A stretch of 60,076 nucleotides of DNA. Origin: Planctomycetota bacterium (GTDB lineage: Bacteria; Planctomycetota; Brocadiia; Brocadiales; Brocadiaceae). Position numbers and translations under genes: made by a program. Where the stretch lies: assembly GCA_016873155.1 (NCBI GenBank), contig VGXX01000002.1, positions 1 through 60,076 of the forward strand. The letters are read 5' to 3'. Shown piece after piece: positions 1 through 60,076 of this stretch. Position 1 is the stretch's first letter. Each line of letters begins with the position of its first letter. Below the pieces are notes generated by a model, which worked only from the letters and a program-made list of their open reading frames with translations, made no database searches and had not been told where the DNA came from.

Positions 1-1
1 T

Positions 2-538
2 GTAACTTATGGGATCGTAAAAGAACACGGCGGAACGATTATAGGTAATAACACTCAGAAAGGCGCAATTTTTACCGTCATGCTTCCCATTAAGGAACAA
101 ACGAATAAAGATATCAACTTACCTGTTGTCAAAAGGGAGTATAATTTTAAAGGTTTACATTTATTATTGGTGGAAGACGAGGTTAGCATTGCCGAGTCTT
201 GCGCTGAATTGTTGACGACAAAAGGCTGTCAGGTAACATCAGCATCCAGTGCAAAAGATGCCACGATCGCAATCCAGAAAGATCATTTTGATATCGTTGT
301 TATGGACTTGAAAATGCCGGGAGAAATGTCCGGAATCCAACTGTACGAGTGGATGATGAGCCGTATACCCGACATGAAAGGTAAAATAATCTTGATGACA
401 GGAGATACTTTGTCTACGGAGTGCGGTGCATTTATTGAAATGAGCAAGGCGGATTTTATTTCTAAACCGTTTCATTTTAATGATTTTCTTGAAAAAATAG
501 ACCGAATGGCAAAAGACACGGGAGCGCTTAAGGCGTGA
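2..538 (+). CDS. Hybrid histidine kinase, C-terminal fragment with receiver domain (5' end outside window)
   Basis: The frame is open from the left edge, so the ATG at 80 is an internal methionine and not the start. The first ~30 visible residues (VTYGIVKEHGGTI, then GAIFTVMLP) are the typical end of a HATPase_c kinase domain. After a short linker comes a receiver domain (about residues 45-170 of the fragment) with the acidic pair VEDE, the phosphoacceptor Asp in VMDLKMPG, the T of LMTGD and the K of SKPF. The protein is therefore a hybrid sensor kinase that passes phosphate to its own receiver or onward to another regulator. The sensor part and dimerisation domain lie outside the window. It converges with the HD-GYP gene. 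The family call is firm; the signal and target cannot be seen. Confidence 0.9.
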   Translation, partial: VTYGIVKEHGGTIIGNNTQKGAIFTVMLPIKEQTNKDINLPVVKREYNFKGLHLLLVEDEVSIAESCAELLTTKGCQVTSASSAKDATIAIQKDHFDIVVMDLKMPGEMSGIQLYEWMMSRIPDMKGKIILMTGDTLSTECGAFIEMSKADFISKPFHFNDFLEKIDRMAKDTGALKA

Positions 539-585
539 TATCCTGAATATGCAATTTGCACGGGAATATCACACATCTTTAGCAA

Positions 586-692
586 AAAATTTACGAATTA
601 CGATTTGGGATTTACGATTTGAAACTTCGTCGTGAGTACACGGTCGAACGATTTGAAAATCGTAATTCGTAAATCTAAAATCGTAAATCCCG
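586..692. repeat. Dispersed inverted repeat (family F), copy 1
   Basis: Two arms rich in TTTACGAATTACGATTT and its complement face each other across about 30 bp. Related arms recur at 32230-32283 and 37984-38026. It lies in the gap between the two convergent genes and has no coding potential. Confidence 0.6.
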
Positions 693-774
693 TTTAATTT
701 CTGTTCCGACTCGTTCGGGTTGGGAATATTAAGCGCCTATATCTGAGATTTGCCTTTACAGATGAATCAAGTCT

Positions 775-834
775 TAGATGCAAGAAATGAGAAGCAAGGT
801 GTAAGACTTCTGACTTCTTGCATCTTGTTTTATA
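775..834. terminator. Hairpin between convergent genes, probable bidirectional terminator
   Basis: The arms GATGCAAGAA and TTCTTGCATC are extended inward by GAGAAG/CTTCT and followed by TTGTTTTAT. The site lies between the stop codons of two convergent genes, where a shared terminator is expected. Confidence 0.55.
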
Positions 835-872
835 TTGGTCTGAGTCTTCGCCTCGCTAGCCCATTCTAAAAA

Positions 873-2669
873 TCAATTCCCGGTGGTATATCTTCTCGCA
901 TTATTTCCAATAAGATTTGATTCTACGATTTGTTTAAATACATTGGTAATCGTGGGATCAAAATGAACACCGGAATATCTCAGGATTATATTCAGGGCGT
1001 CTGTTTTAGATGCGCAGGGTTCATAAGTGTTTATCAATTCCGGCCTGCAGGCGCCTGTGGGATAGGTCAGATTATCAAACATATCAGCAATCCTGACGAT
1101 ACGCGCCGCAAGAGGAATAGCGCCATTTTTAATGCCGTCCGGATATCCTGTTCCATCCCAATTTTCATGATGATATAATGCAATATCCCGCGCCATCTGG
1201 AAAAAGGGTTTTTTACTCAAAAATTGTTCGCCGTGAATGGTATGTGATTTCAAGACTTCCAATTCCGCCTGTGTTAAAGAGTCCGACTTTTCTCTGATAT
1301 ACTGCGGAACGGCTACCAGTCCAATATCATGCAGGAGGCTGGAATATCGGATGGTATCTATAAAAACAGTATCAAGGCCCATGTGTTTTGCAATAACCGT
1401 TGAATACTCACTGGTGCGTAAAAGGTGCATAACTAATCCTTCTTTTTCAAAGCCCCTGCATATTTTTATCAGCGTATAAATAGTTTCAAGGTGAATTTCT
1501 TTTAAGGTATTGTTCATTGACTGCAATCGTTTACGCATGTCGTCGAAGAGGAGGATGAGTTTTCCCAATTCGTCTTTTCTGCTGGTTTTGACAGGGTGGT
1601 CAAATTCACCGCTGGAAATCTTTGCGGCGGCATTTTTCAGTTTATAAATGGGTCTCAGCAGGCTCTTGGATATCATCCATGATATAAAGAAAAGCAGGAT
1701 AACGACCGCAATCGTTGTGAAGATGGCATGCATGGTAATCCGGTTTACAAAGTAAAAAAAGGTAGACTGCGGCATGGTATAGATAAGCTTCCAGTCCTTT
1801 TGCTTTAAGGCGACACAATAACCGTGATTAATTTCGGGGTTTACAAATAACCTGTGTTTAAAATAAGTGCTATCACGGCTATTTCTCAGGGTGTCGGCTA
1901 CTTCCTGATAGTTGGTAGACCCGATTTCGGTAATACACTCTCCATAACTATTTTTTGAGACAAGTTCTTTTTCTACGGAGGGAGGCAGAGGTGTCCATGA
2001 TTTAAAGAGAAGACCCCTGTCTGAGGCGTGGGCAATTCTAACTCCGTGTTTATCGGATAAAACACAAACCACCCCTTTGCCCAGACGGTCTTTCTCTTTT
2101 TCGATGAGTGAGTGAAGCCACTTTGCATCAGTGGCCAGTATTAATACTGCAATGACATTATCTTCCGCATCCTTTACAGGGGCGCTGCAGTAAATGTAAG
2201 ACTTGTCGCCGTCCATGGATGGCTCAGAAACATAAATATTCCCCTTTAATGCTTCTTTAAATATATCTCTTTGTGAAAAATTGTATTTAAATGCCGCTGA
2301 GGTTGAAAACCTTTCTTTCCCTCCTTTATCTAAAAGGATAATACTTTCATAATAAGGAGATAGTTTTTGTAATGTATTCAAACATTGGACAGCGCAATTC
2401 TTGATTTTTTGTCTGGAGACACGATGCCCTGTAAGATAATCAATGAGGGTATGATTATTCCTTATATTGCAAACAAGCGTTTTGTGAGACAATAAAAGAT
2501 CGTCGATATTGCTGGCAACCCTTTCTGCATCACCTTTAATGGTATTTTTGTTGGCCTGTATAAGGATATCTTTGTCTTTCCAGTCATTGTATGCGATCAG
2601 ACCCAGAATTGGTAATAATGTTACCAGTAAAAAGGTAAAGAAAATTTTAAAAAAAATACTGGTTCTCAT
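873..2669 (-). CDS. Membrane sensor c-di-GMP phosphodiesterase (dCache-HAMP-HD-GYP)
   Basis: Predicted inner-membrane protein of 598 residues. A first membrane helix (about 7-27), an extracellular dCache-like sensor (about 30-305) and a second helix (about 310-332) are followed by a HAMP segment (to about 385) and an HD-GYP domain (about 395-585). The HD pair is seen in LLHDIG (about 445), then HH in ALYHHEN, the GYP signature in GTGYPDG (about 503-509) and a D-x-F-D-x-L-T tail, so all main metal ligands look present. HD-GYP proteins hydrolyse c-di-GMP. The sensor half (for instance VRIAHASDRGLLFKSW) is clearly homologous to that of the diguanylate cyclase encoded just upstream on the same strand. 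Whether the two share a transcript is unclear because about 200 bp with a hairpin repeat separate them. Confidence 0.9.
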   Translation of the reverse strand: MRTSIFFKIFFTFLLVTLLPILGLIAYNDWKDKDILIQANKNTIKGDAERVASNIDDLLLSHKTLVCNIRNNHTLIDYLTGHRVSRQKIKNCAVQCLNTLQKLSPYYESIILLDKGGKERFSTSAAFKYNFSQRDIFKEALKGNIYVSEPSMDGDKSYIYCSAPVKDAEDNVIAVLILATDAKWLHSLIEKEKDRLGKGVVCVLSDKHGVRIAHASDRGLLFKSWTPLPPSVEKELVSKNSYGECITEIGSTNYQEVADTLRNSRDSTYFKHRLFVNPEINHGYCVALKQKDWKLIYTMPQSTFFYFVNRITMHAIFTTIAVVILLFFISWMISKSLLRPIYKLKNAAAKISSGEFDHPVKTSRKDELGKLILLFDDMRKRLQSMNNTLKEIHLETIYTLIKICRGFEKEGLVMHLLRTSEYSTVIAKHMGLDTVFIDTIRYSSLLHDIGLVAVPQYIREKSDSLTQAELEVLKSHTIHGEQFLSKKPFFQMARDIALYHHENWDGTGYPDGIKNGAIPLAARIVRIADMFDNLTYPTGACRPELINTYEPCASKTDALNIILRYSGVHFDPTITNVFKQIVESNLIGNNARRYTTGN

Positions 2670-2727
2670 GGCATATTTTCCCAGGTTTTAACGAAAATAT
2701 GGGGGTGTATTATCAACCAACGCAGTA

Positions 2728-2814
2728 ATGACAAGTAGGGTGTGTCGGGTGACGTTTTACCCGTCAATCGACACACGTCCCTATTTCTAAAAGCTTTAAA
2801 CATCTTTTTATATA
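2728..2814. repeat. Dispersed hairpin repeat (family G), copy 1
   Basis: Contains TGTGTCGGGTGACGTTTTACCC followed by a TCGACACACGTCCC arm and an AT-rich tail. A second copy with the same layout (GACGTTTT, CCC, GTCA, TCGACAC, CGTC, then CTAAAA and TATA) lies at 22113-22197. The stem could also terminate transcription of the cyclase gene. Confidence 0.55.
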
Positions 2815-2865
2815 GAATTATCGGTTATTTTATCTTTTGCCTTAGCAAAAAGCAAACAACTATGG

Positions 2866-5046
2866 TTAATCCGGCTGAGCGGGTTTGTAACAGCATAGAC
2901 TATTTCGGCCAGTCTCTTTTGCCATATATAACGCTTCGTCAGCCCTTTTTATAAGGTCTTCCGCATTGTCTGCGTCTTTAGGAAAAGAGGCAATTCCGAT
3001 ACTTACTGACAATTGGGACCGTATCCCATTATGTTTGATCGGATATGCGTAAACGGCGGAACGTATACGTTCCGCAAGTATAAGTGAATTAAACGTATCA
3101 TCGTCTCTCACTATTACGGCAAACTCCTCGCCTCCGTAACGTGCGCAGACATCAACCGTCCTTGTCTGTGACTGTATTATAGTGGCAATGGTTTCGAGCA
3201 CAAAGTCACCGACCTGATGACCGTATGTATCGTTAAATTGCTTAAAATGGTCGATGTCAATCATCAAAAGTGAAATTTTGTAGTGGTACCGTTTTGAGCC
3301 TTCGATGTTTTCGTCCAGCCTCCTGTGAAATTCCTTATAGTTCAATAAACCGGTAAGTCCGTCGGTAATAGCAAGCTGTTGGACGTGTCCGTAAAGCCTC
3401 GCATTTTCTATAGCAACGGATGCCTGATAGGTTATGGTAAGGAGGACTTCTTCGTCTTCTAGCGTAAAGCGCTCATCGTTAGCCTTATTGGCTAATAACA
3501 GCCCTCCGCTTATCGTCCCGCTATTTGTTATAAGCGGCACACCGAGAAGCGTGCGGATGGGCGGATGGTTCGGCGGCAATCCTATAGAACGCGAGTCTTC
3601 CGTTATATTATCTAATCGAATGACCCGACCTTTCTTTATTACCGCGCCTAAAAGCCCTTTTCCCTTTGGCTGATCCTGGATTTGGAAAGATCCAAATTGA
3701 TTTGTCGCTGAAACCTTGAAATATTTAATATTTTCACCTTGTTCGTCCAGTAAGACTAAGCTCCCCATCTCGGCATTAACTATCCTTCGGGAAATGTTGA
3801 CAAGGTCTTGAAGAAGATGTTCCAGCTCAATATGAGAATGTATTTCAACGGCCACATCATTAAGATACCTGAGCTGTTCAATCTTTCGTTCGATAGATGC
3901 GGTCATGATGTTAAAGGTCTTCCCTAGCTGACCGATCTCATCGCCATTGACAAAGGGTACTCGCTTTGCGAGATTACCACGGGCAATTTCTTTGGATACC
4001 GAGGCAAAAGTATGGATACGGTTTGTACTCAGACGACCAATGACGATAGATGCCACGATGACCACACAGACGATAATACCGCTGATAATGCTAATATAAA
4101 ATATACTGGTATGAACAGGCTCAAGAAAGGTCGCTTCCGGTATGGTGGCGATGATCCGCCAGCCATTGTTCATAGTCTTGATGACCGAATGATACGTTCC
4201 TTTCCCTATAACAAGTTTATGTTGAAAATAGTGCGGCGGCAATGCCCTGGTTACGGCGTCCATTACCTCCGGTCTGTCAGTTGATGCTATTTCCTTGATA
4301 TTGCTTCCATACCGTTTTTCCCGTAAAATTTGTTCTTTGACTTCCGGTTTTAAAGGTATCCATGACTTGAAAATCAAGTCCCTCGTTGTCGAATGTGCAA
4401 TACGCACACCGTCTGAATTGGAGAGTATTACGGCATTTCCCACACCAACCCTCCCATTCTCAGTTTCAATAAGTTCCCAAAATTCTTCTGCGCTGCACTG
4501 TGCCACCAGGACGCCAATTATGTTGTCTGTGTGTTTGATTGGTATACTAAAGAATATGGATGGTTTTCCTTTATCCAGGGAAGGCGGAGAAACGTATTTT
4601 CCACCTTCTAGCGCCTTACGGAAAGTTGGTCTGGTTCCAAAATTCGCATCGGTTTTATTGCAGGTGCCCAGCACTACGTTACCCTCTGTATCCATAAGAC
4701 AAAAAGATAAAAAATCAGGGGTAATCCGCAGTTTGGCTCGAAGCGAAGATGCCGTCTGGCGGATAATGTGAGGTTGTTCTTTTATGTTTTTTAAAGTTAA
4801 GATGTGGATGAGTTGGGGCATATCAACTATTTTGTAAAGGTGTTTAAATTTGTAATCTATGAAGTTATTAAGGGAAGCTGCCACATTTTCGGTCTGAACT
4901 TTTAGAACATGTATTGTTTGTTCTGTTAATTTGACTTTTCCCAAGCTGTAAAAACCATATGTTGTGATAAAAAGCGGCAGTATGGATATAAGCAAGAGGA
5001 TGATAAGGAGTTTTTTACCAATTGATAAATTTTTAAAGAGGTTCAT
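2866..5046 (-). CDS. Membrane sensor diguanylate cyclase (dCache-HAMP-GAF-GGDEF)
   Basis: Protein of 726 residues predicted to make c-di-GMP from two GTP. Order of parts: membrane helix (about 13-33), extracellular dCache-like sensor (about 35-300), second helix (about 313-335), HAMP (about 340-392), GAF domain (about 410-550) and GGDEF domain (about 565-720). The active-site motif reads GGEEF, preceded at the canonical five-residue spacing by RTVD, which matches the product-inhibition I-site RxxD. The cyclase therefore looks active and feedback-inhibited. Its sensor half is homologous to that of the HD-GYP phosphodiesterase downstream. The ATG at 5044-5046 is followed directly by a membrane helix, which supports this start. 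No clear promoter was seen, but a 13-bp inverted repeat lies about 290 bp upstream. Confidence 0.92.
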   Translation of the reverse strand: MNLFKNLSIGKKLLIILLLISILPLFITTYGFYSLGKVKLTEQTIHVLKVQTENVAASLNNFIDYKFKHLYKIVDMPQLIHILTLKNIKEQPHIIRQTASSLRAKLRITPDFLSFCLMDTEGNVVLGTCNKTDANFGTRPTFRKALEGGKYVSPPSLDKGKPSIFFSIPIKHTDNIIGVLVAQCSAEEFWELIETENGRVGVGNAVILSNSDGVRIAHSTTRDLIFKSWIPLKPEVKEQILREKRYGSNIKEIASTDRPEVMDAVTRALPPHYFQHKLVIGKGTYHSVIKTMNNGWRIIATIPEATFLEPVHTSIFYISIISGIIVCVVIVASIVIGRLSTNRIHTFASVSKEIARGNLAKRVPFVNGDEIGQLGKTFNIMTASIERKIEQLRYLNDVAVEIHSHIELEHLLQDLVNISRRIVNAEMGSLVLLDEQGENIKYFKVSATNQFGSFQIQDQPKGKGLLGAVIKKGRVIRLDNITEDSRSIGLPPNHPPIRTLLGVPLITNSGTISGGLLLANKANDERFTLEDEEVLLTITYQASVAIENARLYGHVQQLAITDGLTGLLNYKEFHRRLDENIEGSKRYHYKISLLMIDIDHFKQFNDTYGHQVGDFVLETIATIIQSQTRTVDVCARYGGEEFAVIVRDDDTFNSLILAERIRSAVYAYPIKHNGIRSQLSVSIGIASFPKDADNAEDLIKRADEALYMAKETGRNSLCCYKPAQPD

Positions 5047-5097
5047 GAATACTTATTTCCTGTATTATTCTTTCTCGATGTTGGAATTTCAATCTTT

Positions 5098-5160
5098 TGT
5101 AATTCCCCTCCCCCTTTCTCCACCTCACTGAGGGGGAGAAAGGGGGAGGATAAGGATGGG
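5098..5160. repeat. Short copy of GC-rich palindromic repeat (family B)
   Basis: CCCCCTTTCTC and GAGAAAGGGGG form a strong stem around CACTGAGGGG. It shares the core AGGGGGAGAAAGGGGGAGG with the longer copies at 44381-44498 and 53816-53965. Located 50 bp upstream of the cyclase start. Confidence 0.6.
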
Positions 5161-5328
5161 TCAAGTGGAGCGAACCCATCAACTATTTACTCTGAAATTA
5201 TAAAGCAACGTGAGTACCAAACATAACAATAAAGAACACAATTATGGTAAGTATTTCATTTGAAAACAGTTAAAAACTGATATGTTTTGTTCTTTTTAGT
5301 ACAATCTAATTTTGTAAATAAAGAATCA

Positions 5329-5363
5329 TGTAATATTTACAATGATACAGTGTAAATATTACA
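5329..5363. promoter_or_regulatory. Perfect 13-bp inverted repeat, candidate operator
   Basis: TGTAATATTTACA and TGTAAATATTACA are exact reverse complements separated by 9 bp, so the half-site centres are 22 bp apart (two helical turns). The site sits in the 680-bp divergent region between the diguanylate cyclase gene and flgM. The geometry suits a dimeric DNA-binding protein; which one is unknown. The rest of this gap holds the short repeat at 5098-5160, the sigma-28 element at 5459-5485 and otherwise featureless AT-rich DNA. Confidence 0.4.
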
Positions 5364-5458
5364 AATAAATAGAAACGACAGTACGTATTCAGTACTCAGC
5401 TAACAGTAACAAGATATGGAAATATTTTCCTGTATAAAGATAATTTTAGAAAAAAGGT

Positions 5459-5485
5459 TAAATTATTTCAATAATATGCCGATAT
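5459..5485 (+). promoter_or_regulatory. Sigma-28 (FliA) promoter for flgM
   Basis: TAAA, exactly 15 bases, then GCCGATAT: one mismatch from the FliA consensus TAAA-N15-GCCGATAA. Transcription would start near 5495, giving a leader of about 230 nt before flgM. Late-class control of flgM by FliA is the usual arrangement. Confidence 0.75.
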
Positions 5486-5726
5486 AAAAAGAAGACAGGA
5501 TAGTGGCATCGCAGAGCAGGAAATGGTGGTTTTGTAAATTTCGTTAATAGTGGTTTTTTGAAACAGGCGCATAGTCTCTCGGAAGGAGTGGTTCTTGATT
5601 GGAATGGCGAAGTGTTTTTAGTAAAGATGCCTGTAAAGGAATAAGATGGAAATGAGCCGACGAATGCTATATAATTTTCAGCGTTTTACGGGTAGTGGCA
5701 GTCATTAACTTTATGGGAGATTTAAC

Positions 5727-6062
5727 ATGTCAATAGAAAATATTTCCAAAACTTCTCTTAATGCCAGGGTTGCAAATACAGGTCGTGTTGAGGCCAACCA
5801 GTCACAAATAAAAGCAGATAAAGGCAAACGCCCTGCCCATACGAAACTCGATACGGTAGATATTTCAAAGGAGGCCAGGAATCTTGAACAGACGGTTGAG
5901 AACCTGAAAACCGTTGTTCGTGAAATCCCGGATGCAAGAGATGCAAAGGTGGAAGAAGTAAGGGCAAAATTAAAAGATGGTTTTTACGACCGTCCGGAAG
6001 TGATTGAGGAAGTGGCAAGCAAAGTTATAGATGCCTTTAGTATTAAAAAGCAGGAATCATAG
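5727..6062 (+). CDS. flgM: Anti-sigma-28 factor FlgM
   Basis: Protein of 111 residues with a low-complexity, disordered N-terminal half and the FlgM core in the second half: DTVDISKEARNLEQ, then IPDARDAKVEEVRAKLKDG and YDRPEVIEEVASKVID. FlgM binds FliA and holds it inactive until the hook-basal body is complete, when FlgM is exported. The gene lies behind a near-perfect FliA promoter and is followed 2 bp after its stop by a small Cys-rich gene and then a terminator, so the two form a short operon. The predicted FliA gene is at 38369. The RBS region GGGAGA precedes the ATG. The HsbR/HsbA-like pair at 9285-11196 is a candidate modulator of FlgM, by analogy with Pseudomonas. Confidence 0.88.
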   Translation: MSIENISKTSLNARVANTGRVEANQSQIKADKGKRPAHTKLDTVDISKEARNLEQTVENLKTVVREIPDARDAKVEEVRAKLKDGFYDRPEVIEEVASKVIDAFSIKKQES

Positions 6063-6064
6063 CT

Positions 6065-6268
6065 ATGCTCAATGATAGAACAACAGGCGCTAAGGGAGGT
6101 GGCAAGCGTTTTATAGGGGTAAAGTTCGACTGTTGTCAGGTATACGCAAGGATCTATGTAAATAATGAAGGAACGGCGTATGAGGGTAGATGTCCGAGGT
6201 GTTTACGGAAAATACATGTCAAGATACACAAGGATGGTGTAAATTGTAGGTTTTTTTCAGCATTTTAA
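6065..6268 (+). CDS. Small Cys-rich (zinc-ribbon-like) protein
   Basis: A 67-residue basic protein with cysteines at 23, 24, 43, 46 and 61; CC and CPRC could form a treble-clef or ribbon metal site. It starts 2 bp after the flgM stop and ends just before a rho-independent terminator, so it is co-transcribed with flgM. I do not recognise a specific family. The coupling to flgM suggests a role in late flagellar control or export, but that is inference. The Cys pattern and operon position make a real gene likely. Confidence 0.6.
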   Translation: MLNDRTTGAKGGGKRFIGVKFDCCQVYARIYVNNEGTAYEGRCPRCLRKIHVKIHKDGVNCRFFSAF

Positions 6269-6311
6269 TGCGATGCTTTTATTTGGCGAGGCGTTTATTC
6301 GTAGTTGAAAG

Positions 6312-6357
6312 CCTGTCTATTTGTATGATGTTGAAATACAAATAAACAGGTTTTTTC
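6312..6357 (+). terminator. Rho-independent terminator of the flgM operon
   Basis: CCTGTCTATTTGTAT pairs with ATACAAATAAACAGG across a short loop and is followed directly by TTTTTTC. It ends the two-gene flgM transcript. Confidence 0.85.
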
Positions 6358-6395
6358 ATTTTAATAAGAAAACCTTTTGATAGTAAATTCTGGTA

Positions 6396-7610
6396 ATGAT
6401 AAGAATGACTTTCAAATTATATAAAAAATTGTTGACGGCGTTGATTATCTTTCCGATTGTTGTTGGCAGTGTTGGCTATGGAAAGGATATAAAGTCAAAG
6501 GTTGTTATTTTCCCCTTTAAAAACAGCGTGGATTCAAACTTGTCCTCGACTCCGATCGGGGATGCCCCCATAAAAGGGGTCGAAGATGTTATACGAAGCG
6601 AACTGATTCGCTCCGGATATTTTACGATTGTAGAACAAGAAAGAACCTTCGAGTTTGTGAGAGAGACTGTACTCAACAACTTTTTTAAGGTTGATAATGT
6701 GGATGTTAAAACAGCGGTGTCTGAAGCAAACATTGTTGATTTGTTTGCAGGTGTTGACCTGAAAATGGTTGTTCGTGTCTCGGAAAGGCTGAAGGCAGAT
6801 TTCGCCGTTAAAGGCGCAATTAACCAGTTTGGGGATAATTTTAGGGCAGATATAGAAGTTGTTAACGTAAAACTAAAGGAGACGGTGAGCGCTCTGGTAG
6901 GCGAATGTGAATCGAAAGAGAAAATTTCTGAGATGCTGGAGCAACTTTCACAGCAAATCGTTAATGTTTGTAAAGGCGTGAATGTACAGAGTGAGGTTGA
7001 TCATATACAAAGCAGTTATCAACAAGGGAAATTAACCTATGAAGAAACAGTGGGTAGGTTAAAGAAACTTTCTTCCGGGATGCCCGGGGTATTTACAATT
7101 CACTGCGCATTATTTTCAAACTATTTAGGACATCCGGAGATGGGGGATAACCTGATTGAGGAAGGCGAAGAGATACTAAATTTGTTTGATGCTGATAACG
7201 AGGAAGATATGAGGTATCTGGCCTCTTTAGGGATAGACCCTTTTTATGAACTGGCAAATGTTTATGTTGTAATGGGGAAGCTTGACCGTGCAATTGAAAT
7301 TTACAGGCGAGCGATCCGGGTTTACCCCATGAATCATGCAAAGTACTTTAAGCAATTAGGGGTATTGTATAAATTAGAGGATGAGACCGAAGCCTCCATT
7401 GACGCCTTTAAACAAGTGTTGAATATGAATCCGGCAGATTGTGAGGCAAGATACAATCTGGCATCAGTTTATGAGGCTAAAGGTGATATGTTTAATGCCC
7501 TTGAACAATATCAGGCTTCTTTGAAGTATACACAGAATGCAGCAGAAAGTTCGAGAGTAAAAGAGAAGATTAAGCAGTTACAGTCAAAAGAAGGTATTAA
7601 AGCTAAATAA
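6396..7610 (+). CDS. Exported CsgG/TolB-N-like protein with TPR repeats
   Basis: A 404-residue protein with a basic N-terminus and hydrophobic stretch (about 9-27), consistent with a signal peptide. The first domain (about 30-200) has the CsgG/TolB-N style layout: a KVVIFPFKN strand, a helix leading to SGYFTIVEQE, then ADFAVKGAINQFGD and ADIEVVNVKL. The second half (about 285-395) carries TPR-type repeats (DRAIEIYRRAIRVYP, ASIDAFKQVLNMNP, NALEQYQASLKY). In Vibrio, H-ring proteins such as FlgT and FlgO use related folds around the motor, so a periplasmic or outer-membrane motor accessory is possible here. The gene follows the flgM terminator and has no clear promoter of its own. Function is inferred from fold and neighbours only. 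Confidence 0.65.
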   Translation: MIRMTFKLYKKLLTALIIFPIVVGSVGYGKDIKSKVVIFPFKNSVDSNLSSTPIGDAPIKGVEDVIRSELIRSGYFTIVEQERTFEFVRETVLNNFFKVDNVDVKTAVSEANIVDLFAGVDLKMVVRVSERLKADFAVKGAINQFGDNFRADIEVVNVKLKETVSALVGECESKEKISEMLEQLSQQIVNVCKGVNVQSEVDHIQSSYQQGKLTYEETVGRLKKLSSGMPGVFTIHCALFSNYLGHPEMGDNLIEEGEEILNLFDADNEEDMRYLASLGIDPFYELANVYVVMGKLDRAIEIYRRAIRVYPMNHAKYFKQLGVLYKLEDETEASIDAFKQVLNMNPADCEARYNLASVYEAKGDMFNALEQYQASLKYTQNAAESSRVKEKIKQLQSKEGIKAK

Positions 7611-7616
7611 TTAAGC

Positions 7617-7632
7617 TGGTATATTGTTTGCG
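7617..7632 (+). promoter_or_regulatory. Sigma-54 (-24/-12) promoter upstream of the NtrC-type regulator operon
   Basis: TGGTATATTGTTTGCG has GG and GC exactly 10 bases apart and a good TTTGC -12 box. It starts 6 bp after the preceding stop codon and lies about 215 bp before the regulator start at 7846. The rest of the gap shows only AT-rich sequence that could hold an activator or IHF site. Confidence 0.6.
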
Positions 7633-7845
7633 CATAGTTGAGTTCAGGACTTCCAATTGGCCACAGGGAGCGTAGAGTAAAGGAGCAGTTGTGAGTCTTT
7701 GGCTCATGAGGGTTTATTCAGTGATTAAATCTAATAATAAAAATGTTGAATTATTAAACATACTATGATAGCCTTTTTGTTTAAAATTTAAACATTCTTG
7801 AAAATACCATATAATTTTTACTACGGGAAAAGGGGGGGGTAGTAA

Positions 7846-9240
7846 ATGATATCGAAGGGAGTAATTCTTATTGTAGATGATGAAGAAACGATTCGGTTTT
7901 CAATAAAAGAATTTTTAGAGGGTCAGGGGTATGAGGTTCATGTTGCAGAAACTTGTGAGCAGGCATTGGAGAAGATAAATGAACTCTTGCCTGATTTAAT
8001 ACTGTTGGATTTACGGTTGCCCACCATGGGCGGCATAGCGCTTCTTGAGAAAGTAAAAGTAAAAGACCCCAATGTTTTAATGATAGTTATGACAGGATAC
8101 GGAAGCGTTGATTCCGCCGTAGAGGCGATGAAGACGGGCGCTTACGATTATTTAGAAAAACCGTTTAAGGTGGAGCATTTAAAACTGGTTATTGAAAAGG
8201 CGCTGAGCACCCAGGCGTTGAGGCGTGAAGTGCTGGAATTAAGGGCGCAGCAGTGGGCTTTTACAGACGAGCCGGGTGGAATAATTATTGGAAATAGTCA
8301 ACCGATGAAAGAAATTTACAGCCTTATTAAACAGGTTGCGAAGAGTCCTTCAACGACGGTGTTGATACAGGGCGAGAGCGGCACAGGAAAGGAGCTTGTA
8401 GCCGCCGCGATACATCGTTTGAGTTCGCGAAAGAACGGGCGTTTTGTAGACATAAATTGCGCCGCCCTGACAGAGAGTCTGCTTGAGGCAGAACTGTTTG
8501 GGTATGAAAAGGGGTCGTTTACCGGCGCTACCGCAACCGGCAAGCCCGGTTTGTTCGAGGTCGCCGATAAAGGAACAATTTTTTTGGATGAAATTGGCGA
8601 GATGGGTATTGCATTACAGGCAAAGCTTCTCAGGGTTCTCCAGGAAAGACAATTCAAAAGAGTCGGCGGGATTAATGATATTAAGATTGATGTCAGGGTT
8701 ATAGCTTCAACAAACAGAAATTTGGAAGAAGAAGTGGAATCGGATAATTTTAGAAAAGACCTTTATTATAGATTGAAGGTGTTGCCGATTTACGTTCCTC
8801 CCTTAAGAGAGAGAGGGGAAGATATTTTACTTTTAGTGAAACATTTTGTGCATAAATATAATAACGAATTTAATAAAAATATTCATCATATACCGCCGGA
8901 GACAGAGAGACAGCTTTTGGAATATCACTGGCCGGGAAACGTTCGTGAACTGAAAAATGTGATAGAACGAGCCGTATTAATTGCGTCCAATGGCAGTTTA
9001 TTGCCGGAATTAGTTGCGCCCATCAGCTCAGAGAAAAAAGCTATCGTAAATGATGTTGGCGATAGCGGAGAGAATAATAGTAAGTTAAGCGTCCATTCGC
9101 TGGCGAGCATTGAAAAACAGCATATTCAAAAGGTTCTCAATGAGACTTCCTGGCGGAGGACAGAGGCGGCAAAGATACTGGGTATTAACCGAACGACTTT
9201 ATATAATAAGATAAAAGAATATGGCATAAGCCAATCTTAA
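7846..9240 (+). CDS. NtrC-family sigma-54-dependent response regulator
   Basis: A 464-residue activator with receiver (about 5-120, phosphoacceptor D55 in LLDLRLP), AAA+ ATPase (about 145-385; Walker A GESGTGKE near 176, sigma-54 contact loop GSFTGA near 223, Walker B IFLDEIGE) and a Fis-type helix-turn-helix at the C-terminus (RTEAAKILGINRTTLYNKIKEYG region). It would open sigma-54 promoters such as those at 7617, 16738, 20776, 22342 and 40658. No kinase is adjacent; the truncated hybrid kinase at the left edge or the soluble kinase at 17778 could serve it. A run of G (AAAAGGGGGGGG) just upstream of the ATG is an unusual ribosome-binding region. The family is certain; flagellar targets are inferred from position. 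Confidence 0.93.
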   Translation: MISKGVILIVDDEETIRFSIKEFLEGQGYEVHVAETCEQALEKINELLPDLILLDLRLPTMGGIALLEKVKVKDPNVLMIVMTGYGSVDSAVEAMKTGAYDYLEKPFKVEHLKLVIEKALSTQALRREVLELRAQQWAFTDEPGGIIIGNSQPMKEIYSLIKQVAKSPSTTVLIQGESGTGKELVAAAIHRLSSRKNGRFVDINCAALTESLLEAELFGYEKGSFTGATATGKPGLFEVADKGTIFLDEIGEMGIALQAKLLRVLQERQFKRVGGINDIKIDVRVIASTNRNLEEEVESDNFRKDLYYRLKVLPIYVPPLRERGEDILLLVKHFVHKYNNEFNKNIHHIPPETERQLLEYHWPGNVRELKNVIERAVLIASNGSLLPELVAPISSEKKAIVNDVGDSGENNSKLSVHSLASIEKQHIQKVLNETSWRRTEAAKILGINRTTLYNKIKEYGISQS

Positions 9241-9284
9241 GTTTAAGCGGACAGGATTTTCATTTTATTTAAAATGAGAGAAAT

Positions 9285-10820
9285 ATGAAGAAAAAGATTT
9301 TGTTGGTAGATGACGAAGAAACGCTGCGTTGGGCATTGCACGAAGCCTTGTCGGAAGAAGGTTTTGATATAGAAAACACCAACGACAGCGTTAAAGCCCT
9401 GGAGTTCACGAGAAAGACCAAATACGATTTGGTGATTAGTGATTTAAAGATGCCTATCATGGGCGGACTACAGTTGATATCCGAGATAAAGAAACAAAAT
9501 CCGGACACCAAGGCCATTATCATCACTGCTTATGGTTCCGTAGAAGCCGTTATAGAAGCTATGCATCTCGGCGTATTGGACTTTATAACAAAACCATTTA
9601 AAATTGAGCATATCAAGCGCGTTATTTACAGAGTTCTGAGCGATTCAGCGCTGTCATATCTTAATAACAATGTTAGCAGCGCAAAGAGCGTTGATAATGA
9701 CGAATCGAAGATTGATCTTTGCAGTCAAAGAGATGTATTTTTTGTCGCAAAGGATACGACAAAAACGGGAGGCAATATATTTTATGACTTTGTTGAAATT
9801 GGGAAGTTAAAGGCATTTCTGGTTGGGAGTGTTTCCAGTGAAGCAGATATAAAAAATGTGGGCGTTTCAGTCACAACAATCTTTCGTTACGTGTTAAAAA
9901 ATGATAATTCCCCTGCTTTTTTGCTAAAGGAGGTTAATCACTATCTCTGTAAAAATATTCTAAAACGATTTCCCGTATCACTGTTATGCGCCGTTTTGGA
10001 TGCGCGAAGCCAAACGCTTCGTTATTCAATTCATGGGGAAGAGCTAACGTGTTTCATAAGTCTGCCTGATAAAGGAGCAGAGGTGTTGGAATCTTCTCCT
10101 TTCCCCTTAAATATGTTCCCGGGAATGGCAATTATGGAAAGTAATGCATCCTTTGTTGCAGGCAGCAGAGTAGTATTGATACGGAATGGCGCATTGTCAA
10201 AAGTTCTAAAAAGCGGGACAATTACAGCAGATAGATTCAAGGATGCAATATCTGATGGGAGTGCGACAAATTGCGAGGATATGGCAAAGGGTATAAAGCT
10301 TCAAATAGAAGGGCTTGATGAATCGATTGCTGAGGAAAAAGGTTGTGCTGTAATTGTTTCATGCAGCGGATTCGAGGCGCAGACATCGGCATTGTCTGAG
10401 GAAGTCATGTCTATTCCAATACCCATCGGTAATTACGGAGAAATATTAGAACAATTTGATAGAAAGTTATTGCCTCTTGTGGCAGATGATTGTGAGAGAA
10501 GCGAAGTTGTTACCTCTGTTAATGAAGCGGTCTTGAATGCTGCATCTTTCGCATATCATAAAGACGAAAAGGGGGCAATCTTTTTAAAATTTGCGATGTT
10601 AGGGGACGAGATTGTTGTAGAGGTTTCCGATCATGGTTGCGGGTTTGACATGCAGACTTACACAGAACCGGACGTTACGTTATATAAAGACTTAACAAAA
10701 AAGACTGGCAGGGGGTTATTCATAATGAAGCAATTAATGGATAGGGTGATGATACAATCCTCCAGGGAAACGGGTACTGCTGTCCATATGGCAAAGCGAG
10801 TCATCTGTAATGAAAATTAA
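9285..10820 (+). CDS. Receiver / PP2C-like / HATPase regulator (HsbR-type partner-switch protein)
   Basis: 511 residues in three parts: receiver (1-122, acidic DDEE, phosphoacceptor D53 in ISDLKMP), a SpoIIE/PP2C-like middle (about 140-370) and an RsbW-like HATPase kinase (about 385-505; N-box NEAVLNA near 413, DHGCGFD near 449, GRGLF near 475). The architecture matches Pseudomonas HsbR, which phosphorylates or dephosphorylates the STAS protein HsbA that acts on FlgM. Here the phosphatase part looks degenerate: the usual GGDxxD metal motif reads GGNIFYD, the DVSGHG-type motif is replaced by GSVSSEAD, and the late S/T-D-G motif is RNG. The kinase boxes are intact. The gene overlaps the STAS gene by 11 bp, indicating translational coupling. 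A 5' fragment of repeat family A (about 9252-9270) lies just upstream. Confidence 0.85.
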   Translation: MKKKILLVDDEETLRWALHEALSEEGFDIENTNDSVKALEFTRKTKYDLVISDLKMPIMGGLQLISEIKKQNPDTKAIIITAYGSVEAVIEAMHLGVLDFITKPFKIEHIKRVIYRVLSDSALSYLNNNVSSAKSVDNDESKIDLCSQRDVFFVAKDTTKTGGNIFYDFVEIGKLKAFLVGSVSSEADIKNVGVSVTTIFRYVLKNDNSPAFLLKEVNHYLCKNILKRFPVSLLCAVLDARSQTLRYSIHGEELTCFISLPDKGAEVLESSPFPLNMFPGMAIMESNASFVAGSRVVLIRNGALSKVLKSGTITADRFKDAISDGSATNCEDMAKGIKLQIEGLDESIAEEKGCAVIVSCSGFEAQTSALSEEVMSIPIPIGNYGEILEQFDRKLLPLVADDCERSEVVTSVNEAVLNAASFAYHKDEKGAIFLKFAMLGDEIVVEVSDHGCGFDMQTYTEPDVTLYKDLTKKTGRGLFIMKQLMDRVMIQSSRETGTAVHMAKRVICNEN

Positions 10821-11196
10821 GAGACGGGAAAAAGAGAAAGCAACAATATTATCGCTGACGGGGGATTTGGTTTACGAGGGAATAGACGAACTTGAAAATC
10901 AATTTAAGCTATCGTGTGACGATGCCTATCATGTCATACTGGATTTTGCGCGCACAAGATACATCTCCGCTAAGGCATTGGGCATAATGGCATTTTATGT
11001 GAAATACTTCAGAGACAGGCAAAAGGGGTTGAAATTAATTAACGTTAATGAAAATATAAAGAAATTGCTTGTCATTACAGGCTTATTAAAACTTATCGAA
11101 ATATTTGACGATGAAGATGCCGCTCTGGCAAGCCTGGGACCTCAGGTCGGGAAATTAGAGAAAATGCTTTTATGGTCTAAAGAAAATTTAACTTGA
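10810..11196 (+). CDS. STAS-domain anti-anti-sigma factor (HsbA-type)
   Basis: A 128-residue cytosolic STAS protein: strand-helix pattern with LTGDLVYEGIDELENQF, the VILDFARTRYISAKALG segment that aligns with the phosphorylation loop of SpoIIAA (its Ser lies at the expected place, though the usual DSSG is altered), and a C-terminal KLIEIFDDEDAALASL helix. It overlaps the HsbR-like gene and should be the substrate of that protein's HATPase domain. In Pseudomonas the equivalent protein binds FlgM when unphosphorylated. flgM lies 5 kb upstream here, so the same circuit is plausible but unproven. Confidence 0.82.
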   Translation: MKIKRREKEKATILSLTGDLVYEGIDELENQFKLSCDDAYHVILDFARTRYISAKALGIMAFYVKYFRDRQKGLKLINVNENIKKLLVITGLLKLIEIFDDEDAALASLGPQVGKLEKMLLWSKENLT

Positions 11197-11224
11197 GAAT
11201 ACATTTAATGGGGTAAATACAACT

Positions 11225-12109
11225 ATGTCTGACTCGATAATACAGGAACAAACAGAACCGCTAACGGAAATCCGTGAACAAATAGGAGGTCCGTTGGTTG
11301 TCGTTAGCAAAGAATCAAAGAATAAGAAATTCTCATTACCGAAGGTAAACATCTCTAAAATTGTTTTATTCGTTCGGCAAAATGGAGTTTCGATTGCCAT
11401 GAATTTTGTAATTTTGGGAGTGGTCTGTCTTATACTCTTCTTACAAATGAATCGAAGTAAAGGTGGGAATAAGGCCGTGGGGTACATCGATGAGGAAAAG
11501 ATAATTGAAAACATTAAAAAAAACTTAGACATGGATAAGGATACAAATAAAACCGTGAAACAAAAGCGGACAAAGGAAAATAACCTTGTAAAGCAAGAAA
11601 AGGAAATACCAGGTTCAATGAGCGAATCTCATGCTGAGAAAGTGGACAATTCAAAATACGTAATCGAGGCAAATAGATTATACGAACAGGGAGATTACGG
11701 AGGCGCAGCAGCTTCTTATGAAAAAGGATTGGATAAATCCATGCCCTTTTTAAATGAAGATTTTGTAATGTACCGCCTCGGAGATTCCTATTTAATGTCC
11801 GAAAGATATGAAGAAGCAGCGAAAGTGTTTCAGACATTAAATAATGATTATATTAACAGTCCCTATCATTTTAAAAGCCGGCTGAAAGTGGGGGAATGTT
11901 ATGCAGGAATGGGCGAATTTGAAAAAGCACGAAAAACACTTTATACGGTTGTTGCACAAGAAGGGAAATGCAGTTCCAGTGACGATAAGTTGGTCGTTGT
12001 AGACGCTTATTTTAAGATAGCAGATTATTATATGAAGGAAGCACAACGACTTCGCAAGGCTGCCGTGGTAGGAACCAGCAGCTCTATCCGATCGTTAGCT
12101 TCAAAATAA
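11225..12109 (+). CDS. Single-pass membrane protein with periplasmic TPR domain
   Basis: A 294-residue protein with a cytoplasmic tail (about 1-55), one membrane helix (about 57-77, SIAMNFVILGVVCLILFLQM), a charged linker (80-140) and TPR-like repeats (about 140-290: AASYEKGLDK, YEEAAKVFQTLNN, EKARKTLYTVVAQ). It follows the STAS gene by 28 bp and ends before repeat A1, so it closes the operon that starts at 7846. It is probably an assembly or scaffold protein facing the periplasm. It is similar in style to the TPR proteins at 12322 and 16810, which suggests the three work together. No specific family name is supported. Confidence 0.7.
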   Translation: MSDSIIQEQTEPLTEIREQIGGPLVVVSKESKNKKFSLPKVNISKIVLFVRQNGVSIAMNFVILGVVCLILFLQMNRSKGGNKAVGYIDEEKIIENIKKNLDMDKDTNKTVKQKRTKENNLVKQEKEIPGSMSESHAEKVDNSKYVIEANRLYEQGDYGGAAASYEKGLDKSMPFLNEDFVMYRLGDSYLMSERYEEAAKVFQTLNNDYINSPYHFKSRLKVGECYAGMGEFEKARKTLYTVVAQEGKCSSSDDKLVVVDAYFKIADYYMKEAQRLRKAAVVGTSSSIRSLASK

Positions 12110-12120
12110 CTTGATTAAAT

Positions 12121-12302
12121 TTATTGTATAGGAATTTTCATTTTATTTATGCGGGTTCTTGGTAACGGCAGACAAAAAATCCCCCTTAAAAAAGGGGGCT
12201 AGGGGGTTGTAACCTTGTCCTCATGAAAATTGGGAATAGTCCAGAAAAAACACAACCCCCTCAATCCCCCTTTTCTAAGGGGGAATTAAACGGAATAGCT
12301 TA
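12121..12302 (+). repeat. Dispersed palindromic repeat family A, copy 1
   Basis: Begins with TTGTATAGGAATTTTCATTT, then AATCCCCCTT, GGGGGTTGTAA, a CTTGTCCTCATGAAAAT segment, ACAACCCCCT and finally AAGGGGGAATTAAACGGAA. The ends pair with each other, giving a long stem with internal hairpins. Other copies lie at 19120, 37782, 40826 and 44105, all in the same orientation. No open frame is present; a non-autonomous mobile element is likely. Confidence 0.8.
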
Positions 12303-12321
12303 AAATTGCTTGGGGAAGAAA

Positions 12322-14151
12322 ATGAATAAAAGGTTATCTTTGAAATTGTGGTTAATTGTATCTGCTTTTATTGAGATATATGCTGTCTCTCCGATATACG
12401 CAGGGCAAGACATGGATAGTCCATCCGGTATGATCGAAAAGCTGAATACAGAAAAGCGCAGTTTGGAAAAACTTCAGACACAATTGCAAATACTCGAGAC
12501 GCAAGAGAATGAGGAAGAGCGGACTCAGGAGACAGAAACTCAAACGAACGAAGAAGAGAATACCAAACAGATAAACAAAACACCGATTGTAATCAAGCCT
12601 AATGAAAATATTGTGTTGACGAAAGAAATAGGTGAATATGAAGTGCCCGTATATTCGATTGATGCAACCCAGGTAAAGATAGCGGATATATTGCAGGCGT
12701 TATCCGCGAGTTTTGGTAAGAGTATTATTGTGGATGAAGATGTTGATACTGCCTACTTATCTTCTTACGTAAATATTTCAATTCAAAAAAGTCCTTTACA
12801 AGATATATTAGAGGTGGTTCTCGGCATACGCGGGTTGGAATTTATTCAGAATGAAGATTCCATATATGTTATTACCTTGTCGAAGCTCAAGGAGGATGTG
12901 GCCTTTGAATATTATCGGGATAAAAGTGTCCAGCTTTATCAAAAGGCACAATTAAAATATCCAAACGATCACAGGGTTGCAAAGGCATATTTAGAGTTGG
13001 GAAATTATTATCACGATCTCGGATTTAATTTTCTCGCATTGCAGGAATATAAAATCGTATTGGGAAAATATAAAGAACTTCAATTAGTAAAAGAAGCGTT
13101 GTTCAAAACAGGTCGGTGCTATGACAGCCTGAAGGATCATGAAAATGCCAGACGGGTCTATTTTCAGTTCATGTATAGTTATCCAAAAGATCCTCTCGTT
13201 GACGAGGCCCTTTTGTCAATAGGAGATTCCTTCGTTGAACAAGGTCTTTACCACAAGGCAGTAGACGTCTATGAAAGGGTTATTAGTGAATATTCCGGGG
13301 AAGATACAGCTTGCAGAGCCCAATTCAATTTGGCAAAGACCCATGTAAAAATGGGTAATTATAGAGGCGCGCTGCAATCTTTTTTGCAAGCAAGAGAGAA
13401 ATACGATTCGGGTCAAATGAGATTTGAGATCGAATATCATATTGGTAATTGCTTGTATTTATTGAATGAATACCAGGATGCCGGCAGTGTTTTGGGGAAT
13501 CTCTTAGTGAGCGAACTAGGAGGAGAAGAAGGGGAACTTATGGAAAACGCCAGTTTCCTGCTGGGCGATTGTTTCTACAAACAAGATAATTATCTGGCAG
13601 CGTTTCAAATATTTAGAAGAGCAGTAGATACCTATTCAAAGAACAGTAAGGTTCCCTATGGAATGTACTTTATGGGAAAAAGTTTAAACGCCATGAATAT
13701 GACAGATTCAGCAATACAGACATTTCGCGATGGAATGCAAGCATACCCGGACAATGATTATGCCGGCAAAATGGCATTGGATATTGGGAATTGTTATTTT
13801 GAAAGAGGTGATTATAATTTAGCATATCATGCTTTTGATAATTTTGTAAAGCAGTACCCCACAAGCGAACTTATGGTCGAAGGTATGATAGGGATGTCGG
13901 ATGCTCTCTATCATGATAAAAAATATGAAGAAGCAATAAAAAGCTATCTTGAGTTATTAAAGACCAATGACGAAGAAAAAGTAAGGCAATATGCATTTAA
14001 ACGTATCGGTGATTGTTACAGATTCATGGGGAAGTTAGAACAGGCAATAAAAGCATATCTTGTGGGTTTGGACAAAGAGGACGCCGCCCCTGTAGCGATG
14101 TTGCATGCAGATACCTCTTTGGACGAGACCGCCCTGCCAAAAAAGTTTTAA
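12322..14151 (+). CDS. Exported STN-domain protein with TPR array
   Basis: The ATG at 12322 has GGGGAAG upstream and opens directly into a signal peptide (about 5-28, cleavage near YAGQD), so I prefer it to the TTG 12 bp earlier. After a Glu/Thr-rich coiled linker (35-90) comes a secretin/TonB short N-terminal (STN) domain (about 110-190: YSIDATQVKIADILQAL, FGKSIIVDEDV, LQDILEVVLGIRGLEF). The remaining 400 residues are tandem TPR units with BamD/YbgF-like spacing (HENARRVYFQFMYSYPKDP, KAVDVYERVISEYSGED, TAIQTF-type helices). Total length is about 609 residues. STN domains normally sit in periplasmic rings of secretins or in TonB receptors; here there is no beta-barrel. A periplasmic ring or disc protein of the flagellar motor is a reasonable guess from context. 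Confidence 0.72.
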   Translation: MNKRLSLKLWLIVSAFIEIYAVSPIYAGQDMDSPSGMIEKLNTEKRSLEKLQTQLQILETQENEEERTQETETQTNEEENTKQINKTPIVIKPNENIVLTKEIGEYEVPVYSIDATQVKIADILQALSASFGKSIIVDEDVDTAYLSSYVNISIQKSPLQDILEVVLGIRGLEFIQNEDSIYVITLSKLKEDVAFEYYRDKSVQLYQKAQLKYPNDHRVAKAYLELGNYYHDLGFNFLALQEYKIVLGKYKELQLVKEALFKTGRCYDSLKDHENARRVYFQFMYSYPKDPLVDEALLSIGDSFVEQGLYHKAVDVYERVISEYSGEDTACRAQFNLAKTHVKMGNYRGALQSFLQAREKYDSGQMRFEIEYHIGNCLYLLNEYQDAGSVLGNLLVSELGGEEGELMENASFLLGDCFYKQDNYLAAFQIFRRAVDTYSKNSKVPYGMYFMGKSLNAMNMTDSAIQTFRDGMQAYPDNDYAGKMALDIGNCYFERGDYNLAYHAFDNFVKQYPTSELMVEGMIGMSDALYHDKKYEEAIKSYLELLKTNDEEKVRQYAFKRIGDCYRFMGKLEQAIKAYLVGLDKEDAAPVAMLHADTSLDETALPKKF

Positions 14152-14229
14152 AGTAACAAACCGTCAACATATAATCTGCTGTAACTCAGGTTCAAGTACA
14201 GGAATTTCAAAGTAGCTTGTTCTTAGCAT

Positions 14230-14305
14230 GTCATTCCCGCATGCTTTTAGCGGGAATCCAGTCATCTTTTTGGCGCATCTGGATTCCCGTTTACACGGGA
14301 ATGAC
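14230..14305. repeat. Extragenic palindrome with GTCATTCCCG arms
   Basis: GTCATTCCCGCATGC...GCGGGAATCCAG is mirrored by CTGGATTCCCG...CGGGAATGAC, making two nested hairpins in 76 bp. This GTCATTCCCG/CGGGAATCCAG class is a common REP-like extragenic element. The surrounding gap (14152-14871) otherwise holds repeats C, D and E and no credible gene. Confidence 0.75.
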
Positions 14306-14384
14306 AAGATGAGACAAAGTCGCTGCCTAACGCAGCCTAATTTATTCGGGCAGGGGTAGAATTTCAAACCAGGATTCTTCGGTC

Positions 14385-14505
14385 GCTTCACTCCCTCAGA
14401 ATGACTGTTCTTGTCATTCCTTCGCCATTTGCCATCCCCTGCTCATTGTCATTCTGAACGAAGAATCTTGTTGCTCCGCTCAGGACAACATCTGAGCGGA
14501 GCTAA
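14385..14505. repeat. Dispersed repeat (family C), copy 1
   Basis: Contains GTCATTCTGAACGAAGAATC and short inverted words such as GCTCCGCTCAG/CTGAGCGGAGC. A related stretch with GTCATTCTGAGGCGAAG and GAAGAATCTTAG lies at 40705-40820. No coding signal. Confidence 0.5.
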
Positions 14506-14511
14506 GAATCC

Positions 14512-14631
14512 TCTGCGGGTTCTGGTTTGCAACCCGAACCCCACGTTTTATATTGTTGATTTCGCCATTGTTCGAACAGAGCGTTATTACCCAAATAAAT
14601 TCGTGGGTTCAGGTTACAAACCTGAACCCGC
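14512..14631 (+). repeat. 120-bp dispersed repeat (family D), copy 1
   Basis: Starts with TCTGCGGGTTCTGGTTTGCA and ends with GGTTACAAACCTGAACCCGC. It matches the reverse complement of 41021-41141 at roughly nine bases in ten, including the central AACGTTTTATATTGTTGATT-like segment. Each end is itself a small palindrome (GGTTTGCAACC, CAGGTTACAAACCTG). Confidence 0.8.
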
Positions 14632-14782
14632 CGGTGGGTATCACATGGTGGAGCTGTATACCCATAAAGGGTGTGTTTTAACACATATTTGTGGAATAGC
14701 CCCTTACTATACAGGTCTAAGTGGGGAACAAATTTTATAAAATTTACTTTTTAGACAAGCCTCTACATGCCCGAACGCTTCT

Positions 14783-14849
14783 ATGCCAGTTATAGCAAAT
14801 GCTTCGCACCTGTGCGGCAGACATCGTTATTATTGGAATTTTTCAAAAA
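14783..14849 (+). repeat. Direct repeat flanking nhaD (family E), copy 1
   Basis: ATGCCAGTTATAGCAAATGC, then a CCTGTGCGGCAGACATCG segment and TTATT...TTTTTCAAAAAC. The same sequence with a few changes is at 16425-16491 in the same orientation, so the two copies bracket the antiporter gene. Confidence 0.75.
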
Positions 14850-14871
14850 CGTGCGTTGTTTTGCCCTTCCA

Positions 14872-16290
14872 TTACCGTAATCCCATGGTAATCAACCACC
14901 AGGCCGCAATGCTGGCAAAATATCCCAGGGCAATAACGGGGGTCCATTTCAAATGTGTGACAAAGGTATAGTGTTCCTTGCCAACACCCATTGCTGCAAC
15001 GCCGGCTGCCGAACCTATGGAGAGCAAACTACCCCCCACGCCGGTAGTCAGGGTAACAAGCAACCACTGATCAACCCCCATTGCCGTATCCATTTTGAGG
15101 ACTGCATACATAAGGGGGATGTTGTCAAACACTGCGGAAGCGCCGCCAAGGACAGTATTTGCCATGGTCAGTTCCATATTTCCGTATAATTTGTTTCCAA
15201 TCATGCTAATGTACCCCACATATTGCAACGCCCCCACGGCAGCCAGTACGCCAAAGAAAAAAAGCAGGGTGTCAAACTCTATCGCCTCCACACTTTTGAA
15301 GAAATCGAAACGTTTGGCTTTACGCCTGTCTTCGGTGATCCCTATTTTTTCAAGAAACTTTTTTTCGCCCCAGTGCTGCATATAGTAAGAAACGAACATC
15401 AGAAATCCCATGCCCAGCATCATACCCAAAAATGGCGGCAAGTGTAAGAACTGATGAAAGAAAATCCCCAGGGCAATGGTTACAGCGCCAAAGGCCATCG
15501 CCATCTTTGCGCCGGGTTTTAAAGCGTCAATTTCTTTCTTGCATCCCGGTTTTCCTTTTGGCACAAAAAAACTCATAATAAGGGCGGGGATCCCCCAGTT
15601 TATCAAAGAGGGAATGAAGAGATAAGAAAATTGCATGGTGCCTACTTTGCCGGCTGTCCATACCATCAGCGTGGTTATGTCCCCGAAAGGACTCCACGCC
15701 CCCCCTGCGTTTGCGGCTACAATGATGTTCACAAAGGCGGGCACGATAAATTTTTTATTCCCCCCGCTGACCGCCAGCGCAACGGTAGTCATAAGCAGGG
15801 CGGTGGTCAGATTGTCCGCAAAAGGTGAAATCATGAATGCCAGACCGCCCGTTGCCCAGAACAATTGTTTATAACCCATCCCTCGTGCCAGTAATTTTGC
15901 GCGAATGGACTGAAAAACATTCAGGGAAGAGAGGGCGTTGATATACGTCATGGCGACAAACAGAAAGAAGAAGAGGCTGCCAATTTCCGCTATAAGATGT
16001 TCTATAAAGGTGTGAGAATGTACACCCCCGTTTGTTGCCTCATAAATGCCAATAAAAAACCATATAAAACAACTAAAGAGGATCATGGGCTTTGCCTTCT
16101 TCAAATGAAGCTTGTCTTCAAAAATAACGAGGGTATAAGCAATGCTGAACATTACGAGGGAGATAATCCCGGCCCATGAGCCTGTCAAATTCATGATGCT
16201 ATCTCCCGCTGATACATGATTCTCAACGGGAAATGCAGGCAATTGCACTCCGATACCGCCACCCTCTGCCGGGGATACATGCTCATTCAT
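14872..16290 (-). CDS. nhaD: NhaD-type Na+/H+ antiporter
   Basis: A 472-residue polytopic inner-membrane protein of the ArsB/NhaD (ion transporter) superfamily, with about 12 hydrophobic segments. Recognisable features are the DNLTTALLMTTVALAVSGG segment, the NAGGAWSPFGDITTLMVWTAGKVG segment with its conserved Asp and Thr, and ASAVFDNIPLMYAVL in the second half, all matching NhaD family motifs. It would exchange sodium (or lithium) for protons for pH and sodium homeostasis. The start at 16290 has AAGGAG 9 bases upstream. It is on the opposite strand to the flagellar genes on both sides and is bracketed by 67-bp direct repeats, so it looks like an insertion into the flagellar locus. A link to sodium-driven motility is possible but not shown. 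Confidence 0.88.
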   Translation of the reverse strand: MNEHVSPAEGGGIGVQLPAFPVENHVSAGDSIMNLTGSWAGIISLVMFSIAYTLVIFEDKLHLKKAKPMILFSCFIWFFIGIYEATNGGVHSHTFIEHLIAEIGSLFFFLFVAMTYINALSSLNVFQSIRAKLLARGMGYKQLFWATGGLAFMISPFADNLTTALLMTTVALAVSGGNKKFIVPAFVNIIVAANAGGAWSPFGDITTLMVWTAGKVGTMQFSYLFIPSLINWGIPALIMSFFVPKGKPGCKKEIDALKPGAKMAMAFGAVTIALGIFFHQFLHLPPFLGMMLGMGFLMFVSYYMQHWGEKKFLEKIGITEDRRKAKRFDFFKSVEAIEFDTLLFFFGVLAAVGALQYVGYISMIGNKLYGNMELTMANTVLGGASAVFDNIPLMYAVLKMDTAMGVDQWLLVTLTTGVGGSLLSIGSAAGVAAMGVGKEHYTFVTHLKWTPVIALGYFASIAAWWLITMGLR

Positions 16291-16424
16291 AAACAGTTCT
16301 CCTTAGAAAAAACGTATGAAATATCCGTTTGTGCGCCTGTGCGCGTAGGTCAAATCCTCAAATTTTGTAGCAAAAGTCTTGCCATGGCTGGAGCCAGGGG
16401 TGGGTTCCTCTACTGAATTCAAAA

Positions 16425-16491
16425 ATGCCAGTTATAGCAAATGCTGCGTCCCTGCGTGGCAGACATCGTTATTGCCGGACTTTTGAAAAAC
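16425..16491 (+). repeat. Direct repeat flanking nhaD (family E), copy 2
   Basis: Second copy of the 14783-14849 element: ATGCCAGTTATAGCAAATGC, CCTGCGTGGCAGACATCG, then TTTTGAAAAACC. The rest of the 16291-16737 gap is AT-rich with no credible gene. Confidence 0.75.
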
Positions 16492-16737
16492 CAAACTGTC
16501 TTATTTTGATGTTCATGCCGTCAAACTTCGCCTGGCAAAATAATTACTTGTGTTCTAATTTTCAACTGACAATGCTGTGACTTGACTAATTATCGTACAC
16601 GAGATATACCGGACAGTAGGCCATAAAGGCATCTTTACATATCAATTATTGTGTTGGTGTTAACCTATTTGTCTTCCACAATATAAGATTCGAATATCTG
16701 CATAGTAAACTAATGCAGATATGTCCTGATAATGATG

Positions 16738-16753
16738 TGGCATTTTGTTTGCT
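16738..16753 (+). promoter_or_regulatory. Sigma-54 promoter for the TPR-kinase-regulator operon
   Basis: TGGCATTTTGTTTGCT matches the -24/-12 consensus with GG and GC 10 bases apart and an ideal TTTGCT. It lies about 57 bp before the start codon at 16810. Confidence 0.85.
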
Positions 16754-16809
16754 TTCCTCCTATTTCGTAGTGCTTATTTTAACATCACAAATTATTGTTA
16801 AGGTGTTAT

Positions 16810-17763
16810 ATGGCAGCGAAAAAAGGACTCATATTTGTTGGAATTGTTTTAGGGTGTATGCCTTGCCTTTTCGGCAATGACGAAAAAATTGCTTCTGATA
16901 AAACAAATGGCTTGCCTGCAGCATCCCAAAAAGTGGATACAAGAATAAGTGGCGATATTGAAAGACCGTTGTTAAGACCCGTTGTATCCAAAACAGAAGA
17001 GGCGATTCCGAATTCAAATAATCGAAAAACTGAGGAATTGCCATCGGGTTCTAAAAAAGAAGAAGGTGTGGAAAGTCTATTGTCCCTTCTCAGAACCGAA
17101 AGGGAGAAACTACAGGGATTGGAAAATCAATATAGAAAAATAGGAAACAATGTGCTTATGGAACCAGACGGCGCCAAAAACGAAGATGGAGATATGAGTA
17201 AAATAACCGAATCGTTACCTGCTGCTCCAGAGAACGATCCTTTGCAATCGGGTAATATGCAGGCAAAAATCGGCACGTCAAGAGAAACATCCAAGGGAGA
17301 TTCAATAAAAAACGCAAAGGTAGAAGAGGGAAGTTCAACTGCGCGACTATACGTAATAAAAAATAATAAAAAATCAGAGTGGGACGCAAATAATACCAGA
17401 AATCAGCGGTTGGATAGGATACTCAAGAATGTGAGTCAACTGGATGTCGCAGAATGCTATTATAAACTATGTGAGTATGATAATGCACTCCAGATGTATA
17501 AATTATTTACTCCAAACAATACCTCTTCGGATCAATATATTTGGGCCCAATACCAGGTTGCAAACTGCTATAGGAATATGAAGAAATACGACATTGCCCT
17601 TGGCGAATATCAACGGTTTGTCAACCAGTTTCCTGAGAGCGATTTGACAGACCAGGCAAAATGGTATATGGAAGATATTGGTTGGTGGAAGGCCTGGTCC
17701 GAAAAGAATACCCTGGCCAACAATCAATTACTTACAGCATCGAACAACCGTGTATCCAAGTAA
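16810..17763 (+). CDS. Exported coiled-coil/TPR protein in a flagellar regulatory operon
   Basis: The ATG at 16810 (AAGG 8 bases upstream) begins with a signal peptide (MAAKKGLIFVGIVLGCMPCL, cleavage near FGND). It is preferred over the TTG at 16795. The middle is low complexity and charged with a short coiled coil (ESLLSLLRTEREKLQGLENQY), and the end (about 210-300) has TPR/YbgF-like repeats (VAECYYKLCEYDNALQMYKLF, QVANCYRNMKKYDIALGEYQRF). It is driven by a sigma-54 promoter and precedes the kinase/activator pair by 14 bp, so it is part of the flagellar regulon. I infer a periplasmic structural or assembly role alongside the TPR proteins at 11225 and 12322. No named family is recognised. Confidence 0.68.
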   Translation: MAAKKGLIFVGIVLGCMPCLFGNDEKIASDKTNGLPAASQKVDTRISGDIERPLLRPVVSKTEEAIPNSNNRKTEELPSGSKKEEGVESLLSLLRTEREKLQGLENQYRKIGNNVLMEPDGAKNEDGDMSKITESLPAAPENDPLQSGNMQAKIGTSRETSKGDSIKNAKVEEGSSTARLYVIKNNKKSEWDANNTRNQRLDRILKNVSQLDVAECYYKLCEYDNALQMYKLFTPNNTSSDQYIWAQYQVANCYRNMKKYDIALGEYQRFVNQFPESDLTDQAKWYMEDIGWWKAWSEKNTLANNQLLTASNNRVSK

Positions 17764-17777
17764 GTGAAGAGTACGGG

Positions 17778-19112
17778 ATGAAATATATGGAAAATACAAC
17801 AATAAGTGAATTTAAAAAAAACTGGGGGACAGAGCTTGCCTCTGCCTTTCATGTATTTAACGAGTATACCCTGAGACTTGAAGAATCTTACAATCACCTT
17901 CAAAACAGGGTTAAAGAAATTGATAAGGAAATGGCGTACACAAATGCCTGTTTGAAGGATAAGGTACAGGAGTTGGATAGCCTTACAAAGTATTCAAACA
18001 ACCTTTTGAGCAGTATTCACAGTGGTGTTATAGCGGTGAATTTAAAAGGTGAAATATCTACCATTAATAAGGCGGCAGAAAAAATATTAGGACTAGACTC
18101 ATCGTATGTGATGGGAAAGAAGATTGAGACCATTTTTAAAAATAGCGACGGCAGTGCGCCGTTATTGCTCCTGGCGCTCGAAAAAAGAAAAAATTGTATA
18201 GATGTGGAGCGAAAGATAGAAACGATTCGAGGGGTGTTAAAGTGGATAGAAAGCAGTGTGTCTTTAATTAGAGATGCTCATGAAAATACCATAGGAGCGG
18301 TAGAGGTGTTTAGAGACCTGTCTGAAATCAGAGAATTGGAGATGCGTCTGAGAAATGCGGATAAATTAGCTGCCATTGGCGCTATGGCGGCATGTATTGC
18401 CCATGAAATTCGCAATCCCTTGAACGGAATAGAAGGGTTTTCCGCATTACTTGCCCGTGACTTCGAAGATTCTGATCCAAGAAAGAAGTTAGTAAAAAAT
18501 ATTATACAAGGCACAAAAAATTTAAACAAGACGGTGACTGAATTGCTGGTATTTGCCAGGCCGCTCAAATTGAAGTCAAAAGACAATAGTATTTCAGAGA
18601 TATTGGACAGGACCCTTTTCTTTGTGGCAGAGGATATAAGACAAAAAGGCATTCATAATATTCGCATTCAAAAAGAATATAATTTGGATAATGATATTGT
18701 GAGGTGTGATCCGGAAAAATTACAACAGGCTTTTTTAAACTTGTGCTTAAATGCGATTCAGTCAATGACGTGCGGGGGAGATTTAACCGTGTTTACGCGT
18801 GTATTGGGAGGCGATTACCGTAATGAAGATATACAAGTCGGAATAAAGGATACCGGGGTTGGCATCAAAAAGGAACTGGTTAACAAAATCTTTGATCCGT
18901 TTTTTACGACAAAACAAGAAGGGACTGGCTTGGGACTGGCAATCGTGAACAAGGTCATTGAGGCGCATAACGGCAAAATATTTGTAGAGAGTGTGGAAGG
19001 CAGCGGCACCACTTTTACTATTAACCTGCCAAAAAATAATATTTACGATATCGATTCTTTTGACGATAGGTATTCACTAAATGAAGCATTGATACCACAA
19101 TTTTTATCATGA
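17778..19112 (+). CDS. Soluble PAS-domain histidine kinase (FlgS/FleS-like)
   Basis: The start is set at ATG 17778; an upstream extension would overlap the previous gene by 100 bp and encode unrelated sequence. The 444-residue protein has no membrane helix: an N-terminal coiled coil (about 20-75), a PAS domain (about 80-185, SGVIAVNLKGEISTINKAAE), an HisKA domain with H209 in IAHEIRNPLNGIEG, and HATPase_c (N-box near 324 in NLCLNAIQSM, KDTGVGI, GTGLGLAIVNKV). Cytosolic kinases of this layout (FlgS in Campylobacter, FleS in Pseudomonas, FlrB in Vibrio) phosphorylate a sigma-54 activator. The cognate activator gene follows after a family A repeat. The signal may be assembly of the export apparatus, as for FlgS, but this is inference. 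Confidence 0.88.
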   Translation: MKYMENTTISEFKKNWGTELASAFHVFNEYTLRLEESYNHLQNRVKEIDKEMAYTNACLKDKVQELDSLTKYSNNLLSSIHSGVIAVNLKGEISTINKAAEKILGLDSSYVMGKKIETIFKNSDGSAPLLLLALEKRKNCIDVERKIETIRGVLKWIESSVSLIRDAHENTIGAVEVFRDLSEIRELEMRLRNADKLAAIGAMAACIAHEIRNPLNGIEGFSALLARDFEDSDPRKKLVKNIIQGTKNLNKTVTELLVFARPLKLKSKDNSISEILDRTLFFVAEDIRQKGIHNIRIQKEYNLDNDIVRCDPEKLQQAFLNLCLNAIQSMTCGGDLTVFTRVLGGDYRNEDIQVGIKDTGVGIKKELVNKIFDPFFTTKQEGTGLGLAIVNKVIEAHNGKIFVESVEGSGTTFTINLPKNNIYDIDSFDDRYSLNEALIPQFLS

Positions 19113-19119
19113 TACATAG

Positions 19120-19245
19120 AGAATCCCCCTTAGAAAAGGGGGCTAGGGGGTTGTAAACTTGTCCTCATGAAAATGGGGAATAACCTGGGAAAAACACAAC
19201 CCCCTGAATCCCCCTTTGTTAAGGGGGACTTAAACGGAATAACTT
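19120..19245 (+). repeat. Dispersed palindromic repeat family A, copy 2
   Basis: Core of the family (AATCCCCCTTAG, GGGGGTTGTAA, CTTGTCCTCATGAAAAT, ACAACCCCCTGAATCCCCC, AAGGGGGACTTAAACGGAA) without the 5' TTGTATAGG leader. It separates the kinase gene from its regulator. Confidence 0.8.
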
Positions 19246-19274
19246 AAAATTCTATAATTCATCAGGGGAATAAA

Positions 19275-20669
19275 ATGAGTGTTGAAAAGATAATGGTAGT
19301 AGATGACGATTCATTAGGACGAGAATATCTTTGTGAAACACTAACGAGGGGTGGATATGAAGTTATATCTGCAGGCAACGGCCAGCAGGCAATAGCCAGG
19401 ATAAGCAAGGAACCTTGCGATGTAATTTTTCTTGATATGAAAATGCCGGGAATGTGTGGCATGGAGGTTCTGGAAAAAATAAAAAGCATTTCTTCTGAAA
19501 CGGTTGTAATCCTTATGACGGCTTATGGAACAATAGAGACCGCGGTAGAGGCAATGAAAAAAGGGGCATATGATTACCTTATAAAACCATTTTCACCGGA
19601 CCAGATAGAACTCTTGATTTCAAGGGTGAATGAACGGCAAAAGTTAATTACGGAGAACAGATATTGGAGATCTAATTCAAATATTGATGAAAAATTAAAT
19701 CCCGTGTTTAGCCGAAATTCCAAGATGGCCGTAATATACGATCAGATCAGGAAAATTGCCCAGAGTAAGGCAAGTGTCTTGATTCAGGGAGAAAGCGGCA
19801 CGGGGAAGGAACTCATTGCCCGCGCTATCCACGTACATAGTCCTCGCAGCGGGAATCCTTTTATTCGTGTCAATTGCGCAGCTTTGGCTGAAACCCTCCT
19901 GGAAAGCGAGCTGTTCGGACACGAGCGGGGCGCCTATACCGGAGCCGTTTCAAAGCATACAGGGCGCTTCGAATTGGCGAATGAGGGGACGCTGCTACTT
20001 GATGAGATCAGTGAAATATCTCCTAATATACAAGCCAAATTGTTAAGGGTTCTTGAAGAGGAGGAGATTGAGCGTGTAGGAGGCGAAAAGACGATAAAAA
20101 TTGACGTGCGGATTGTCGCTACGACGAATAGGAATCTCATGAATGAAATCCAAAAGGGCACATTTCGTGAAGACCTTTTTTATCGCCTGAATGTTGTGCC
20201 CATTTATTTGCCTCCTTTAAGAGAAAGGCGAGATGATATACCGCTCCTTGTGGATTATTATCTGAGAAAATATAGCCTCGAAAATAATGCCGTTGTGAAA
20301 TCCATAGACAAAGAAGCTATGGACTATTTGTGTCAGTATAATTGGCCGGGAAATATAAGAGAATTAAAAAATATTATACAAAGAGCAGTCGTCATGGAAT
20401 CACATGAGGTGCTGCAATTAGAGCAATTTAACTGTCTTTTTACGCATCAGGATGCGGAACGGTCTAAAAGCACATCAACCGCAGGAAAAGCTATTGAGGA
20501 TGTGGAAAGAGACTTAATTTACAGCACTCTGGAAAAAATGGGTGGAAATAAAACGAAGGCAGCAGAATTGCTTAAAATCACCACAAGAACGTTGAGAAAT
20601 AAACTCCATAAATACAATGCGGAGTCGAAACCTATCCTGGAAAGGGAAACTGTTTCCTGTGCGGAATGA
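19275..20669 (+). CDS. NtrC-family sigma-54 activator (FlgR/FleR/FlrC-like)
   Basis: A 464-residue response regulator: receiver (about 4-118, D54 in FLDMKMPG), AAA+ domain (about 140-375; Walker A GESGTGKE near 172, sigma-54 contact motif GAYTGA near 219, Walker B LLLDEISE, arginine-rich FREDLFYRLNVVPIYLPPLRER) and a Fis-type HTH (NKTKAAELLKITTRTLRNKLHKY). It is paired with the soluble kinase upstream and lies directly before the sigma-54 promoter of flgB, so it most likely activates the flgB and fliF operons. It is a paralogue of the activator at 7846. The two contact loops differ (GSFTGA versus GAYTGA). Confidence 0.92.
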   Translation: MSVEKIMVVDDDSLGREYLCETLTRGGYEVISAGNGQQAIARISKEPCDVIFLDMKMPGMCGMEVLEKIKSISSETVVILMTAYGTIETAVEAMKKGAYDYLIKPFSPDQIELLISRVNERQKLITENRYWRSNSNIDEKLNPVFSRNSKMAVIYDQIRKIAQSKASVLIQGESGTGKELIARAIHVHSPRSGNPFIRVNCAALAETLLESELFGHERGAYTGAVSKHTGRFELANEGTLLLDEISEISPNIQAKLLRVLEEEEIERVGGEKTIKIDVRIVATTNRNLMNEIQKGTFREDLFYRLNVVPIYLPPLRERRDDIPLLVDYYLRKYSLENNAVVKSIDKEAMDYLCQYNWPGNIRELKNIIQRAVVMESHEVLQLEQFNCLFTHQDAERSKSTSTAGKAIEDVERDLIYSTLEKMGGNKTKAAELLKITTRTLRNKLHKYNAESKPILERETVSCAE

Positions 20670-20775
20670 ATATTTTACCCGGTTGTGAAATGCAATTGTT
20701 TTACAAACGACAGAAATAAGCTGTGGTTGAAGCGCTTAGGCAGGATAATTAGGGATGCAGCGATTCTGTAGTAAA

Positions 20776-20791
20776 TGGCATTTATTTTGCG
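20776..20791 (+). promoter_or_regulatory. Sigma-54 promoter of flgB-flgC-fliE
   Basis: TGGCATTTATTTTGCG: GG and GC are 10 bases apart, with a TTTGC -12 box. It lies 25 bp before the flgB start and includes a good AGGAGGG ribosome site just downstream. Confidence 0.87.
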
Positions 20792-20815
20792 TTAAAATGT
20801 AAAAGGAGGGAAATT

Positions 20816-21193
20816 ATGAGTATTGGTATAGGCAAAAGCGCTGCTTTATTGGAAAAGATGTTGGATATTTCATCAATCAAACACAAAGTTATTGCAAATA
20901 ACATTGCCAACGTAAATACTCCGGGTTATAAGAAGATGGATGTGAGCTTTGCGGACCAGCTTGAGAAAGCTCTGAACGAAGGCTCTGTGAATAAATTTAA
21001 CGCTTTACAACCCAAGATTGTAATTTCAAAGGAAGATACGAGTGAATCCGTACGAAACGACGGTAATAATGTGGATATGGATAAAGAAGTTTCGTCATTG
21101 GTAAAAAATACTCTTTCGTATAACATTTACACACAATTACTGTCAAAAAAGTTTGAAGGTATAAAATCGGCAATAGAGAATTCCAGAGGTTAA
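20816..21193 (+). CDS. flgB: Flagellar proximal rod protein FlgB
   Basis: 125 residues, normal for FlgB. The N-terminus carries the rod-family motif KVIANNIANVNTPGYKKMDVSF, and the C-terminus ends NVDMDKEVSSLVKNTLSYNIYTQLLSKKFEGIKSAI, both diagnostic. FlgB is exported through the type III apparatus and forms part of the proximal rod. First gene of the sigma-54-driven flgB-flgC-fliE operon; the AGGAGGG site is 6 bases before the ATG. Confidence 0.95.
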   Translation: MSIGIGKSAALLEKMLDISSIKHKVIANNIANVNTPGYKKMDVSFADQLEKALNEGSVNKFNALQPKIVISKEDTSESVRNDGNNVDMDKEVSSLVKNTLSYNIYTQLLSKKFEGIKSAIENSRG

Positions 21194-21204
21194 AGGAGTA
21201 ATAT

Positions 21205-21648
21205 ATGGGTATAGATAGTATGTTTTCAGTATTCGATATAAGCGGTTCCGGACTTTCTGCCGAACGGGTACGCATGAATGTAATTGCCAATAATATCGCC
21301 AATGCTAATGCCACAGAGACGCCGGAGGGTGGTCCGTATCGTAGAGAACAGGTGGAGTTTTCATCATTACTCAATAAAACGATGAAAAACAGCGATATCA
21401 AAGGTGTTGAGAGATTAGGTGGCGTTAAGGTTCAGCAAATAGTAAAAAGCAAAGAACCTTTTAATAAAGTATACATTCCAGGCCATCCAAAAGCAGATGC
21501 AAAGGGTTTTGTGAATATGCCGAATGTGAGTGTTATGACGGAGATGGTGGACATGGTAACGGCATCGAGGGCGTATGAAGCGAACCTTGCAGTAATAAAC
21601 TCGTCAAAAGATATGAGCAATAAAGCGCTGTCAATTATTGGAAAATGA
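21205..21648 (+). CDS. flgC: Flagellar proximal rod protein FlgC
   Basis: 147 residues with the rod/hook N-terminal motif RVRMNVIANNIANANATETPEGGPYRREQ and the C-terminal MTEMVDMVTASRAYEANLAVINSSKDM, the usual FlgC ends. It forms the proximal rod with FlgB. It follows flgB by 11 bp with GGAG before the ATG. Confidence 0.95.
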   Translation: MGIDSMFSVFDISGSGLSAERVRMNVIANNIANANATETPEGGPYRREQVEFSSLLNKTMKNSDIKGVERLGGVKVQQIVKSKEPFNKVYIPGHPKADAKGFVNMPNVSVMTEMVDMVTASRAYEANLAVINSSKDMSNKALSIIGK

Positions 21649-21662
21649 TAGGAGACTAATCT

Positions 21663-21965
21663 ATGGGCGTTTCACCTATTAATAGCAACGGAAACATTCC
21701 GGTAAATAATGAATTTGTTAATTCTGTTGATGGAGAAGAGCAGAAATCATCATTTAAGAATACTTTAGGCGGCTTTATTAGTGAAATCAACGATCTTCAA
21801 ACAAAGGCTGATGCGAGTATCGAAAATTTCGCGACGGGAAAGGTTGAGAATGTTCATGAAGTAATGATTGCTATGGCAAAGGCAGAAGTCAGTTTTAAAT
21901 TTATGATGGAGGCACGCAACAAACTCGTTGAAACGTATAAAGAAGTAATGCGTATGCAAATGTAG
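21663..21965 (+). CDS. fliE: Flagellar MS-ring/rod junction protein FliE
   Basis: 100 residues, typical FliE length. The C-terminal half (VHEVMIAMAKAEVSFKFMMEARNKLVETYKEVMRMQM) is diagnostic. FliE joins the MS ring to the rod and is the first exported substrate. Last gene of the flgBC-fliE operon; a palindrome follows immediately. Confidence 0.94.
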   Translation: MGVSPINSNGNIPVNNEFVNSVDGEEQKSSFKNTLGGFISEINDLQTKADASIENFATGKVENVHEVMIAMAKAEVSFKFMMEARNKLVETYKEVMRMQM

Positions 21966-21986
21966 AGACAGGTTTCAAACCTGTCT
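21966..21986. repeat. Short palindrome after fliE
   Basis: GACAGGTTTCAAACCTGTC is a perfect palindrome starting right after the fliE stop. A relative (CAGGTTTTAAACCTG) lies before fliA at 38322. There is no clear T-run, so attenuation is possible but a terminator is not established. Confidence 0.45.
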
Positions 21987-22112
21987 GTACTTATAAATAG
22001 TATACAGGGCATTCCTGGCAAATCCTCCTACGTTACAAATCTCCTCAAAATCGGATAAATTCCATTTCTTACCCAAGAATTGCGCGGGTAAATTCTTTGA
22101 ATAAAGGCGCCG

Positions 22113-22197
22113 TGTGACAAGTGACGGGCGGCGACGTTTTTCCCTGTCACTCGACACCCGTCACCGTCACTAAAAACCATGTTAAAAAAATATACAG
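22113..22197. repeat. Dispersed hairpin repeat (family G), copy 2
   Basis: GTGACAAGTGACGGGCG, GACGTTTTTCCCTGTCA, TCGACACCCGTCACCGTC and an AT-rich tail, parallel to 2728-2814. It lies in the fliE-fliF gap upstream of the sigma-54 promoter. Confidence 0.55.
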
Positions 22198-22341
22198 TGA
22201 GTCGTATTTTTATTGGAATTGTCAACTTCTGTGCGCGTGGGATTAAGTTATGAATAATGTTATCAATTATCGTGAACATGTAGTATTTATGCCCATAAAG
22301 CGTTAAGACTAATTTTACCCGAATAGCCTGATAAACCTTCT

Positions 22342-22357
22342 TGGTACTAAAATTGCT
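22342..22357 (+). promoter_or_regulatory. Sigma-54 promoter of the fliF operon
   Basis: TGGTACTAAAATTGCT has GG and GC 10 bases apart and a TTGCT -12 box. It is 62 bp before the fliF start and after the repeats of the fliE-fliF gap, so fliF starts a separate transcription unit. Confidence 0.83.
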
Positions 22358-22418
22358 AGGTCTTTATTTATAACAAAGCTAAATATTGATAAACAATTAA
22401 AAATGGAGATAAAAAAGA

Positions 22419-24056
22419 ATGAACCTCGATTTGAAGAATGTGATGGGGCAGATCGGCAATATCTGGAATGGAATCAGCTTATCGCACAAATTTATTATGA
22501 TCATGATGACAATGGGGTTCATAGGCGGAATCATTGGAGTGACACAGTGGGCGAGGAAGCCGGATTTTGCGCTTCTGTACGGAGAACTGGGGCCGAAAGA
22601 AAGCGGTGAAATTGTCGATGTGCTTAAAGAAGAAAATATTCCTTTTCAAATCCGGGGGAATGGGTCTGCGATAGCGGTCCCCAGTGAAAAAGTACATGAA
22701 ATGAGGCTCAAACTTGCAGGCAAAGGATTGCCGCGGGAGGAATCAGGGTATGAATTACTGGACAAGGTTGGCTTCGGTACCTCGGATTTTGTGCAGCGGA
22801 TAAATTATCGCAGGGCGATTCAGGGGGAACTTGCAAAAACAATCAGACATTTAGACTATGTAGAATGGGCGCAGGTGCATCTTGCATTGCCTGAGGGATC
22901 TCTGTTTGTAGAGGATGAAAAATCAGCGACGGCTTCCGTCATTTTAAAACTGAAAAGCAGGAGCGCCGGTGTATTAAGGCCTGAGCAGGTTGCCAGTATC
23001 GTTCATCTGGTAAGCGCAGGGGTTGAGGGGCTTAAACCGGAGAATGTTACCATCACCGACACCCGTGGAAACCTGCTTTCCAAGAAGGAACTACCCTCAT
23101 CGATGATTGGCGCTAGCAACGATCAGTTAGAGATGAAGAAAAAGATCGAAGACTATTTTGTAACGAAGGCCCAGGACATGCTGGAAAAGATTGTTGGCGC
23201 TGGTAAATCGGTTGTGCGGGTAAGCGCAGATTTGGATTTTAAGCATGTGGACGAGAAGCTTGTTGAATTTGATCCGGAACGCAGAGTCCCCAAAGTTCAA
23301 ACGGTAACAACAAGAGTATCGGGCGGTGCGCCATTTTCGGGAGGCGGTGTGCCTGGAATGCAGGCCAATCTTATGTCGCAATCGGGAATTATCCAGTCGG
23401 TCGGGTCTTCGGAGGAAGAAGAGACGGCTCAAACGCAATATGAGCTGAGTAAAACAGAACGGATTATTGCAGACCATGGGGCATCCTTAAAGAGACTGTC
23501 CGTGGCGGTGCTTGTTGACGGGATGTATGAAGACCAGAAGGATGAGGATGGGAAGGTTCAAAAAGTTTACAGTCCGAGGAATAAAGATGATATGGTACGA
23601 ATTGCGGCGCTTGTGAAGCAGGCGATCGGAATCGATGAATCGAGCAATCGTAATGATACTTTTGAGATACAAAACGTGCAATTTTATGAACCATCTTTTG
23701 AACAAGAAGATGCATCCTTGAAAAAAGAGCAGCAAAAAGAGTTCATGTTAAAAATGGCAAAAAACGGATCTCTCGCGATTACGGTATTGGTTTTTCTCCT
23801 CTTTGTGATGAGGAGTATGAAGAAACTGAAAAAGGCTAGAGCGGCAAATGAACAACATAACTTCTCAAACTACCATACATCGAATATGAATATGACGAAT
23901 GAGGGGATGGAAGATGAAGAAGAGGAAAAAGCAAATGACGTAAAACACGTAAGACTGCGCGAGCGAGTTGTTAAAGATATCAGAAAAGACCCTGGCGTAA
24001 CGGCAAGTTCATTAAAAAAATGGATTAATGCAGATATGAAGGCTATAAGTAAATGA
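22419..24056 (+). CDS. fliF: Flagellar MS-ring protein FliF
   Basis: 545 residues. There are two membrane helices, one near 28-46 and one near 447-467 (SLAITVLVFLLFVM), bracketing the periplasmic ring-building domains (FALLYGELGPKESGEIVDVLKEENIPF; YRRAIQGELAKTIRHLDYVEWAQVHLALPE). The cytoplasmic C-terminus (RLRERVVKDIRKDPGVTASSLKKWI) is the FliG-binding tail. FliF forms the membrane ring on which the export gate and C ring assemble. First gene of the large export operon, overlapping fliG by 4 bp. Confidence 0.96.
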   Translation: MNLDLKNVMGQIGNIWNGISLSHKFIMIMMTMGFIGGIIGVTQWARKPDFALLYGELGPKESGEIVDVLKEENIPFQIRGNGSAIAVPSEKVHEMRLKLAGKGLPREESGYELLDKVGFGTSDFVQRINYRRAIQGELAKTIRHLDYVEWAQVHLALPEGSLFVEDEKSATASVILKLKSRSAGVLRPEQVASIVHLVSAGVEGLKPENVTITDTRGNLLSKKELPSSMIGASNDQLEMKKKIEDYFVTKAQDMLEKIVGAGKSVVRVSADLDFKHVDEKLVEFDPERRVPKVQTVTTRVSGGAPFSGGGVPGMQANLMSQSGIIQSVGSSEEEETAQTQYELSKTERIIADHGASLKRLSVAVLVDGMYEDQKDEDGKVQKVYSPRNKDDMVRIAALVKQAIGIDESSNRNDTFEIQNVQFYEPSFEQEDASLKKEQQKEFMLKMAKNGSLAITVLVFLLFVMRSMKKLKKARAANEQHNFSNYHTSNMNMTNEGMEDEEEEKANDVKHVRLRERVVKDIRKDPGVTASSLKKWINADMKAISK

Positions 24057-25078
24057 AGACGGCAAAAGACTTAACAGGAATACAGAAAGTAGCCATCATC
24101 CTGTCTACCCTTGACGCAGATACTGCGGCAAATTTGATCAAGGAATTTGATGATACGCAAATTGCGGCGATATCCACTGAGATGACGAACTTTGATCGCA
24201 TTGATAAGGACCTCGTGGAGCAGGTGCTCAACGACTTATCCGGTGAATTAAAGCTAAGTAAAAAGGCCGTAAAGTACGACAACAATTCGTTCAAAAAACT
24301 TCTTGCAAAGGCCGTTGGTCCGCAAAAAAGCGAAGAAATTCTGACGAGTGTTGAGGAGGGGACTTTGTTTCCCGTGCCTTTTTATCCTCTCAAGGAATCA
24401 AGTGAGGAAGAATTGCTGCGCATACTCGTAGGTGAACATCCCCAAACAATAGCGCTTGTCCTGTCTTATGTCGATTCGCAGCGTGCGGCTAAGGTGTTGA
24501 TCCAATTTCCAGCGGAATTACAGGCAGATATCATTATGAGAATAGCGACGATGGAACCTCCTCCGTTGAAATTGTTATATCAGGTAAATGAAGTTGTTGC
24601 GTCGAAGGTGAAAAGTGACGACCGTCGCCAGAAAACACCGGCGAAGAAAAAGTTTAAACTTGCTTCAGAAATTATTGGCGGCATGGAAGGACCGGCGGAT
24701 AAGAATGTGGTTGATATGATAAGCCATAAGAATCCTGAATTGGCGGACGAGATTAAAAAATTATTGTTTACCTTTGAAGATATTATTTATGTGCAGGACG
24801 ATGCTTTTAGAAAGATTCTTACGGAAGTTGACAACGGTGTAATTGCCTTGGCGCTAAAAACTGCAAATGAAGAAGTTGCGAAGAAGTTCTTTAGCAACAT
24901 GTCTAAACGTGTTGGAGATGCTGTAAGAGAAGAGCAAGAGTTGTTAGGTCCGAGGCTTTTATCTGAAGTGGAAGCGGCACAACAACAAATTGTGGATGCT
25001 ATAAAACGACTTGAAGCAAAAGGGGAGTCTATTGTGAAAAAGAAGGGCGGAAAAGGGAGTGTTGAAAAATTCGTATGA
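24053..25078 (+). CDS. fliG: Flagellar motor switch protein FliG
   Basis: 341 residues. N-terminal FliF-binding domain (TGIQKVAIILSTLDADTAANLIKEFD), middle domain with the EHPQTIALVLSYVD motif, and C-terminal torque domain (FTFEDIIYVQDDAFRKILTEVDNGVIALALKTA; ERVGDAVREE-like segment KRVGDAVREEQELLGPRL). FliG transmits stator torque in the C ring. The ATGA overlap with fliF and ATGA overlap with fliH show translational coupling. Confidence 0.96.
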   Translation: MKTAKDLTGIQKVAIILSTLDADTAANLIKEFDDTQIAAISTEMTNFDRIDKDLVEQVLNDLSGELKLSKKAVKYDNNSFKKLLAKAVGPQKSEEILTSVEEGTLFPVPFYPLKESSEEELLRILVGEHPQTIALVLSYVDSQRAAKVLIQFPAELQADIIMRIATMEPPPLKLLYQVNEVVASKVKSDDRRQKTPAKKKFKLASEIIGGMEGPADKNVVDMISHKNPELADEIKKLLFTFEDIIYVQDDAFRKILTEVDNGVIALALKTANEEVAKKFFSNMSKRVGDAVREEQELLGPRLLSEVEAAQQQIVDAIKRLEAKGESIVKKKGGKGSVEKFV

Positions 25079-25737
25079 AAAACAAGAAAGTGTATGCGTC
25101 ACCGGATGTAAAAGGTATTTATGTATTACAATCGATACGATACCGAGGTGAGCCTCATCCTCTGGAAGCAACAGAACGGGAAGCAAAGAAAAAAAATGAT
25201 GAAAGTTTTAGGGCTATTGAAATAGCGAAGGAAGAGGCATACAAAAAGGGGAGGCTGGATGCTGAACAGGACTTTAAAAATGAAATGGAAAAAATAAAAA
25301 GCGAATGCGCGTCGTTAATGGCCTTGTTTCAGAATGCGGTAAATCAGCTTATAGATAAGCGAGAAAAAATATGGCAAGAAAGTGAATCTGAGATCATAAA
25401 ACTTATTCTGACCATTTCGGGCAAGATAGTCGGGGAAGAAATTCGTAACCATGGTAAAGACGTTATAAAATATGTGGTTAAAGAGGCTCTTTCCCATGTA
25501 AGCGGGAAGAAGATTGTTGCCGTGCGCATTTCACCCGATGATGCAAAGAAAATAAATTTATTGGAAGAGATAAAGTGGGTGGATCAGAATATAAAGATAC
25601 TGGAAGATGGCGCGATTACTTCCGGTGGATGTGTAATAGAGACGGATTTTGGGAGTGTAGATTGTCAGATAGAGACCCGTTGGGAAGAAATCAGAAAAGC
25701 CCTGGCGGGAAATAAAAATGAGCCAGCAGTGCATTGA
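25075..25737 (+). CDS. fliH: Flagellar export ATPase regulator FliH
   Basis: 220 residues with the charged coiled coil at about 35-80 (EREAKKKNDESFRAIEIAKEEAYKKG) and the C-terminal FliH/V-ATPase-E-like domain (SEIIKLILTISGKIVGEEI; GGCVIETDFGSVDCQIETRWEEI). FliH dimers bind FliI and dock it to the C ring. It overlaps fliG at the start and fliI at the end by 20 bp. The family is divergent in sequence but the position and tail are clear. Confidence 0.92.
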   Translation: MKNKKVYASPDVKGIYVLQSIRYRGEPHPLEATEREAKKKNDESFRAIEIAKEEAYKKGRLDAEQDFKNEMEKIKSECASLMALFQNAVNQLIDKREKIWQESESEIIKLILTISGKIVGEEIRNHGKDVIKYVVKEALSHVSGKKIVAVRISPDDAKKINLLEEIKWVDQNIKILEDGAITSGGCVIETDFGSVDCQIETRWEEIRKALAGNKNEPAVH

Positions 25738-27043
25738 TTTCAAAAAATATCAGGAAAGGGTATCTGTCGTAGTTCCGATCAAATTTACAGGCAAAGTGGC
25801 TCATGTTGCCGGCCTTGTGATTGAATCAAACGGTCCCTCCGTTCCGGTGGGAGATGTGTGTTATATTCAATTAAACAATAGACATGCGCTGGTTCCCGCA
25901 GAGGTGGTAGGGTTTAAGGGGAAAAAGATACTCCTGATGCCTATCGGTGAGTTGGATAGAATCAGCCCGGGAAGCAAAGTTATTGCATCAGGGGGTCCTT
26001 TAACGATAGGAGTCGGTACGGAGATTATGGGCAGAGTTATTGGGGGTTTGGGTGAACCAATAGATGGAAAGGGTTCGATGAAGCCGGAAGAATACCGCTC
26101 GATATATAACTCGCCTCCCGACCCGTTAAAAAGGAGCAGGATCAAAGAGCCAATAAGAACAGGCATACGAGTATTGGATGGATTGTTTACCTGTGGTAAG
26201 GGTCAGAGATTAGGCATCTTTGCAGGCAGCGGCGTGGGAAAAAGTACCTTAATGGGAATGATTGCCAGAAATTCCGGGGCTGACGTGAATGTAATAGCCC
26301 TCATTGGCGAGCGAGGGAGGGAAGTACGTGAATTCATTGAGAAAAGCCTTGGTAACGAAGCGTTAAAAAAATCTATTGTAGTTTCCGTCACCTCCGACAA
26401 ACCAGCCTTGCTGAGAGTAAAAGGAGCATATATAGCTTCTACGATTGCAGAATATTTTAGAGATCAAGGAATGCAGGTTTTATTGATGATGGATTCTGTC
26501 ACCCGATTTGCCAATGCACAGAGGGAAATTGGTCTGGCGATAGGAGAACCTCCCACATCAAAGGGTTATACGCCGTCCGTATTTGCCTTATTGCCAAAAC
26601 TTTTGGAAAGGTCCGGCACCGGTTCAAAAGGGAGTATTACGGGTTTATACACCGTACTCGTGGATGGCGACGACATGAATGAACCGATTGCTGATGCAGT
26701 CAGAGGTATTCTTGATGGCCATATTGTGTTATCGAGAAATCTTGCCAACCAAAACCATTATCCTGCAATTGATATTTTGGAAAGTATTAGCAGAAGTATG
26801 GATGACATTATTACGCCGGAACATAGAAAAGCAGCTCATAGGTTGAAAACAGTGTATGCGACTTACAAAGAATCCGAGGATATGATTAATATAGGGGCTT
26901 ATACAAAGGGAAGTAACCAGAAAATTGATTTTGCCATATCTATGAATGAGCAGATAAAAGATTACCTCAAACAAGATGTGGCGGAAGACGGTGATTTTGA
27001 TGAGGCAGTGGGAAGACTTTTAAATATGTTTAAGAATAAATAA
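25718..27043 (+). CDS. fliI: Flagellar type III export ATPase FliI
   Basis: 441 residues, F1-beta-like ATPase. Walker A GSGVGKST is at about 169-177, followed by ALIGERGREVREF and the Walker B region VLLMMDSVTRFANAQREIGLA; GEPPTSKGYTPSVFALLPKLLERSG is the family signature. It energises unfolding and release of export substrates from chaperones. It sits between fliH and fliJ as usual. The start overlaps the end of fliH. Confidence 0.96.
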   Translation: MSQQCIDFKKYQERVSVVVPIKFTGKVAHVAGLVIESNGPSVPVGDVCYIQLNNRHALVPAEVVGFKGKKILLMPIGELDRISPGSKVIASGGPLTIGVGTEIMGRVIGGLGEPIDGKGSMKPEEYRSIYNSPPDPLKRSRIKEPIRTGIRVLDGLFTCGKGQRLGIFAGSGVGKSTLMGMIARNSGADVNVIALIGERGREVREFIEKSLGNEALKKSIVVSVTSDKPALLRVKGAYIASTIAEYFRDQGMQVLLMMDSVTRFANAQREIGLAIGEPPTSKGYTPSVFALLPKLLERSGTGSKGSITGLYTVLVDGDDMNEPIADAVRGILDGHIVLSRNLANQNHYPAIDILESISRSMDDIITPEHRKAAHRLKTVYATYKESEDMINIGAYTKGSNQKIDFAISMNEQIKDYLKQDVAEDGDFDEAVGRLLNMFKNK

Positions 27044-27047
27044 CATC

Positions 27048-27506
27048 ATGGGATTCCATTTTAAATTTCAGAAACTGCTGGAAATAGAAAAATGTAAAGA
27101 GGAAGAACTCGTTAAGGAATTAAAATTCTTACAGAAGCGACTACATGACGAAGAAAAGTTGCTGGTATTCTTGAAATCTGTGTTAACGATACAGCAATCC
27201 GAGATGGAGAAAGAATTAAGTAAACAGGCAGAAGCTAAGATGTTTGTTTTATTCGAGTCGTACTTTTCAAAGCTGAATCGTGATATTGTTACACAAAGCT
27301 CGAAAGTAGAAGACACTTCTAAAAAGGTAGGATGCGCGCGGGAAAATCTGTTACACGTCTTTAAAAAGAGAAAGGTGCTTGAAAAACTCCGTGAGCGGCA
27401 CGAGAAAGAGTATAAAGAGCGCGTGTTAAAGATGGAAAATAAACATTTCGATGAGATTGCAATATCAAAGTTTTATTACCGGCATAAGAAAAAACAGATT
27501 CATTGA
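27048..27506 (+). CDS. fliJ: Flagellar export protein FliJ
   Basis: 152 residues of almost continuous alpha-helical coiled coil (FQKLLEIEKCKEEELVKELKFLQKRLHDEEK; RERHEKEYKERVLKMENKHFDEIAISKFYYR). FliJ is the central stalk of the FliI ring and shuttles chaperones. It is identified by length, helical content, the ending typical of FliJ (DEIA..K..R) and its position 5 bp after fliI. Confidence 0.9.
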   Translation: MGFHFKFQKLLEIEKCKEEELVKELKFLQKRLHDEEKLLVFLKSVLTIQQSEMEKELSKQAEAKMFVLFESYFSKLNRDIVTQSSKVEDTSKKVGCARENLLHVFKKRKVLEKLRERHEKEYKERVLKMENKHFDEIAISKFYYRHKKKQIH

Positions 27507-27527
27507 TAATTTCCGGAGAATGTAATT

Positions 27528-28280
27528 ATGAAGCTCCCAATAAACAAAAAAATGATGATGCTGCCGGGAATAGGGATTGTTGTTTTTGGAGTCTCTGTTA
27601 TGGGAATGCTTTTTATGAAAGGTTCCAGGACTCCACCAACACCTCAAGTTCCGCAGACAGCATCGCAAGATGAAGAAGGAAACGGCGATCCAGATGTGAA
27701 TCATGGGGGTACGGCTACTACAAAACTTGCAAAGACGGATAAGGAAAAGAAAGAGAAAACGACAGCAAAGTTGCCGTATGTGTATAAACAAAATGCTGCA
27801 AAGATATTTAAGCCGCTTTCGTCAAATGAAATGGCCAAAATGCTTAAAGAAGTAGAGGCGGAAAAACGCGAGTACGAGAAGAGAAATGAATTGTTAGATT
27901 TTAAGGAAAAGACACTCGAGTCATTACGCGCTGATATGGACGCCGAAAGGAGAGAACTCGATACCCTTAAACGGGAACTGAATAAGTTGCTTGATTCTGT
28001 AACTACGCAAAAGGTAGCGTTGAAAAAGGAAACTATTCAACTGGATGAAGCAGAATCCAAGAATATCAAGAGATTAGCAACCGTTTATGGGGGTATGAAG
28101 CCTGAAAAAGCGGCGATGATTATAAAAGAAATGGATGAGGAGACTGCAGTGAAATTATTGACGATGATGGATGGGAAACTCTCAGGCAGGATTTTAGAGT
28201 CTTTCGAACCTAATCTCGCTGTCAAATTGAGTGAAAAGTTGAAATTGTTGAGAAGCGATTTCAAAGGCGTCAAAAAATAA
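27528..28280 (+). CDS. MotE-like flagellar protein (MgtE-N-like domain)
   Basis: 250 residues: one N-terminal membrane helix (about 10-30), a Pro/Thr/Lys-rich linker, a coiled coil (about 100-170, EMAKMLKEVEAEKREYEKRNELLDFKEKTLESL) and a C-terminal MgtE-N/FliG-middle-like domain (LATVYGGMKPEKAAMIIKEMDEETAVKLLTMM). This layout matches the MotE family, membrane-anchored proteins encoded between fliJ and hook or stator genes in many flagellar operons and thought to support stator or motor assembly. It occupies the fliK position here; no fliK-like sequence is seen in the window. Confidence 0.82.
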   Translation: MKLPINKKMMMLPGIGIVVFGVSVMGMLFMKGSRTPPTPQVPQTASQDEEGNGDPDVNHGGTATTKLAKTDKEKKEKTTAKLPYVYKQNAAKIFKPLSSNEMAKMLKEVEAEKREYEKRNELLDFKEKTLESLRADMDAERRELDTLKRELNKLLDSVTTQKVALKKETIQLDEAESKNIKRLATVYGGMKPEKAAMIIKEMDEETAVKLLTMMDGKLSGRILESFEPNLAVKLSEKLKLLRSDFKGVKK

Positions 28281-28390
28281 TTAAGATAAGATATAGAACT
28301 TCATGAATTAACATGTTAATATGTTGATGAAGATTTTATTAAAATAACCAGGGAGTTTTATGTAATTTAAATAATATAGAGGCAAAGATT

Positions 28391-29035
28391 ATGGCAGAAA
28401 AAGAGGAAATAGCAACGAAAGAAGAAAACAAGGCCGCAGAGCAGCCTCCGGTGGTGGAGAAGAAAAAAGGCAGCAAAACGATTATGATGATGGGGATTGT
28501 TGTCCTGATTTCTGTAGGATGTGCATTTGTGTTTGTTTCGAAGGTATATCCACTTTTAACTGGAAATGCTGCGGCTGATGCACTGGCGCCGGAAAATCCG
28601 GAAAATGAAACAGCGGTAGAAACAGCAGAGGCGCAAACGGTAAAACAGCCGGAAACAAAGAAAGAACCGGCCTCAACATCGAAAAAGAAAGAGGAAAAAG
28701 GAAAAGAGGGCCAGGGAGGCGCCGAGAAGGAAGAATCCCTAGTTGTTCCTGTAGATACGATAGTCGTTAATCTGAGCGGTTCCAATGGGAGGCGGTATCT
28801 AAAGGCGAAGATAAACTTAGAGGTAAAAGATGGTGACGTAAAAAAAATCATTGAAGCAAAGGCTGTACAAATAAAAGACCGATTAATTTCTATCCTGTCC
28901 TCAAAAACATTAGAAGATATTGATGGGCTGGAAGCACAAGAGAATCTTAGAAAAGAAATAAAAGATGCTGTGGATGTTGTATTGAAGGCGGAAGGTGTAT
29001 TACAGGTGTATTTTACGGAATTTGTTGTTCAATAA
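28391..29035 (+). CDS. fliL: Flagellar basal body-associated protein FliL
   Basis: 214 residues: cytoplasmic N-terminus, one membrane helix (about 30-50, IMMMGIVVLISVGCAFVFV), an unusually long Ala/Glu/Lys-rich linker (about 57-118) and the C-terminal FliL domain (VDTIVVNLSGSNGRRYLKAKINLEV; IKDRLISILSSKTLEDIDG; VYFTEFVVQ). FliL surrounds stator units and supports torque. The 110 bp before the gene are AT-rich with no clear promoter. Confidence 0.92.
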   Translation: MAEKEEIATKEENKAAEQPPVVEKKKGSKTIMMMGIVVLISVGCAFVFVSKVYPLLTGNAAADALAPENPENETAVETAEAQTVKQPETKKEPASTSKKKEEKGKEGQGGAEKEESLVVPVDTIVVNLSGSNGRRYLKAKINLEVKDGDVKKIIEAKAVQIKDRLISILSSKTLEDIDGLEAQENLRKEIKDAVDVVLKAEGVLQVYFTEFVVQ

Positions 29036-29059
29036 CCAACGGAGTTAAGGTGAGTAGAG

Positions 29060-30013
29060 ATGTCAAATTCTATACTAAATAATGAAGAAGTTGAAGCGCT
29101 GCTCTCTGCAATAGAGGGTGGACAGGTTTTAGTCGGGCAAAAGGTAGAACCGAAAAAAGATAAAAAGATTCAACACTATGATTTCAGACGTCCCGATAGG
29201 TTTCCGAGAGAACAAAAACGCCGGTTACAAAAGATTAGTGAAGAAGCGGCAAAAACTGTAGGGGCTACTATTTCCCGTTTTTTAAGGTCCTCGGTAGTTG
29301 TAGAACTCATTGCTATTGAGGAATTCAGTTACGAAGTATTTGTAAATTCCTTCACGGATGTTGTGTGTGCAAACGTTGTGAATTTAAAACCTCTCCCCGG
29401 GGTGGGTTGTTTGACTATCGATGTGGGTTTTTGTCTTGCTATCGTAGACCGGGGATTGGGCGGACCTGGGAAAATACCGCAAAAGGTAAGACCGCTTACC
29501 ATGATTGAAGAGTCTGTGGTAGGTGTTGTATTATCAAATATTATGGAAGATATAAAGTCATGCTGGTCAAAATTAGCAAAACTGGAATGGACTCTGGAGA
29601 AAATGGAGATGGATCTAAGGTCATTGCAGCTATTGCCCATTACAGAACTTATGATTTCGATCAATTTTGCGATAAGTGGAGATCTTGGCAATGGCACCTT
29701 CATTCTATGTATACCGGTTACAAGCCTGGAAATGTTAATGATAAAATCAAGATTAGAGAAGGCTGACAGACAAAAGGAGATTGCCATTATTGAAAATGTT
29801 ATTAAGGAAGTGGAATTGAACACTTCCGTTATTTTTGGGTCGACCCAATTGTCGCTTAACGAACTTATGAACCTCAAGGCTGGGGATGTGGTAAAACTTG
29901 ACAATAAGATTACTGAAGATTTATGCCTGATGGTTGAAGGAAAAGCAAAACGATATGGTAAGCCGGGTGTGGTTGGTAAAAAGATGGCGCTTCAGGTGTC
30001 ATGGGTGGGTTAG
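29060..30013 (+). CDS. fliM: Flagellar motor switch protein FliM
   Basis: 317 residues. The N-terminal ILNNEEVEALLSAIEGG is the CheY-P binding motif. Then come the FliM middle domain (HYDFRRPDRFPREQKRRLQKI; PGVGCLTIDVGFCLAIVDRGLGG) and the C-terminal SpoA domain (LNTSVIFGSTQLSLNELMNLKAGDVVKLD). FliM forms the wall of the C ring and links chemotaxis to direction control. It is followed by fliN after 41 bp. Confidence 0.95.
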   Translation: MSNSILNNEEVEALLSAIEGGQVLVGQKVEPKKDKKIQHYDFRRPDRFPREQKRRLQKISEEAAKTVGATISRFLRSSVVVELIAIEEFSYEVFVNSFTDVVCANVVNLKPLPGVGCLTIDVGFCLAIVDRGLGGPGKIPQKVRPLTMIEESVVGVVLSNIMEDIKSCWSKLAKLEWTLEKMEMDLRSLQLLPITELMISINFAISGDLGNGTFILCIPVTSLEMLMIKSRLEKADRQKEIAIIENVIKEVELNTSVIFGSTQLSLNELMNLKAGDVVKLDNKITEDLCLMVEGKAKRYGKPGVVGKKMALQVSWVG

Positions 30014-30054
30014 TTTAATCGTATAGGTTTTGAATTTGTTATGGAGAGATAAAT

Positions 30055-30432
30055 ATGGAACAGATCAAGGAAAACGTTTTGAGTGAGATTGCTGAAACAC
30101 AATCACAGATACAATCAGTTCAATTTAGTCAGTTGACCTCCATGGGCGCTGATGGGACCAAAGGCGAAGGCAGACGTAATTTAGACCTGATTCTTGATAT
30201 TTCGGTGCCTGTTTCGGTTGAGTTGGGTCATACAAATATGCTTATAAAGGATATTCTCGCCTTATCACAGGGTTCTATAGTGGAATTAGATAAGGTGGCT
30301 GGAACGCCTGTAGACCTGTTCGTTCGGGGGAAACTGCTCGCTCAAGGGGAGGTTGTGGTTGTGGAGGAAAATTTTGGAGTGAAAATTACCAATATATGCG
30401 GTTCAGAAGAATTCGTTAAAAATCTTGGATAA
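30055..30432 (+). CDS. fliN: Flagellar motor switch protein FliN
   Basis: 125 residues with a complete C-terminal SpoA domain (NLDLILDISVPVSVELGHTNMLIKDILALSQGSIVELDKVAGTPVDLFVRGKLLAQGEVVVVEENFGVKI, seen as consecutive short motifs). It forms the base of the C ring and docks FliH. A 465-bp non-coding gap follows before fliO. Confidence 0.95.
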   Translation: MEQIKENVLSEIAETQSQIQSVQFSQLTSMGADGTKGEGRRNLDLILDISVPVSVELGHTNMLIKDILALSQGSIVELDKVAGTPVDLFVRGKLLAQGEVVVVEENFGVKITNICGSEEFVKNLG

Positions 30433-30897
30433 TATATTTGTTCAAAAGCCACACCAGGCACAATGAGACCGTGTTAGAAGTTTTGCGTAGTATTGTATAA
30501 CGTGCCCACATAAAAAACGTCCTTTTCGATGCCATTTCTCCACCATCCCGTCCCTTTGAAGAAATTTGAGGGAAGCGGACAATCCCTCACTGCGTAGTGT
30601 CTCCCTTGAAATGTAGTATTTACAATCCTTCTACGGTCTGTTGCATCTGTGAGTTGTCTAAAATTTCCACAAAAAGTACAAAAAGCCCACGATAAATAGC
30701 ACTCCAAAATCCCATCAAAATCAAGGAACTTTGATAACTTCCGGACAGTTAAGAAACATCCGAAATAGCTCAATGTATATATCTTAAGCGTGTATACTTA
30801 TCTCCTGAATGATGCAAACGAAATTATCTTATAACAAATAGAAGTGACGAGGCATATTATTTGCGCAAAGTGTAAAAAGTTTTTGGGAGAAAATGAG
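30433..30897. other. Gap inside the export operon, possible decayed insertion
   Basis: No credible flagellar gene. A minus-strand frame of 99 codons (30474-30773) is open, with aromatic- and Cys-rich sequence and no motif I recognise. It may be a remnant of an inserted element or chance. No terminator or strong promoter was recognised, so transcription may continue from fliN into fliO. Confidence 0.35.
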
Positions 30898-31383
30898 ATG
30901 AAAAATAAATGTCTGATAGTGTGTTTGCTTTTCCTGCTATTTGTCTGTAACACGGCGTATTGTGATATTGAACCGGCGCAAAAGGCTGAAAAACCAGGGA
31001 GTGTTGCAACAGAATTCGATGGCATAGGAATTGTTTCCCCTTTTAATTTCTCGAAGATTACCAAGGTGCTGGAGTCGACAGGGATCGTAATCGTAATCAT
31101 CGTTATTACGGTATTTTTCTTACGCAGGAAATTAGGAATTAAAACAAGTATGAATAGAAAAAAGCGGTACGTCCATATCGTTGACACGGCGTCTTTAGGT
31201 TCAAAGAAGCATATTCATTTAATTAAAATACCAGGGAAATTGCTGCTGGTTGGCGCCACGAATGAGAAGATTCAGTCGCTTACAGAGATAACGGAAAAAG
31301 AGATTGTGGAATCAATCGATACGGAATCTCAGGGCGGAGAATTTATGAAGTTCTTTAAACGCGCCTATACAGAACGAACATGA
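30898..31383 (+). CDS. fliO: Flagellar export gate assembly protein FliO
   Basis: The start is placed at ATG 30898 because GGGAGA lies 8 bases upstream and the protein then opens with a signal-like segment (KCLIVCLLFLLFVCNTAYC). About 161 residues: signal peptide, a membrane helix (about 62-82, GIVIVIIVITVFFLRRKLG) and a cytoplasmic FliO domain (YVHIVDTASLGSKKHIHLIKIPGKLLLVGATNEKI). FliO stabilises FliP during gate assembly. It sits just before fliP as usual. An upstream GTG would add a Cys-containing stretch that does not resemble FliO. Confidence 0.88.
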   Translation: MKNKCLIVCLLFLLFVCNTAYCDIEPAQKAEKPGSVATEFDGIGIVSPFNFSKITKVLESTGIVIVIIVITVFFLRRKLGIKTSMNRKKRYVHIVDTASLGSKKHIHLIKIPGKLLLVGATNEKIQSLTEITEKEIVESIDTESQGGEFMKFFKRAYTERT

Positions 31384-31411
31384 TTTTTCATGGTAACACA
31401 AGGATAAAAAT

Positions 31412-32176
31412 ATGAGAAAAGGGTTATTTATTTTGGCTGTTTGTGGAATGGCGATAACGTTTGGCTGTATGGGTATCGTTGAAGCTGCCGGTGAATCGGC
31501 AAGTCCGCTGAACCTGACAATGAGTATCAATAATATGGGGAAGCCTAAAGAGGTGGCCAGCACCTTAAAGATTGTGCTCTTCTTAACGGCGCTTTCTTTA
31601 TTACCGGGGCTGTTATTGACTATGACCTCTTTTACGAGAATCATTATCGTGCTTTCCTTTGTGCGAAAGGCATTATCATTTCAAACACTTCCGCCCAATC
31701 AGATACTCATCGGTATTTCGCTCTTTCTAACATTTTTTGTTATGGCGCCCGTGTGGAAGCAGGTCAATTCCGAATCACTCCAGCCGTACTTGAAAGAAGA
31801 AATTACCCAGAATGAGGCATTGACAAGAGGCATAGTGCCATTCCAAAAATTTATGCTCAAACAGACCCGTGAAAAAGATATTGCCTTGTTTGTGAATATT
31901 GCGAAGATGGAGAGGCCGAAGTCGGCGAAAGACATTCCTATGCACATATTAATTCCGGCCTTTATCACCAGCGAGCTTAAGACTTCATTTCAAATGGGTT
32001 TTCTTTTATTTCTTCCGTTTCTTGTGATTGATATGGTGGTAGCTTGTGTGCTAACAGCTATGGGGATGTTCATGCTTCCTCCTGTCATGATTTCGATGCC
32101 ATTTAAATTAATCCTTTTTGTCCTGGTGGATGGCTGGCAACTGATTATTCAGTCTTTGATTTCGAGTGTGGCATGA
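31412..32176 (+). CDS. fliP: Flagellar export gate protein FliP
   Basis: 254 residues with a cleavable signal peptide (FILAVCGMAITFGCMGIVEAAG region) and four membrane segments. Diagnostic motifs are SLLPGLLLTMTSFTRIIIVLSF, LPPNQILIGISLFLTFFVM and, near the C-terminus, MPMHILIPAF-like DIPMHILIPAFITSELKTSFQMGF. FliP forms the pentameric core of the export gate. Confidence 0.96.
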   Translation: MRKGLFILAVCGMAITFGCMGIVEAAGESASPLNLTMSINNMGKPKEVASTLKIVLFLTALSLLPGLLLTMTSFTRIIIVLSFVRKALSFQTLPPNQILIGISLFLTFFVMAPVWKQVNSESLQPYLKEEITQNEALTRGIVPFQKFMLKQTREKDIALFVNIAKMERPKSAKDIPMHILIPAFITSELKTSFQMGFLLFLPFLVIDMVVACVLTAMGMFMLPPVMISMPFKLILFVLVDGWQLIIQSLISSVA

Positions 32177-32229
32177 AAAACAGAGGGTAGGCGCTTAAAA
32201 AAAATACTTTGACACTTTGAGTAAAAATT

Positions 32230-32283
32230 TATGATTTACGAATTACAATTTACAATTTTATTAAATCCCAAATCGTAAATTAC
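32230..32283. repeat. Dispersed inverted repeat (family F), copy 2
   Basis: ATGATTTACGAATTACAATTTACAAT and AATCGTAAATTAC arms, related to 586-692, sit between fliP and fliQ and lengthen an intergenic space that is usually only a few bases. Confidence 0.55.
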
Positions 32284-32297
32284 TAAGGGAATTGGCT

Positions 32298-32567
32298 ATG
32301 ACAACAGAAGTAGTTATCACAATCGGTAAAGACTTATTACAAACAACATTTTTCCTTATGGCGCCCTTGCTGGTGGTTGCAATGGTGATTGGTTTGGCAA
32401 TAGGCATATTTCAGACAATCTCAAGTATACACGAACAAACAATTACTTTTTTGCCAAAAGTGTTTGGAGTTCTTGGTGTGTTTTTATTTTGTTTGCCGTG
32501 GATGCTGCGCATGATGACCTCCTATACGGTAAATCTACTGGGAAATCTGACAAAATACTGTCAATAA
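32298..32567 (+). CDS. fliQ: Flagellar export gate protein FliQ
   Basis: The ATG at 32298 (AAGGGA upstream) is preferred over the TTG 6 bp earlier. 89 residues with two long membrane helices: LLQTTFFLMAPLLVVAMVIGLAIGIFQTISSIHEQTITFLPK is the FliQ signature, and VFLFCLPWMLRMMTSYTVNL is the second half. It forms part of the gate with FliP and FliR and ends 9 bp before the fliR start. Confidence 0.95.
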   Translation: MTTEVVITIGKDLLQTTFFLMAPLLVVAMVIGLAIGIFQTISSIHEQTITFLPKVFGVLGVFLFCLPWMLRMMTSYTVNLLGNLTKYCQ

Positions 32568-32575
32568 AAGTTTAT

Positions 32576-33417
32576 ATGGAATATCTGATAAGTTTTGTAA
32601 ATGACCTTCCGTTCTTTATGGCTGTATTTTTTCGCATCGGAGGAATGCTTTTTTTTGCCCCGGTCTTCGGTAATGCTCACATTCCTATCCCTGTACGAAT
32701 CGCCATTGCCTTGATGTTTACCTTCATTTTATACCTCACATTCCTATCCCTGTACGAATCGCCATTGCCTTGATGTTTACCTTCATTTTATACCCAAGCA
32801 TAAACAAAAATCAGCCCCTCCTGCCTTCTGATATTATTTCGTACGCATTTATTGTTCTCAAAGAGATAGCGATTGGCGCTGTAGTTGGGTTTGCAGCTTC
32901 AATGATTTTTGCGGCCTTTAATATGGCCGGTCATGTAATAAGCAATCAAATGGGACTTGACACTGCCATGGTTGTTGACCCTTCATCACAGACGGGAGAC
33001 GAAGAGTCAATTATTTCGGTATTTTATAATATGATCGCTATCTTAATCTTTCTTTTAATTAACGGGCATCATTGGTTTATTAAAACAACTGCGCAAAGTT
33101 TCACAATGATCCCGCTCGGAAGTTTTGACTATACTACCATAACACTCACGAAGGTGCTCGCCATCTTTAAATCTCTTTTTTGGATGGGTATCAAGATATC
33201 CGCTCCTGCATTATTGGTTTTATTATTGTCCGTAGTAGCGTTAGGATTGATGACGAAGGTTGCACAGGAGATCAATGTGTTTATAATTGCCTTTCCAATA
33301 AAAATATTTATAGGGTTTTTTATACTTATTGTGTCGATTCCGTTTGTAATAAATGTAATGAAATCGTATATGCTTAATTTCGAAAAGAGCATGATATCCT
33401 TATTATCGACCATGTGA
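32576..33417 (+). pseudogene. fliR: Export gate gene fliR, frameshifted by a 59-bp tandem duplication
   Basis: The N-terminal part (MEYLISFVNDLPFFMAVFFRIGGMLFFAPVFG region) begins at ATG 32576 but runs into TGA at 32771-32773. The remaining FliR sequence (SYAFIVLKEIAIGAVVGFAASMIFAAFNMAG; MGLDTAMVVDP) continues in the -1 frame to 33417. The break lies in a perfect 59-bp tandem duplication (32676-32734 and 32735-32793); removing one copy restores one frame of about 260 residues, the normal FliR length. The stop overlaps an in-frame ATG of the downstream part (TGATG), so a two-piece protein by re-initiation is conceivable. FliR is needed for the export gate, so this is either a real loss, a phase-variable state or an assembly error. 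Confidence 0.88.
32676..32793 (+). repeat. Perfect 59-bp tandem duplication in fliR
   Basis: Two back-to-back identical units starting CTCACATTCC and ending TTCATTTTATAC. The unit length is not a multiple of three, so the duplication shifts the frame. Confidence 0.97.
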
Positions 33418-33427
33418 GGTTGAAAAG

Positions 33428-34501
33428 ATGGCATTAGGCGCTGACACAGAAAAAACTGAACAACCAACCGGCAAGCGTATAGGTAAGGCGCGGAGTAAGG
33501 GAAATATTGCATTTAGTCCCGACCTTAATAACGCCGTCGTCTTACTGGCCGGCATAGCGCTTATATATGTCCTCGGTGTAATTACCTATAATAGCCTGGC
33601 TAGCACTATGAAACTAACCCTTGGTAATTTGTCGTGCAAGGATTTTAATCAAAGCATTGTGATGGATATATTCATAAATCAGATCTACGGGTTAGCGAAG
33701 ATACTTTTGCCTATTCTTGGCGGATTGTTGCTCATTGGATTGGCCATATCTTATTACCAAACAGGCTTTATATTTAGTTTTGAGGCATTGCAGTTTGATA
33801 TTAACAAACTCAATCTCGTAGCCGGGGCAACAAAGCTGTTTTCAACTAAGTCACTGGTAAAGCTGCAGTTTTCCGTATTAAAACTCCTTGTGGTTGGAGG
33901 GCTGGCTTTTTTAATAATCAGGAAGGAATTTAACCACCTCATTCATGCCCTTGACCTTAGCCCTGCACAAATATTCGGAATGATGACAAAATCGATGTAT
34001 ACTCTCAGTTTACGCATAGCGGCGGCATTGCTGATTCTTGCAGTTCTGGATTTCTTTTACCAAAAGTGGCAGTATAAGCGAAGCCTCCGTATGACAAAAC
34101 GAGAAGTGAAAGACGAGGGTAAAGAGTCGGAGGGCGACCCGTTAATCAAAGGAAAGATTCGGGCTGTACAACGACAAATGGCTATGAAGCGCATGATGGC
34201 GGCAGTTCCTACGGCTGATGTTGTGGTAACCAATCCTACACACTACGCAGTAGCGTTAAAATATGAAAATACTGCTATGAAGGCGCCCACAGTAGTTGCA
34301 AAGGGCGCCGACCTGCTTGCAAAGCGCATCAAAGACATTGCAAAGAAGCATAATATACCGTTAGTAGAAGACAAACCACTTGCGCAAACACTTTATAAAA
34401 CGGTTGAAATAGGAAAAGAAATACCGCAAAAATTGTATTATGCGGTCGCGAAGGTATTGTCATATGTATATCAACTAAAGAAAGAGCGGAAAAAAATATA
34501 A
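33428..34501 (+). CDS. flhB: Flagellar export switch protein FlhB
   Basis: 357 residues. N-terminal EKTEQPTGKRIGKARSKGNIAFS is typical of FlhB, followed by four membrane segments and a cytoplasmic domain with the autocleavage motif N-P-T-H (Asn about 269, VVVTNPTHYAVALKY). Cleavage between N and P switches specificity from rod/hook to filament substrates. It follows fliR by 10 bp. Confidence 0.96.
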   Translation: MALGADTEKTEQPTGKRIGKARSKGNIAFSPDLNNAVVLLAGIALIYVLGVITYNSLASTMKLTLGNLSCKDFNQSIVMDIFINQIYGLAKILLPILGGLLLIGLAISYYQTGFIFSFEALQFDINKLNLVAGATKLFSTKSLVKLQFSVLKLLVVGGLAFLIIRKEFNHLIHALDLSPAQIFGMMTKSMYTLSLRIAAALLILAVLDFFYQKWQYKRSLRMTKREVKDEGKESEGDPLIKGKIRAVQRQMAMKRMMAAVPTADVVVTNPTHYAVALKYENTAMKAPTVVAKGADLLAKRIKDIAKKHNIPLVEDKPLAQTLYKTVEIGKEIPQKLYYAVAKVLSYVYQLKKERKKI

Positions 34502-34523
34502 ATCAGGTCTTCGGCGGCTAATT

Positions 34524-34610
34524 TTCCCCTCCTTTGATGGGAGGGGTGAGGGGAGGGTGAGCGGTCTTTTTCCTTCACCCCCACCTGGCCTCCCCCATCA
34601 AGGGGGAGGT
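34524..34610. repeat. GC-rich palindromic repeat (family B), inverted copy
   Basis: CCCCTCCTTTGATGGGAGGGG and CTCCCCCATCAAGGGGGAGG form separate hairpins, and TTCACCCCCACCTGGCCTCC matches the complement of the family B end (GGAGGCTAGGTGGGGGTG). Lies between flhB and flhA. Confidence 0.65.
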
Positions 34611-34657
34611 ATTAACAGTTTGAAATTTCTTAACAGCAACGTTCGTGAGGGTTAACT

Positions 34658-36742
34658 ATGGCAACAGATAAAATAAATTCTATGGCAAAGACACCTTTTG
34701 CCCGATTGTTATCACAAGGCGAGATAGCATTAGCCCTGGGGGTGATAGGCATATTCGTCGTACTTATTATACCGGTACCGCCGTTTTTGCTCGATATGCT
34801 TATTACCGTAAACATTTCAGCTACCCTGCTTTTACTGTTAGTCACTCTCCACGCAAAAAGACCGCTGGATTTATCTACTTTTCCTTCCATATTGTTGTTT
34901 CTGACACTTTTCCGGCTGGCGCTTAATGTTGCAGCAACACGGCAGATATTATTACATGGATATGGAGGGCAAGTGATTGCGTCATTTGGTGAATTTGTTG
35001 TGGGCGGAAATATTGTTGTTGGAATGGTGGTATTTTTGGTGATTGTTGTTATCCAATTTATTGTCATAACCAAGGGCACAACGAGAATTTCAGAGGTGGC
35101 AGCCCGTTTTACACTAGATGCAATGCCCGGGAAACAGATGAGTATTGATGCAGACTTAAACGCCGGACTCATTACAGAGGACCAGGCGCGAAGTCGGAGA
35201 GAATCGATTTCCAAGGAGGCAGAATTTCATGGAGCAATGGATGGCGCAAGTAAGTTTGTAAGTGGAGATGCAATTGCGGGTATTGTCATCGTGTTGATTA
35301 ACATCGTGGGTGGTATTGTAATGGGGATGCGCCAGGGTATGCCGATATCTGAGGCGTTGCAACATTACACTATTTTGACGGTGGGCGATGGTCTCGTGTC
35401 GCAAATTCCATCCTTTATTATCGCAACTGCTTCAGCCGTTATTATTACAAAAACAGCTTCCAGCGAAAATCTGGGCAGGGATTTGTCCGGTCAGATGTTT
35501 TCACAACCCAAAGCAGTGGCATTTGCAGCGGGAATCCTTGCGATGTTTAGTATCGTTCCGGGCCTGCCTAAGATGCCTTTCATGATTCTTGCGGGTTTTT
35601 TCGGTATGCTGTTCTTTATCCTCAGGAAATCGAACAAGCAAATACTCATTGAAGAAGAGACGGAAAAGGAGACAAAGAAAATCGGGCAAGAATCGCAATC
35701 TGAAGAATCCGTTGAAAAACTGCTTCATGTGGACCGTATGGGGATTGAGGTAGGATACCGACTGGTGCCATTGGTTGATCCGCAAAAAAACGGGGGCATC
35801 CTGGAAAGAATCAATGCGCTGCGGCGGCAAATGGCAAGAGACATGGGGATTATGGTGCCCCCCATTCGGGTGAGAGATAATTTGCAATTGGGAGCAAATC
35901 AATACGCGATCAAAATAAGGGGACAGGAAATTTCAAAAGGAGAATTGTTTCCTGAGTGTTATCTCGCTATTGACTCAGGTACAACTACCAAAGTAATCGA
36001 AGGAACGAAGACGTCGGATCCTGCATATGGTCTGCCCGCCCAATGGATATCTGGCGCAATAAAAGAAGATGCCGAAGCTTCAGGTTATACGATTGTTGAT
36101 CCGGTGTCGGTGATGATTACACATCTTACAGAAATTATAAAGAGTCATGCATACGAAATTCTTTGTCGTGAAGACGTGCAAAAGCTTGTTGAAAATTTGA
36201 AGAAAGAATCACCGACAGTTGTTGAGGAATTAGCTCCCGGCATCATGCCTCTTGCGAGTATACAGGAGGTGCTTAAAAATTTATTGAAAGAGCAAGTGCC
36301 TATTCGTGATATGGCAACCATACTTGAGACAATTGCGGACTGTGCCCCTGTGACAAAGGACGCTGAGGTAATAACGGAATATGTCAGGCAAAAGATTTCC
36401 AGAATGATTTGCCAAAGGTATCAGAATGCGGAAGGCAAGATAGGAGTCATCTCTTTTGATCCGCAACTGGAGCAGGCTATTGCCAATGCAATTCATAAAA
36501 CAGAGAGAGGAAACTTACTAGCTTTGGAGCCGAATATGGCACAAAAATTGATAGATAAGTTAGCAGAGATTGTAAAAGATTCGTTATCGTCTGGCTATGA
36601 GGCAGTTCTTCTGACGTCCTCTAATGTAAGAAGTCATATTCGCCGTCTTATAGAAAACGCATTACCTCAGGTGCCGGTATTGTCGTATAAAGAAATATCA
36701 CAGGGCGTTAGGATTGAATCGTTGGGAATCGTGAAACTGTAA
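34658..36742 (+). CDS. flhA: Flagellar export gate protein FlhA
   Basis: 694 residues: eight membrane segments in the first ~330 residues with the FHIPEP-type signature region (RISEVAARFTLDAMPGKQMSIDADLNAG) and a cytoplasmic substrate-docking domain (VDRMGIEVGYRLVPLVD; GVISFDPQLEQAIANAI; VLLTSSNVRSHIRRLIE). FlhA uses the proton gradient and binds chaperone-substrate complexes. It is the last export-gate gene of the run. Confidence 0.96.
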   Translation: MATDKINSMAKTPFARLLSQGEIALALGVIGIFVVLIIPVPPFLLDMLITVNISATLLLLLVTLHAKRPLDLSTFPSILLFLTLFRLALNVAATRQILLHGYGGQVIASFGEFVVGGNIVVGMVVFLVIVVIQFIVITKGTTRISEVAARFTLDAMPGKQMSIDADLNAGLITEDQARSRRESISKEAEFHGAMDGASKFVSGDAIAGIVIVLINIVGGIVMGMRQGMPISEALQHYTILTVGDGLVSQIPSFIIATASAVIITKTASSENLGRDLSGQMFSQPKAVAFAAGILAMFSIVPGLPKMPFMILAGFFGMLFFILRKSNKQILIEEETEKETKKIGQESQSEESVEKLLHVDRMGIEVGYRLVPLVDPQKNGGILERINALRRQMARDMGIMVPPIRVRDNLQLGANQYAIKIRGQEISKGELFPECYLAIDSGTTTKVIEGTKTSDPAYGLPAQWISGAIKEDAEASGYTIVDPVSVMITHLTEIIKSHAYEILCREDVQKLVENLKKESPTVVEELAPGIMPLASIQEVLKNLLKEQVPIRDMATILETIADCAPVTKDAEVITEYVRQKISRMICQRYQNAEGKIGVISFDPQLEQAIANAIHKTERGNLLALEPNMAQKLIDKLAEIVKDSLSSGYEAVLLTSSNVRSHIRRLIENALPQVPVLSYKEISQGVRIESLGIVKL

Positions 36743-36885
36743 GCGCGGTGGAGTCCCCTCATGAAACATGTCCTCACGGAAGTGGGGAATGAGGATGTAG
36801 TTGCCGGGAGAAATATTGTTTGTGATAGGCTATTGTATGAACGCATTTAACTGTGAGTAAAAATTTCCTGGTGGGGAAGGAATAA

Positions 36886-37761
36886 ATGGTATACGTGAGG
36901 GTTGAGGAGGAATTAAACGACGTGGAGGGTAAACAGAAAATAACCACAGGATTTTCTAAGGTAAGGACAATCGCAGTTACCAGCGGCAAAGGCGGCGTGG
37001 GAAAGACAAACATCGCAACGAATTTAGCAATGATTTTCCGAAGGTATAAAAAAAGGGTTTTATTGATAGATTTAGACCTGGGGCTTGCAAACATTGATAT
37101 TTTACTCGGGCTTCACCCCGAATATACATTACAGGATGTTATTGAGGGCCGTAAACAAATGAAAGACATTATTCTGCAAGGTCCCGATGGAATAAAATTT
37201 GTCCCCGCAAGTTCTGGTATTGAAGAACTTACCAGTTTAAGTGAAAAGCAAAAGGAAGCGCTTTTTAAAGGGTTCTGTGACCTGGATGAAGAACTGGATA
37301 TCGTTATTGTAGATACCGGCGCAGGGATATCATCTAATGTGTTGAGTTTTGTTCTTGCGTCGAATGAAATATTGCTCATAACAACACCGGAACCCACAGC
37401 TATAACAGATGCTTATGCCATGATTAAAGCCCTTTCCAGAAAGAAAAAAGATTTAAATATTAAACTACTTGTGAACCTCTCGAACAGCCGGGAAGAAGCC
37501 GAGTCGACGATGAAAAAAATTGCATCAGTAACGCATCGGTTTTTGAATGTAAAGGTGCAATACCTGGGATATTTGTTACAAGACCCTAATATCCCGATTG
37601 CTACAAGGCTTCAGAAATCTTTTGTAAAAGAATATCCCAATACGACGGCAACCAGTTGCCTTAATAATATGGTTGCTTCATTTTTAAATAGCGATGATGG
37701 AACGCAAACGTTAGGAGTTGAAGGTTATTTTAGAAGAATTGCAAATGAAACACGACTATAG
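36886..37761 (+). CDS. flhG: Flagellar number regulator FlhG (MinD-like ATPase)
   Basis: 291 residues with a deviant Walker A (KGGVGKT at 35-41), LLIDLDLGLANIDILLGL, IVDTGAGISSNVLSF and TTPEPTAITDAYAMIKAL, all typical of FlhG/FleN/MinD2. An N-terminal extension of about 25 residues precedes the ATPase. FlhG controls flagellar number and placement, normally with the SRP-like GTPase FlhF whose gene usually lies between flhA and flhG. Here the 143-bp gap after flhA holds no flhF. Confidence 0.93.
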   Translation: MVYVRVEEELNDVEGKQKITTGFSKVRTIAVTSGKGGVGKTNIATNLAMIFRRYKKRVLLIDLDLGLANIDILLGLHPEYTLQDVIEGRKQMKDIILQGPDGIKFVPASSGIEELTSLSEKQKEALFKGFCDLDEELDIVIVDTGAGISSNVLSFVLASNEILLITTPEPTAITDAYAMIKALSRKKKDLNIKLLVNLSNSREEAESTMKKIASVTHRFLNVKVQYLGYLLQDPNIPIATRLQKSFVKEYPNTTATSCLNNMVASFLNSDDGTQTLGVEGYFRRIANETRL

Positions 37762-37781
37762 GCGCTTATAAAAATATTTTA

Positions 37782-37930
37782 ATTGTATAGGGATTTTCAT
37801 TTTATTTATGCGGCTCACATGGCATATGCGATGTATAAATCCCCCTTAGAAAAGGGGGAACGAGGGGGTTGTAAGAATTCAGGAAAAACCACAACCCCCT
37901 GAATCCCCCTTTATTAAGGGGGACTTAGTA
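37782..37930 (+). repeat. Dispersed palindromic repeat family A, copy 3
   Basis: TTGTATAGGGATTTTCATTT leader, AATCCCCCTTAG, GGGGGTTGTAA, ACAACCCCCTGAATCCCCC and AAGGGGGACTTAG. The internal CTTGTCCTC segment is shorter than in copy 1. Confidence 0.8.
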
Positions 37931-37983
37931 GGACTAATTTAACGATTTTCTCAATTGTTCGACTGAGCGCTCGCGCCGCAATC

Positions 37984-38026
37984 TCAAATTGTAATTCGTA
38001 ATTCGTAAATCTGAAATCGTAAATCT
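37984..38026. repeat. Dispersed repeat (family F), copy 3
   Basis: TGTAATTCGTAATTCGTAAATC then AAATCGTAAATCTT, related to 586-692. It sits right after family A copy 3 and just before the small membrane-protein gene. Confidence 0.55.
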
Positions 38027-38045
38027 TAAAACGGAGGTTTGATGG

Positions 38046-38312
38046 ATGGAGGAACTATTAGCAAGGGGACGTATATATATTATCGTAATCGTGTTCTTTT
38101 CGTCCTGTTTTTTGGGACTGATGTCCAACGTATCCCTACCTATGCTTGCCCTCAGAAGTGTGGTAATAACGATTATCGTTGGAATCTTAAGCAGTTTATT
38201 CTTCAAATATATTGTAAGCGTGGCAAAAACAGCTTCACATGGTGGAATTGGTCAAACGCAAAAATCTGTATCTCCTAAAATTGATCAAACTATGGGACAA
38301 AATAATAAATAA
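38046..38312 (+). CDS. Small two-helix membrane protein between flhG and fliA
   Basis: 88 residues. The ATG at 38046 has GGAGGT 8 bases upstream. Two hydrophobic helices (about 9-28, RIYIIVIVFFSSCFLGLM, and about 36-58, LRSVVITIIVGILSSLFFKYIV) are followed by a polar Ser/Gln/Lys tail. I do not recognise the family. Its place between flhG and fliA in a same-strand run suggests a flagellar accessory role, but there is no direct evidence. Confidence 0.6.
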   Translation: MEELLARGRIYIIVIVFFSSCFLGLMSNVSLPMLALRSVVITIIVGILSSLFFKYIVSVAKTASHGGIGQTQKSVSPKIDQTMGQNNK

Positions 38313-38320
38313 CAGTAGAG

Positions 38321-38337
38321 GCAGGTTTTAAACCTGT
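38321..38337. repeat. Short palindrome before fliA
   Basis: CAGGTTTTAAACCTG, akin to the palindrome after fliE at 21966. It lies 32 bp before the fliA start. Confidence 0.4.
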
Positions 38338-38368
38338 TTGTACAAAATTTATTTAAGGGGAAACGAAA

Positions 38369-39130
38369 ATGGGTACGATGACTAAAGTAAAATCAAGCTA
38401 TACACGGGGAGATTTAATGAGGCGTAATAAATTAATCATAGAGTACCTTTCATTGGTTAAATATGTGGTAGGTAAAATTATGGTGTATTTACCTCCTTTC
38501 GTAGACAAAGAGGATCTTATAGAGTATGGCATTCTAGGATTAATAGAAGCATCGGAAAAGTACGACTCAAAGAAGGATACAAAATTTGGCACATATGCTA
38601 TTTCTCGTATTCGGGGCGCAATTTTAGATTACTTAAGGTCTCAGGACTGGTTGCCCCGTTCTGTGCGGGATAAGGCAACAATGGTTCGAGATACATACAT
38701 TTCACTGGAGCAAAAGCTGAACAGACCGCCCCGGTCGGATGAGATTGCAGCAGTGCTCAAAATAAATCCTGCGGAGTGGGACAAATTATTGGCAGAAATT
38801 AGTTTTAGCACATTCCTTTCGCTGGAAGAGTACAATCAAAAATCTGAAGACAATTCGAGAGAGGAGAGAAATCAGCAAATTAAGGATCCAAAGGTTAATG
38901 ACCCGTTAAGCTTTTTGGAAACACAGGAAGAAAAAACTTTCCTGGCCAATGCCATTGCAGAATTGCCAAAACGGGAAAGATTGGTGATAACACTGTATTA
39001 CTATGAAGATTTAATGCTGAAGGAAATCAGTCAATTGATAGGCATTTCAGAATCAAGGGTATCACAACTTCACCATCGGGCGTTATTTTTACTTCGGGCA
39101 AGAATGAGCAGGGTTTCAGTAAATGCCTAG
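38369..39130 (+). CDS. fliA: Flagellar sigma factor FliA (sigma-28)
   Basis: 253 residues. Region 2 (LIIEYLSLVKYVVGKIM, DLIEYGILGLIEASEKYD, KFGTYAISRIRGAILDYLRSQDWLPRSVR split over about 25-115), region 3 (LEQKLNRPPRSDEIAAVL) and region 4 (LPKRERLVITLYYYEDLMLKEISQLIGISESRVSQLHHRAL split over about 190-235) all match the FliA/WhiG group. It recognises the TAAA-N15-GCCGATAA elements at 5459, 47815 and 51009 and is held by FlgM. The 3' end and stop codon are included in a 64-bp tandem duplication. Confidence 0.95.
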   Translation: MGTMTKVKSSYTRGDLMRRNKLIIEYLSLVKYVVGKIMVYLPPFVDKEDLIEYGILGLIEASEKYDSKKDTKFGTYAISRIRGAILDYLRSQDWLPRSVRDKATMVRDTYISLEQKLNRPPRSDEIAAVLKINPAEWDKLLAEISFSTFLSLEEYNQKSEDNSREERNQQIKDPKVNDPLSFLETQEEKTFLANAIAELPKRERLVITLYYYEDLMLKEISQLIGISESRVSQLHHRALFLLRARMSRVSVNA

Positions 39131-39212
39131 CCCGTATTGTGCAGGTGAATTTTTACTTCGGGCAAGAATGAGCAGGGTTTCAGTAAATGCCTAGCCCGTA
39201 TTATGCAGGTGA
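39085..39212 (+). repeat. 64-bp tandem duplication over the fliA stop codon
   Basis: Units 39085-39148 and 39149-39212 differ at one base (TATTGTG versus TATTATG). Each contains the last fliA codons, the stop and a GCAGGTGA ribosome site. fliA stops in the first unit, and the second unit supplies the ribosome site of the next gene. Confidence 0.95.
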
Positions 39213-39218
39213 GAATAT

Positions 39219-39491
39219 ATGTCGGATAATATCGAACGTATTCATGAAGAGCCCCTTTTTAGATGCTCGTCTATTAAAAAGACCGACGACGACAGGAAGT
39301 CAGGTGAATCTTTTAACTTTGATAAGCGGAAGAAAAAGGACGGCAAGAAAGTGGACAAGGTTTGCAAGAAACCAATTTCAGGTACCGGACAGAAAGCAGT
39401 CGATGATGTACGAGAAATCAGGCATAAAGAGTCAGATGAGACACACACGGAAGAAAATCGGTGTGGGAAAATAATTGACATAGAGGCATAG
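39219..39491 (+). CDS. Small hydrophilic protein downstream of fliA
   Basis: 90 residues, highly charged (Lys/Asp/Glu rich), no membrane segment; it ends GKIIDIEA, resembling the IDIx C-termini of small proteins encoded in flagellar operons. The ATG follows GCAGGTGA by 6 bases, and its stop is 6 bp before the next gene, so it is part of the operon. Function unknown. Confidence 0.55.
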   Translation: MSDNIERIHEEPLFRCSSIKKTDDDRKSGESFNFDKRKKKDGKKVDKVCKKPISGTGQKAVDDVREIRHKESDETHTEENRCGKIIDIEA

Positions 39492-39497
39492 ATAAAA

Positions 39498-40517
39498 ATG
39501 ACTGAAACAGTGGAATGTACAGTGGAATATATACCGGTAACATTGAATGCAATTCGGGTCGACACGATTGTGGGATGCGACCTTTATTTACAAAACCACA
39601 TAAATGAAGAGATTCGATATGTATTATATTGCAGTGGAACGAGCGTCGTTAAATCAGACAAAATCGAAAATTTGCAGAAACACCAGGTAAAAAACTTATT
39701 TATACGCAAAGAAGATAAAAAAATATATTTAAAATACGTTGAATCGAGCCTAAAACATATTGTTAACGACAGTAGGGTAGATATTAAAGAAAAGGCATAT
39801 ATAGTTTACGATGTAGCTAAAAACATTATGGAAGATGTTTTTGAAGATCCGCGTTCTGGTGAACAAGTGGAACGATCAAAGATTTGGGTGTCAAACACCA
39901 TCGACTTTATTGTCAGGAGTAAAGGCTCCTTTTCAGGTATGATGAGTATGATTTCCTATGATTACTACACATATACACACTCAGTAAATGTATCAGTATT
40001 GGGACTGTTATTTGCGAAATACCTGGGTCTTGATGGCGGTGAGATGCAGGTATTTGGGACCGGGTTGTTGTTGCACGATGTGGGAAAAACACAGATTGAC
40101 CCAGCGATAATTAATAAAAAGGAAAGGCTGAATGATGAAGAGTTTGCAAGGATTAAAATGCATGTGGACTTAGGCGCAGATATTCTAAAACAAACAGGTG
40201 GTATCGATAGCACAAGTTTTTTCCCCATCATGCAGCATCATGAAAAGTATAACGGGAAAGGCTATCCAAACGGGTTAAAGGGCGATGCGATCCACAAATA
40301 CGGTAGGATTGCAGGTATTATAGATGTGTATGATGCCCTGACGACACAAAGGTCTTATTCCGATGCGAGAAAGCCATTTGCGGCATTGAAGATTATGAAT
40401 GAAGAAATGAAAGAGAGCTTTGATGAGAAATATTTCAAGGATTTCATCCTGTTTCTTGGTTCGGGCGGTGAAAGGCAGTATCAGAAAAGTAAGAAGAAAT
40501 TTCCTATGTCGGTATAG
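39498..40517 (+). CDS. Cytosolic HD-GYP domain protein (c-di-GMP phosphodiesterase)
   Basis: 339 residues, no membrane segment. N-terminal DUF3391-like part (VTLNAIRVDTIVGCDLYLQN; VKNLFIRKEDKKIYLKYVESSL) and HD-GYP domain (about 150-325): H in YTHSVNVSVL, LLHDVGK (about 197), MQHHEKYNGKGYPNGLKG (GYP about 256) and IIDVYDALTTQRSY. All ligands seem present. Its position at the end of the fliA run suggests c-di-GMP turnover linked to motility. The paralogue at 41398 shares both domains and adds a GAF. Confidence 0.9.
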   Translation: MTETVECTVEYIPVTLNAIRVDTIVGCDLYLQNHINEEIRYVLYCSGTSVVKSDKIENLQKHQVKNLFIRKEDKKIYLKYVESSLKHIVNDSRVDIKEKAYIVYDVAKNIMEDVFEDPRSGEQVERSKIWVSNTIDFIVRSKGSFSGMMSMISYDYYTYTHSVNVSVLGLLFAKYLGLDGGEMQVFGTGLLLHDVGKTQIDPAIINKKERLNDEEFARIKMHVDLGADILKQTGGIDSTSFFPIMQHHEKYNGKGYPNGLKGDAIHKYGRIAGIIDVYDALTTQRSYSDARKPFAALKIMNEEMKESFDEKYFKDFILFLGSGGERQYQKSKKKFPMSV

Positions 40518-40657
40518 GAAATATTTACACACTGGCAAGCGGCTGTTTAATTATTAGTCGCACCAATGCACCTGTGGTTGCGGCATTGAAAGATATAAAA
40601 CGTTAGGGTGTATGTAGTTAATATTATATTCATCAAGAAGTTGTTTAGGAAATAATT

Positions 40658-40673
40658 TGGCACTTATATTGCT
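40658..40673 (+). promoter_or_regulatory. Consensus sigma-54 promoter, separated from its gene by repeats
   Basis: TGGCACTTATATTGCT fits the -24/-12 consensus TGGCAC-N5-TTGCT exactly. The next gene on this strand starts 725 bp downstream at 41398, after four repeat elements. It probably once served the GAF/HD-GYP gene and flagellin 1, and may still do so through a long leader. Confidence 0.85.
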
Positions 40674-40704
40674 TACCATTGATATTAATAGAAAAGGTAA
40701 GTTG

Positions 40705-40820
40705 AGATGCTTCACTCCGTTCAGCATGACACAAAGTCATTCCTTCGCCTTATGTCATTCTGAGGCGAAGCCGAAGAATCTTAGGCTCAGAACAATGTCT
40801 GCGCGACAGCGAAGAATCTA
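40705..40820. repeat. Dispersed repeat (family C), copy 2
   Basis: TTCACTCCGTTCAGCATGAC, GTCATTCCTTCGCC, GTCATTCTGAGGCGAAG and GAAGAATC words in the same order as 14385-14505. Confidence 0.5.
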
Positions 40821-40825
40821 ATTGA

Positions 40826-40985
40826 TTGTATAGGAATTTTCATTTTAGTAATGCAGATTTGCGTGTGGCAGCATCCATAAAATCCCCCTTAGCAAGGGGG
40901 TTGTAAACTCGTCCTCGTGAAAACGGGGAATAGCCAAGAAGAAACACAACCCCCTGAATCCCCCTTTGTTAAGGGGGACTTATTG
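40826..40985 (+). repeat. Dispersed palindromic repeat family A, copy 4
   Basis: TTGTATAGGAATTTTCATTT leader, AATCCCCCTTAG, GGGGGTTGTAAACTCGTCC, ACAACCCCCTGAATCCCCC and AAGGGGGACTTA, in the same orientation as copies 1-3. Confidence 0.8.
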
Positions 40986-41020
40986 CGGCCAACTTGGGAG
41001 AATAATTGCTATGACCCGTG

Positions 41021-41141
41021 CGCGGGTTCAGGTTTACAACCTGAACCCATGAGTTTATTTGGGTAATAACGCACTGTGCGAGCAATGGCGAAATCAACAA
41101 TATAAAACGTAGGGTTCGGGTTGCAAACCCGAACCCGCAGA
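41021..41141 (-). repeat. 120-bp dispersed repeat (family D), copy 2 (inverted)
   Basis: Reverse complement of 14512-14631: CGCGGGTTCAGGTTTACAAC at one end and GGTTGCAAACCCGAACCCGC at the other, with the same central segment. Confidence 0.8.
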
Positions 41142-41147
41142 AGGTCA

Positions 41148-41290
41148 GGGCTAAAGCCCAATTCAGATAAGACCGTCACTAACCCATGGTAGGTCAGGCG
41201 TCCTCGCCTGACTTATGATGACAAGCGGGGACGCTTGTCCTACCTTAAGGCTGGGGTTAACGAATACACGCCATACCGGGGCTTTAGCCC
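41148..41290. repeat. Nested inverted repeat
   Basis: Outer arms GGGCTAAAGCCC and GGGGCTTTAGCCC enclose two hairpins, GTCAGGCGTCCTCGCCTGAC and ACAAGCGGGGACGCTTGT, flanked by TAGG/CCTA. This looks like one palindromic element inserted into another. Confidence 0.65.
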
Positions 41291-41397
41291 TAATGGCACA
41301 GCAACATGAAGTTGTTCATGTTATTTATTGTTAATTCATTACAACTGTGTTTGGTGGGTCTGAGGCTTCGCCTCGCTAATTCCAGAGGATAATTGCT

Positions 41398-43086
41398 ATG
41401 ACAACAAATCTGTTAACTCAAACGGTTAGAGAAGACCTGAAAATAGTTCAGGATACACTAAGCGATATCAGATGCCTTGCTAAATTACATTATTTATTAC
41501 ATCATCCGCGTTCTACTGATAAATTGATGGATGAGTCCTACGACAGCCTAAAAGAACTTAATCTCAAGGAAATCGGATATGCCTTAACTTCGGTGCTTGA
41601 TCTGCAAAGGATATTTCCTCTGGTCAACAACATTACTGTCAGCGGGACGGGCAGTTTGTCCGGAATTATTGTGTTAGTCAATGGAGATGAAGTCCAGTTA
41701 AAGGCCGCAAAAGGTCTGCCCGGCCACGTAGCGAATGATTCAATATTTAAGGTGGGAGACGGAGCCATCGGGTGGGTTGTGAAATGCGGGAAGTCGCTGG
41801 TTATTGATGATATTGAAAAAGATTTGCGTTTTAATAAGCAGCAATTTCAGTGGTATCTTGGGAAAACAGTGCTCTGTGTTCCCATAAGGGCAAGAGGCAG
41901 GGTTGTTGGTGTAATAAGCGTAAACAGTAAAAAGTCGGGAGATAGTTATACGGATAATGACGTACGATTCCTGGAAACAATTGCAGCATACGTAGCTATC
42001 GCTATCAGGAATACGGATTTGTATGAGAGACTGAAAAATCCCAACAAGCTGGACCACTTTACCTCTACGTATTATGATAAAAATCATAAATATCTTCCTG
42101 TTACGTTGAGAAGTATTAAAACAGGCGCCTTTGCAGGATGTGATCTGTATTTACAAACCGTAGTGAATGATGAAAATAAATATCTGTTGTATTGCAAGGG
42201 CAATAACCTGTTTGACGACGAACGGAAAGAATCCTTTGTAAAGAAAAATATCAATAAAATTTACGTTGCAAAGAACGGCAATGCGCAATACTTGCGATAC
42301 ATGGAAACAAATCTTGAGCAGGTAGTTCACGATGAAATGGCTACATTGCATGAGAGAGTTCATATTGTCTATGAAGTTGCAACAAACATGATGACAGATG
42401 CCTTGAAAGACTCAAGCGTCGGTATCACCGTTGAAAGGGCAAGGGATTGGACTACGGTTGCGCTTGATTTTATGTTGAGAGATAAAGAAGTTTATTCGCA
42501 TCTGATGGAAATGCTGGCCTACGATAAGAATGTTATGAGACATTCGGTAAATACGGCCATATTAGGGTTGCTATTCGGATATTATCTTGAAATGCCAGTT
42601 AATGATCTTTTGACATTAGGCACTGGCTTGCTTCTGCATGATATCGGTAAAGCGAAGATAGACCATTCTATGATGAAAAAAGATATGGAAGAATTGACGA
42701 AGGAAGAAAGAGAGCAGATGAGAAAACACACCGATTTGGGTTTTATTCTTCTATCGAACAGCGGCAATCTGCCCATGGAAGCTTGCCTCATTGCGAAACA
42801 ACATCACGAACGATATAACGGGAAAGGGTATCCTGATGGTCTGAAGGGTGAGGAAATCCATTATTATAGTCGTATAACCCGTATTCTGGACGAATTTGAA
42901 ATACGGATGTCTAAGAATACTCCAAACGATTCTAACGCTGCTTTTAACGTATTACAGAATATGGTAAAGGGAATGGATGGGAACTTTGATAAAGGGATAT
43001 TAAAAAAGTTTATTGATTTTTTACAGGTTAGCGCCGGTGAAGAATCAGATGAAGCCCAACATAAAGTTGTTGAATTAGTGGAGTAG
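41398..43086 (+). CDS. GAF / HD-GYP protein upstream of flagellin 1
   Basis: 562 residues, cytosolic. GAF domain (about 55-205: SGTGSLSGIIVLVNGDEVQLKAAKGLPG, GWVVKCGKSLVIDDIEKDLRF, VCVPIRARGRVVGVISVNS), then a DUF3391-like part and HD-GYP region homologous to the protein at 39498. LLHDIGKAKID, QHHERYNGKGYPDGLKG and the HH pair are present, but the final D-x-Y-D-A-L-T-T-x-R-S-Y segment is replaced by LDEFEIRMSKNTPND, so activity may be altered. The protein may sense a small ligand through GAF and act on c-di-GMP near flagellin expression. The stop is 96 bp before fliC1. Confidence 0.85.
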   Translation: MTTNLLTQTVREDLKIVQDTLSDIRCLAKLHYLLHHPRSTDKLMDESYDSLKELNLKEIGYALTSVLDLQRIFPLVNNITVSGTGSLSGIIVLVNGDEVQLKAAKGLPGHVANDSIFKVGDGAIGWVVKCGKSLVIDDIEKDLRFNKQQFQWYLGKTVLCVPIRARGRVVGVISVNSKKSGDSYTDNDVRFLETIAAYVAIAIRNTDLYERLKNPNKLDHFTSTYYDKNHKYLPVTLRSIKTGAFAGCDLYLQTVVNDENKYLLYCKGNNLFDDERKESFVKKNINKIYVAKNGNAQYLRYMETNLEQVVHDEMATLHERVHIVYEVATNMMTDALKDSSVGITVERARDWTTVALDFMLRDKEVYSHLMEMLAYDKNVMRHSVNTAILGLLFGYYLEMPVNDLLTLGTGLLLHDIGKAKIDHSMMKKDMEELTKEEREQMRKHTDLGFILLSNSGNLPMEACLIAKQHHERYNGKGYPDGLKGEEIHYYSRITRILDEFEIRMSKNTPNDSNAAFNVLQNMVKGMDGNFDKGILKKFIDFLQVSAGEESDEAQHKVVELVE

Positions 43087-43182
43087 AATCCAAAGAATAA
43101 CAGCGGGCGCCTGGTTATTCCTGAGATTCTTCCAAAAAATGTAATTGTATTATATTGTGAACTTTAACAAGGAGGTTTAATT

Positions 43183-44097
43183 ATGGGATCGAGAATTAAT
43201 ACCAACATTGGCGCTTTGAATGCGCTGAAATCGTTGAATGATGTCGGTAATCGGCTGTCTGTTGCTCAATTAAGGCTGGCCACAGGCAAAAGAATCAATA
43301 ACGCCGGAGATGATGCGGCCGGTTACTCCATTGCCAAAAAGTTTAACGCCCGCGCAGAGGGCTTGGGCCAGGCATTAAACAACATCGGCTCTGCCAAGAA
43401 CCTTATCGCAGTTGCGGAAGGGCACCTGGGTAACATCGTTGACATCCTGACGCAGATGAAAACAAAGACCATCCAGGCGGCCGATGACTCACTGGGCACT
43501 GCTGAGCGTACTGCTATTAAAGGAGAACTGGTAAAATTAACCAATCAGATCGACCTCGAGGTTAATCAGGCCAGGTGGAACGACAAAACAATATTCAGCG
43601 GCGCTGCTACAACCGGCGCATCAAGTGGAAGCGGACTGTTTAAGTTCCAGATCGGCGCAGGGGCTAGCACCACAAATGACATAATGAAGTTTGATTTACT
43701 TGCAAAGGCCAACGTCAGCTTTGATTCGGCTGCTTCAACCAAAGGTTTTTCTTCCTCCGGATTGAATGTTACGGTTGCTACAGGCGCGATTGCCGGTTCA
43801 ATAGTTGGTTCATCAGCGTCTGCTCAACTATTAATGGCCAGGATAGATATCGCTATAGCCGATGTGTCTGAGGCATTGAGCTATATAGGTTCAGTAGTAA
43901 ACAGGTTGACGTATCAGGAGACAAGTTTGACTATATCCAAGACGAATACCGAGGCAGCGAGGAGTCGTATCGAGGATGCCGACATGGCATTTGAGCAGTT
44001 GGAGGCGACTAAGCTGCAGATATTACAGCAGACCGCCAGCGCGATGCTTGCCCAGGCAAATACAGGGCCACAGGCAATACTGAGCCTGTTCAAATAA
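43183..44097 (+). CDS. fliC: Flagellin 1
   Basis: 304 residues. N-terminal D0/D1 (INTNIGALNALKSLNDVG, QLRLATGKRINNAGDDAAGYSIAKKF) and C-terminal D1/D0 (ARSRIEDADMAFEQLEATKLQILQQTASAMLAQAN, ending ILSLFK) are complete. The short middle (about 140-205) is Ser/Thr/Gly/Ala rich, with candidate O-glycosylation sites, and there are no large D2/D3 domains. It differs from flagellin 2 at about 20 positions; residues 98-188 are identical. An AAGGAGG ribosome site precedes the ATG. The 96 bp upstream show no FliA element, unlike flagellin 2. A terminator lies at 44309 beyond an inserted repeat. Confidence 0.95.
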   Translation: MGSRINTNIGALNALKSLNDVGNRLSVAQLRLATGKRINNAGDDAAGYSIAKKFNARAEGLGQALNNIGSAKNLIAVAEGHLGNIVDILTQMKTKTIQAADDSLGTAERTAIKGELVKLTNQIDLEVNQARWNDKTIFSGAATTGASSGSGLFKFQIGAGASTTNDIMKFDLLAKANVSFDSAASTKGFSSSGLNVTVATGAIAGSIVGSSASAQLLMARIDIAIADVSEALSYIGSVVNRLTYQETSLTISKTNTEAARSRIEDADMAFEQLEATKLQILQQTASAMLAQANTGPQAILSLFK

Positions 44098-44104
44098 ATA
44101 GTTG

Positions 44105-44286
44105 AATTGTACAGAAATTTATTTGTGCAGCGTACATGGCATCTGCGACGTACAAATCCCCCTTAGAAACATGTCCTCGTGAAAACGGGGAAGGGGGCAA
44201 AGGGGGTTGTAAACTTGTCCTCGTGAAAACGGGGAATAATGCAGTCAAAAATACAACCCCCTTTTTCCCCCTTTATTAAGGGGGAC
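44105..44286 (+). repeat. Dispersed palindromic repeat family A, copy 5
   Basis: TTGTACAGAAATTTATTTG leader, AATCCCCCTTAG, two copies of a GTCCTCGTGAAAACGGGGAA word, GGGGGTTGTAAACTTG, ACAACCCCC and AAGGGGGACT. It lies between flagellin 1 and its terminator. Confidence 0.8.
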
Positions 44287-44308
44287 TAATTTGATGAACG
44301 ATTATTTA

Positions 44309-44346
44309 AGATGACCGTTTTGCGTTAGTAAAACGGTCATCTTTTT
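44309..44346 (+). terminator. Rho-independent terminator of flagellin 1
   Basis: GATGACCGTTTT pairs with AAAACGGTCATC across an 8-base loop, followed by TTTTT. It lies about 210 bp after the flagellin stop because a repeat intervenes. Confidence 0.88.
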
Positions 44347-44380
44347 ATGGTTTCCCAGGAATTGGTCAAAATAATGGTAT

Positions 44381-44498
44381 CTGTTCAGCCCCCTCCCCTA
44401 ACCCCTCCCACAAGGGGCGGGGAAAAATGTTTCCTCCCCCTGTCCCCCTCACTGAGGGGGAGAAAGGGGGAGGCTAGGTGGGGGTGCTGAACTGTTAC
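44381..44498 (+). repeat. GC-rich palindromic repeat (family B), full copy
   Basis: Starts CTGTTCAGCCCCCTCCCC and ends GGGGGTGCTGAACTGTTA, giving short terminal inverted repeats (GTTCAGC/GCTGAAC). It ends 26 bp before the glycosyltransferase start. A close relative interrupts the gene at 53111-54730. Confidence 0.75.
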
Positions 44499-44523
44499 AA
44501 ATAATGAAACACAAGGTGGTTGC

Positions 44524-45726
44524 ATGGTGCGTCTTTCTGCCTGTCTCATTGTTAAAAACGAATCACTCCTTCTCTCTCGTTGTCTTGAGAGCCTCCGTTC
44601 TTTTGCAGACGAGATAATCGTTGTTGATACAGGCTCCACTGATGACACAATAGAGATAGCGCAGAGCCATGGCGCACAGGTGAAATATTTTACGTGGATA
44701 GATGACTTTTCTGCCGCTCGTAATGAGTCCTTACGCCATGCCAGCGGCGACTGGATTCTTTATATTGATGCAGATGAAGTTATTGATAGTGTAAACGCCG
44801 GTAAAATTCGCCAGGTGATTACACAAAAGGATATCATGGGCGCCACGGTGCGCCAGTGTATTCCTCAGCAAGCTGAGAACATCGTTACCGCTTTTTATAT
44901 TGAGTACTGCCGTCTTTTTCGACATCATCCCGCCATTCGGTTCGAAGGGGCAATTCATGAACAGATTCTTCCATCAATAGAACGTATTGGAGGAAAGGTA
45001 TTACGCACGGACATTGTTATTCATCATTGGGCGTATGCAGCTACTGAAGAGAAAAAGCGTCATCGGGCAGAACGAAACCTTCGTTACCTGCTAGCCGAGG
45101 TAAAACGGATGCCGGAAGACCCATTTGTGCATTTCAATCTTGGGATGACTTACCGGGAACTTGGACAACAAGATATGGCAATTCGCTCCTTTCATCGTGC
45201 ATTGGACAAAGACGATGGCCATATCAAGCGTGAACTCATAGGTCAGATACACTTAAATCTGGCTAAACTATACCTGGAATCAGGCAGTAGCTCAAAAACA
45301 GCGTACCATGCCCGTCAAATCTCAACTTTTGAACCTGATAATCCCTTGTCTTATTATATATTGGCAACACTGGCGGTAACTAACAATCAATTTAATACGG
45401 CAATCAAGTATCTGGAGAGTGCAATACAAATCACCAAAGGCAAAGAAGGATTATCTCCAAGCGCAGATTTGAATATGTCCAGGATTTATTTAGAACTAGG
45501 CTGTTGTCGTAGCGCAGCAGGTGATTATCAGGGTGCCGAGGCGGAGTTTATTCGTTCTATAGAGTGTAATGCCTCAGTTGCGTTACCCCATTTGCTATTG
45601 GGGAATTGTCGCTTTATGCGCGGTGATCTGGCCGGGGCCAGGGATATGTATGAGCGTACCCTTGTCCTGGACCCATCGAGGGAAGACGCGCAGCGTGGTC
45701 TTGCCTTGTGTTGCGGGCGTGAATAA
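44524..45726 (+). CDS. GT2 glycosyltransferase with C-terminal TPR repeats
   Basis: 400 residues. An N-terminal GT-A fold (RLSACLIVKNESLLLSRCLES, EIIVVDTGSTDDTIEIA, GDWILYIDADE with the metal-binding DAD at 82-84) is followed by about five TPR units (PFVHFNLGMTYRELGQQDMAIRSFHRALD and so on to LAGARDMYERTLVLDPSREDAQ). Such fusions, like O-GlcNAc transferase logic, use the TPR part to hold protein acceptors. It lies directly after flagellin 1 and before a TPR-GT4 gene, so flagellin is the likely acceptor (inference). The sugar donor cannot be read from sequence. Confidence 0.85.
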   Translation: MVRLSACLIVKNESLLLSRCLESLRSFADEIIVVDTGSTDDTIEIAQSHGAQVKYFTWIDDFSAARNESLRHASGDWILYIDADEVIDSVNAGKIRQVITQKDIMGATVRQCIPQQAENIVTAFYIEYCRLFRHHPAIRFEGAIHEQILPSIERIGGKVLRTDIVIHHWAYAATEEKKRHRAERNLRYLLAEVKRMPEDPFVHFNLGMTYRELGQQDMAIRSFHRALDKDDGHIKRELIGQIHLNLAKLYLESGSSSKTAYHARQISTFEPDNPLSYYILATLAVTNNQFNTAIKYLESAIQITKGKEGLSPSADLNMSRIYLELGCCRSAAGDYQGAEAEFIRSIECNASVALPHLLLGNCRFMRGDLAGARDMYERTLVLDPSREDAQRGLALCCGRE

Positions 45727-45742
45727 TTGAAAAGAGGTGAGG

Positions 45743-47167
45743 ATGATGGCTATTGAAGAATCTTTACAACGGGGTATTGGTCTGGCAGGACAGGGAAAAC
45801 TGCATCAGGCGCTTGGGATATTTGAGGATATTCTTAAAGATTGTCCTGACGAGCCCCGCGTCCTCTTCAATGCTGCGGTGATTAATAACCGGCTAGGGTA
45901 TAGAGATCGTGCGCTAGGTTTGTTACAACGTAGTATAGATGCTGATTCCTCTTTCGCCAATCCTTACTATTATCTTGGTCAGTTGTATTTGCAAAATGGA
46001 TGTTACCAGGAAGCTTATGAGGCATTTCGTAATACAATTGCCCGTGATATTGAATTTGCTTCGGCTTATGAGGGGGCAAGGTCGGCGGCATCGGCTATAG
46101 GTCTACCGGTAATTGCTGATGAGGCAGAGGTTGTTTTTTACACCGGAGGTTATCCGTTTCATGGCGGGACGATGGAAGAAAAAGGGCTTGGGGGCAGCGA
46201 AAGCGCCCTTATTTACATTGCCCGCGCCATGGCTGCACAGGGGGTAAAGGTGCGCGTTTTTTGCAACTGCGAAAAGCCAGGCGTTTATGATGGTGTGCGC
46301 TACGACGATCTGGTGGATTTTCACATTTACCGCAATTTGTATAAATTGCCGGTGCTCATTTCCTCCCGCTCACTACGGCCTTTTAAGGTTGATTTACAGG
46401 CACAGTTGCGTATCCTTTGGATACATGATGATATTAATGTTCCATTTTTAGAAGGGGAATGTCCTTCTCGTCTGCCCATTGATCGTATTTACGCCATTAG
46501 TCATTGGCAGAGGGATGTGTGGTCGCGCCATTTTAGTATTCCCGCAGAACGTTTCTTCCTGACGAGAAATGGTGTAGATTTGAAGTTGTTCAGACCCGCT
46601 GAAAAGAGGAATCGTAATCGGTTAATTTATGCCAGTCGTCCTGATCGGGGATTGAATATTTTGTTGAAACTGTTTCCTTGCATTCGCCAACAAGTCCCCG
46701 ACGCCGAGCTGCACATTTATACCTATCAATTACCTGATGATAATCTTGAAGACCCTGTCTGGCAACAGGCGCGTCAGTCCGGGGTGTTTGTACGGACGGG
46801 CTTACCCAAAGCAGCGCTGGCAGAGGAAATGGCTACTGCCCGCCTGATGGTTTATCCAAGTACCTGGAGAGAGACATCGTGTATTGCCGCAATTGAAGCT
46901 CAGGCTGCAGGAACACCAATAGTTGCCAGCACACTGGCGGCTTTGTCGGAAACGGTGGCAGATGGTGTCAGTGGACACCTTATCCCCGGAGATCCCAATA
47001 GTGACGAGTTTGGCAGACAATTCGTTGAGGCAGTCGTTGATTTGATGAATAATGATGAAGCGTGGCAACGCCTCAGTCATGACGCCCGTAGTCGGGTCGA
47101 GTTACTTTACGATTGGGATATCCTTGCAAAAGAGTGGATTATTGAAATACAAAGTCTGCTTTCCTAA
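45743..47167 (+). CDS. TPR-GT4 glycosyltransferase
   Basis: About 474 residues. GAGGTGAGG precedes the ATG at 45743. The N-terminal ~120 residues are TPR units (LHQALGIFEDILKDCPDEP, RALGLLQRSIDADSSFANPYYYLGQLY). The rest is a GT-B glycosyltransferase of the GT4 type: GGYPFHGGTMEEKGLGGSESALIYIARAMA, FLTRNGVDLKLFRP and the donor site VYPSTWRETSCIAAIEAQAAGTPIVAS. It begins 16 bp after the GT2-TPR gene and converges with fliS. The set probably extends or adds glycans on flagellin. Confidence 0.87.
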   Translation: MMAIEESLQRGIGLAGQGKLHQALGIFEDILKDCPDEPRVLFNAAVINNRLGYRDRALGLLQRSIDADSSFANPYYYLGQLYLQNGCYQEAYEAFRNTIARDIEFASAYEGARSAASAIGLPVIADEAEVVFYTGGYPFHGGTMEEKGLGGSESALIYIARAMAAQGVKVRVFCNCEKPGVYDGVRYDDLVDFHIYRNLYKLPVLISSRSLRPFKVDLQAQLRILWIHDDINVPFLEGECPSRLPIDRIYAISHWQRDVWSRHFSIPAERFFLTRNGVDLKLFRPAEKRNRNRLIYASRPDRGLNILLKLFPCIRQQVPDAELHIYTYQLPDDNLEDPVWQQARQSGVFVRTGLPKAALAEEMATARLMVYPSTWRETSCIAAIEAQAAGTPIVASTLAALSETVADGVSGHLIPGDPNSDEFGRQFVEAVVDLMNNDEAWQRLSHDARSRVELLYDWDILAKEWIIEIQSLLS

Positions 47168-47201
47168 TCGTTGTTTATTCACATGGCGCCAAACACGGGC
47201 A

Positions 47202-47543
47202 TTACAAGCTGCTGGTTTGTAACGCTTCTGTCTGGACATTGTCTTGCACCTGAACCCATGTCTCCCGTAATTCTTTTAATATCTTTAAGGTGATATCAAA
47301 ATTACCACGTTTAACCTCCCGCATGCAGTAATCGTACAATCTAAATAAAGAGTTGGCAATTTCCGCATAATCAAAGTTGAGTGAGTCGATTAACTCGACA
47401 AGAACTGCGCTGGCTTTTGATTCGTCTCTCCGATTACAAGCAGTAATCCCGGCATCATAAGCCTTTATCAGCAGTTGAACAGGGTTTAACGTCATTATTT
47501 CCTGCTCCAGATATGCAGTGCTAATCTTTTTTGTAGCGATCAT
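47202..47543 (-). CDS. fliS: Flagellin export chaperone FliS
   Basis: 113 residues, all helical. YLEQEIMTLNPVQLLIKAYDAGITAC is the FliS N-terminal signature, followed by SALVELIDSLNFDY-type helices and LFRLYDYCMREVKRGNFD. FliS binds the C-terminal helix of flagellin in the cytosol. Last gene of the fliC2-fliD-(flgN/fliT-like)-fliS run; a FliA promoter inside the preceding gene could express it separately. An AGGAGG-like site precedes the start. Confidence 0.92.
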   Translation of the reverse strand: MIATKKISTAYLEQEIMTLNPVQLLIKAYDAGITACNRRDESKASAVLVELIDSLNFDYAEIANSLFRLYDYCMREVKRGNFDITLKILKELRETWVQVQDNVQTEALQTSSL

Positions 47544-47600
47544 AATTCAGGCCTCCTTTTTAAAAAATATCTGATGAAGTAAAGAGTTATGTATATTTAT

Positions 47601-48068
47601 TTATCCGCAGACATCGACAAAAACGGGTGAATTACTCATGCGCTTTTTTAAATCATTCACAAGATGTTTGCTTTCCTGTATCTTTTCCAGATTAAAGGTA
47701 ATATCTTTAATGTAATTTTTTATTAAAGCAATATTCTCTGTGTCAAAAATAACTATCGAATTTAATATTTGCTGAATTTCCTGTAATAATTTATCTGTAT
47801 ATGCTTTTATTTTATTATCGGCAGAGTCGGCGCATTCTTTAATAGAATCGTAATATTTTTTTGAAGATATTATCTTGTCGATTAATAGCCCCCGTTCTTC
47901 CATTTTTTTACTCAGGATCTCCTCATTACAGTCCTTCACCAGCATATCTTTTAGCGCGCTGGTATGAACGAAAAGTTCTTTATAATACTTTAACTGTATT
48001 GTAAGAATTTCAATTACTTTTTCGATATTATTTGTTTCGTCTGAGGGTATTAGTTTGCACACGTCCAT
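47601..48068 (-). CDS. FlgN/FliT-like flagellar export chaperone
   Basis: 155 residues, nearly all alpha-helical with heptad-like spacing (VIEILTIQLKYYKELFVHTSALKDML; LSKKMEERGLLIDKI; NLEKIQESKHLVNDLKKRM). Position between fliD and fliS, size and helical layout suit a FlgN (hook-junction) or FliT (cap) chaperone; sequence alone does not decide. Its coding sequence includes a perfect sigma-28 element. It starts 20 bp after fliD. Confidence 0.7.
   Translation of the reverse strand: MDVCKLIPSDETNNIEKVIEILTIQLKYYKELFVHTSALKDMLVKDCNEEILSKKMEERGLLIDKIISSKKYYDSIKECADSADNKIKAYTDKLLQEIQQILNSIVIFDTENIALIKNYIKDITFNLEKIQESKHLVNDLKKRMSNSPVFVDVCG
47815..47841 (-). promoter_or_regulatory. Intragenic sigma-28 promoter upstream of fliS
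   Basis: On the minus strand TAAA, 15 bases, GCCGATAA: a perfect FliA element within the chaperone gene (codons for IKECADSADNK). It reads toward fliS, whose start is about 270 bp downstream. A perfect 12-position match is expected well under once by chance in 60 kb. Confidence 0.6.
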
Positions 48069-48088
48069 ATCGTATTTTTTTAATTTGC

Positions 48089-49888
48089 TTAGTATTGGTA
48101 ACTGTTATTATATGACAGTTGAGTAGTAATCTGATTACCCTGAAGTACGGCAGTGTTCAGTAAGTCCTGCATTTTGTATAACTGTTGACGATATTGATTT
48201 TCTTTTATTTTCAGGCGCGCTTCCATCCGTGTTATTCTCGTCTCTATATCCTTTATTCGGTTGCTGATGACGTTTTTTGTCTCGTCAATAATTGAGCCTC
48301 TCGATGTAGATGAGCTCTCCACGAACGGTTTTATAAGGGTTTCCAGCTTTTTAGCAACACCGTTTGTGGAATTAAAAAGGTCTTGAACTGCCTGGGAATT
48401 GGAAGAGAGCGCATCGTTAAATTTCGTTGTATTCGATAAACTGGCTTTCAGATAACTATCAAAGGTAATGCCGATTTTACTGAGATAATCTGGATTCCCG
48501 CTGGTAAGCCCTGTTACTTGTTCTGACAGTTTTTTGTATAATTGGCTTCTTAGGGACGTAAATGTCGTATTTCCTGCGAATACGCCCCTTGCCTTTGTAT
48601 ATGCGTCTAAACCTGTTTTGTCTTTGATATATTGCGTTACGGAATTAAATTTTGTGAGAAAATCATTAACCTTTGATTGTAAGGCGCTGGTATCCTGCTT
48701 GACCGTTATCGTTGTATAGGTAGTATCTGTGTAGGCCGTGACATTCGTATTTTTAAGGGTATAGTTAATACCGTTTATCGTAAAGGTGTTTGAACTTTTA
48801 GTAATTTCATCCGATGCGCTGGTGCTGTTTATGGTAAATTTCGCATCAGTGCCGCTGGTTGCCGATGCGGTGTCCAATTTTAATACATTCATAAGATTGC
48901 CGGTTACATCCGACAGAGTAATCGTATCTGTGCTGCCAGCGCCTTTGGATTTAATAAGAACTTTGTCAAGGGAAGTATCATAGAACACATTTACATTTGC
49001 TTTAGAGCTGTTTATCCTGGAAATAACCGCATCGAGCGTGTCTGTTGATGTGTCGTATGAGATCTCCACGCCGTTAATTTTAAGTTTGCCGGTCGTGGTG
49101 CTTGTCAGTGCAGTATCAAAATTTGCATTGTTCAATATTACATTACTCTGAACGCCGGTGGCATCTGTAGTGCCGCGATAGGCATAGGGAGACGTTGTAT
49201 CCCTCATTTTCACCTGCGTGAAAAATCCGGCGCTGCCCCCGGCTTCTGATTCAGAGAAAGTTAAAGCGGTTGCAGTTTTGCTTTCGAGATAGAATTTATC
49301 TTCGGTCTTGTTGTAATAAATATTTGCATTTACCCCTGCTGCATTGACCGCATCCATGAACGTCTGGACGGAGGTATAGGTGGATAAATCAGCCGATGTC
49401 CAGCTGCCGATAGTTACTGTCCCCGTAGGGGCGCTTCCAAAACCCGCATTAGCGAAACTCTTTGTCACGTCAATTGTGCCGCTGCCAGGAGCCACTTTTG
49501 AGCTGCTGATAGTAGCGGGCTTTGTTAGTAATGCCGCAGTGCTTTGTAAAGAGGCGCCGGTAGCCAACTGTTTAACGCGTATCTGATATGTACCTATAGC
49601 GGCTCCGGAGCCGGCGGATGCAGTTATCTTTGTTTCATCGCCTGAACTAGATGTCCTTGAGTTATATATAGCGGTGGTTTCGGTGCTGCCAAGCTCTCTT
49701 GATAATGTCAAGAGGTCTGAGATCTTTGTCTTTAAATCGCTATGTATGCTGAGACTGCTGTTGAGGCTGGTTTTTTGAGTATTAAGCGTTGTTAATGGCC
49801 TGCGTTCCAACGCCATGAACTGATTAACCAGAGAATTAAGGGCGGAACTAGAACTGTAAGCTGAGGTAAGTGATGATGATATGGCCAT
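48089..49888 (-). CDS. fliD: Flagellar filament cap protein FliD
   Basis: The start is set at ATG 49888 (AGGAGG 8 bases upstream), 14 codons inside the longest frame. About 599 residues: N-terminal D0 (SALNSLVNQFMALERRPLTTLNTQKTSLNSSLS), long Ser/Thr-rich central domains with flagellin-hook-IN-like motifs (SGTIDVTKSFANAGFGSAP) and a C-terminal coiled coil (NRIKDIETRITRMEARLKIKENQYRQQLYKMQDLLN). FliD pentamers cap the filament and fold flagellin. It follows fliC2 after a strong hairpin. Confidence 0.93.
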   Translation of the reverse strand: MAISSSLTSAYSSSSALNSLVNQFMALERRPLTTLNTQKTSLNSSLSIHSDLKTKISDLLTLSRELGSTETTAIYNSRTSSSGDETKITASAGSGAAIGTYQIRVKQLATGASLQSTAALLTKPATISSSKVAPGSGTIDVTKSFANAGFGSAPTGTVTIGSWTSADLSTYTSVQTFMDAVNAAGVNANIYYNKTEDKFYLESKTATALTFSESEAGGSAGFFTQVKMRDTTSPYAYRGTTDATGVQSNVILNNANFDTALTSTTTGKLKINGVEISYDTSTDTLDAVISRINSSKANVNVFYDTSLDKVLIKSKGAGSTDTITLSDVTGNLMNVLKLDTASATSGTDAKFTINSTSASDEITKSSNTFTINGINYTLKNTNVTAYTDTTYTTITVKQDTSALQSKVNDFLTKFNSVTQYIKDKTGLDAYTKARGVFAGNTTFTSLRSQLYKKLSEQVTGLTSGNPDYLSKIGITFDSYLKASLSNTTKFNDALSSNSQAVQDLFNSTNGVAKKLETLIKPFVESSSTSRGSIIDETKNVISNRIKDIETRITRMEARLKIKENQYRQQLYKMQDLLNTAVLQGNQITTQLSYNNSYQY

Positions 49889-49903
49889 ACTATTAACCTC
49901 CTG

Positions 49904-49947
49904 AAACAAAAAGTTGGGGATGGGCAACATTAACCCATCCCCAACTC
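49904..49947 (-). terminator. Terminator/attenuator between flagellin 2 and fliD
   Basis: On the minus strand GAGTTGGGGATGGG pairs with CCCATCCCCAACTT across an 8-base loop, followed by TTTGTTT. Partial read-through would give much flagellin and less FliD. Confidence 0.85.
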
Positions 49948-49957
49948 AAAACTTACC

Positions 49958-50872
49958 TTATTTGAAGAGACTCAATATAGATTGTGGTCCTGAGTTTGCC
50001 TGAGCAAGCATTGCACTGGCAGTCTGTTGCAATATCTGCAGCTTGGTTGAATTTAATTGTTCGTAAGCCATGTCGGCATCCTCGATACGACTCCTTGCTG
50101 CCTCGGTATTCGTCCTGGCGACAGTCAAGCTTGTCTCCTGGTACGTCAACCTGTTCACTACTGACCCAATGTAGCTCAATGCCTCAGACACATCGGCTAT
50201 AGCGGTATCTATCCTGGCCATTAATACTTGAGCAGACGCTGATGAACCAACTATTGAACCGGCAAGCGCGCCTGTAGCAACCGTTACATTCAACCCAGTG
50301 GATGAATAACCTTTGGTTGAAGCAGCCGAATCAAAGCTGACGTTGGCCTTTGCAAGTAAATCAAACTTCATTATGTCATTTGTGGTGCTAGCCCCTGCGC
50401 CGATCTGGAACTTAAACAGTCCGCTTCCACTTGATGCGCCGGTTGTAGCAGCGCCGCTGAATATTGTTTTGTCGTTCCACCTTGCCTGATTTACCTCAAG
50501 GTCGATCTGGTTGGTTAATTTGACCAGTTCTCCCTTAATGGCGGTACGTTCAGCAGTGCCCAGTGAGTCATCGGCTGCCTGGGTGGTCTTTGTTTTCATC
50601 TGCGTCAGGATGTCAACGATGTTACCCAGGTGCCCTTCCGCAACTGCGATAAGATTCTTGGCAGAGCCGATGTTATTTAATGCCTGACCAAGGCCCTCTG
50701 CGCGGGCATTGAACTTTTTGGCAATGGTATAACCTGCAGCATCGTCTCCTGCGTTATTAATTCTTTTACCTGTTGCCAGCCTCAATTGAGCGATTGACAG
50801 CCGATTATCAACATCGTTCAACGACCTTAATGCATTTAACGCATTAATGTTGGTGTTAATTCTTGCACCCAT
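49958..50872 (-). CDS. fliC: Flagellin 2
   Basis: 304 residues, the same layout as flagellin 1 and about 93 percent identical by my count (about 20 differences, clustered at both ends). A 175-bp block (50308-50482) is identical in DNA to 43573-43747 while the flanks carry many silent changes. The gene has a perfect FliA promoter at 51009-51035 and an AGGAGG site (CAAGGAGGTTT) before the ATG. It is followed by a terminator and fliD. The two flagellins lie in inverted orientation about 6 kb apart. Confidence 0.95.
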   Translation of the reverse strand: MGARINTNINALNALRSLNDVDNRLSIAQLRLATGKRINNAGDDAAGYTIAKKFNARAEGLGQALNNIGSAKNLIAVAEGHLGNIVDILTQMKTKTTQAADDSLGTAERTAIKGELVKLTNQIDLEVNQARWNDKTIFSGAATTGASSGSGLFKFQIGAGASTTNDIMKFDLLAKANVSFDSAASTKGYSSTGLNVTVATGALAGSIVGSSASAQVLMARIDTAIADVSEALSYIGSVVNRLTYQETSLTVARTNTEAARSRIEDADMAYEQLNSTKLQILQQTASAMLAQANSGPQSILSLFK

Positions 50873-51008
50873 TTTTAAACCTCCTTGTTTTAACGTTTTT
50901 CCCGTATTCCATGACGGGAAGAAACTAATTTATTCTTCGATATAAATTACAATAATTTAAGAGACTGACTAGTCTGGTCTTTAAACTTTTCTACGGTACC
51001 TGTTGTAA

Positions 51009-51035
51009 TTATCGGCAGAAAGTATAATAAGTTTA
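51009..51035 (-). promoter_or_regulatory. Sigma-28 promoter of flagellin 2
   Basis: On the minus strand TAAA, 15 bases, GCCGATAA: an exact FliA consensus. Transcription would start near 51000, leaving a leader of about 125 nt that contains a small hairpin (CCCGT...ACGGG at about 50903-50920). Confidence 0.9.
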
Positions 51036-51071
51036 GTACATTTTTAAAAATATTGTTATCCGTTTCGGATG

Positions 51072-52865
51072 TCAGACCGTTACCTCGTTTTTTAAATTTG
51101 CAGCAGGTTGATTCTTGAATTTCTTTTCCAGGGAAATAAGATTTTGCGAGGCGTAATGACAGGCAGGGTCTAATTTGAGCGCTGCCCTGAGTCCGATTAT
51201 TGCAGATTCTAATCTGCCCAATCTGGCGTAACAAATGGAAATAGCGGCAATTACATCAGCATTGGCAGGTGAGATTTGAAGGTATTTCTCAAACAGCTCA
51301 ATGGCAGTGGTGTGGTCTTCTATTTCTGTACAAAGATTTCCCAGTTTGAGGTATGTGCCGGCGTCTGTTGAATTTGATTTGAGCGTATTTTGGATGAATT
51401 TGATTGCGCTCTGCCGGTCGCCGTTTTTAAATTTAATCCTTTCCATAAGGCATTTGAGTTCCAGGTTGTCCGGGTGGGAAGAAATTATTGTTTTCAGAGT
51501 CTCTTCTGCCTCTTTAATTTGATTTGTTTGTAATAAAAGATTTACTAAAAATATATGTGCATTTAAATCGTTGTTATCTTTTTGGATACGTTGTTTGAAG
51601 GTGTGGATAGCTTCATGTGCTTTTCCCAGCATAATTTGCGCCTTTCCCATCAAGAGATATATCAAGTGATTAGCAATACCAAATTTTATAGCGGTGTTAG
51701 TGATACTTTCTGCCTCTTGAAAGCGATTTTGGGAGATGTAGAGGTGTGCAAGGTTTGAGTAGTACAATGATTCCTTATTGTTCAGATCAAGAGCCTTTTT
51801 GTAAGCCAGTTCTGCCTTATCAGAAAGTCCGAGACGATTGTAACATTCTCCGATATTGTTATATGCTTTATGTTCATAATAATATGTATCTACAATACGA
51901 AGGTTAACGGTAGGGTTTTTGTTTTCTTTATCTTTTATAATAAGATATTTTTTAAAATAATTTATAGCTTCAGCAAATTCTCCCTTCCTCGCCAATATAT
52001 CTCCCATAACATATAAAATATCTAACGAATCGGGATTCTCGTTGATTGCGTCTTTGCAGATTTCTTCTGCCCTGTTTGTTTGATTTGTATTTAGCAAGGC
52101 ATATGCAAGGTCAATATAAATCCTGAGCCTTTGGTTTCTGGAATCAACATCTGTCGGGGAGGCAGGTATATTCAATCCGCTCTCTCCTAATTCGATAACC
52201 TTTTCGAAATTATATTCATTCCTATAGTTACGGACCAGGTTTGCCAGGGCAAAGATATTATTAGGATCTTCCACCAGTTGCTTTCTCAAAAGGTCTCCGG
52301 TCCTTTTGTATTTATTTTTCATTTCTTCATTAGATAGGTTGTACCCATAATGGTAAAATCTTATTTCCGATGGCATGGCATTACCATCCAGGACAAGTTG
52401 ATTGTGTACGATACCTTCAAAGCGCGCCTTTCCTCGGCGGAATACCCTTGTGTAATAGTGTTTTGATTGACCTCCAGGGAGTTCGCTGTAAATAGCAACG
52501 TATACTGCATTATATGAATCGGTTTGTATTAACTTATGAAGAAGTGGTATATCGGCCTGCTCAAGCGCCTCATCTGCATCGATTTGGAGAATCCAGTCGC
52601 CGGTTGCGTAGCTCAGAGAATGGTTCCGTGCTTCACTGAAGCTGTTGCGCCATGGATGATGGTATACTTTAGCGCCGAAGGATTGTGCAATTTCAACAGT
52701 TCTATCTGTCGAACCAGTATCGACGATAATAATTTCATCTATGGCGTCTTTAATGCTTTTTAAACATTGAGCCAAAAATTTTTCTTCGTTCTTTACAATC
52801 ATGCACGCAGAGAGCGACGGTCTTCCGTTATTTGATGGCGTTCGATAGTTTGCATTCGTTATCAT
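51072..52865 (-). CDS. GT2 glycosyltransferase with long TPR array
   Basis: 597 residues. GT-A domain in the first ~230 residues (LSACMIVKNEEKFLAQCLKSIKD, EIIIVDTGSTDRTVEIAQSFG, GDWILQIDADEA with DAD at 96-98, RVFRRGKARFEGIVHNQ), then at least eight TPR units to the C-terminus (DKAELAYKKALDLNNKESLYYSNLAHLY, HTTAIELFEKYLQISPANADVIAAI). Upstream of flagellin 2 on the same strand, so it mirrors the GT2-TPR gene behind flagellin 1. It probably glycosylates flagellin or another surface protein (inference). No clear promoter was seen. Confidence 0.86.
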   Translation of the reverse strand: MITNANYRTPSNNGRPSLSACMIVKNEEKFLAQCLKSIKDAIDEIIIVDTGSTDRTVEIAQSFGAKVYHHPWRNSFSEARNHSLSYATGDWILQIDADEALEQADIPLLHKLIQTDSYNAVYVAIYSELPGGQSKHYYTRVFRRGKARFEGIVHNQLVLDGNAMPSEIRFYHYGYNLSNEEMKNKYKRTGDLLRKQLVEDPNNIFALANLVRNYRNEYNFEKVIELGESGLNIPASPTDVDSRNQRLRIYIDLAYALLNTNQTNRAEEICKDAINENPDSLDILYVMGDILARKGEFAEAINYFKKYLIIKDKENKNPTVNLRIVDTYYYEHKAYNNIGECYNRLGLSDKAELAYKKALDLNNKESLYYSNLAHLYISQNRFQEAESITNTAIKFGIANHLIYLLMGKAQIMLGKAHEAIHTFKQRIQKDNNDLNAHIFLVNLLLQTNQIKEAEETLKTIISSHPDNLELKCLMERIKFKNGDRQSAIKFIQNTLKSNSTDAGTYLKLGNLCTEIEDHTTAIELFEKYLQISPANADVIAAISICYARLGRLESAIIGLRAALKLDPACHYASQNLISLEKKFKNQPAANLKNEVTV

Positions 52866-53110
52866 CTTTTACCTCGCAATAGGCTTTATATCCAGGCGCG
52901 GCGAAGCCGCAACCAAACAAATTTAACCAATTTGTTTTTTGAAAAATCAGTCCCTTCACGCCGGTTCAGACTTGTAGTCTGAACCAAAACCCCCCGATTG
53001 CTGCTGTCGGGGGCGAGAACGAGTGAACCAGCAAGGATTTTCAACCCCCACGTTAATGGATAAATTTTCGTGACTTTTTCGCGAATTTCGTGGGCTGTTG
53101 ATAAAGTTGT
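52866..53110. other. Intergenic hairpin cluster
   Basis: Three inverted repeats and no gene: ACAAATTTAACCAATTTGT (about 52917-52935, followed by a T-run on the plus strand), GGTTCAGACTTGTAGTCTGAACC words at 52963-52985, and CCCCCGATTGCTGCTGTCGGGGG words at 52991-53013. One of them may end the glycosyltransferase transcript at 53111. Confidence 0.55.
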
Positions 53111-54730
53111 CTATTGCCCAAGCGCCGATTTATAACCGGCGAGGGCCGCCTCCCAGTGTCCTAACTTTTCGTAGCATCGCGCAATATTTAATAGTATATC
53201 TTTGTTTTCAGGACAAGTCTTTATGTGCGCTTCAAGGTACGGGATGGCCTTTTCATATGCCTCCTGTTTTATATAGAGTTCTCCCAAATGCAAGAGTACT
53301 TCATTATCTGCAATACCTTCAGAAATGGTTTTTAATAGGGTATTGGTAGCTTCAACAAGATTTTCCTCGCTTAAATAGCAGATAGCCAGATTCTTATAGG
53401 GTGTAAGATACTTACTGTTGGAAGCTATGGCTTTTTTTAAATAGTCTATAGCCGTTTGCAAATGCCCTAACTTTCCGGAACAAATTCCTAACCCATTGTA
53501 AGCAGTGTAATCGTATCCCATGGTGTCAACCATAAGGGAAATTTTATCTATGTTTTTGAGATACCATTCGCGGAGCAACAAAAACCGTCTGAAGTAATCA
53601 ATGGCCTTTCTGTAATCCCCTTCCTTCAAATATGTACAGGCGAGAGTAAATATGAGGTCTATGTTTTCCGGTTCGATTTTTAACTCGGCTAATTTTGATA
53701 AGGCAAAGTGGCACAATTCCTTTGCCTTTGAATAATTTTCATTATAGAGATGGCAGTTTGCCGTTTCATAAATAATCATGACATAGTGATGCAGATTAAC
53801 GTTTGTGCCTTGTATCCGTTCATCCCCCTCCCCTAACCCCTCCCACGAGGGGCGGGGGAAACTCGTTCTCGACTCAGATCGGGGAAACGTTTCCTCCCCC
53901 TGTACCCCACTGTGAGGGGGAGAAAGGGGGAGGGGGGAGGTCAGGTGGGGGCGCTGAACTGTTACTGTTCCACCATGTTTCGAAAAGGAGCCGGATGACA
54001 TTATTTTAAGGGCTTCTTCTCCCGCATTGATACCGTCTTGAAACGAGTCTTGTATGCGGTAATTGCGTATCAGGTTAAACCACGCAAAACTATCGTGTTT
54101 GTTTTGCGCAATTTGTTTTTTCAGTAAGCGGGTGGTCCGCTGCCATTTTATCCGCATCTTTTTTTCATCAAGGTTATATCCATGGTGGTAAAGTCTGATC
54201 CCTGTTGGTAGCCGTTCACCTTCGATAATGGTTTGCTCGTGGATGATGTCTTTGTAAAATCCCTTGCCGCGCCGGAAAACACGCGGATGATAGAATGTAT
54301 GCAAACCGTCCTTTATAATGCTTTGAACAGCGATAATAATTCCATTATATCTATTGTCTCTTATTGCAAGTCTGAGCTTCGGTATATCCGCTTGTTCCAA
54401 TTCTTCATCGGCATCTATCTGAAGAATCCAATCTCCCGATGCGTGGTTTAAACAATGATTTCTTGCCTCGCTAAAACTGTCATTCCATGGGTGATGGTAA
54501 ACCTTTGCCTTGAATTCTTTGGCAATAGTTACCGTATTATCTGTGGAACCTGTATCGACGATAATGATTTCATCGACTACATCTTTGATACTCTTTAAGC
54601 AGTTAGGCAGGAGTTCTTCCTCGTTTTTTACTATCAGGCACGCTGAGATATTTTCTTTCTTTAAGGTTTGCATGTGCATATTAAAGTTGATTCCTGGAAT
54701 TTCCTTTAGCTGATTTAGTTTCCTTTTCAA
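53111..54730 (-). CDS. GT2-TPR glycosyltransferase carrying an in-frame repeat insertion
   Basis: 539 residues. GT-A domain (ISACLIVKNEEELLPNCLKSI, EIIIVDTGSTDNTVTIA, GDWILQIDADEE with DAD at 106-108, HPRVFRRGKGFYKDIIHEQ) is homologous to the gene at 51072. TPR units follow (about 215-250 and 310-535). Between them residues about 256-305 are Pro/Ser/Gly-rich (LTSPLPLSPPHSGVQGEE; SWEGLGEGDERIQ) and are encoded by a family B repeat. The insert adds about 150 bp, a multiple of three with no stop, in a loop between TPR helices, so the enzyme may survive. A sigma-54-like element sits about 33 bp before the ATG. The start could also be one of the later Met codons near residue 18-20. Confidence 0.85.
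   Translation of the reverse strand: MKRKLNQLKEIPGINFNMHMQTLKKENISACLIVKNEEELLPNCLKSIKDVVDEIIIVDTGSTDNTVTIAKEFKAKVYHHPWNDSFSEARNHCLNHASGDWILQIDADEELEQADIPKLRLAIRDNRYNGIIIAVQSIIKDGLHTFYHPRVFRRGKGFYKDIIHEQTIIEGERLPTGIRLYHHGYNLDEKKMRIKWQRTTRLLKKQIAQNKHDSFAWFNLIRNYRIQDSFQDGINAGEEALKIMSSGSFSKHGGTVTVQRPHLTSPLPLSPPHSGVQGEETFPRSESRTSFPRPSWEGLGEGDERIQGTNVNLHHYVMIIYETANCHLYNENYSKAKELCHFALSKLAELKIEPENIDLIFTLACTYLKEGDYRKAIDYFRRFLLLREWYLKNIDKISLMVDTMGYDYTAYNGLGICSGKLGHLQTAIDYLKKAIASNSKYLTPYKNLAICYLSEENLVEATNTLLKTISEGIADNEVLLHLGELYIKQEAYEKAIPYLEAHIKTCPENKDILLNIARCYEKLGHWEAALAGYKSALGQ
53816..53965 (+). repeat. GC-rich palindromic repeat (family B) inserted in a gene
   Basis: CCGTTCATCCCCCTCCCC to GCGCTGAACTGTTAC parallels the intergenic copy at 44381-44498, including AGGGGGAGAAAGGGGGAGG. 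It has an extra middle segment containing TCGACTCAGATCGGGGAA. It lies wholly within the coding sequence on the other strand. Confidence 0.85.
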
Positions 54731-54762
54731 AGGGAATCCAATGTGATTTTCCGATACGAAAG

Positions 54763-54778
54763 TGCAAATACTATGCCT
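54763..54778 (-). promoter_or_regulatory. Probable sigma-54 promoter of the 53111-54730 glycosyltransferase
   Basis: On the minus strand AGGCATAGTATTTGCA: GG and GC 10 bases apart, GGCA and TTTGC good, first base A instead of T. Transcription would begin about 20 bp before the start codon at 54730, which is the right geometry. Confidence 0.65.
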
Positions 54779-54923
54779 TATTAAATCGCATTTAAATAAT
54801 TATGGAATTCTAATATGTTTCTTAAGCAAACCCTACAAGGGTATTCTTCCAGCTGTAGGACAAGAAAAATACGGATGCTGTCGGTATTCCCGGACACATA
54901 TAGAAGTTTTGTGTAAGAATAAA

Positions 54924-54966
54924 CTAAGGTGTTATTCTCTACAGGATGTTTAATATTTATTCAATG
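54924..54966 (+). repeat. Imperfect direct repeat flanking the MNT-HEPN pair, left copy
   Basis: CTAAGGTGTTATTCTCTACA and GGATGTTTAATATTTATTCA match 55866-55909 at roughly four bases in five. The pair encloses the toxin-antitoxin genes. Confidence 0.55.
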
Positions 54967-55018
54967 TTTAATCATTGACTTTCTTTTTAAAATAGTTAGG
55001 ATGTAGCCATACCCAGTA

Positions 55019-55105
55019 GTGGAGGACATCCGGGATACGATAGCAACAGAACCAGAGGCTATCGAATTAACCGAATTAGACAAAAGGGAAGAAACCATTG
55101 GATAA
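55019..55105 (+). other. Possible short frame or gene remnant before the MNT gene
   Basis: A 28-codon GTG-started frame (EDIRDTIATEPEAIELTELD within it) overlaps the MNT start by 8 bases. It could be a leader peptide, the end of a lost gene or chance; no ribosome site is clear. Confidence 0.25.
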
Positions 55106-55439
55106 AGATATTTTAGCAAATGAAGATATGAAAACTCTGTTATCAGAGATAAAGAATACTCTTGAGAAATTTTTGGGAAACAATATGATGAAGATAGTCC
55201 TTTACGGCTCGAGGGCAAGGGGAGACTATGATACCGAATCTGATATTGACATAGCCATTGTTGTCCGATGGTTATCAAGGGAGCTAAAAAAGCAGATATT
55301 TGATGTAGTTGCCGATATCGAAGTAAAATATCTTGTTTCCATTTCAACCTTGGTACTCTCAGAGGAAAATTTTGCCTTTCTTAAAAAGCGGGAAAGAAGA
55401 ATCGTTGCTGACATCGAAAGGGAAGGGATACCATTGTGA
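55098..55439 (+). CDS. MNT-type nucleotidyltransferase antitoxin
   Basis: 113 residues with the minimal nucleotidyltransferase signature GSRARGDYDTESDIDIAIVV (GS-x10-DxD, Asp about 50 and 52). The start is TTG 55098, supported by AGGGAAG 7 bases upstream; no ATG in frame would keep the first helix. In MNT-HEPN (type VII) systems this protein adenylylates the HEPN toxin and inactivates it. Its stop overlaps the HEPN start (GTGA). Confidence 0.88.
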   Translation: MDKDILANEDMKTLLSEIKNTLEKFLGNNMMKIVLYGSRARGDYDTESDIDIAIVVRWLSRELKKQIFDVVADIEVKYLVSISTLVLSEENFAFLKKRERRIVADIEREGIPL

Positions 55440-55840
55440 TAGAAGAGAATAAAAGGAATAATATCCATGATGAGCTGGATAAGTCGTCTGAAATCTTGCA
55501 AGAGGCAGAATTGCTTTATAATAATGGTTTTATCAATGGGGCTGTATCCCGACTTTATTATTCTTCGTTTCATACAGTAAGGGCGCTTCTTTTATCAAGG
55601 GGCCTCGAGCCAAAAAGCCATGAAGGCGCCCTCCGGCTTTTTGGTCTGCATTTTATAAAAAAAGGTGTATTTGAAACAAAATATTCCCACATATTCTCCA
55701 GGCTTATGAAATACAGGGAAGAAGCTGACTATAATCCTTCATATATGTTTACTCAAGAGGATGTTCTCGAATTTAAAAAAGACGCCAAAGAATTGCTTGA
55801 CAAAATCAGGATGTATTTAACAGAAAAGGGATACCTTTAA
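55436..55840 (+). CDS. HEPN-domain toxin
   Basis: 134 residues, helical HEPN fold: LDKSSEILQEAELLYNNGF, AVSRLYYSSFHTVRALLLSRG, SHIFSRLMKYREEADYNPSY. The R-x4-Y (REEADY) segment is in the place of the conserved polar motif of HEPN partners of MNT proteins. HEPN toxins are usually RNases; the canonical R-x4-6-H is not evident, so activity is uncertain. GTG start overlapping the MNT stop by 4 bases; the pair forms one operon. Confidence 0.85.
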   Translation: MIEENKRNNIHDELDKSSEILQEAELLYNNGFINGAVSRLYYSSFHTVRALLLSRGLEPKSHEGALRLFGLHFIKKGVFETKYSHIFSRLMKYREEADYNPSYMFTQEDVLEFKKDAKELLDKIRMYLTEKGYL

Positions 55841-55865
55841 AAAGCGGTGAACTATTACGAACAAC

Positions 55866-55909
55866 CTAAGGTGTTATTTTATACAAGATGATTAATTTTA
55901 ACTCATTGC
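55866..55909 (+). repeat. Imperfect direct repeat flanking the MNT-HEPN pair, right copy
   Basis: CTAAGGTGTTATTTTATACA and AGATGATTAATTTTAACTCA, parallel to 54924-54966. The rest of the gap to 56114 contains no recognisable gene. Confidence 0.55.
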
Positions 55910-56114
55910 ACTTGGCACGCGTGAGCAACTGTAAGCCCTGATTAAACTGGCGTAGGGATTACGGAACATGTCCGATACCACACTGTCAATATTTGTATCA
56001 ATGTTTGAGATGCATCCCTTTCAAGTTCACACAATATTCGCCACCTACGGGAAAATACTTATGCCTTAACGAATAGCTTCGTATGTTTGCAGACGAGAGA
56101 TAAACCTAAGTTAC

Positions 56115-56987
56115 CTATGGGATATTTTCCCCGAAAAGGTAATAATTATTAGGTAAATGTCTTATTTCATAACTAGACCATTTGTAATTTCTTAGAGAAT
56201 CTTTCCATGCTGAAAAATATTTACTATTATCTATTTCTCCAAACTGTTTTTGATATGCGATTAAAAATAAATCAAAATTTTCAATCACACTCAAGATTGT
56301 ATTTCTTAAATATATTGGTGCTTCACTTATTGACCAAGTCGCGATAAAGATTGATTTCTTTTTTGATTCTTTATTACTTAAAATCTCTCTGAGCACTTCA
56401 GTTTTAAAAATACAACTAACTCCATTTGTATATTCATTTGCTCCATACTTTGCGTTTATCCCAATACTCTTTAAATAAAATTCTTGAAGTGCCGAAAAAA
56501 CAGGAAGATCAAAAATGATATATTTGCCTTTAAAACCCAGATTATGAAATAATCTACACATGCTCCCATATCCCCCTCCAAATTCAAGCACATAATCTAT
56601 ATCAGTAATATTCAATTCCAATTTATTCCCAAGTTGGGCTAAATGATATGCGTGATGGATCAAATTACCACTACTTTTAGGGTAAAATATACAGGGATCA
56701 GGGTATCCTATCTGGACTTCCTTAGTGGCACTTTTCCAAATGTGCCAATTACTTTCTGTTAAAAACTTTAGTTCATTAACAATGTAAGATGTATTTGCAA
56801 CGAACATTGTTTTACGGATGACATCCCATTGAAGAAATCTTCCGGGGTCTGAATTATTAATGTCTTCGACTAACTCGGTAACATTATTACCCCATTCGGG
56901 TTGAATTTCAGAATTATCTGCGTCAGAAAGCAAAATATTATTTACATGGTTTCTCAAATTATTGATAAGCAAAAGTTCATTATCCAT
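56115..56987 (-). CDS. SAM-dependent methyltransferase, putative sugar O-methyltransferase family
   Basis: The start at ATG 56987 has GGAGAG 6 bases upstream and is preferred over the frame start 33 bp earlier. About 290 residues. VLEFGGGYGSMCRLFHNLGFKGKYIIFDLP is a SAM-binding motif I, and the surrounding layout (HIWKSATKEVQIGYPDP; SISEAPIYLRN) resembles the putative sugar O-methyltransferase family found in polysaccharide and glycosylation loci. Base composition is visibly more AT-rich than neighbouring genes, which hints at transfer. It probably modifies a sugar made or transferred by the neighbouring gene products. Confidence 0.7.
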   Translation of the reverse strand: MDNELLLINNLRNHVNNILLSDADNSEIQPEWGNNVTELVEDINNSDPGRFLQWDVIRKTMFVANTSYIVNELKFLTESNWHIWKSATKEVQIGYPDPCIFYPKSSGNLIHHAYHLAQLGNKLELNITDIDYVLEFGGGYGSMCRLFHNLGFKGKYIIFDLPVFSALQEFYLKSIGINAKYGANEYTNGVSCIFKTEVLREILSNKESKKKSIFIATWSISEAPIYLRNTILSVIENFDLFLIAYQKQFGEIDNSKYFSAWKDSLRNYKWSSYEIRHLPNNYYLFGENIP

Positions 56988-57167
56988 TGTTCTCTCCTGC
57001 GTAAAGAGTCTAATAGGCAATCCCCTTAGATGTTATCATAAAATAAATGTTATAACATGCTAAGCTTACTATTGAGTAATATTAGGTAGAGACAATTAAG
57101 ATGATCACTTATTTCGTGACAAACCCTTAGCTAAACGAAGGCGTACCTTTAACAAAATAATTGAATT

Positions 57168-58289
57168 TCATACAGTTTTATTGTTGTTTAATTCATGTTT
57201 GATAAAGTCAACAATACGTTTCGAAGCACGTCCATCGCCGAAAGGATTCTCAATATTTGCCATTCGATTATATTCTTTTGTGTCTTCTAACAGACGGATT
57301 GTTTCTGCAATAATAGTATCGGGATTTGTGCCAACCAATTTTGCGCCGCCTGCTTTTACTACCTCTGGACGTTCCGTCACCTTACGGAGTATCAGTACCG
57401 GTTTGTTTAAAGAAGGGGCTTCTTCCTGAATGCCTCCGGAATCCGTCAGCATGAAGTGGGCGCGCTTCATTAAATGAACGAAAGGCACATACTCCAGCGG
57501 TTCGATGAGATGGATATTTGGTTGGTTTCCCAGTATAGCATATACAGTGTGCCTGACGTTTGGATTCAGATGTACCGGGTATATAAAGGTAACATCCGGG
57601 TATCGTTTTGCCAATGTTAAGATGGCATTGCATATATCGGTTAGTGGTTTTCCGAAGTTTTCCCGCCGGTGCGCTGTAATTAATATTATCTTGCCTTTAA
57701 TGTTGTTGAGCAGATCGGTGTCAAATTTGAAGTCAAACGCTGCTACATCCAATAAGGCGTCTATAACGGTGTTGCCCGTCACACAAATGGAATCTTCGTT
57801 TACTCCTTCGCTGGATAAGTTGTCTTTTGCCTTGTCAGTTGGGGCAAAATGGATGTCCGCTATAATGCTCGTTAAACATCGGTTTATTTCCTCAGGGAAA
57901 GGATGATATTTGTTGTGTGAACGCAATCCCGCTTCCACGTGCCCTACGGGAATATGTTTGTAATAGGCCGCCAGCGATGCGGCGAAAACAGTAGTCGTGT
58001 CTCCTTGTACTAAAACCAGGTCAGGCTGCTCCGTTTCATATATCGATTCTATATTCTTTAATACTTTGCAGGTAATGTCAGACAGCCCTTGTCCCGCAGC
58101 CATGATATTCATATCATAATCCGGCTTAATGTCAAAAACATTCAGAACGCTGTCAAGCATCTGACGATGCTGGGCAGTAACGGCAACGACACTTTTCAGT
58201 GAGTCTGAATGTTTTTGTAATTCTTTAATTACTGGTGCAAGTTTTATGGCTTCTGGACGAGTACCAAATACACTCATGATTTTAAACAT
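57168..58289 (-). CDS. wecB: UDP-N-acetylglucosamine 2-epimerase (non-hydrolysing)
   Basis: 373 residues, normal length. MSVFGTRPEAIKLAPVIKEL, the catalytic-site VGHVEAGLRS region, EEINRCLTSIIADIHFAPT, TAHRRENFGKPL and LTDSGGIQEEAPSLNKPVLILR are all diagnostic. It converts UDP-GlcNAc to UDP-ManNAc in the cytosol, a precursor for ManNAc-containing surface glycans. It starts 9 bp after the downstream end of the CgeB-like gene, so the two are one operon. It may feed flagellin or surface glycosylation. Confidence 0.95.
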   Translation of the reverse strand: MFKIMSVFGTRPEAIKLAPVIKELQKHSDSLKSVVAVTAQHRQMLDSVLNVFDIKPDYDMNIMAAGQGLSDITCKVLKNIESIYETEQPDLVLVQGDTTTVFAASLAAYYKHIPVGHVEAGLRSHNKYHPFPEEINRCLTSIIADIHFAPTDKAKDNLSSEGVNEDSICVTGNTVIDALLDVAAFDFKFDTDLLNNIKGKIILITAHRRENFGKPLTDICNAILTLAKRYPDVTFIYPVHLNPNVRHTVYAILGNQPNIHLIEPLEYVPFVHLMKRAHFMLTDSGGIQEEAPSLNKPVLILRKVTERPEVVKAGGAKLVGTNPDTIIAETIRLLEDTKEYNRMANIENPFGDGRASKRIVDFIKHELNNNKTV

Positions 58290-58298
58290 GGTGACTTA

Positions 58299-60076
58299 TT
58301 ACCTATGAGAAATTATATAGGAATCAGAAAGACCGGCAACCGCTAGAACGGTCTTAAATCTATGAACCCACGTGTGATCAAGCAAGCACCGGTTTCTTCC
58401 TGCTGCTCCAATATTTAAGGCAATATCCGGGTGTGTTATATAATAGTGTAATTTTGAAAGTAAGTCCGTTTCATTCCGATAGCAATCAATTTCTTCTCCA
58501 AGGATAAAACAGTTTTCCAGGTCTTGATTATAAGTTGTCAAATAGAGGCCTCCCATCAGGGGAACCTCAAAATCCCTTCCCTTTAATCCTGTCAGATGAA
58601 GAGAATCCCCGATAAAGCCGAATCCTAAATTTACAACTGAACGGGAATAGATTACGTTCATCTCCTGGTGTGAAAGTTCTCCTGAAGGCCAGCCCTTGCC
58701 AAATGTTTGAACTGAAATCCCACAACTTCTTAACCACGCAATGATATGAGGTCTAGTGCCGTAACATTGGCCGACAAAGGAAACAGGAATATCTCTGGGC
58801 GCTGGTATGGGAGAAAATGAGTGAGTGTTTCCTCCTGGTGGAAGAAACAATGCCCTGGCGCCAACGCTAATGTACTTTTGAATATCTTCCTCTGATTGAG
58901 TGGTAATGCAGAGGTCGAACTCAGGCGCAATTTCAGCATTTCCAGAAAGACCGCCTGGCTCTTGATAGCCCCAGAATTTTACCTTGTCATCAAGGCTAAT
59001 GTTTACTGTTATTATGTTCATTTTACCGATAGCCTGAATAGTATCTGGATAGACCCATCTTCCCGAGAGGTAAGAAAAGAAGAGATCAATCGGCTTCTCA
59101 CGATGAGCTAATTCAACCTGCCGTAGTAATACCTTGTTGAAATCTGGTTTGCCTCTTCGATGCCAGTCGGCAGCATATTGATCGAAGGAATTTCCCCAAT
59201 CATAGTGAATAACATCAGCAGTCTCTGCCCATCCATCTACCAAGCCGTGTTTTTCCCAATTGACGTGATGCACGGCTACGAAGATTCTGGGTCTAACCTT
59301 GCTGGTTAAAACTTTGCCTGTATTTGCAAGATGTGTTCTGATCTTGTCGATCTGTTCTTCTAATGAATTGTAAAATGCCATTGGATGAGTTTGTTGAGTT
59401 GTTCCGGAAGGGTTTTCGGCATCATTCATGGTTATATTTATAAATTTATCATGTGTAACATGGACACATTGGTTCTTGTCCAGGGATGACTTTGAAAGAT
59501 ATGTGGACATCACCCGTATGATTTCATCTGCCCGGTGAGTATAGGTATGGCGTGCTGCTGCCTCCGCATAGCCTCGCATAGCAATCGTATCCCGCTCTTT
59601 TGTGTGATCTAAATAGTATTTTGCTTTGTCACAGAGTTCGTCAAATATCTCAAACTCTACAAGGTGCTCACACGAGAAGGGGTTCTCTTCCGAAAGCCGT
59701 TCGGTGAGAAGAAACGATCCACAGCCGAGCGCCTCAAAAACACGGGTCTCCGTATCTTTATGATCTTCGGCATGAATGTTCAATACTATTTTGCTTCTGT
59801 TAAATAACTGGACAAGCTCTCTGCCAAAGGCATTTGCAATCGTCACATTGAAGTTGGACTGGAGTTTCTCTAATAGTATTTTTCTCCGTGGTGTTATCGA
59901 ACCCACAAAAAGGATATCGATATCTCGCTTTATGTCAGAATTCATTCTATGAATGGTTTCATCAAATCCACTGAGCAAAATAGAGCATCTATCTCGTTTG
60001 ACCCAACCGTATGATACCGCAGTCTCGATACACCTTTTGGTACGGAAAAAGATATGGTCAAACAGCCCGGATGAAA
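58299..60076 (-). CDS. CgeB-like tandem glycosyltransferase (5' end outside window)
   Basis: The frame remains open to the right edge, so TTG 59978 is not the start; at least 592 residues are visible. The first visible part (DILFVGSITPRRKILLEKL, RSKIVLNIHAEDHKDTETRVFEALGCGSFLLTE) is a CgeB/GT4-type C-terminal half. The second part (PRIFVAVHHVNWEKHG, PIDLFFSYLSGRWV, VSFVGQCYGTRPHIIAWL, LKGRDFEVPLMGGLYLTT) is a complete second CgeB-like unit. Two glycosyltransferase units in one chain may add sugars in sequence. It is in operon with wecB. Substrates are unknown. Confidence 0.85.
   Translation of the reverse strand, partial: SSGLFDHIFFRTKRCIETAVSYGWVKRDRCSILLSGFDETIHRMNSDIKRDIDILFVGSITPRRKILLEKLQSNFNVTIANAFGRELVQLFNRSKIVLNIHAEDHKDTETRVFEALGCGSFLLTERLSEENPFSCEHLVEFEIFDELCDKAKYYLDHTKERDTIAMRGYAEAAARHTYTHRADEIIRVMSTYLSKSSLDKNQCVHVTHDKFINITMNDAENPSGTTQQTHPMAFYNSLEEQIDKIRTHLANTGKVLTSKVRPRIFVAVHHVNWEKHGLVDGWAETADVIHYDWGNSFDQYAADWHRRGKPDFNKVLLRQVELAHREKPIDLFFSYLSGRWVYPDTIQAIGKMNIITVNISLDDKVKFWGYQEPGGLSGNAEIAPEFDLCITTQSEEDIQKYISVGARALFLPPGGNTHSFSPIPAPRDIPVSFVGQCYGTRPHIIAWLRSCGISVQTFGKGWPSGELSHQEMNVIYSRSVVNLGFGFIGDSLHLTGLKGRDFEVPLMGGLYLTTYNQDLENCFILGEEIDCYRNETDLLSKLHYYITHPDIALNIGAAGRNRCLLDHTWVHRFKTVLAVAGLSDSYIISHR

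Follow-up and report, generated by a model that had tools for sequence, protein, structure and literature searches.

A MITE inserted in frame in a glycosyltransferase gene belongs to a mobile Brocadiaceae family with one preferred reading frame

Results

A palindromic insertion in a glycosyltransferase gene

The stretch of DNA analysed here (the window; 60,076 nucleotides) encodes, on its minus strand, a family 2 glycosyltransferase (GT2) with C-terminal TPR repeats, next to a GT2-TPR paralogue. The glycosyltransferase gene contains a miniature transposable element (MITE), further copies of which lie elsewhere in the window. The features are as follows.

53111 to 54673, minus strand: host gene, a GT2-TPR glycosyltransferase of 520 aa, counted from the ATG that corresponds to the start of its orthologues; PF00535 (E 9.8e-30) and TPR families
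51072 to 52865, minus strand: adjacent GT2-TPR paralogue, 597 aa, without the insert; its alignment is gapped at the insert
53812 to 53965, minus strand: MITE of 154 bp; its phase-0 reading is VTVQRPHLTSPLPLSPPHSGVQGEETFPRSESRTSFPRPSWEGLGEGDERI(Q)
53812 to 53822, plus strand: terminal inverted repeat GTATCCGTTCA, pairing with TGAACTGTTAC at the opposite end
53955 to 53965, minus strand: terminal inverted repeat at the other end of the pairing, GTAACAGTTCA as read on the minus strand
53804 to 53811, plus strand: target-site duplication (TSD), copy 1, TGTGCCTT
53966 to 53973, plus strand: TSD, copy 2, TGTTCCAC
44377 to 44498, plus strand: second full copy of the MITE, 122 bp, with a perfect TSD (AAATAATG); closed in every frame, with no ORF running through it
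5101 to 5150, no strand assigned: partial copy found as a repeat match, inner palindrome only

The host gene can also be read as a longer ORF that begins at a TTG and extends up to 54730 (gene span 53114-54730, stop codon at 53111-53113). A sequence-only reading had placed a mobile palindromic repeat at 53816-53965 and had described it as adding about 50 codons, with no stop, to a glycosyltransferase. The element is real and the insertion is indeed in frame and open, contributing 54 codons to a PF00535 and TPR protein, but it starts at 53812 and is therefore slightly longer than that reading had it. Its ends, GTATCCGTTCA and TGAACTGTTAC, are imperfect inverted repeats. The duplication that the same reading had proposed to look for is present, in a weak, decayed form: the two octamers agree at 5/8 positions. 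In the sense strand of the gene the element starts with GTA as a codon and is free of stops in frame 0, while both remaining frames of that strand contain stops. Its GC content is 64%, compared with 40% for the host gene. The encoded peptide is Pro/Ser/Gly-rich as had been noticed (14.8, 13 and 11%), is also rich in Glu (11%) and has no Lys or Ala; PHLTSPLPLSPPHSGVQGEETFPR is an example of a peptide, lying inside the insert or across its junction, that would be expected from it. The borders of the element are those of dozens of copies in the genome and the genus, an agreement far beyond chance, and the element is a complete MITE, i.e. a short non-autonomous transposon.

Orthologues have an empty site and the host gene is under purifying selection

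The segment is absent from 13 of the 13 Brocadiaceae orthologues that we aligned, near and distant (90 to 59% identity), which come from genomes of the same genus and of the same family. The closest of them, at 90% identity, has 466 aa to the 520 of the window protein counted from the equivalent ATG. This gap of 54 codons, or 162 nt, is exactly (154+8)/3 and so fits an insertion accompanied by an 8-bp duplication. One could suppose instead that the glycosyltransferase originally had the segment as a linker, unconnected with mobility, and that the relatives lost it, since the site is a naturally length-variable linker at which distant orthologues differ by about nine residues. We give this idea practically no weight, because matching repeats with the same borders occur elsewhere, the segment has a TSD, and neither the neighbouring paralogue nor any of the orthologues contains it. 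The segment is an insertion into the GT2-TPR gene, in frame, that left the gene unbroken.

AlphaFold2, with the orthologue alignment as input, predicted a mostly confident fold in which helices at residues 211-224 and 291-310 flank the insert (residues 237-290). Because pLDDT is below 50 over residues 231-291, the insert is predicted to form a disordered loop between two TPR helices, in agreement with the position suggested by the sequence-only reading.

The host gene has a dN/dS of 0.16 relative to the closest orthologue when the insert is left out. Among the codons that could be polarised, we counted 22 synonymous and 14 nonsynonymous changes on the window branch and 15.5 and 7.5 on the sister branch. 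This indicates purifying selection on the host gene, with branch counts that give no date for the insertion within the branch.

The element is one of a family spread through Brocadiaceae

A whole-genome search with the window MITE returned 53 matches in its own genome. In a separate listing of 42 matched places in that genome, 11 lay within ORFs of 180 codons or more. Related genomes have matches that repeatedly end at the same two borders, and the family is found in Brocadiaceae relatives, Candidatus Brocadia records included. The peptide family of the insert, for which a proteome search had been suggested, recurs inside many other proteins of the own and related genomes; the same peptide had zero matches in plasmids.

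Other repeats were seen in the window. A second palindromic family (CCCCCT..ATCCCCCTTT..AAGGGGGA) occurs at 12178-12307, 19122-19251, 37833-37942, 40872-41001 and 44118-44307; it is apparently translated as INPPLEKG and PLNKGGLRG inside genes of relatives, and a peptide resembling this second family stands beside an in-frame MITE copy in a U32-like protein (G001:C19). A 932-nt inverted repeat (43166-44097 and 49958-50889) is 90% complementary over its two arms, which lie 5.9 kb apart, and tandem duplications, exact or nearly so, of 64 and 59 bp are found at 39085-39212 and 32676-32793.

Copies in genes share one phase and one length class

To obtain a census of the family in five genomes of the genus, we searched for the pattern of the terminal repeat, joined hits to opposite ends into pairs and retrieved the corresponding DNA, disregarding ORFs and length. 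This gave 61 terminal-repeat pairs; copies were counted as lying in ORFs when these had at least 200 codons. The consensus of the terminal repeat across the genus is GTAACAGTTCACC, in inverted orientation at the two ends. Sampled copies are mostly 58-226 bp long. An 8-bp TSD matching at 6/8 positions or better was found in 50/61 pairs, a count that includes one pair whose left flank is cut by a contig end, as against 0.65% for random octamer pairs. The target octamers are AT-rich, with G or C commoner at their edges. The suggestion that the family is or was mobile is thus borne out by dozens of copies with the same borders, by TSDs that are mostly perfect outside the window copy, and by empty sites.

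All 19 of the census copies inside ORFs have a length of 3n+1 and start on a codon boundary. Outside long ORFs the same length class accounts for 26/42 copies (binomial p 1.4e-4), or 15/29 distinct lengths (p 0.03), although a few successful subfamilies (103, 112 and 139) partly cause this excess, so that the copy-based p-values overstate independence. All 16 in-ORF copies with a good TSD have an open frame 0 on one or both strands, compared with 53% of the 34 others with a good TSD. Frame 1 is open in none of the census copies, because the ends hold TAA and TGA in other phases. Among the in-gene copies that we listed, which include cases beyond the glycosyltransferase, 31 of 31 are in phase 0 and 3n+1 long.

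These regularities bear on whether the insert reaches the protein at all. A palindromic insert in conserved genes might be spliced out after transcription, or the ribosome might skip it. The latter has a precedent in the mitochondria of Magnusiomyces, a yeast, where palindromic elements undergo translational bypassing (cited in PMC6649704). Such removal would need no open frame, no start on a codon boundary and no 3n length, and yet every in-gene copy has all three, which makes this explanation very improbable. An RNA family was likewise rejected as an explanation: the sole Rfam match around the insert falls far below the gathering score.

The ends of the MITE resemble those of IS66 elements

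GTAA termini and 8-bp duplications are traits of IS66 elements. The MITE family is alike in both respects, with its GTAA-type consensus end and its 8-bp TSD, while differing in that it has no transposase inside; in the window copy the other end is GTAT, as against GTAA in the consensus. A PF03050 search showed IS66 transposases to be rare in the genus, with two in the own genome and one in G005. The only one of these with recognisable inverted repeats belongs to a 2.4-kb IS66-like element of the own genome, which ends in GTAACACTTTAG. This end agrees with the MITE end GTAACAGTTCAC at 9/12 positions, GTAACA being common to both, and a matching 8-bp duplication was not found for the 2.4-kb element. 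Neither the PF03050 search, nor a search for terminal inverted repeats around the IS66 loci, nor one for long-spaced pairs of such repeats with TSDs found an autonomous partner with the same ends. The one long candidate, of 1237 bp (G005:C19), was discarded, since none of its listed ORFs resembles a transposase and it lacks a matching TSD. The mobilising transposase probably acts in trans and is of IS66 type.

Hosts include conserved genes and stay under purifying selection

By curated models or Pfam, the genes that carry in-frame copies include hypF, mfd, cinA, dapF, cobB, larE, anmK and gvpL/F, as well as genes for an AddA-like helicase, a RACo-like corrinoid activator, a sigma-54 regulator and an ArsA ATPase. 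For HypF, CinA and DapF there are homologues with solved structures that have no such segment, and the matches break off and restart around the insert. In the case of HypF and 3vth, query residues 293 and 340 land on the neighbouring residues 291 and 292. The structure alignment of Mfd has a wider unmatched region, and placement of its insert is therefore less precise. In addition, an 856-codon ORF rich in CxxCH-like motifs, resembling a multihaem cytochrome (L107:599-3166, G006:C56), has two separate in-frame insertions of 103 and 127 bp, each with a perfect 8-bp duplication.

For cinA, which has the insert in two species, pN is 0.054 and pS 0.284 outside the insert. Host genes stay under purifying selection, including where both compared species carry the insert. 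The sequence-only reading had held that the frame of the family can be coding. That view agrees with in-gene copies that are all in phase 0 and open, in hosts under purifying selection, from which we infer that they are translated.

Sites occupied in more than one species change length in multiples of three

At least six insertions are common to two or more species at an identical position of the host. The paired elements are equal in length in cinA and unequal in the five other pairs, by 24, 27, 54, 24 and 36 nt, each divisible by three. One occupied site, in a phosphoesterase-like ORF, is shared by two genera (L093, G000:C13, and L164, G012:C132). In an AddB-like gene the insert is present in three species and lacking in five, and a single gain fits the gene tree. 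The hypF insert is present in two species and missing in a close relative, a pattern that requires loss, transfer or a second insertion. As a separate observation, one of these hypF genes (L154) is a mosaic: it begins with 150 codons that match G002 and G005 at 86-89% and G001 at only 57%, and past codon 150 it matches G001 at about 90%.

Within the inserts themselves, pN/pS values are 0.074/0.072 for cinA (L158/L161) and, with a few flanking codons included, 0.067/0.050 for hypF (L154/L191). Since pN about equals pS, the peptide is not conserved as protein. Synonymous divergence of these shared inserts, about 0.05-0.07, is well below the 0.28-0.30 of their host genes, for which gene conversion, transfer and structural constraint are candidates. 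The elements of two species at shared sites are not each other's nearest copies. We do not take this as proof of gene conversion, the hypF ranking coming largely from a 24-nt indel, and regard conversion at shared sites as a possibility.

The lack of protein-level constraint in the cinA and hypF inserts, together with the small number of stops to be expected in GC-rich repeats, would also suit a different account, in which the insertion is real, the gene is decaying into a pseudogene, and the open frame is the luck of a GC-rich, stop-poor repeat. We consider this account unlikely, if slightly less so than removal of the insert. Host genes are under purifying selection even with the insert in both species, elements at shared sites differ in length only by multiples of three, conserved genes (dapF, hypF and mfd, for example) are among the hosts, and frame 0 is open in only 53% of copies outside long ORFs.

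Discussion

We favour, with a probability of roughly 0.9 for the explanation as a whole, a MITE of ~100-200 bp with an 8-bp TSD and a length of 3n+1, whose phase-0 insertion persists as a translated linker. The GTAACAGTTCA... ends would be recognised by a transposase supplied in trans, probably one of IS66 type, and the MITE would insert into AT-rich 8-bp targets with duplication of the target. With the usual length of 3n+1, element and duplication would together make a multiple of three, and the stops at the ends (TAA within GTAACAG and TGA within TGAACTGTTAC) would leave open only the frame with the GTA codon, in both orientations. A copy inserted between two codons of a surface loop that tolerates it would then be translated as a disordered linker of 34-67 residues, and the insertion would persist as the host protein goes on working. 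The insertion, the empty sites, the TSDs, the rule of frame and length, the purifying selection on hosts and the frame-preserving length changes support this reading directly. The insert is presumably made into protein. In-gene copies may have helped select the frame-compatible length. At slightly less than even odds, we would go further and call the family "protein-compatible": mobile lineages would hold to 3n+1, and only phase 0 would be open in both orientations, because surviving in-gene copies would seed new ones, with occupied sites perhaps swapping element types in frame by gene conversion.

Rickettsia palindromic elements (RPEs), reportedly described by Ogata et al. in 2000 and 2002, were the parallel drawn by the sequence-only reading. 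They are palindromic repeats of about 100-150 bp with terminal inverted repeats, genic as well as intergenic, and are read in frame as a linker inside unrelated conserved genes (PMC2229807, PMC10969869). A 2007 review counts RPEs in frame in 19 genes, reports that an insert-bearing guanylate kinase is translated and active, and lists the RPE TSD as "?" (PMC2229807). The parallel is apt as to mode of action: the Brocadiaceae MITE also sits in frame in unrelated conserved genes, with one preferred frame. It is nonetheless a different family, set apart by the descriptions, in another phylum (Planctomycetota), with clear 8-bp TSDs, IS66-like GTAA ends, a sum of element and TSD equal to 3n, and both orientations able to code.

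The 107-bp Correia element of Neisseria and the enterobacterial ERIC/RU elements are MITEs with open frames that are fused in frame to ORFs, and Correia termini are 5'-TA-3' (PMC2229807). They mainly extend or create ORFs, whereas the Brocadiaceae copies lie inside conserved enzymes, away from their ends, with empty-site orthologues and sites shared across species; the ends and targets of Correia are also unlike those of our MITE. QMITE1 and QMITE2 of Coxiella, with about 50 copies, are sometimes in frame in ORFs; they differ in that the in-frame cases named in the part of the source drawn on here are in hypothetical proteins or at the end of a gene, and that part gives no general frame rule (PMC5896051). 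A 2024 review treats an RPE-like process in other prokaryotes as merely conceivable (PMC10969869). Searches of open-licence full text turned up nothing relevant on anammox MITEs, on coding MITEs in Planctomycetes or on IS66 MITEs. Within that literature, the features new relative to known systems are the lineage, the clear TSDs, the rule that element and TSD sum to 3n, coding in either orientation, and changes at shared sites that keep the frame.

For annotators and structure predictors the family is a reason for caution, as Pro/Gly-rich linkers in Brocadiaceae relatives can look like artefacts. Rickettsia has been the chief source of known in-frame palindromic elements, and the Brocadiaceae, through relatives of anammox bacteria, now add another large case. 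Here TSDs, empty sites and sites shared across species supply transposition evidence for studying how mobile DNA becomes protein, and the 3n rule, together with sites occupied in several species, makes selection for coding compatibility directly testable.
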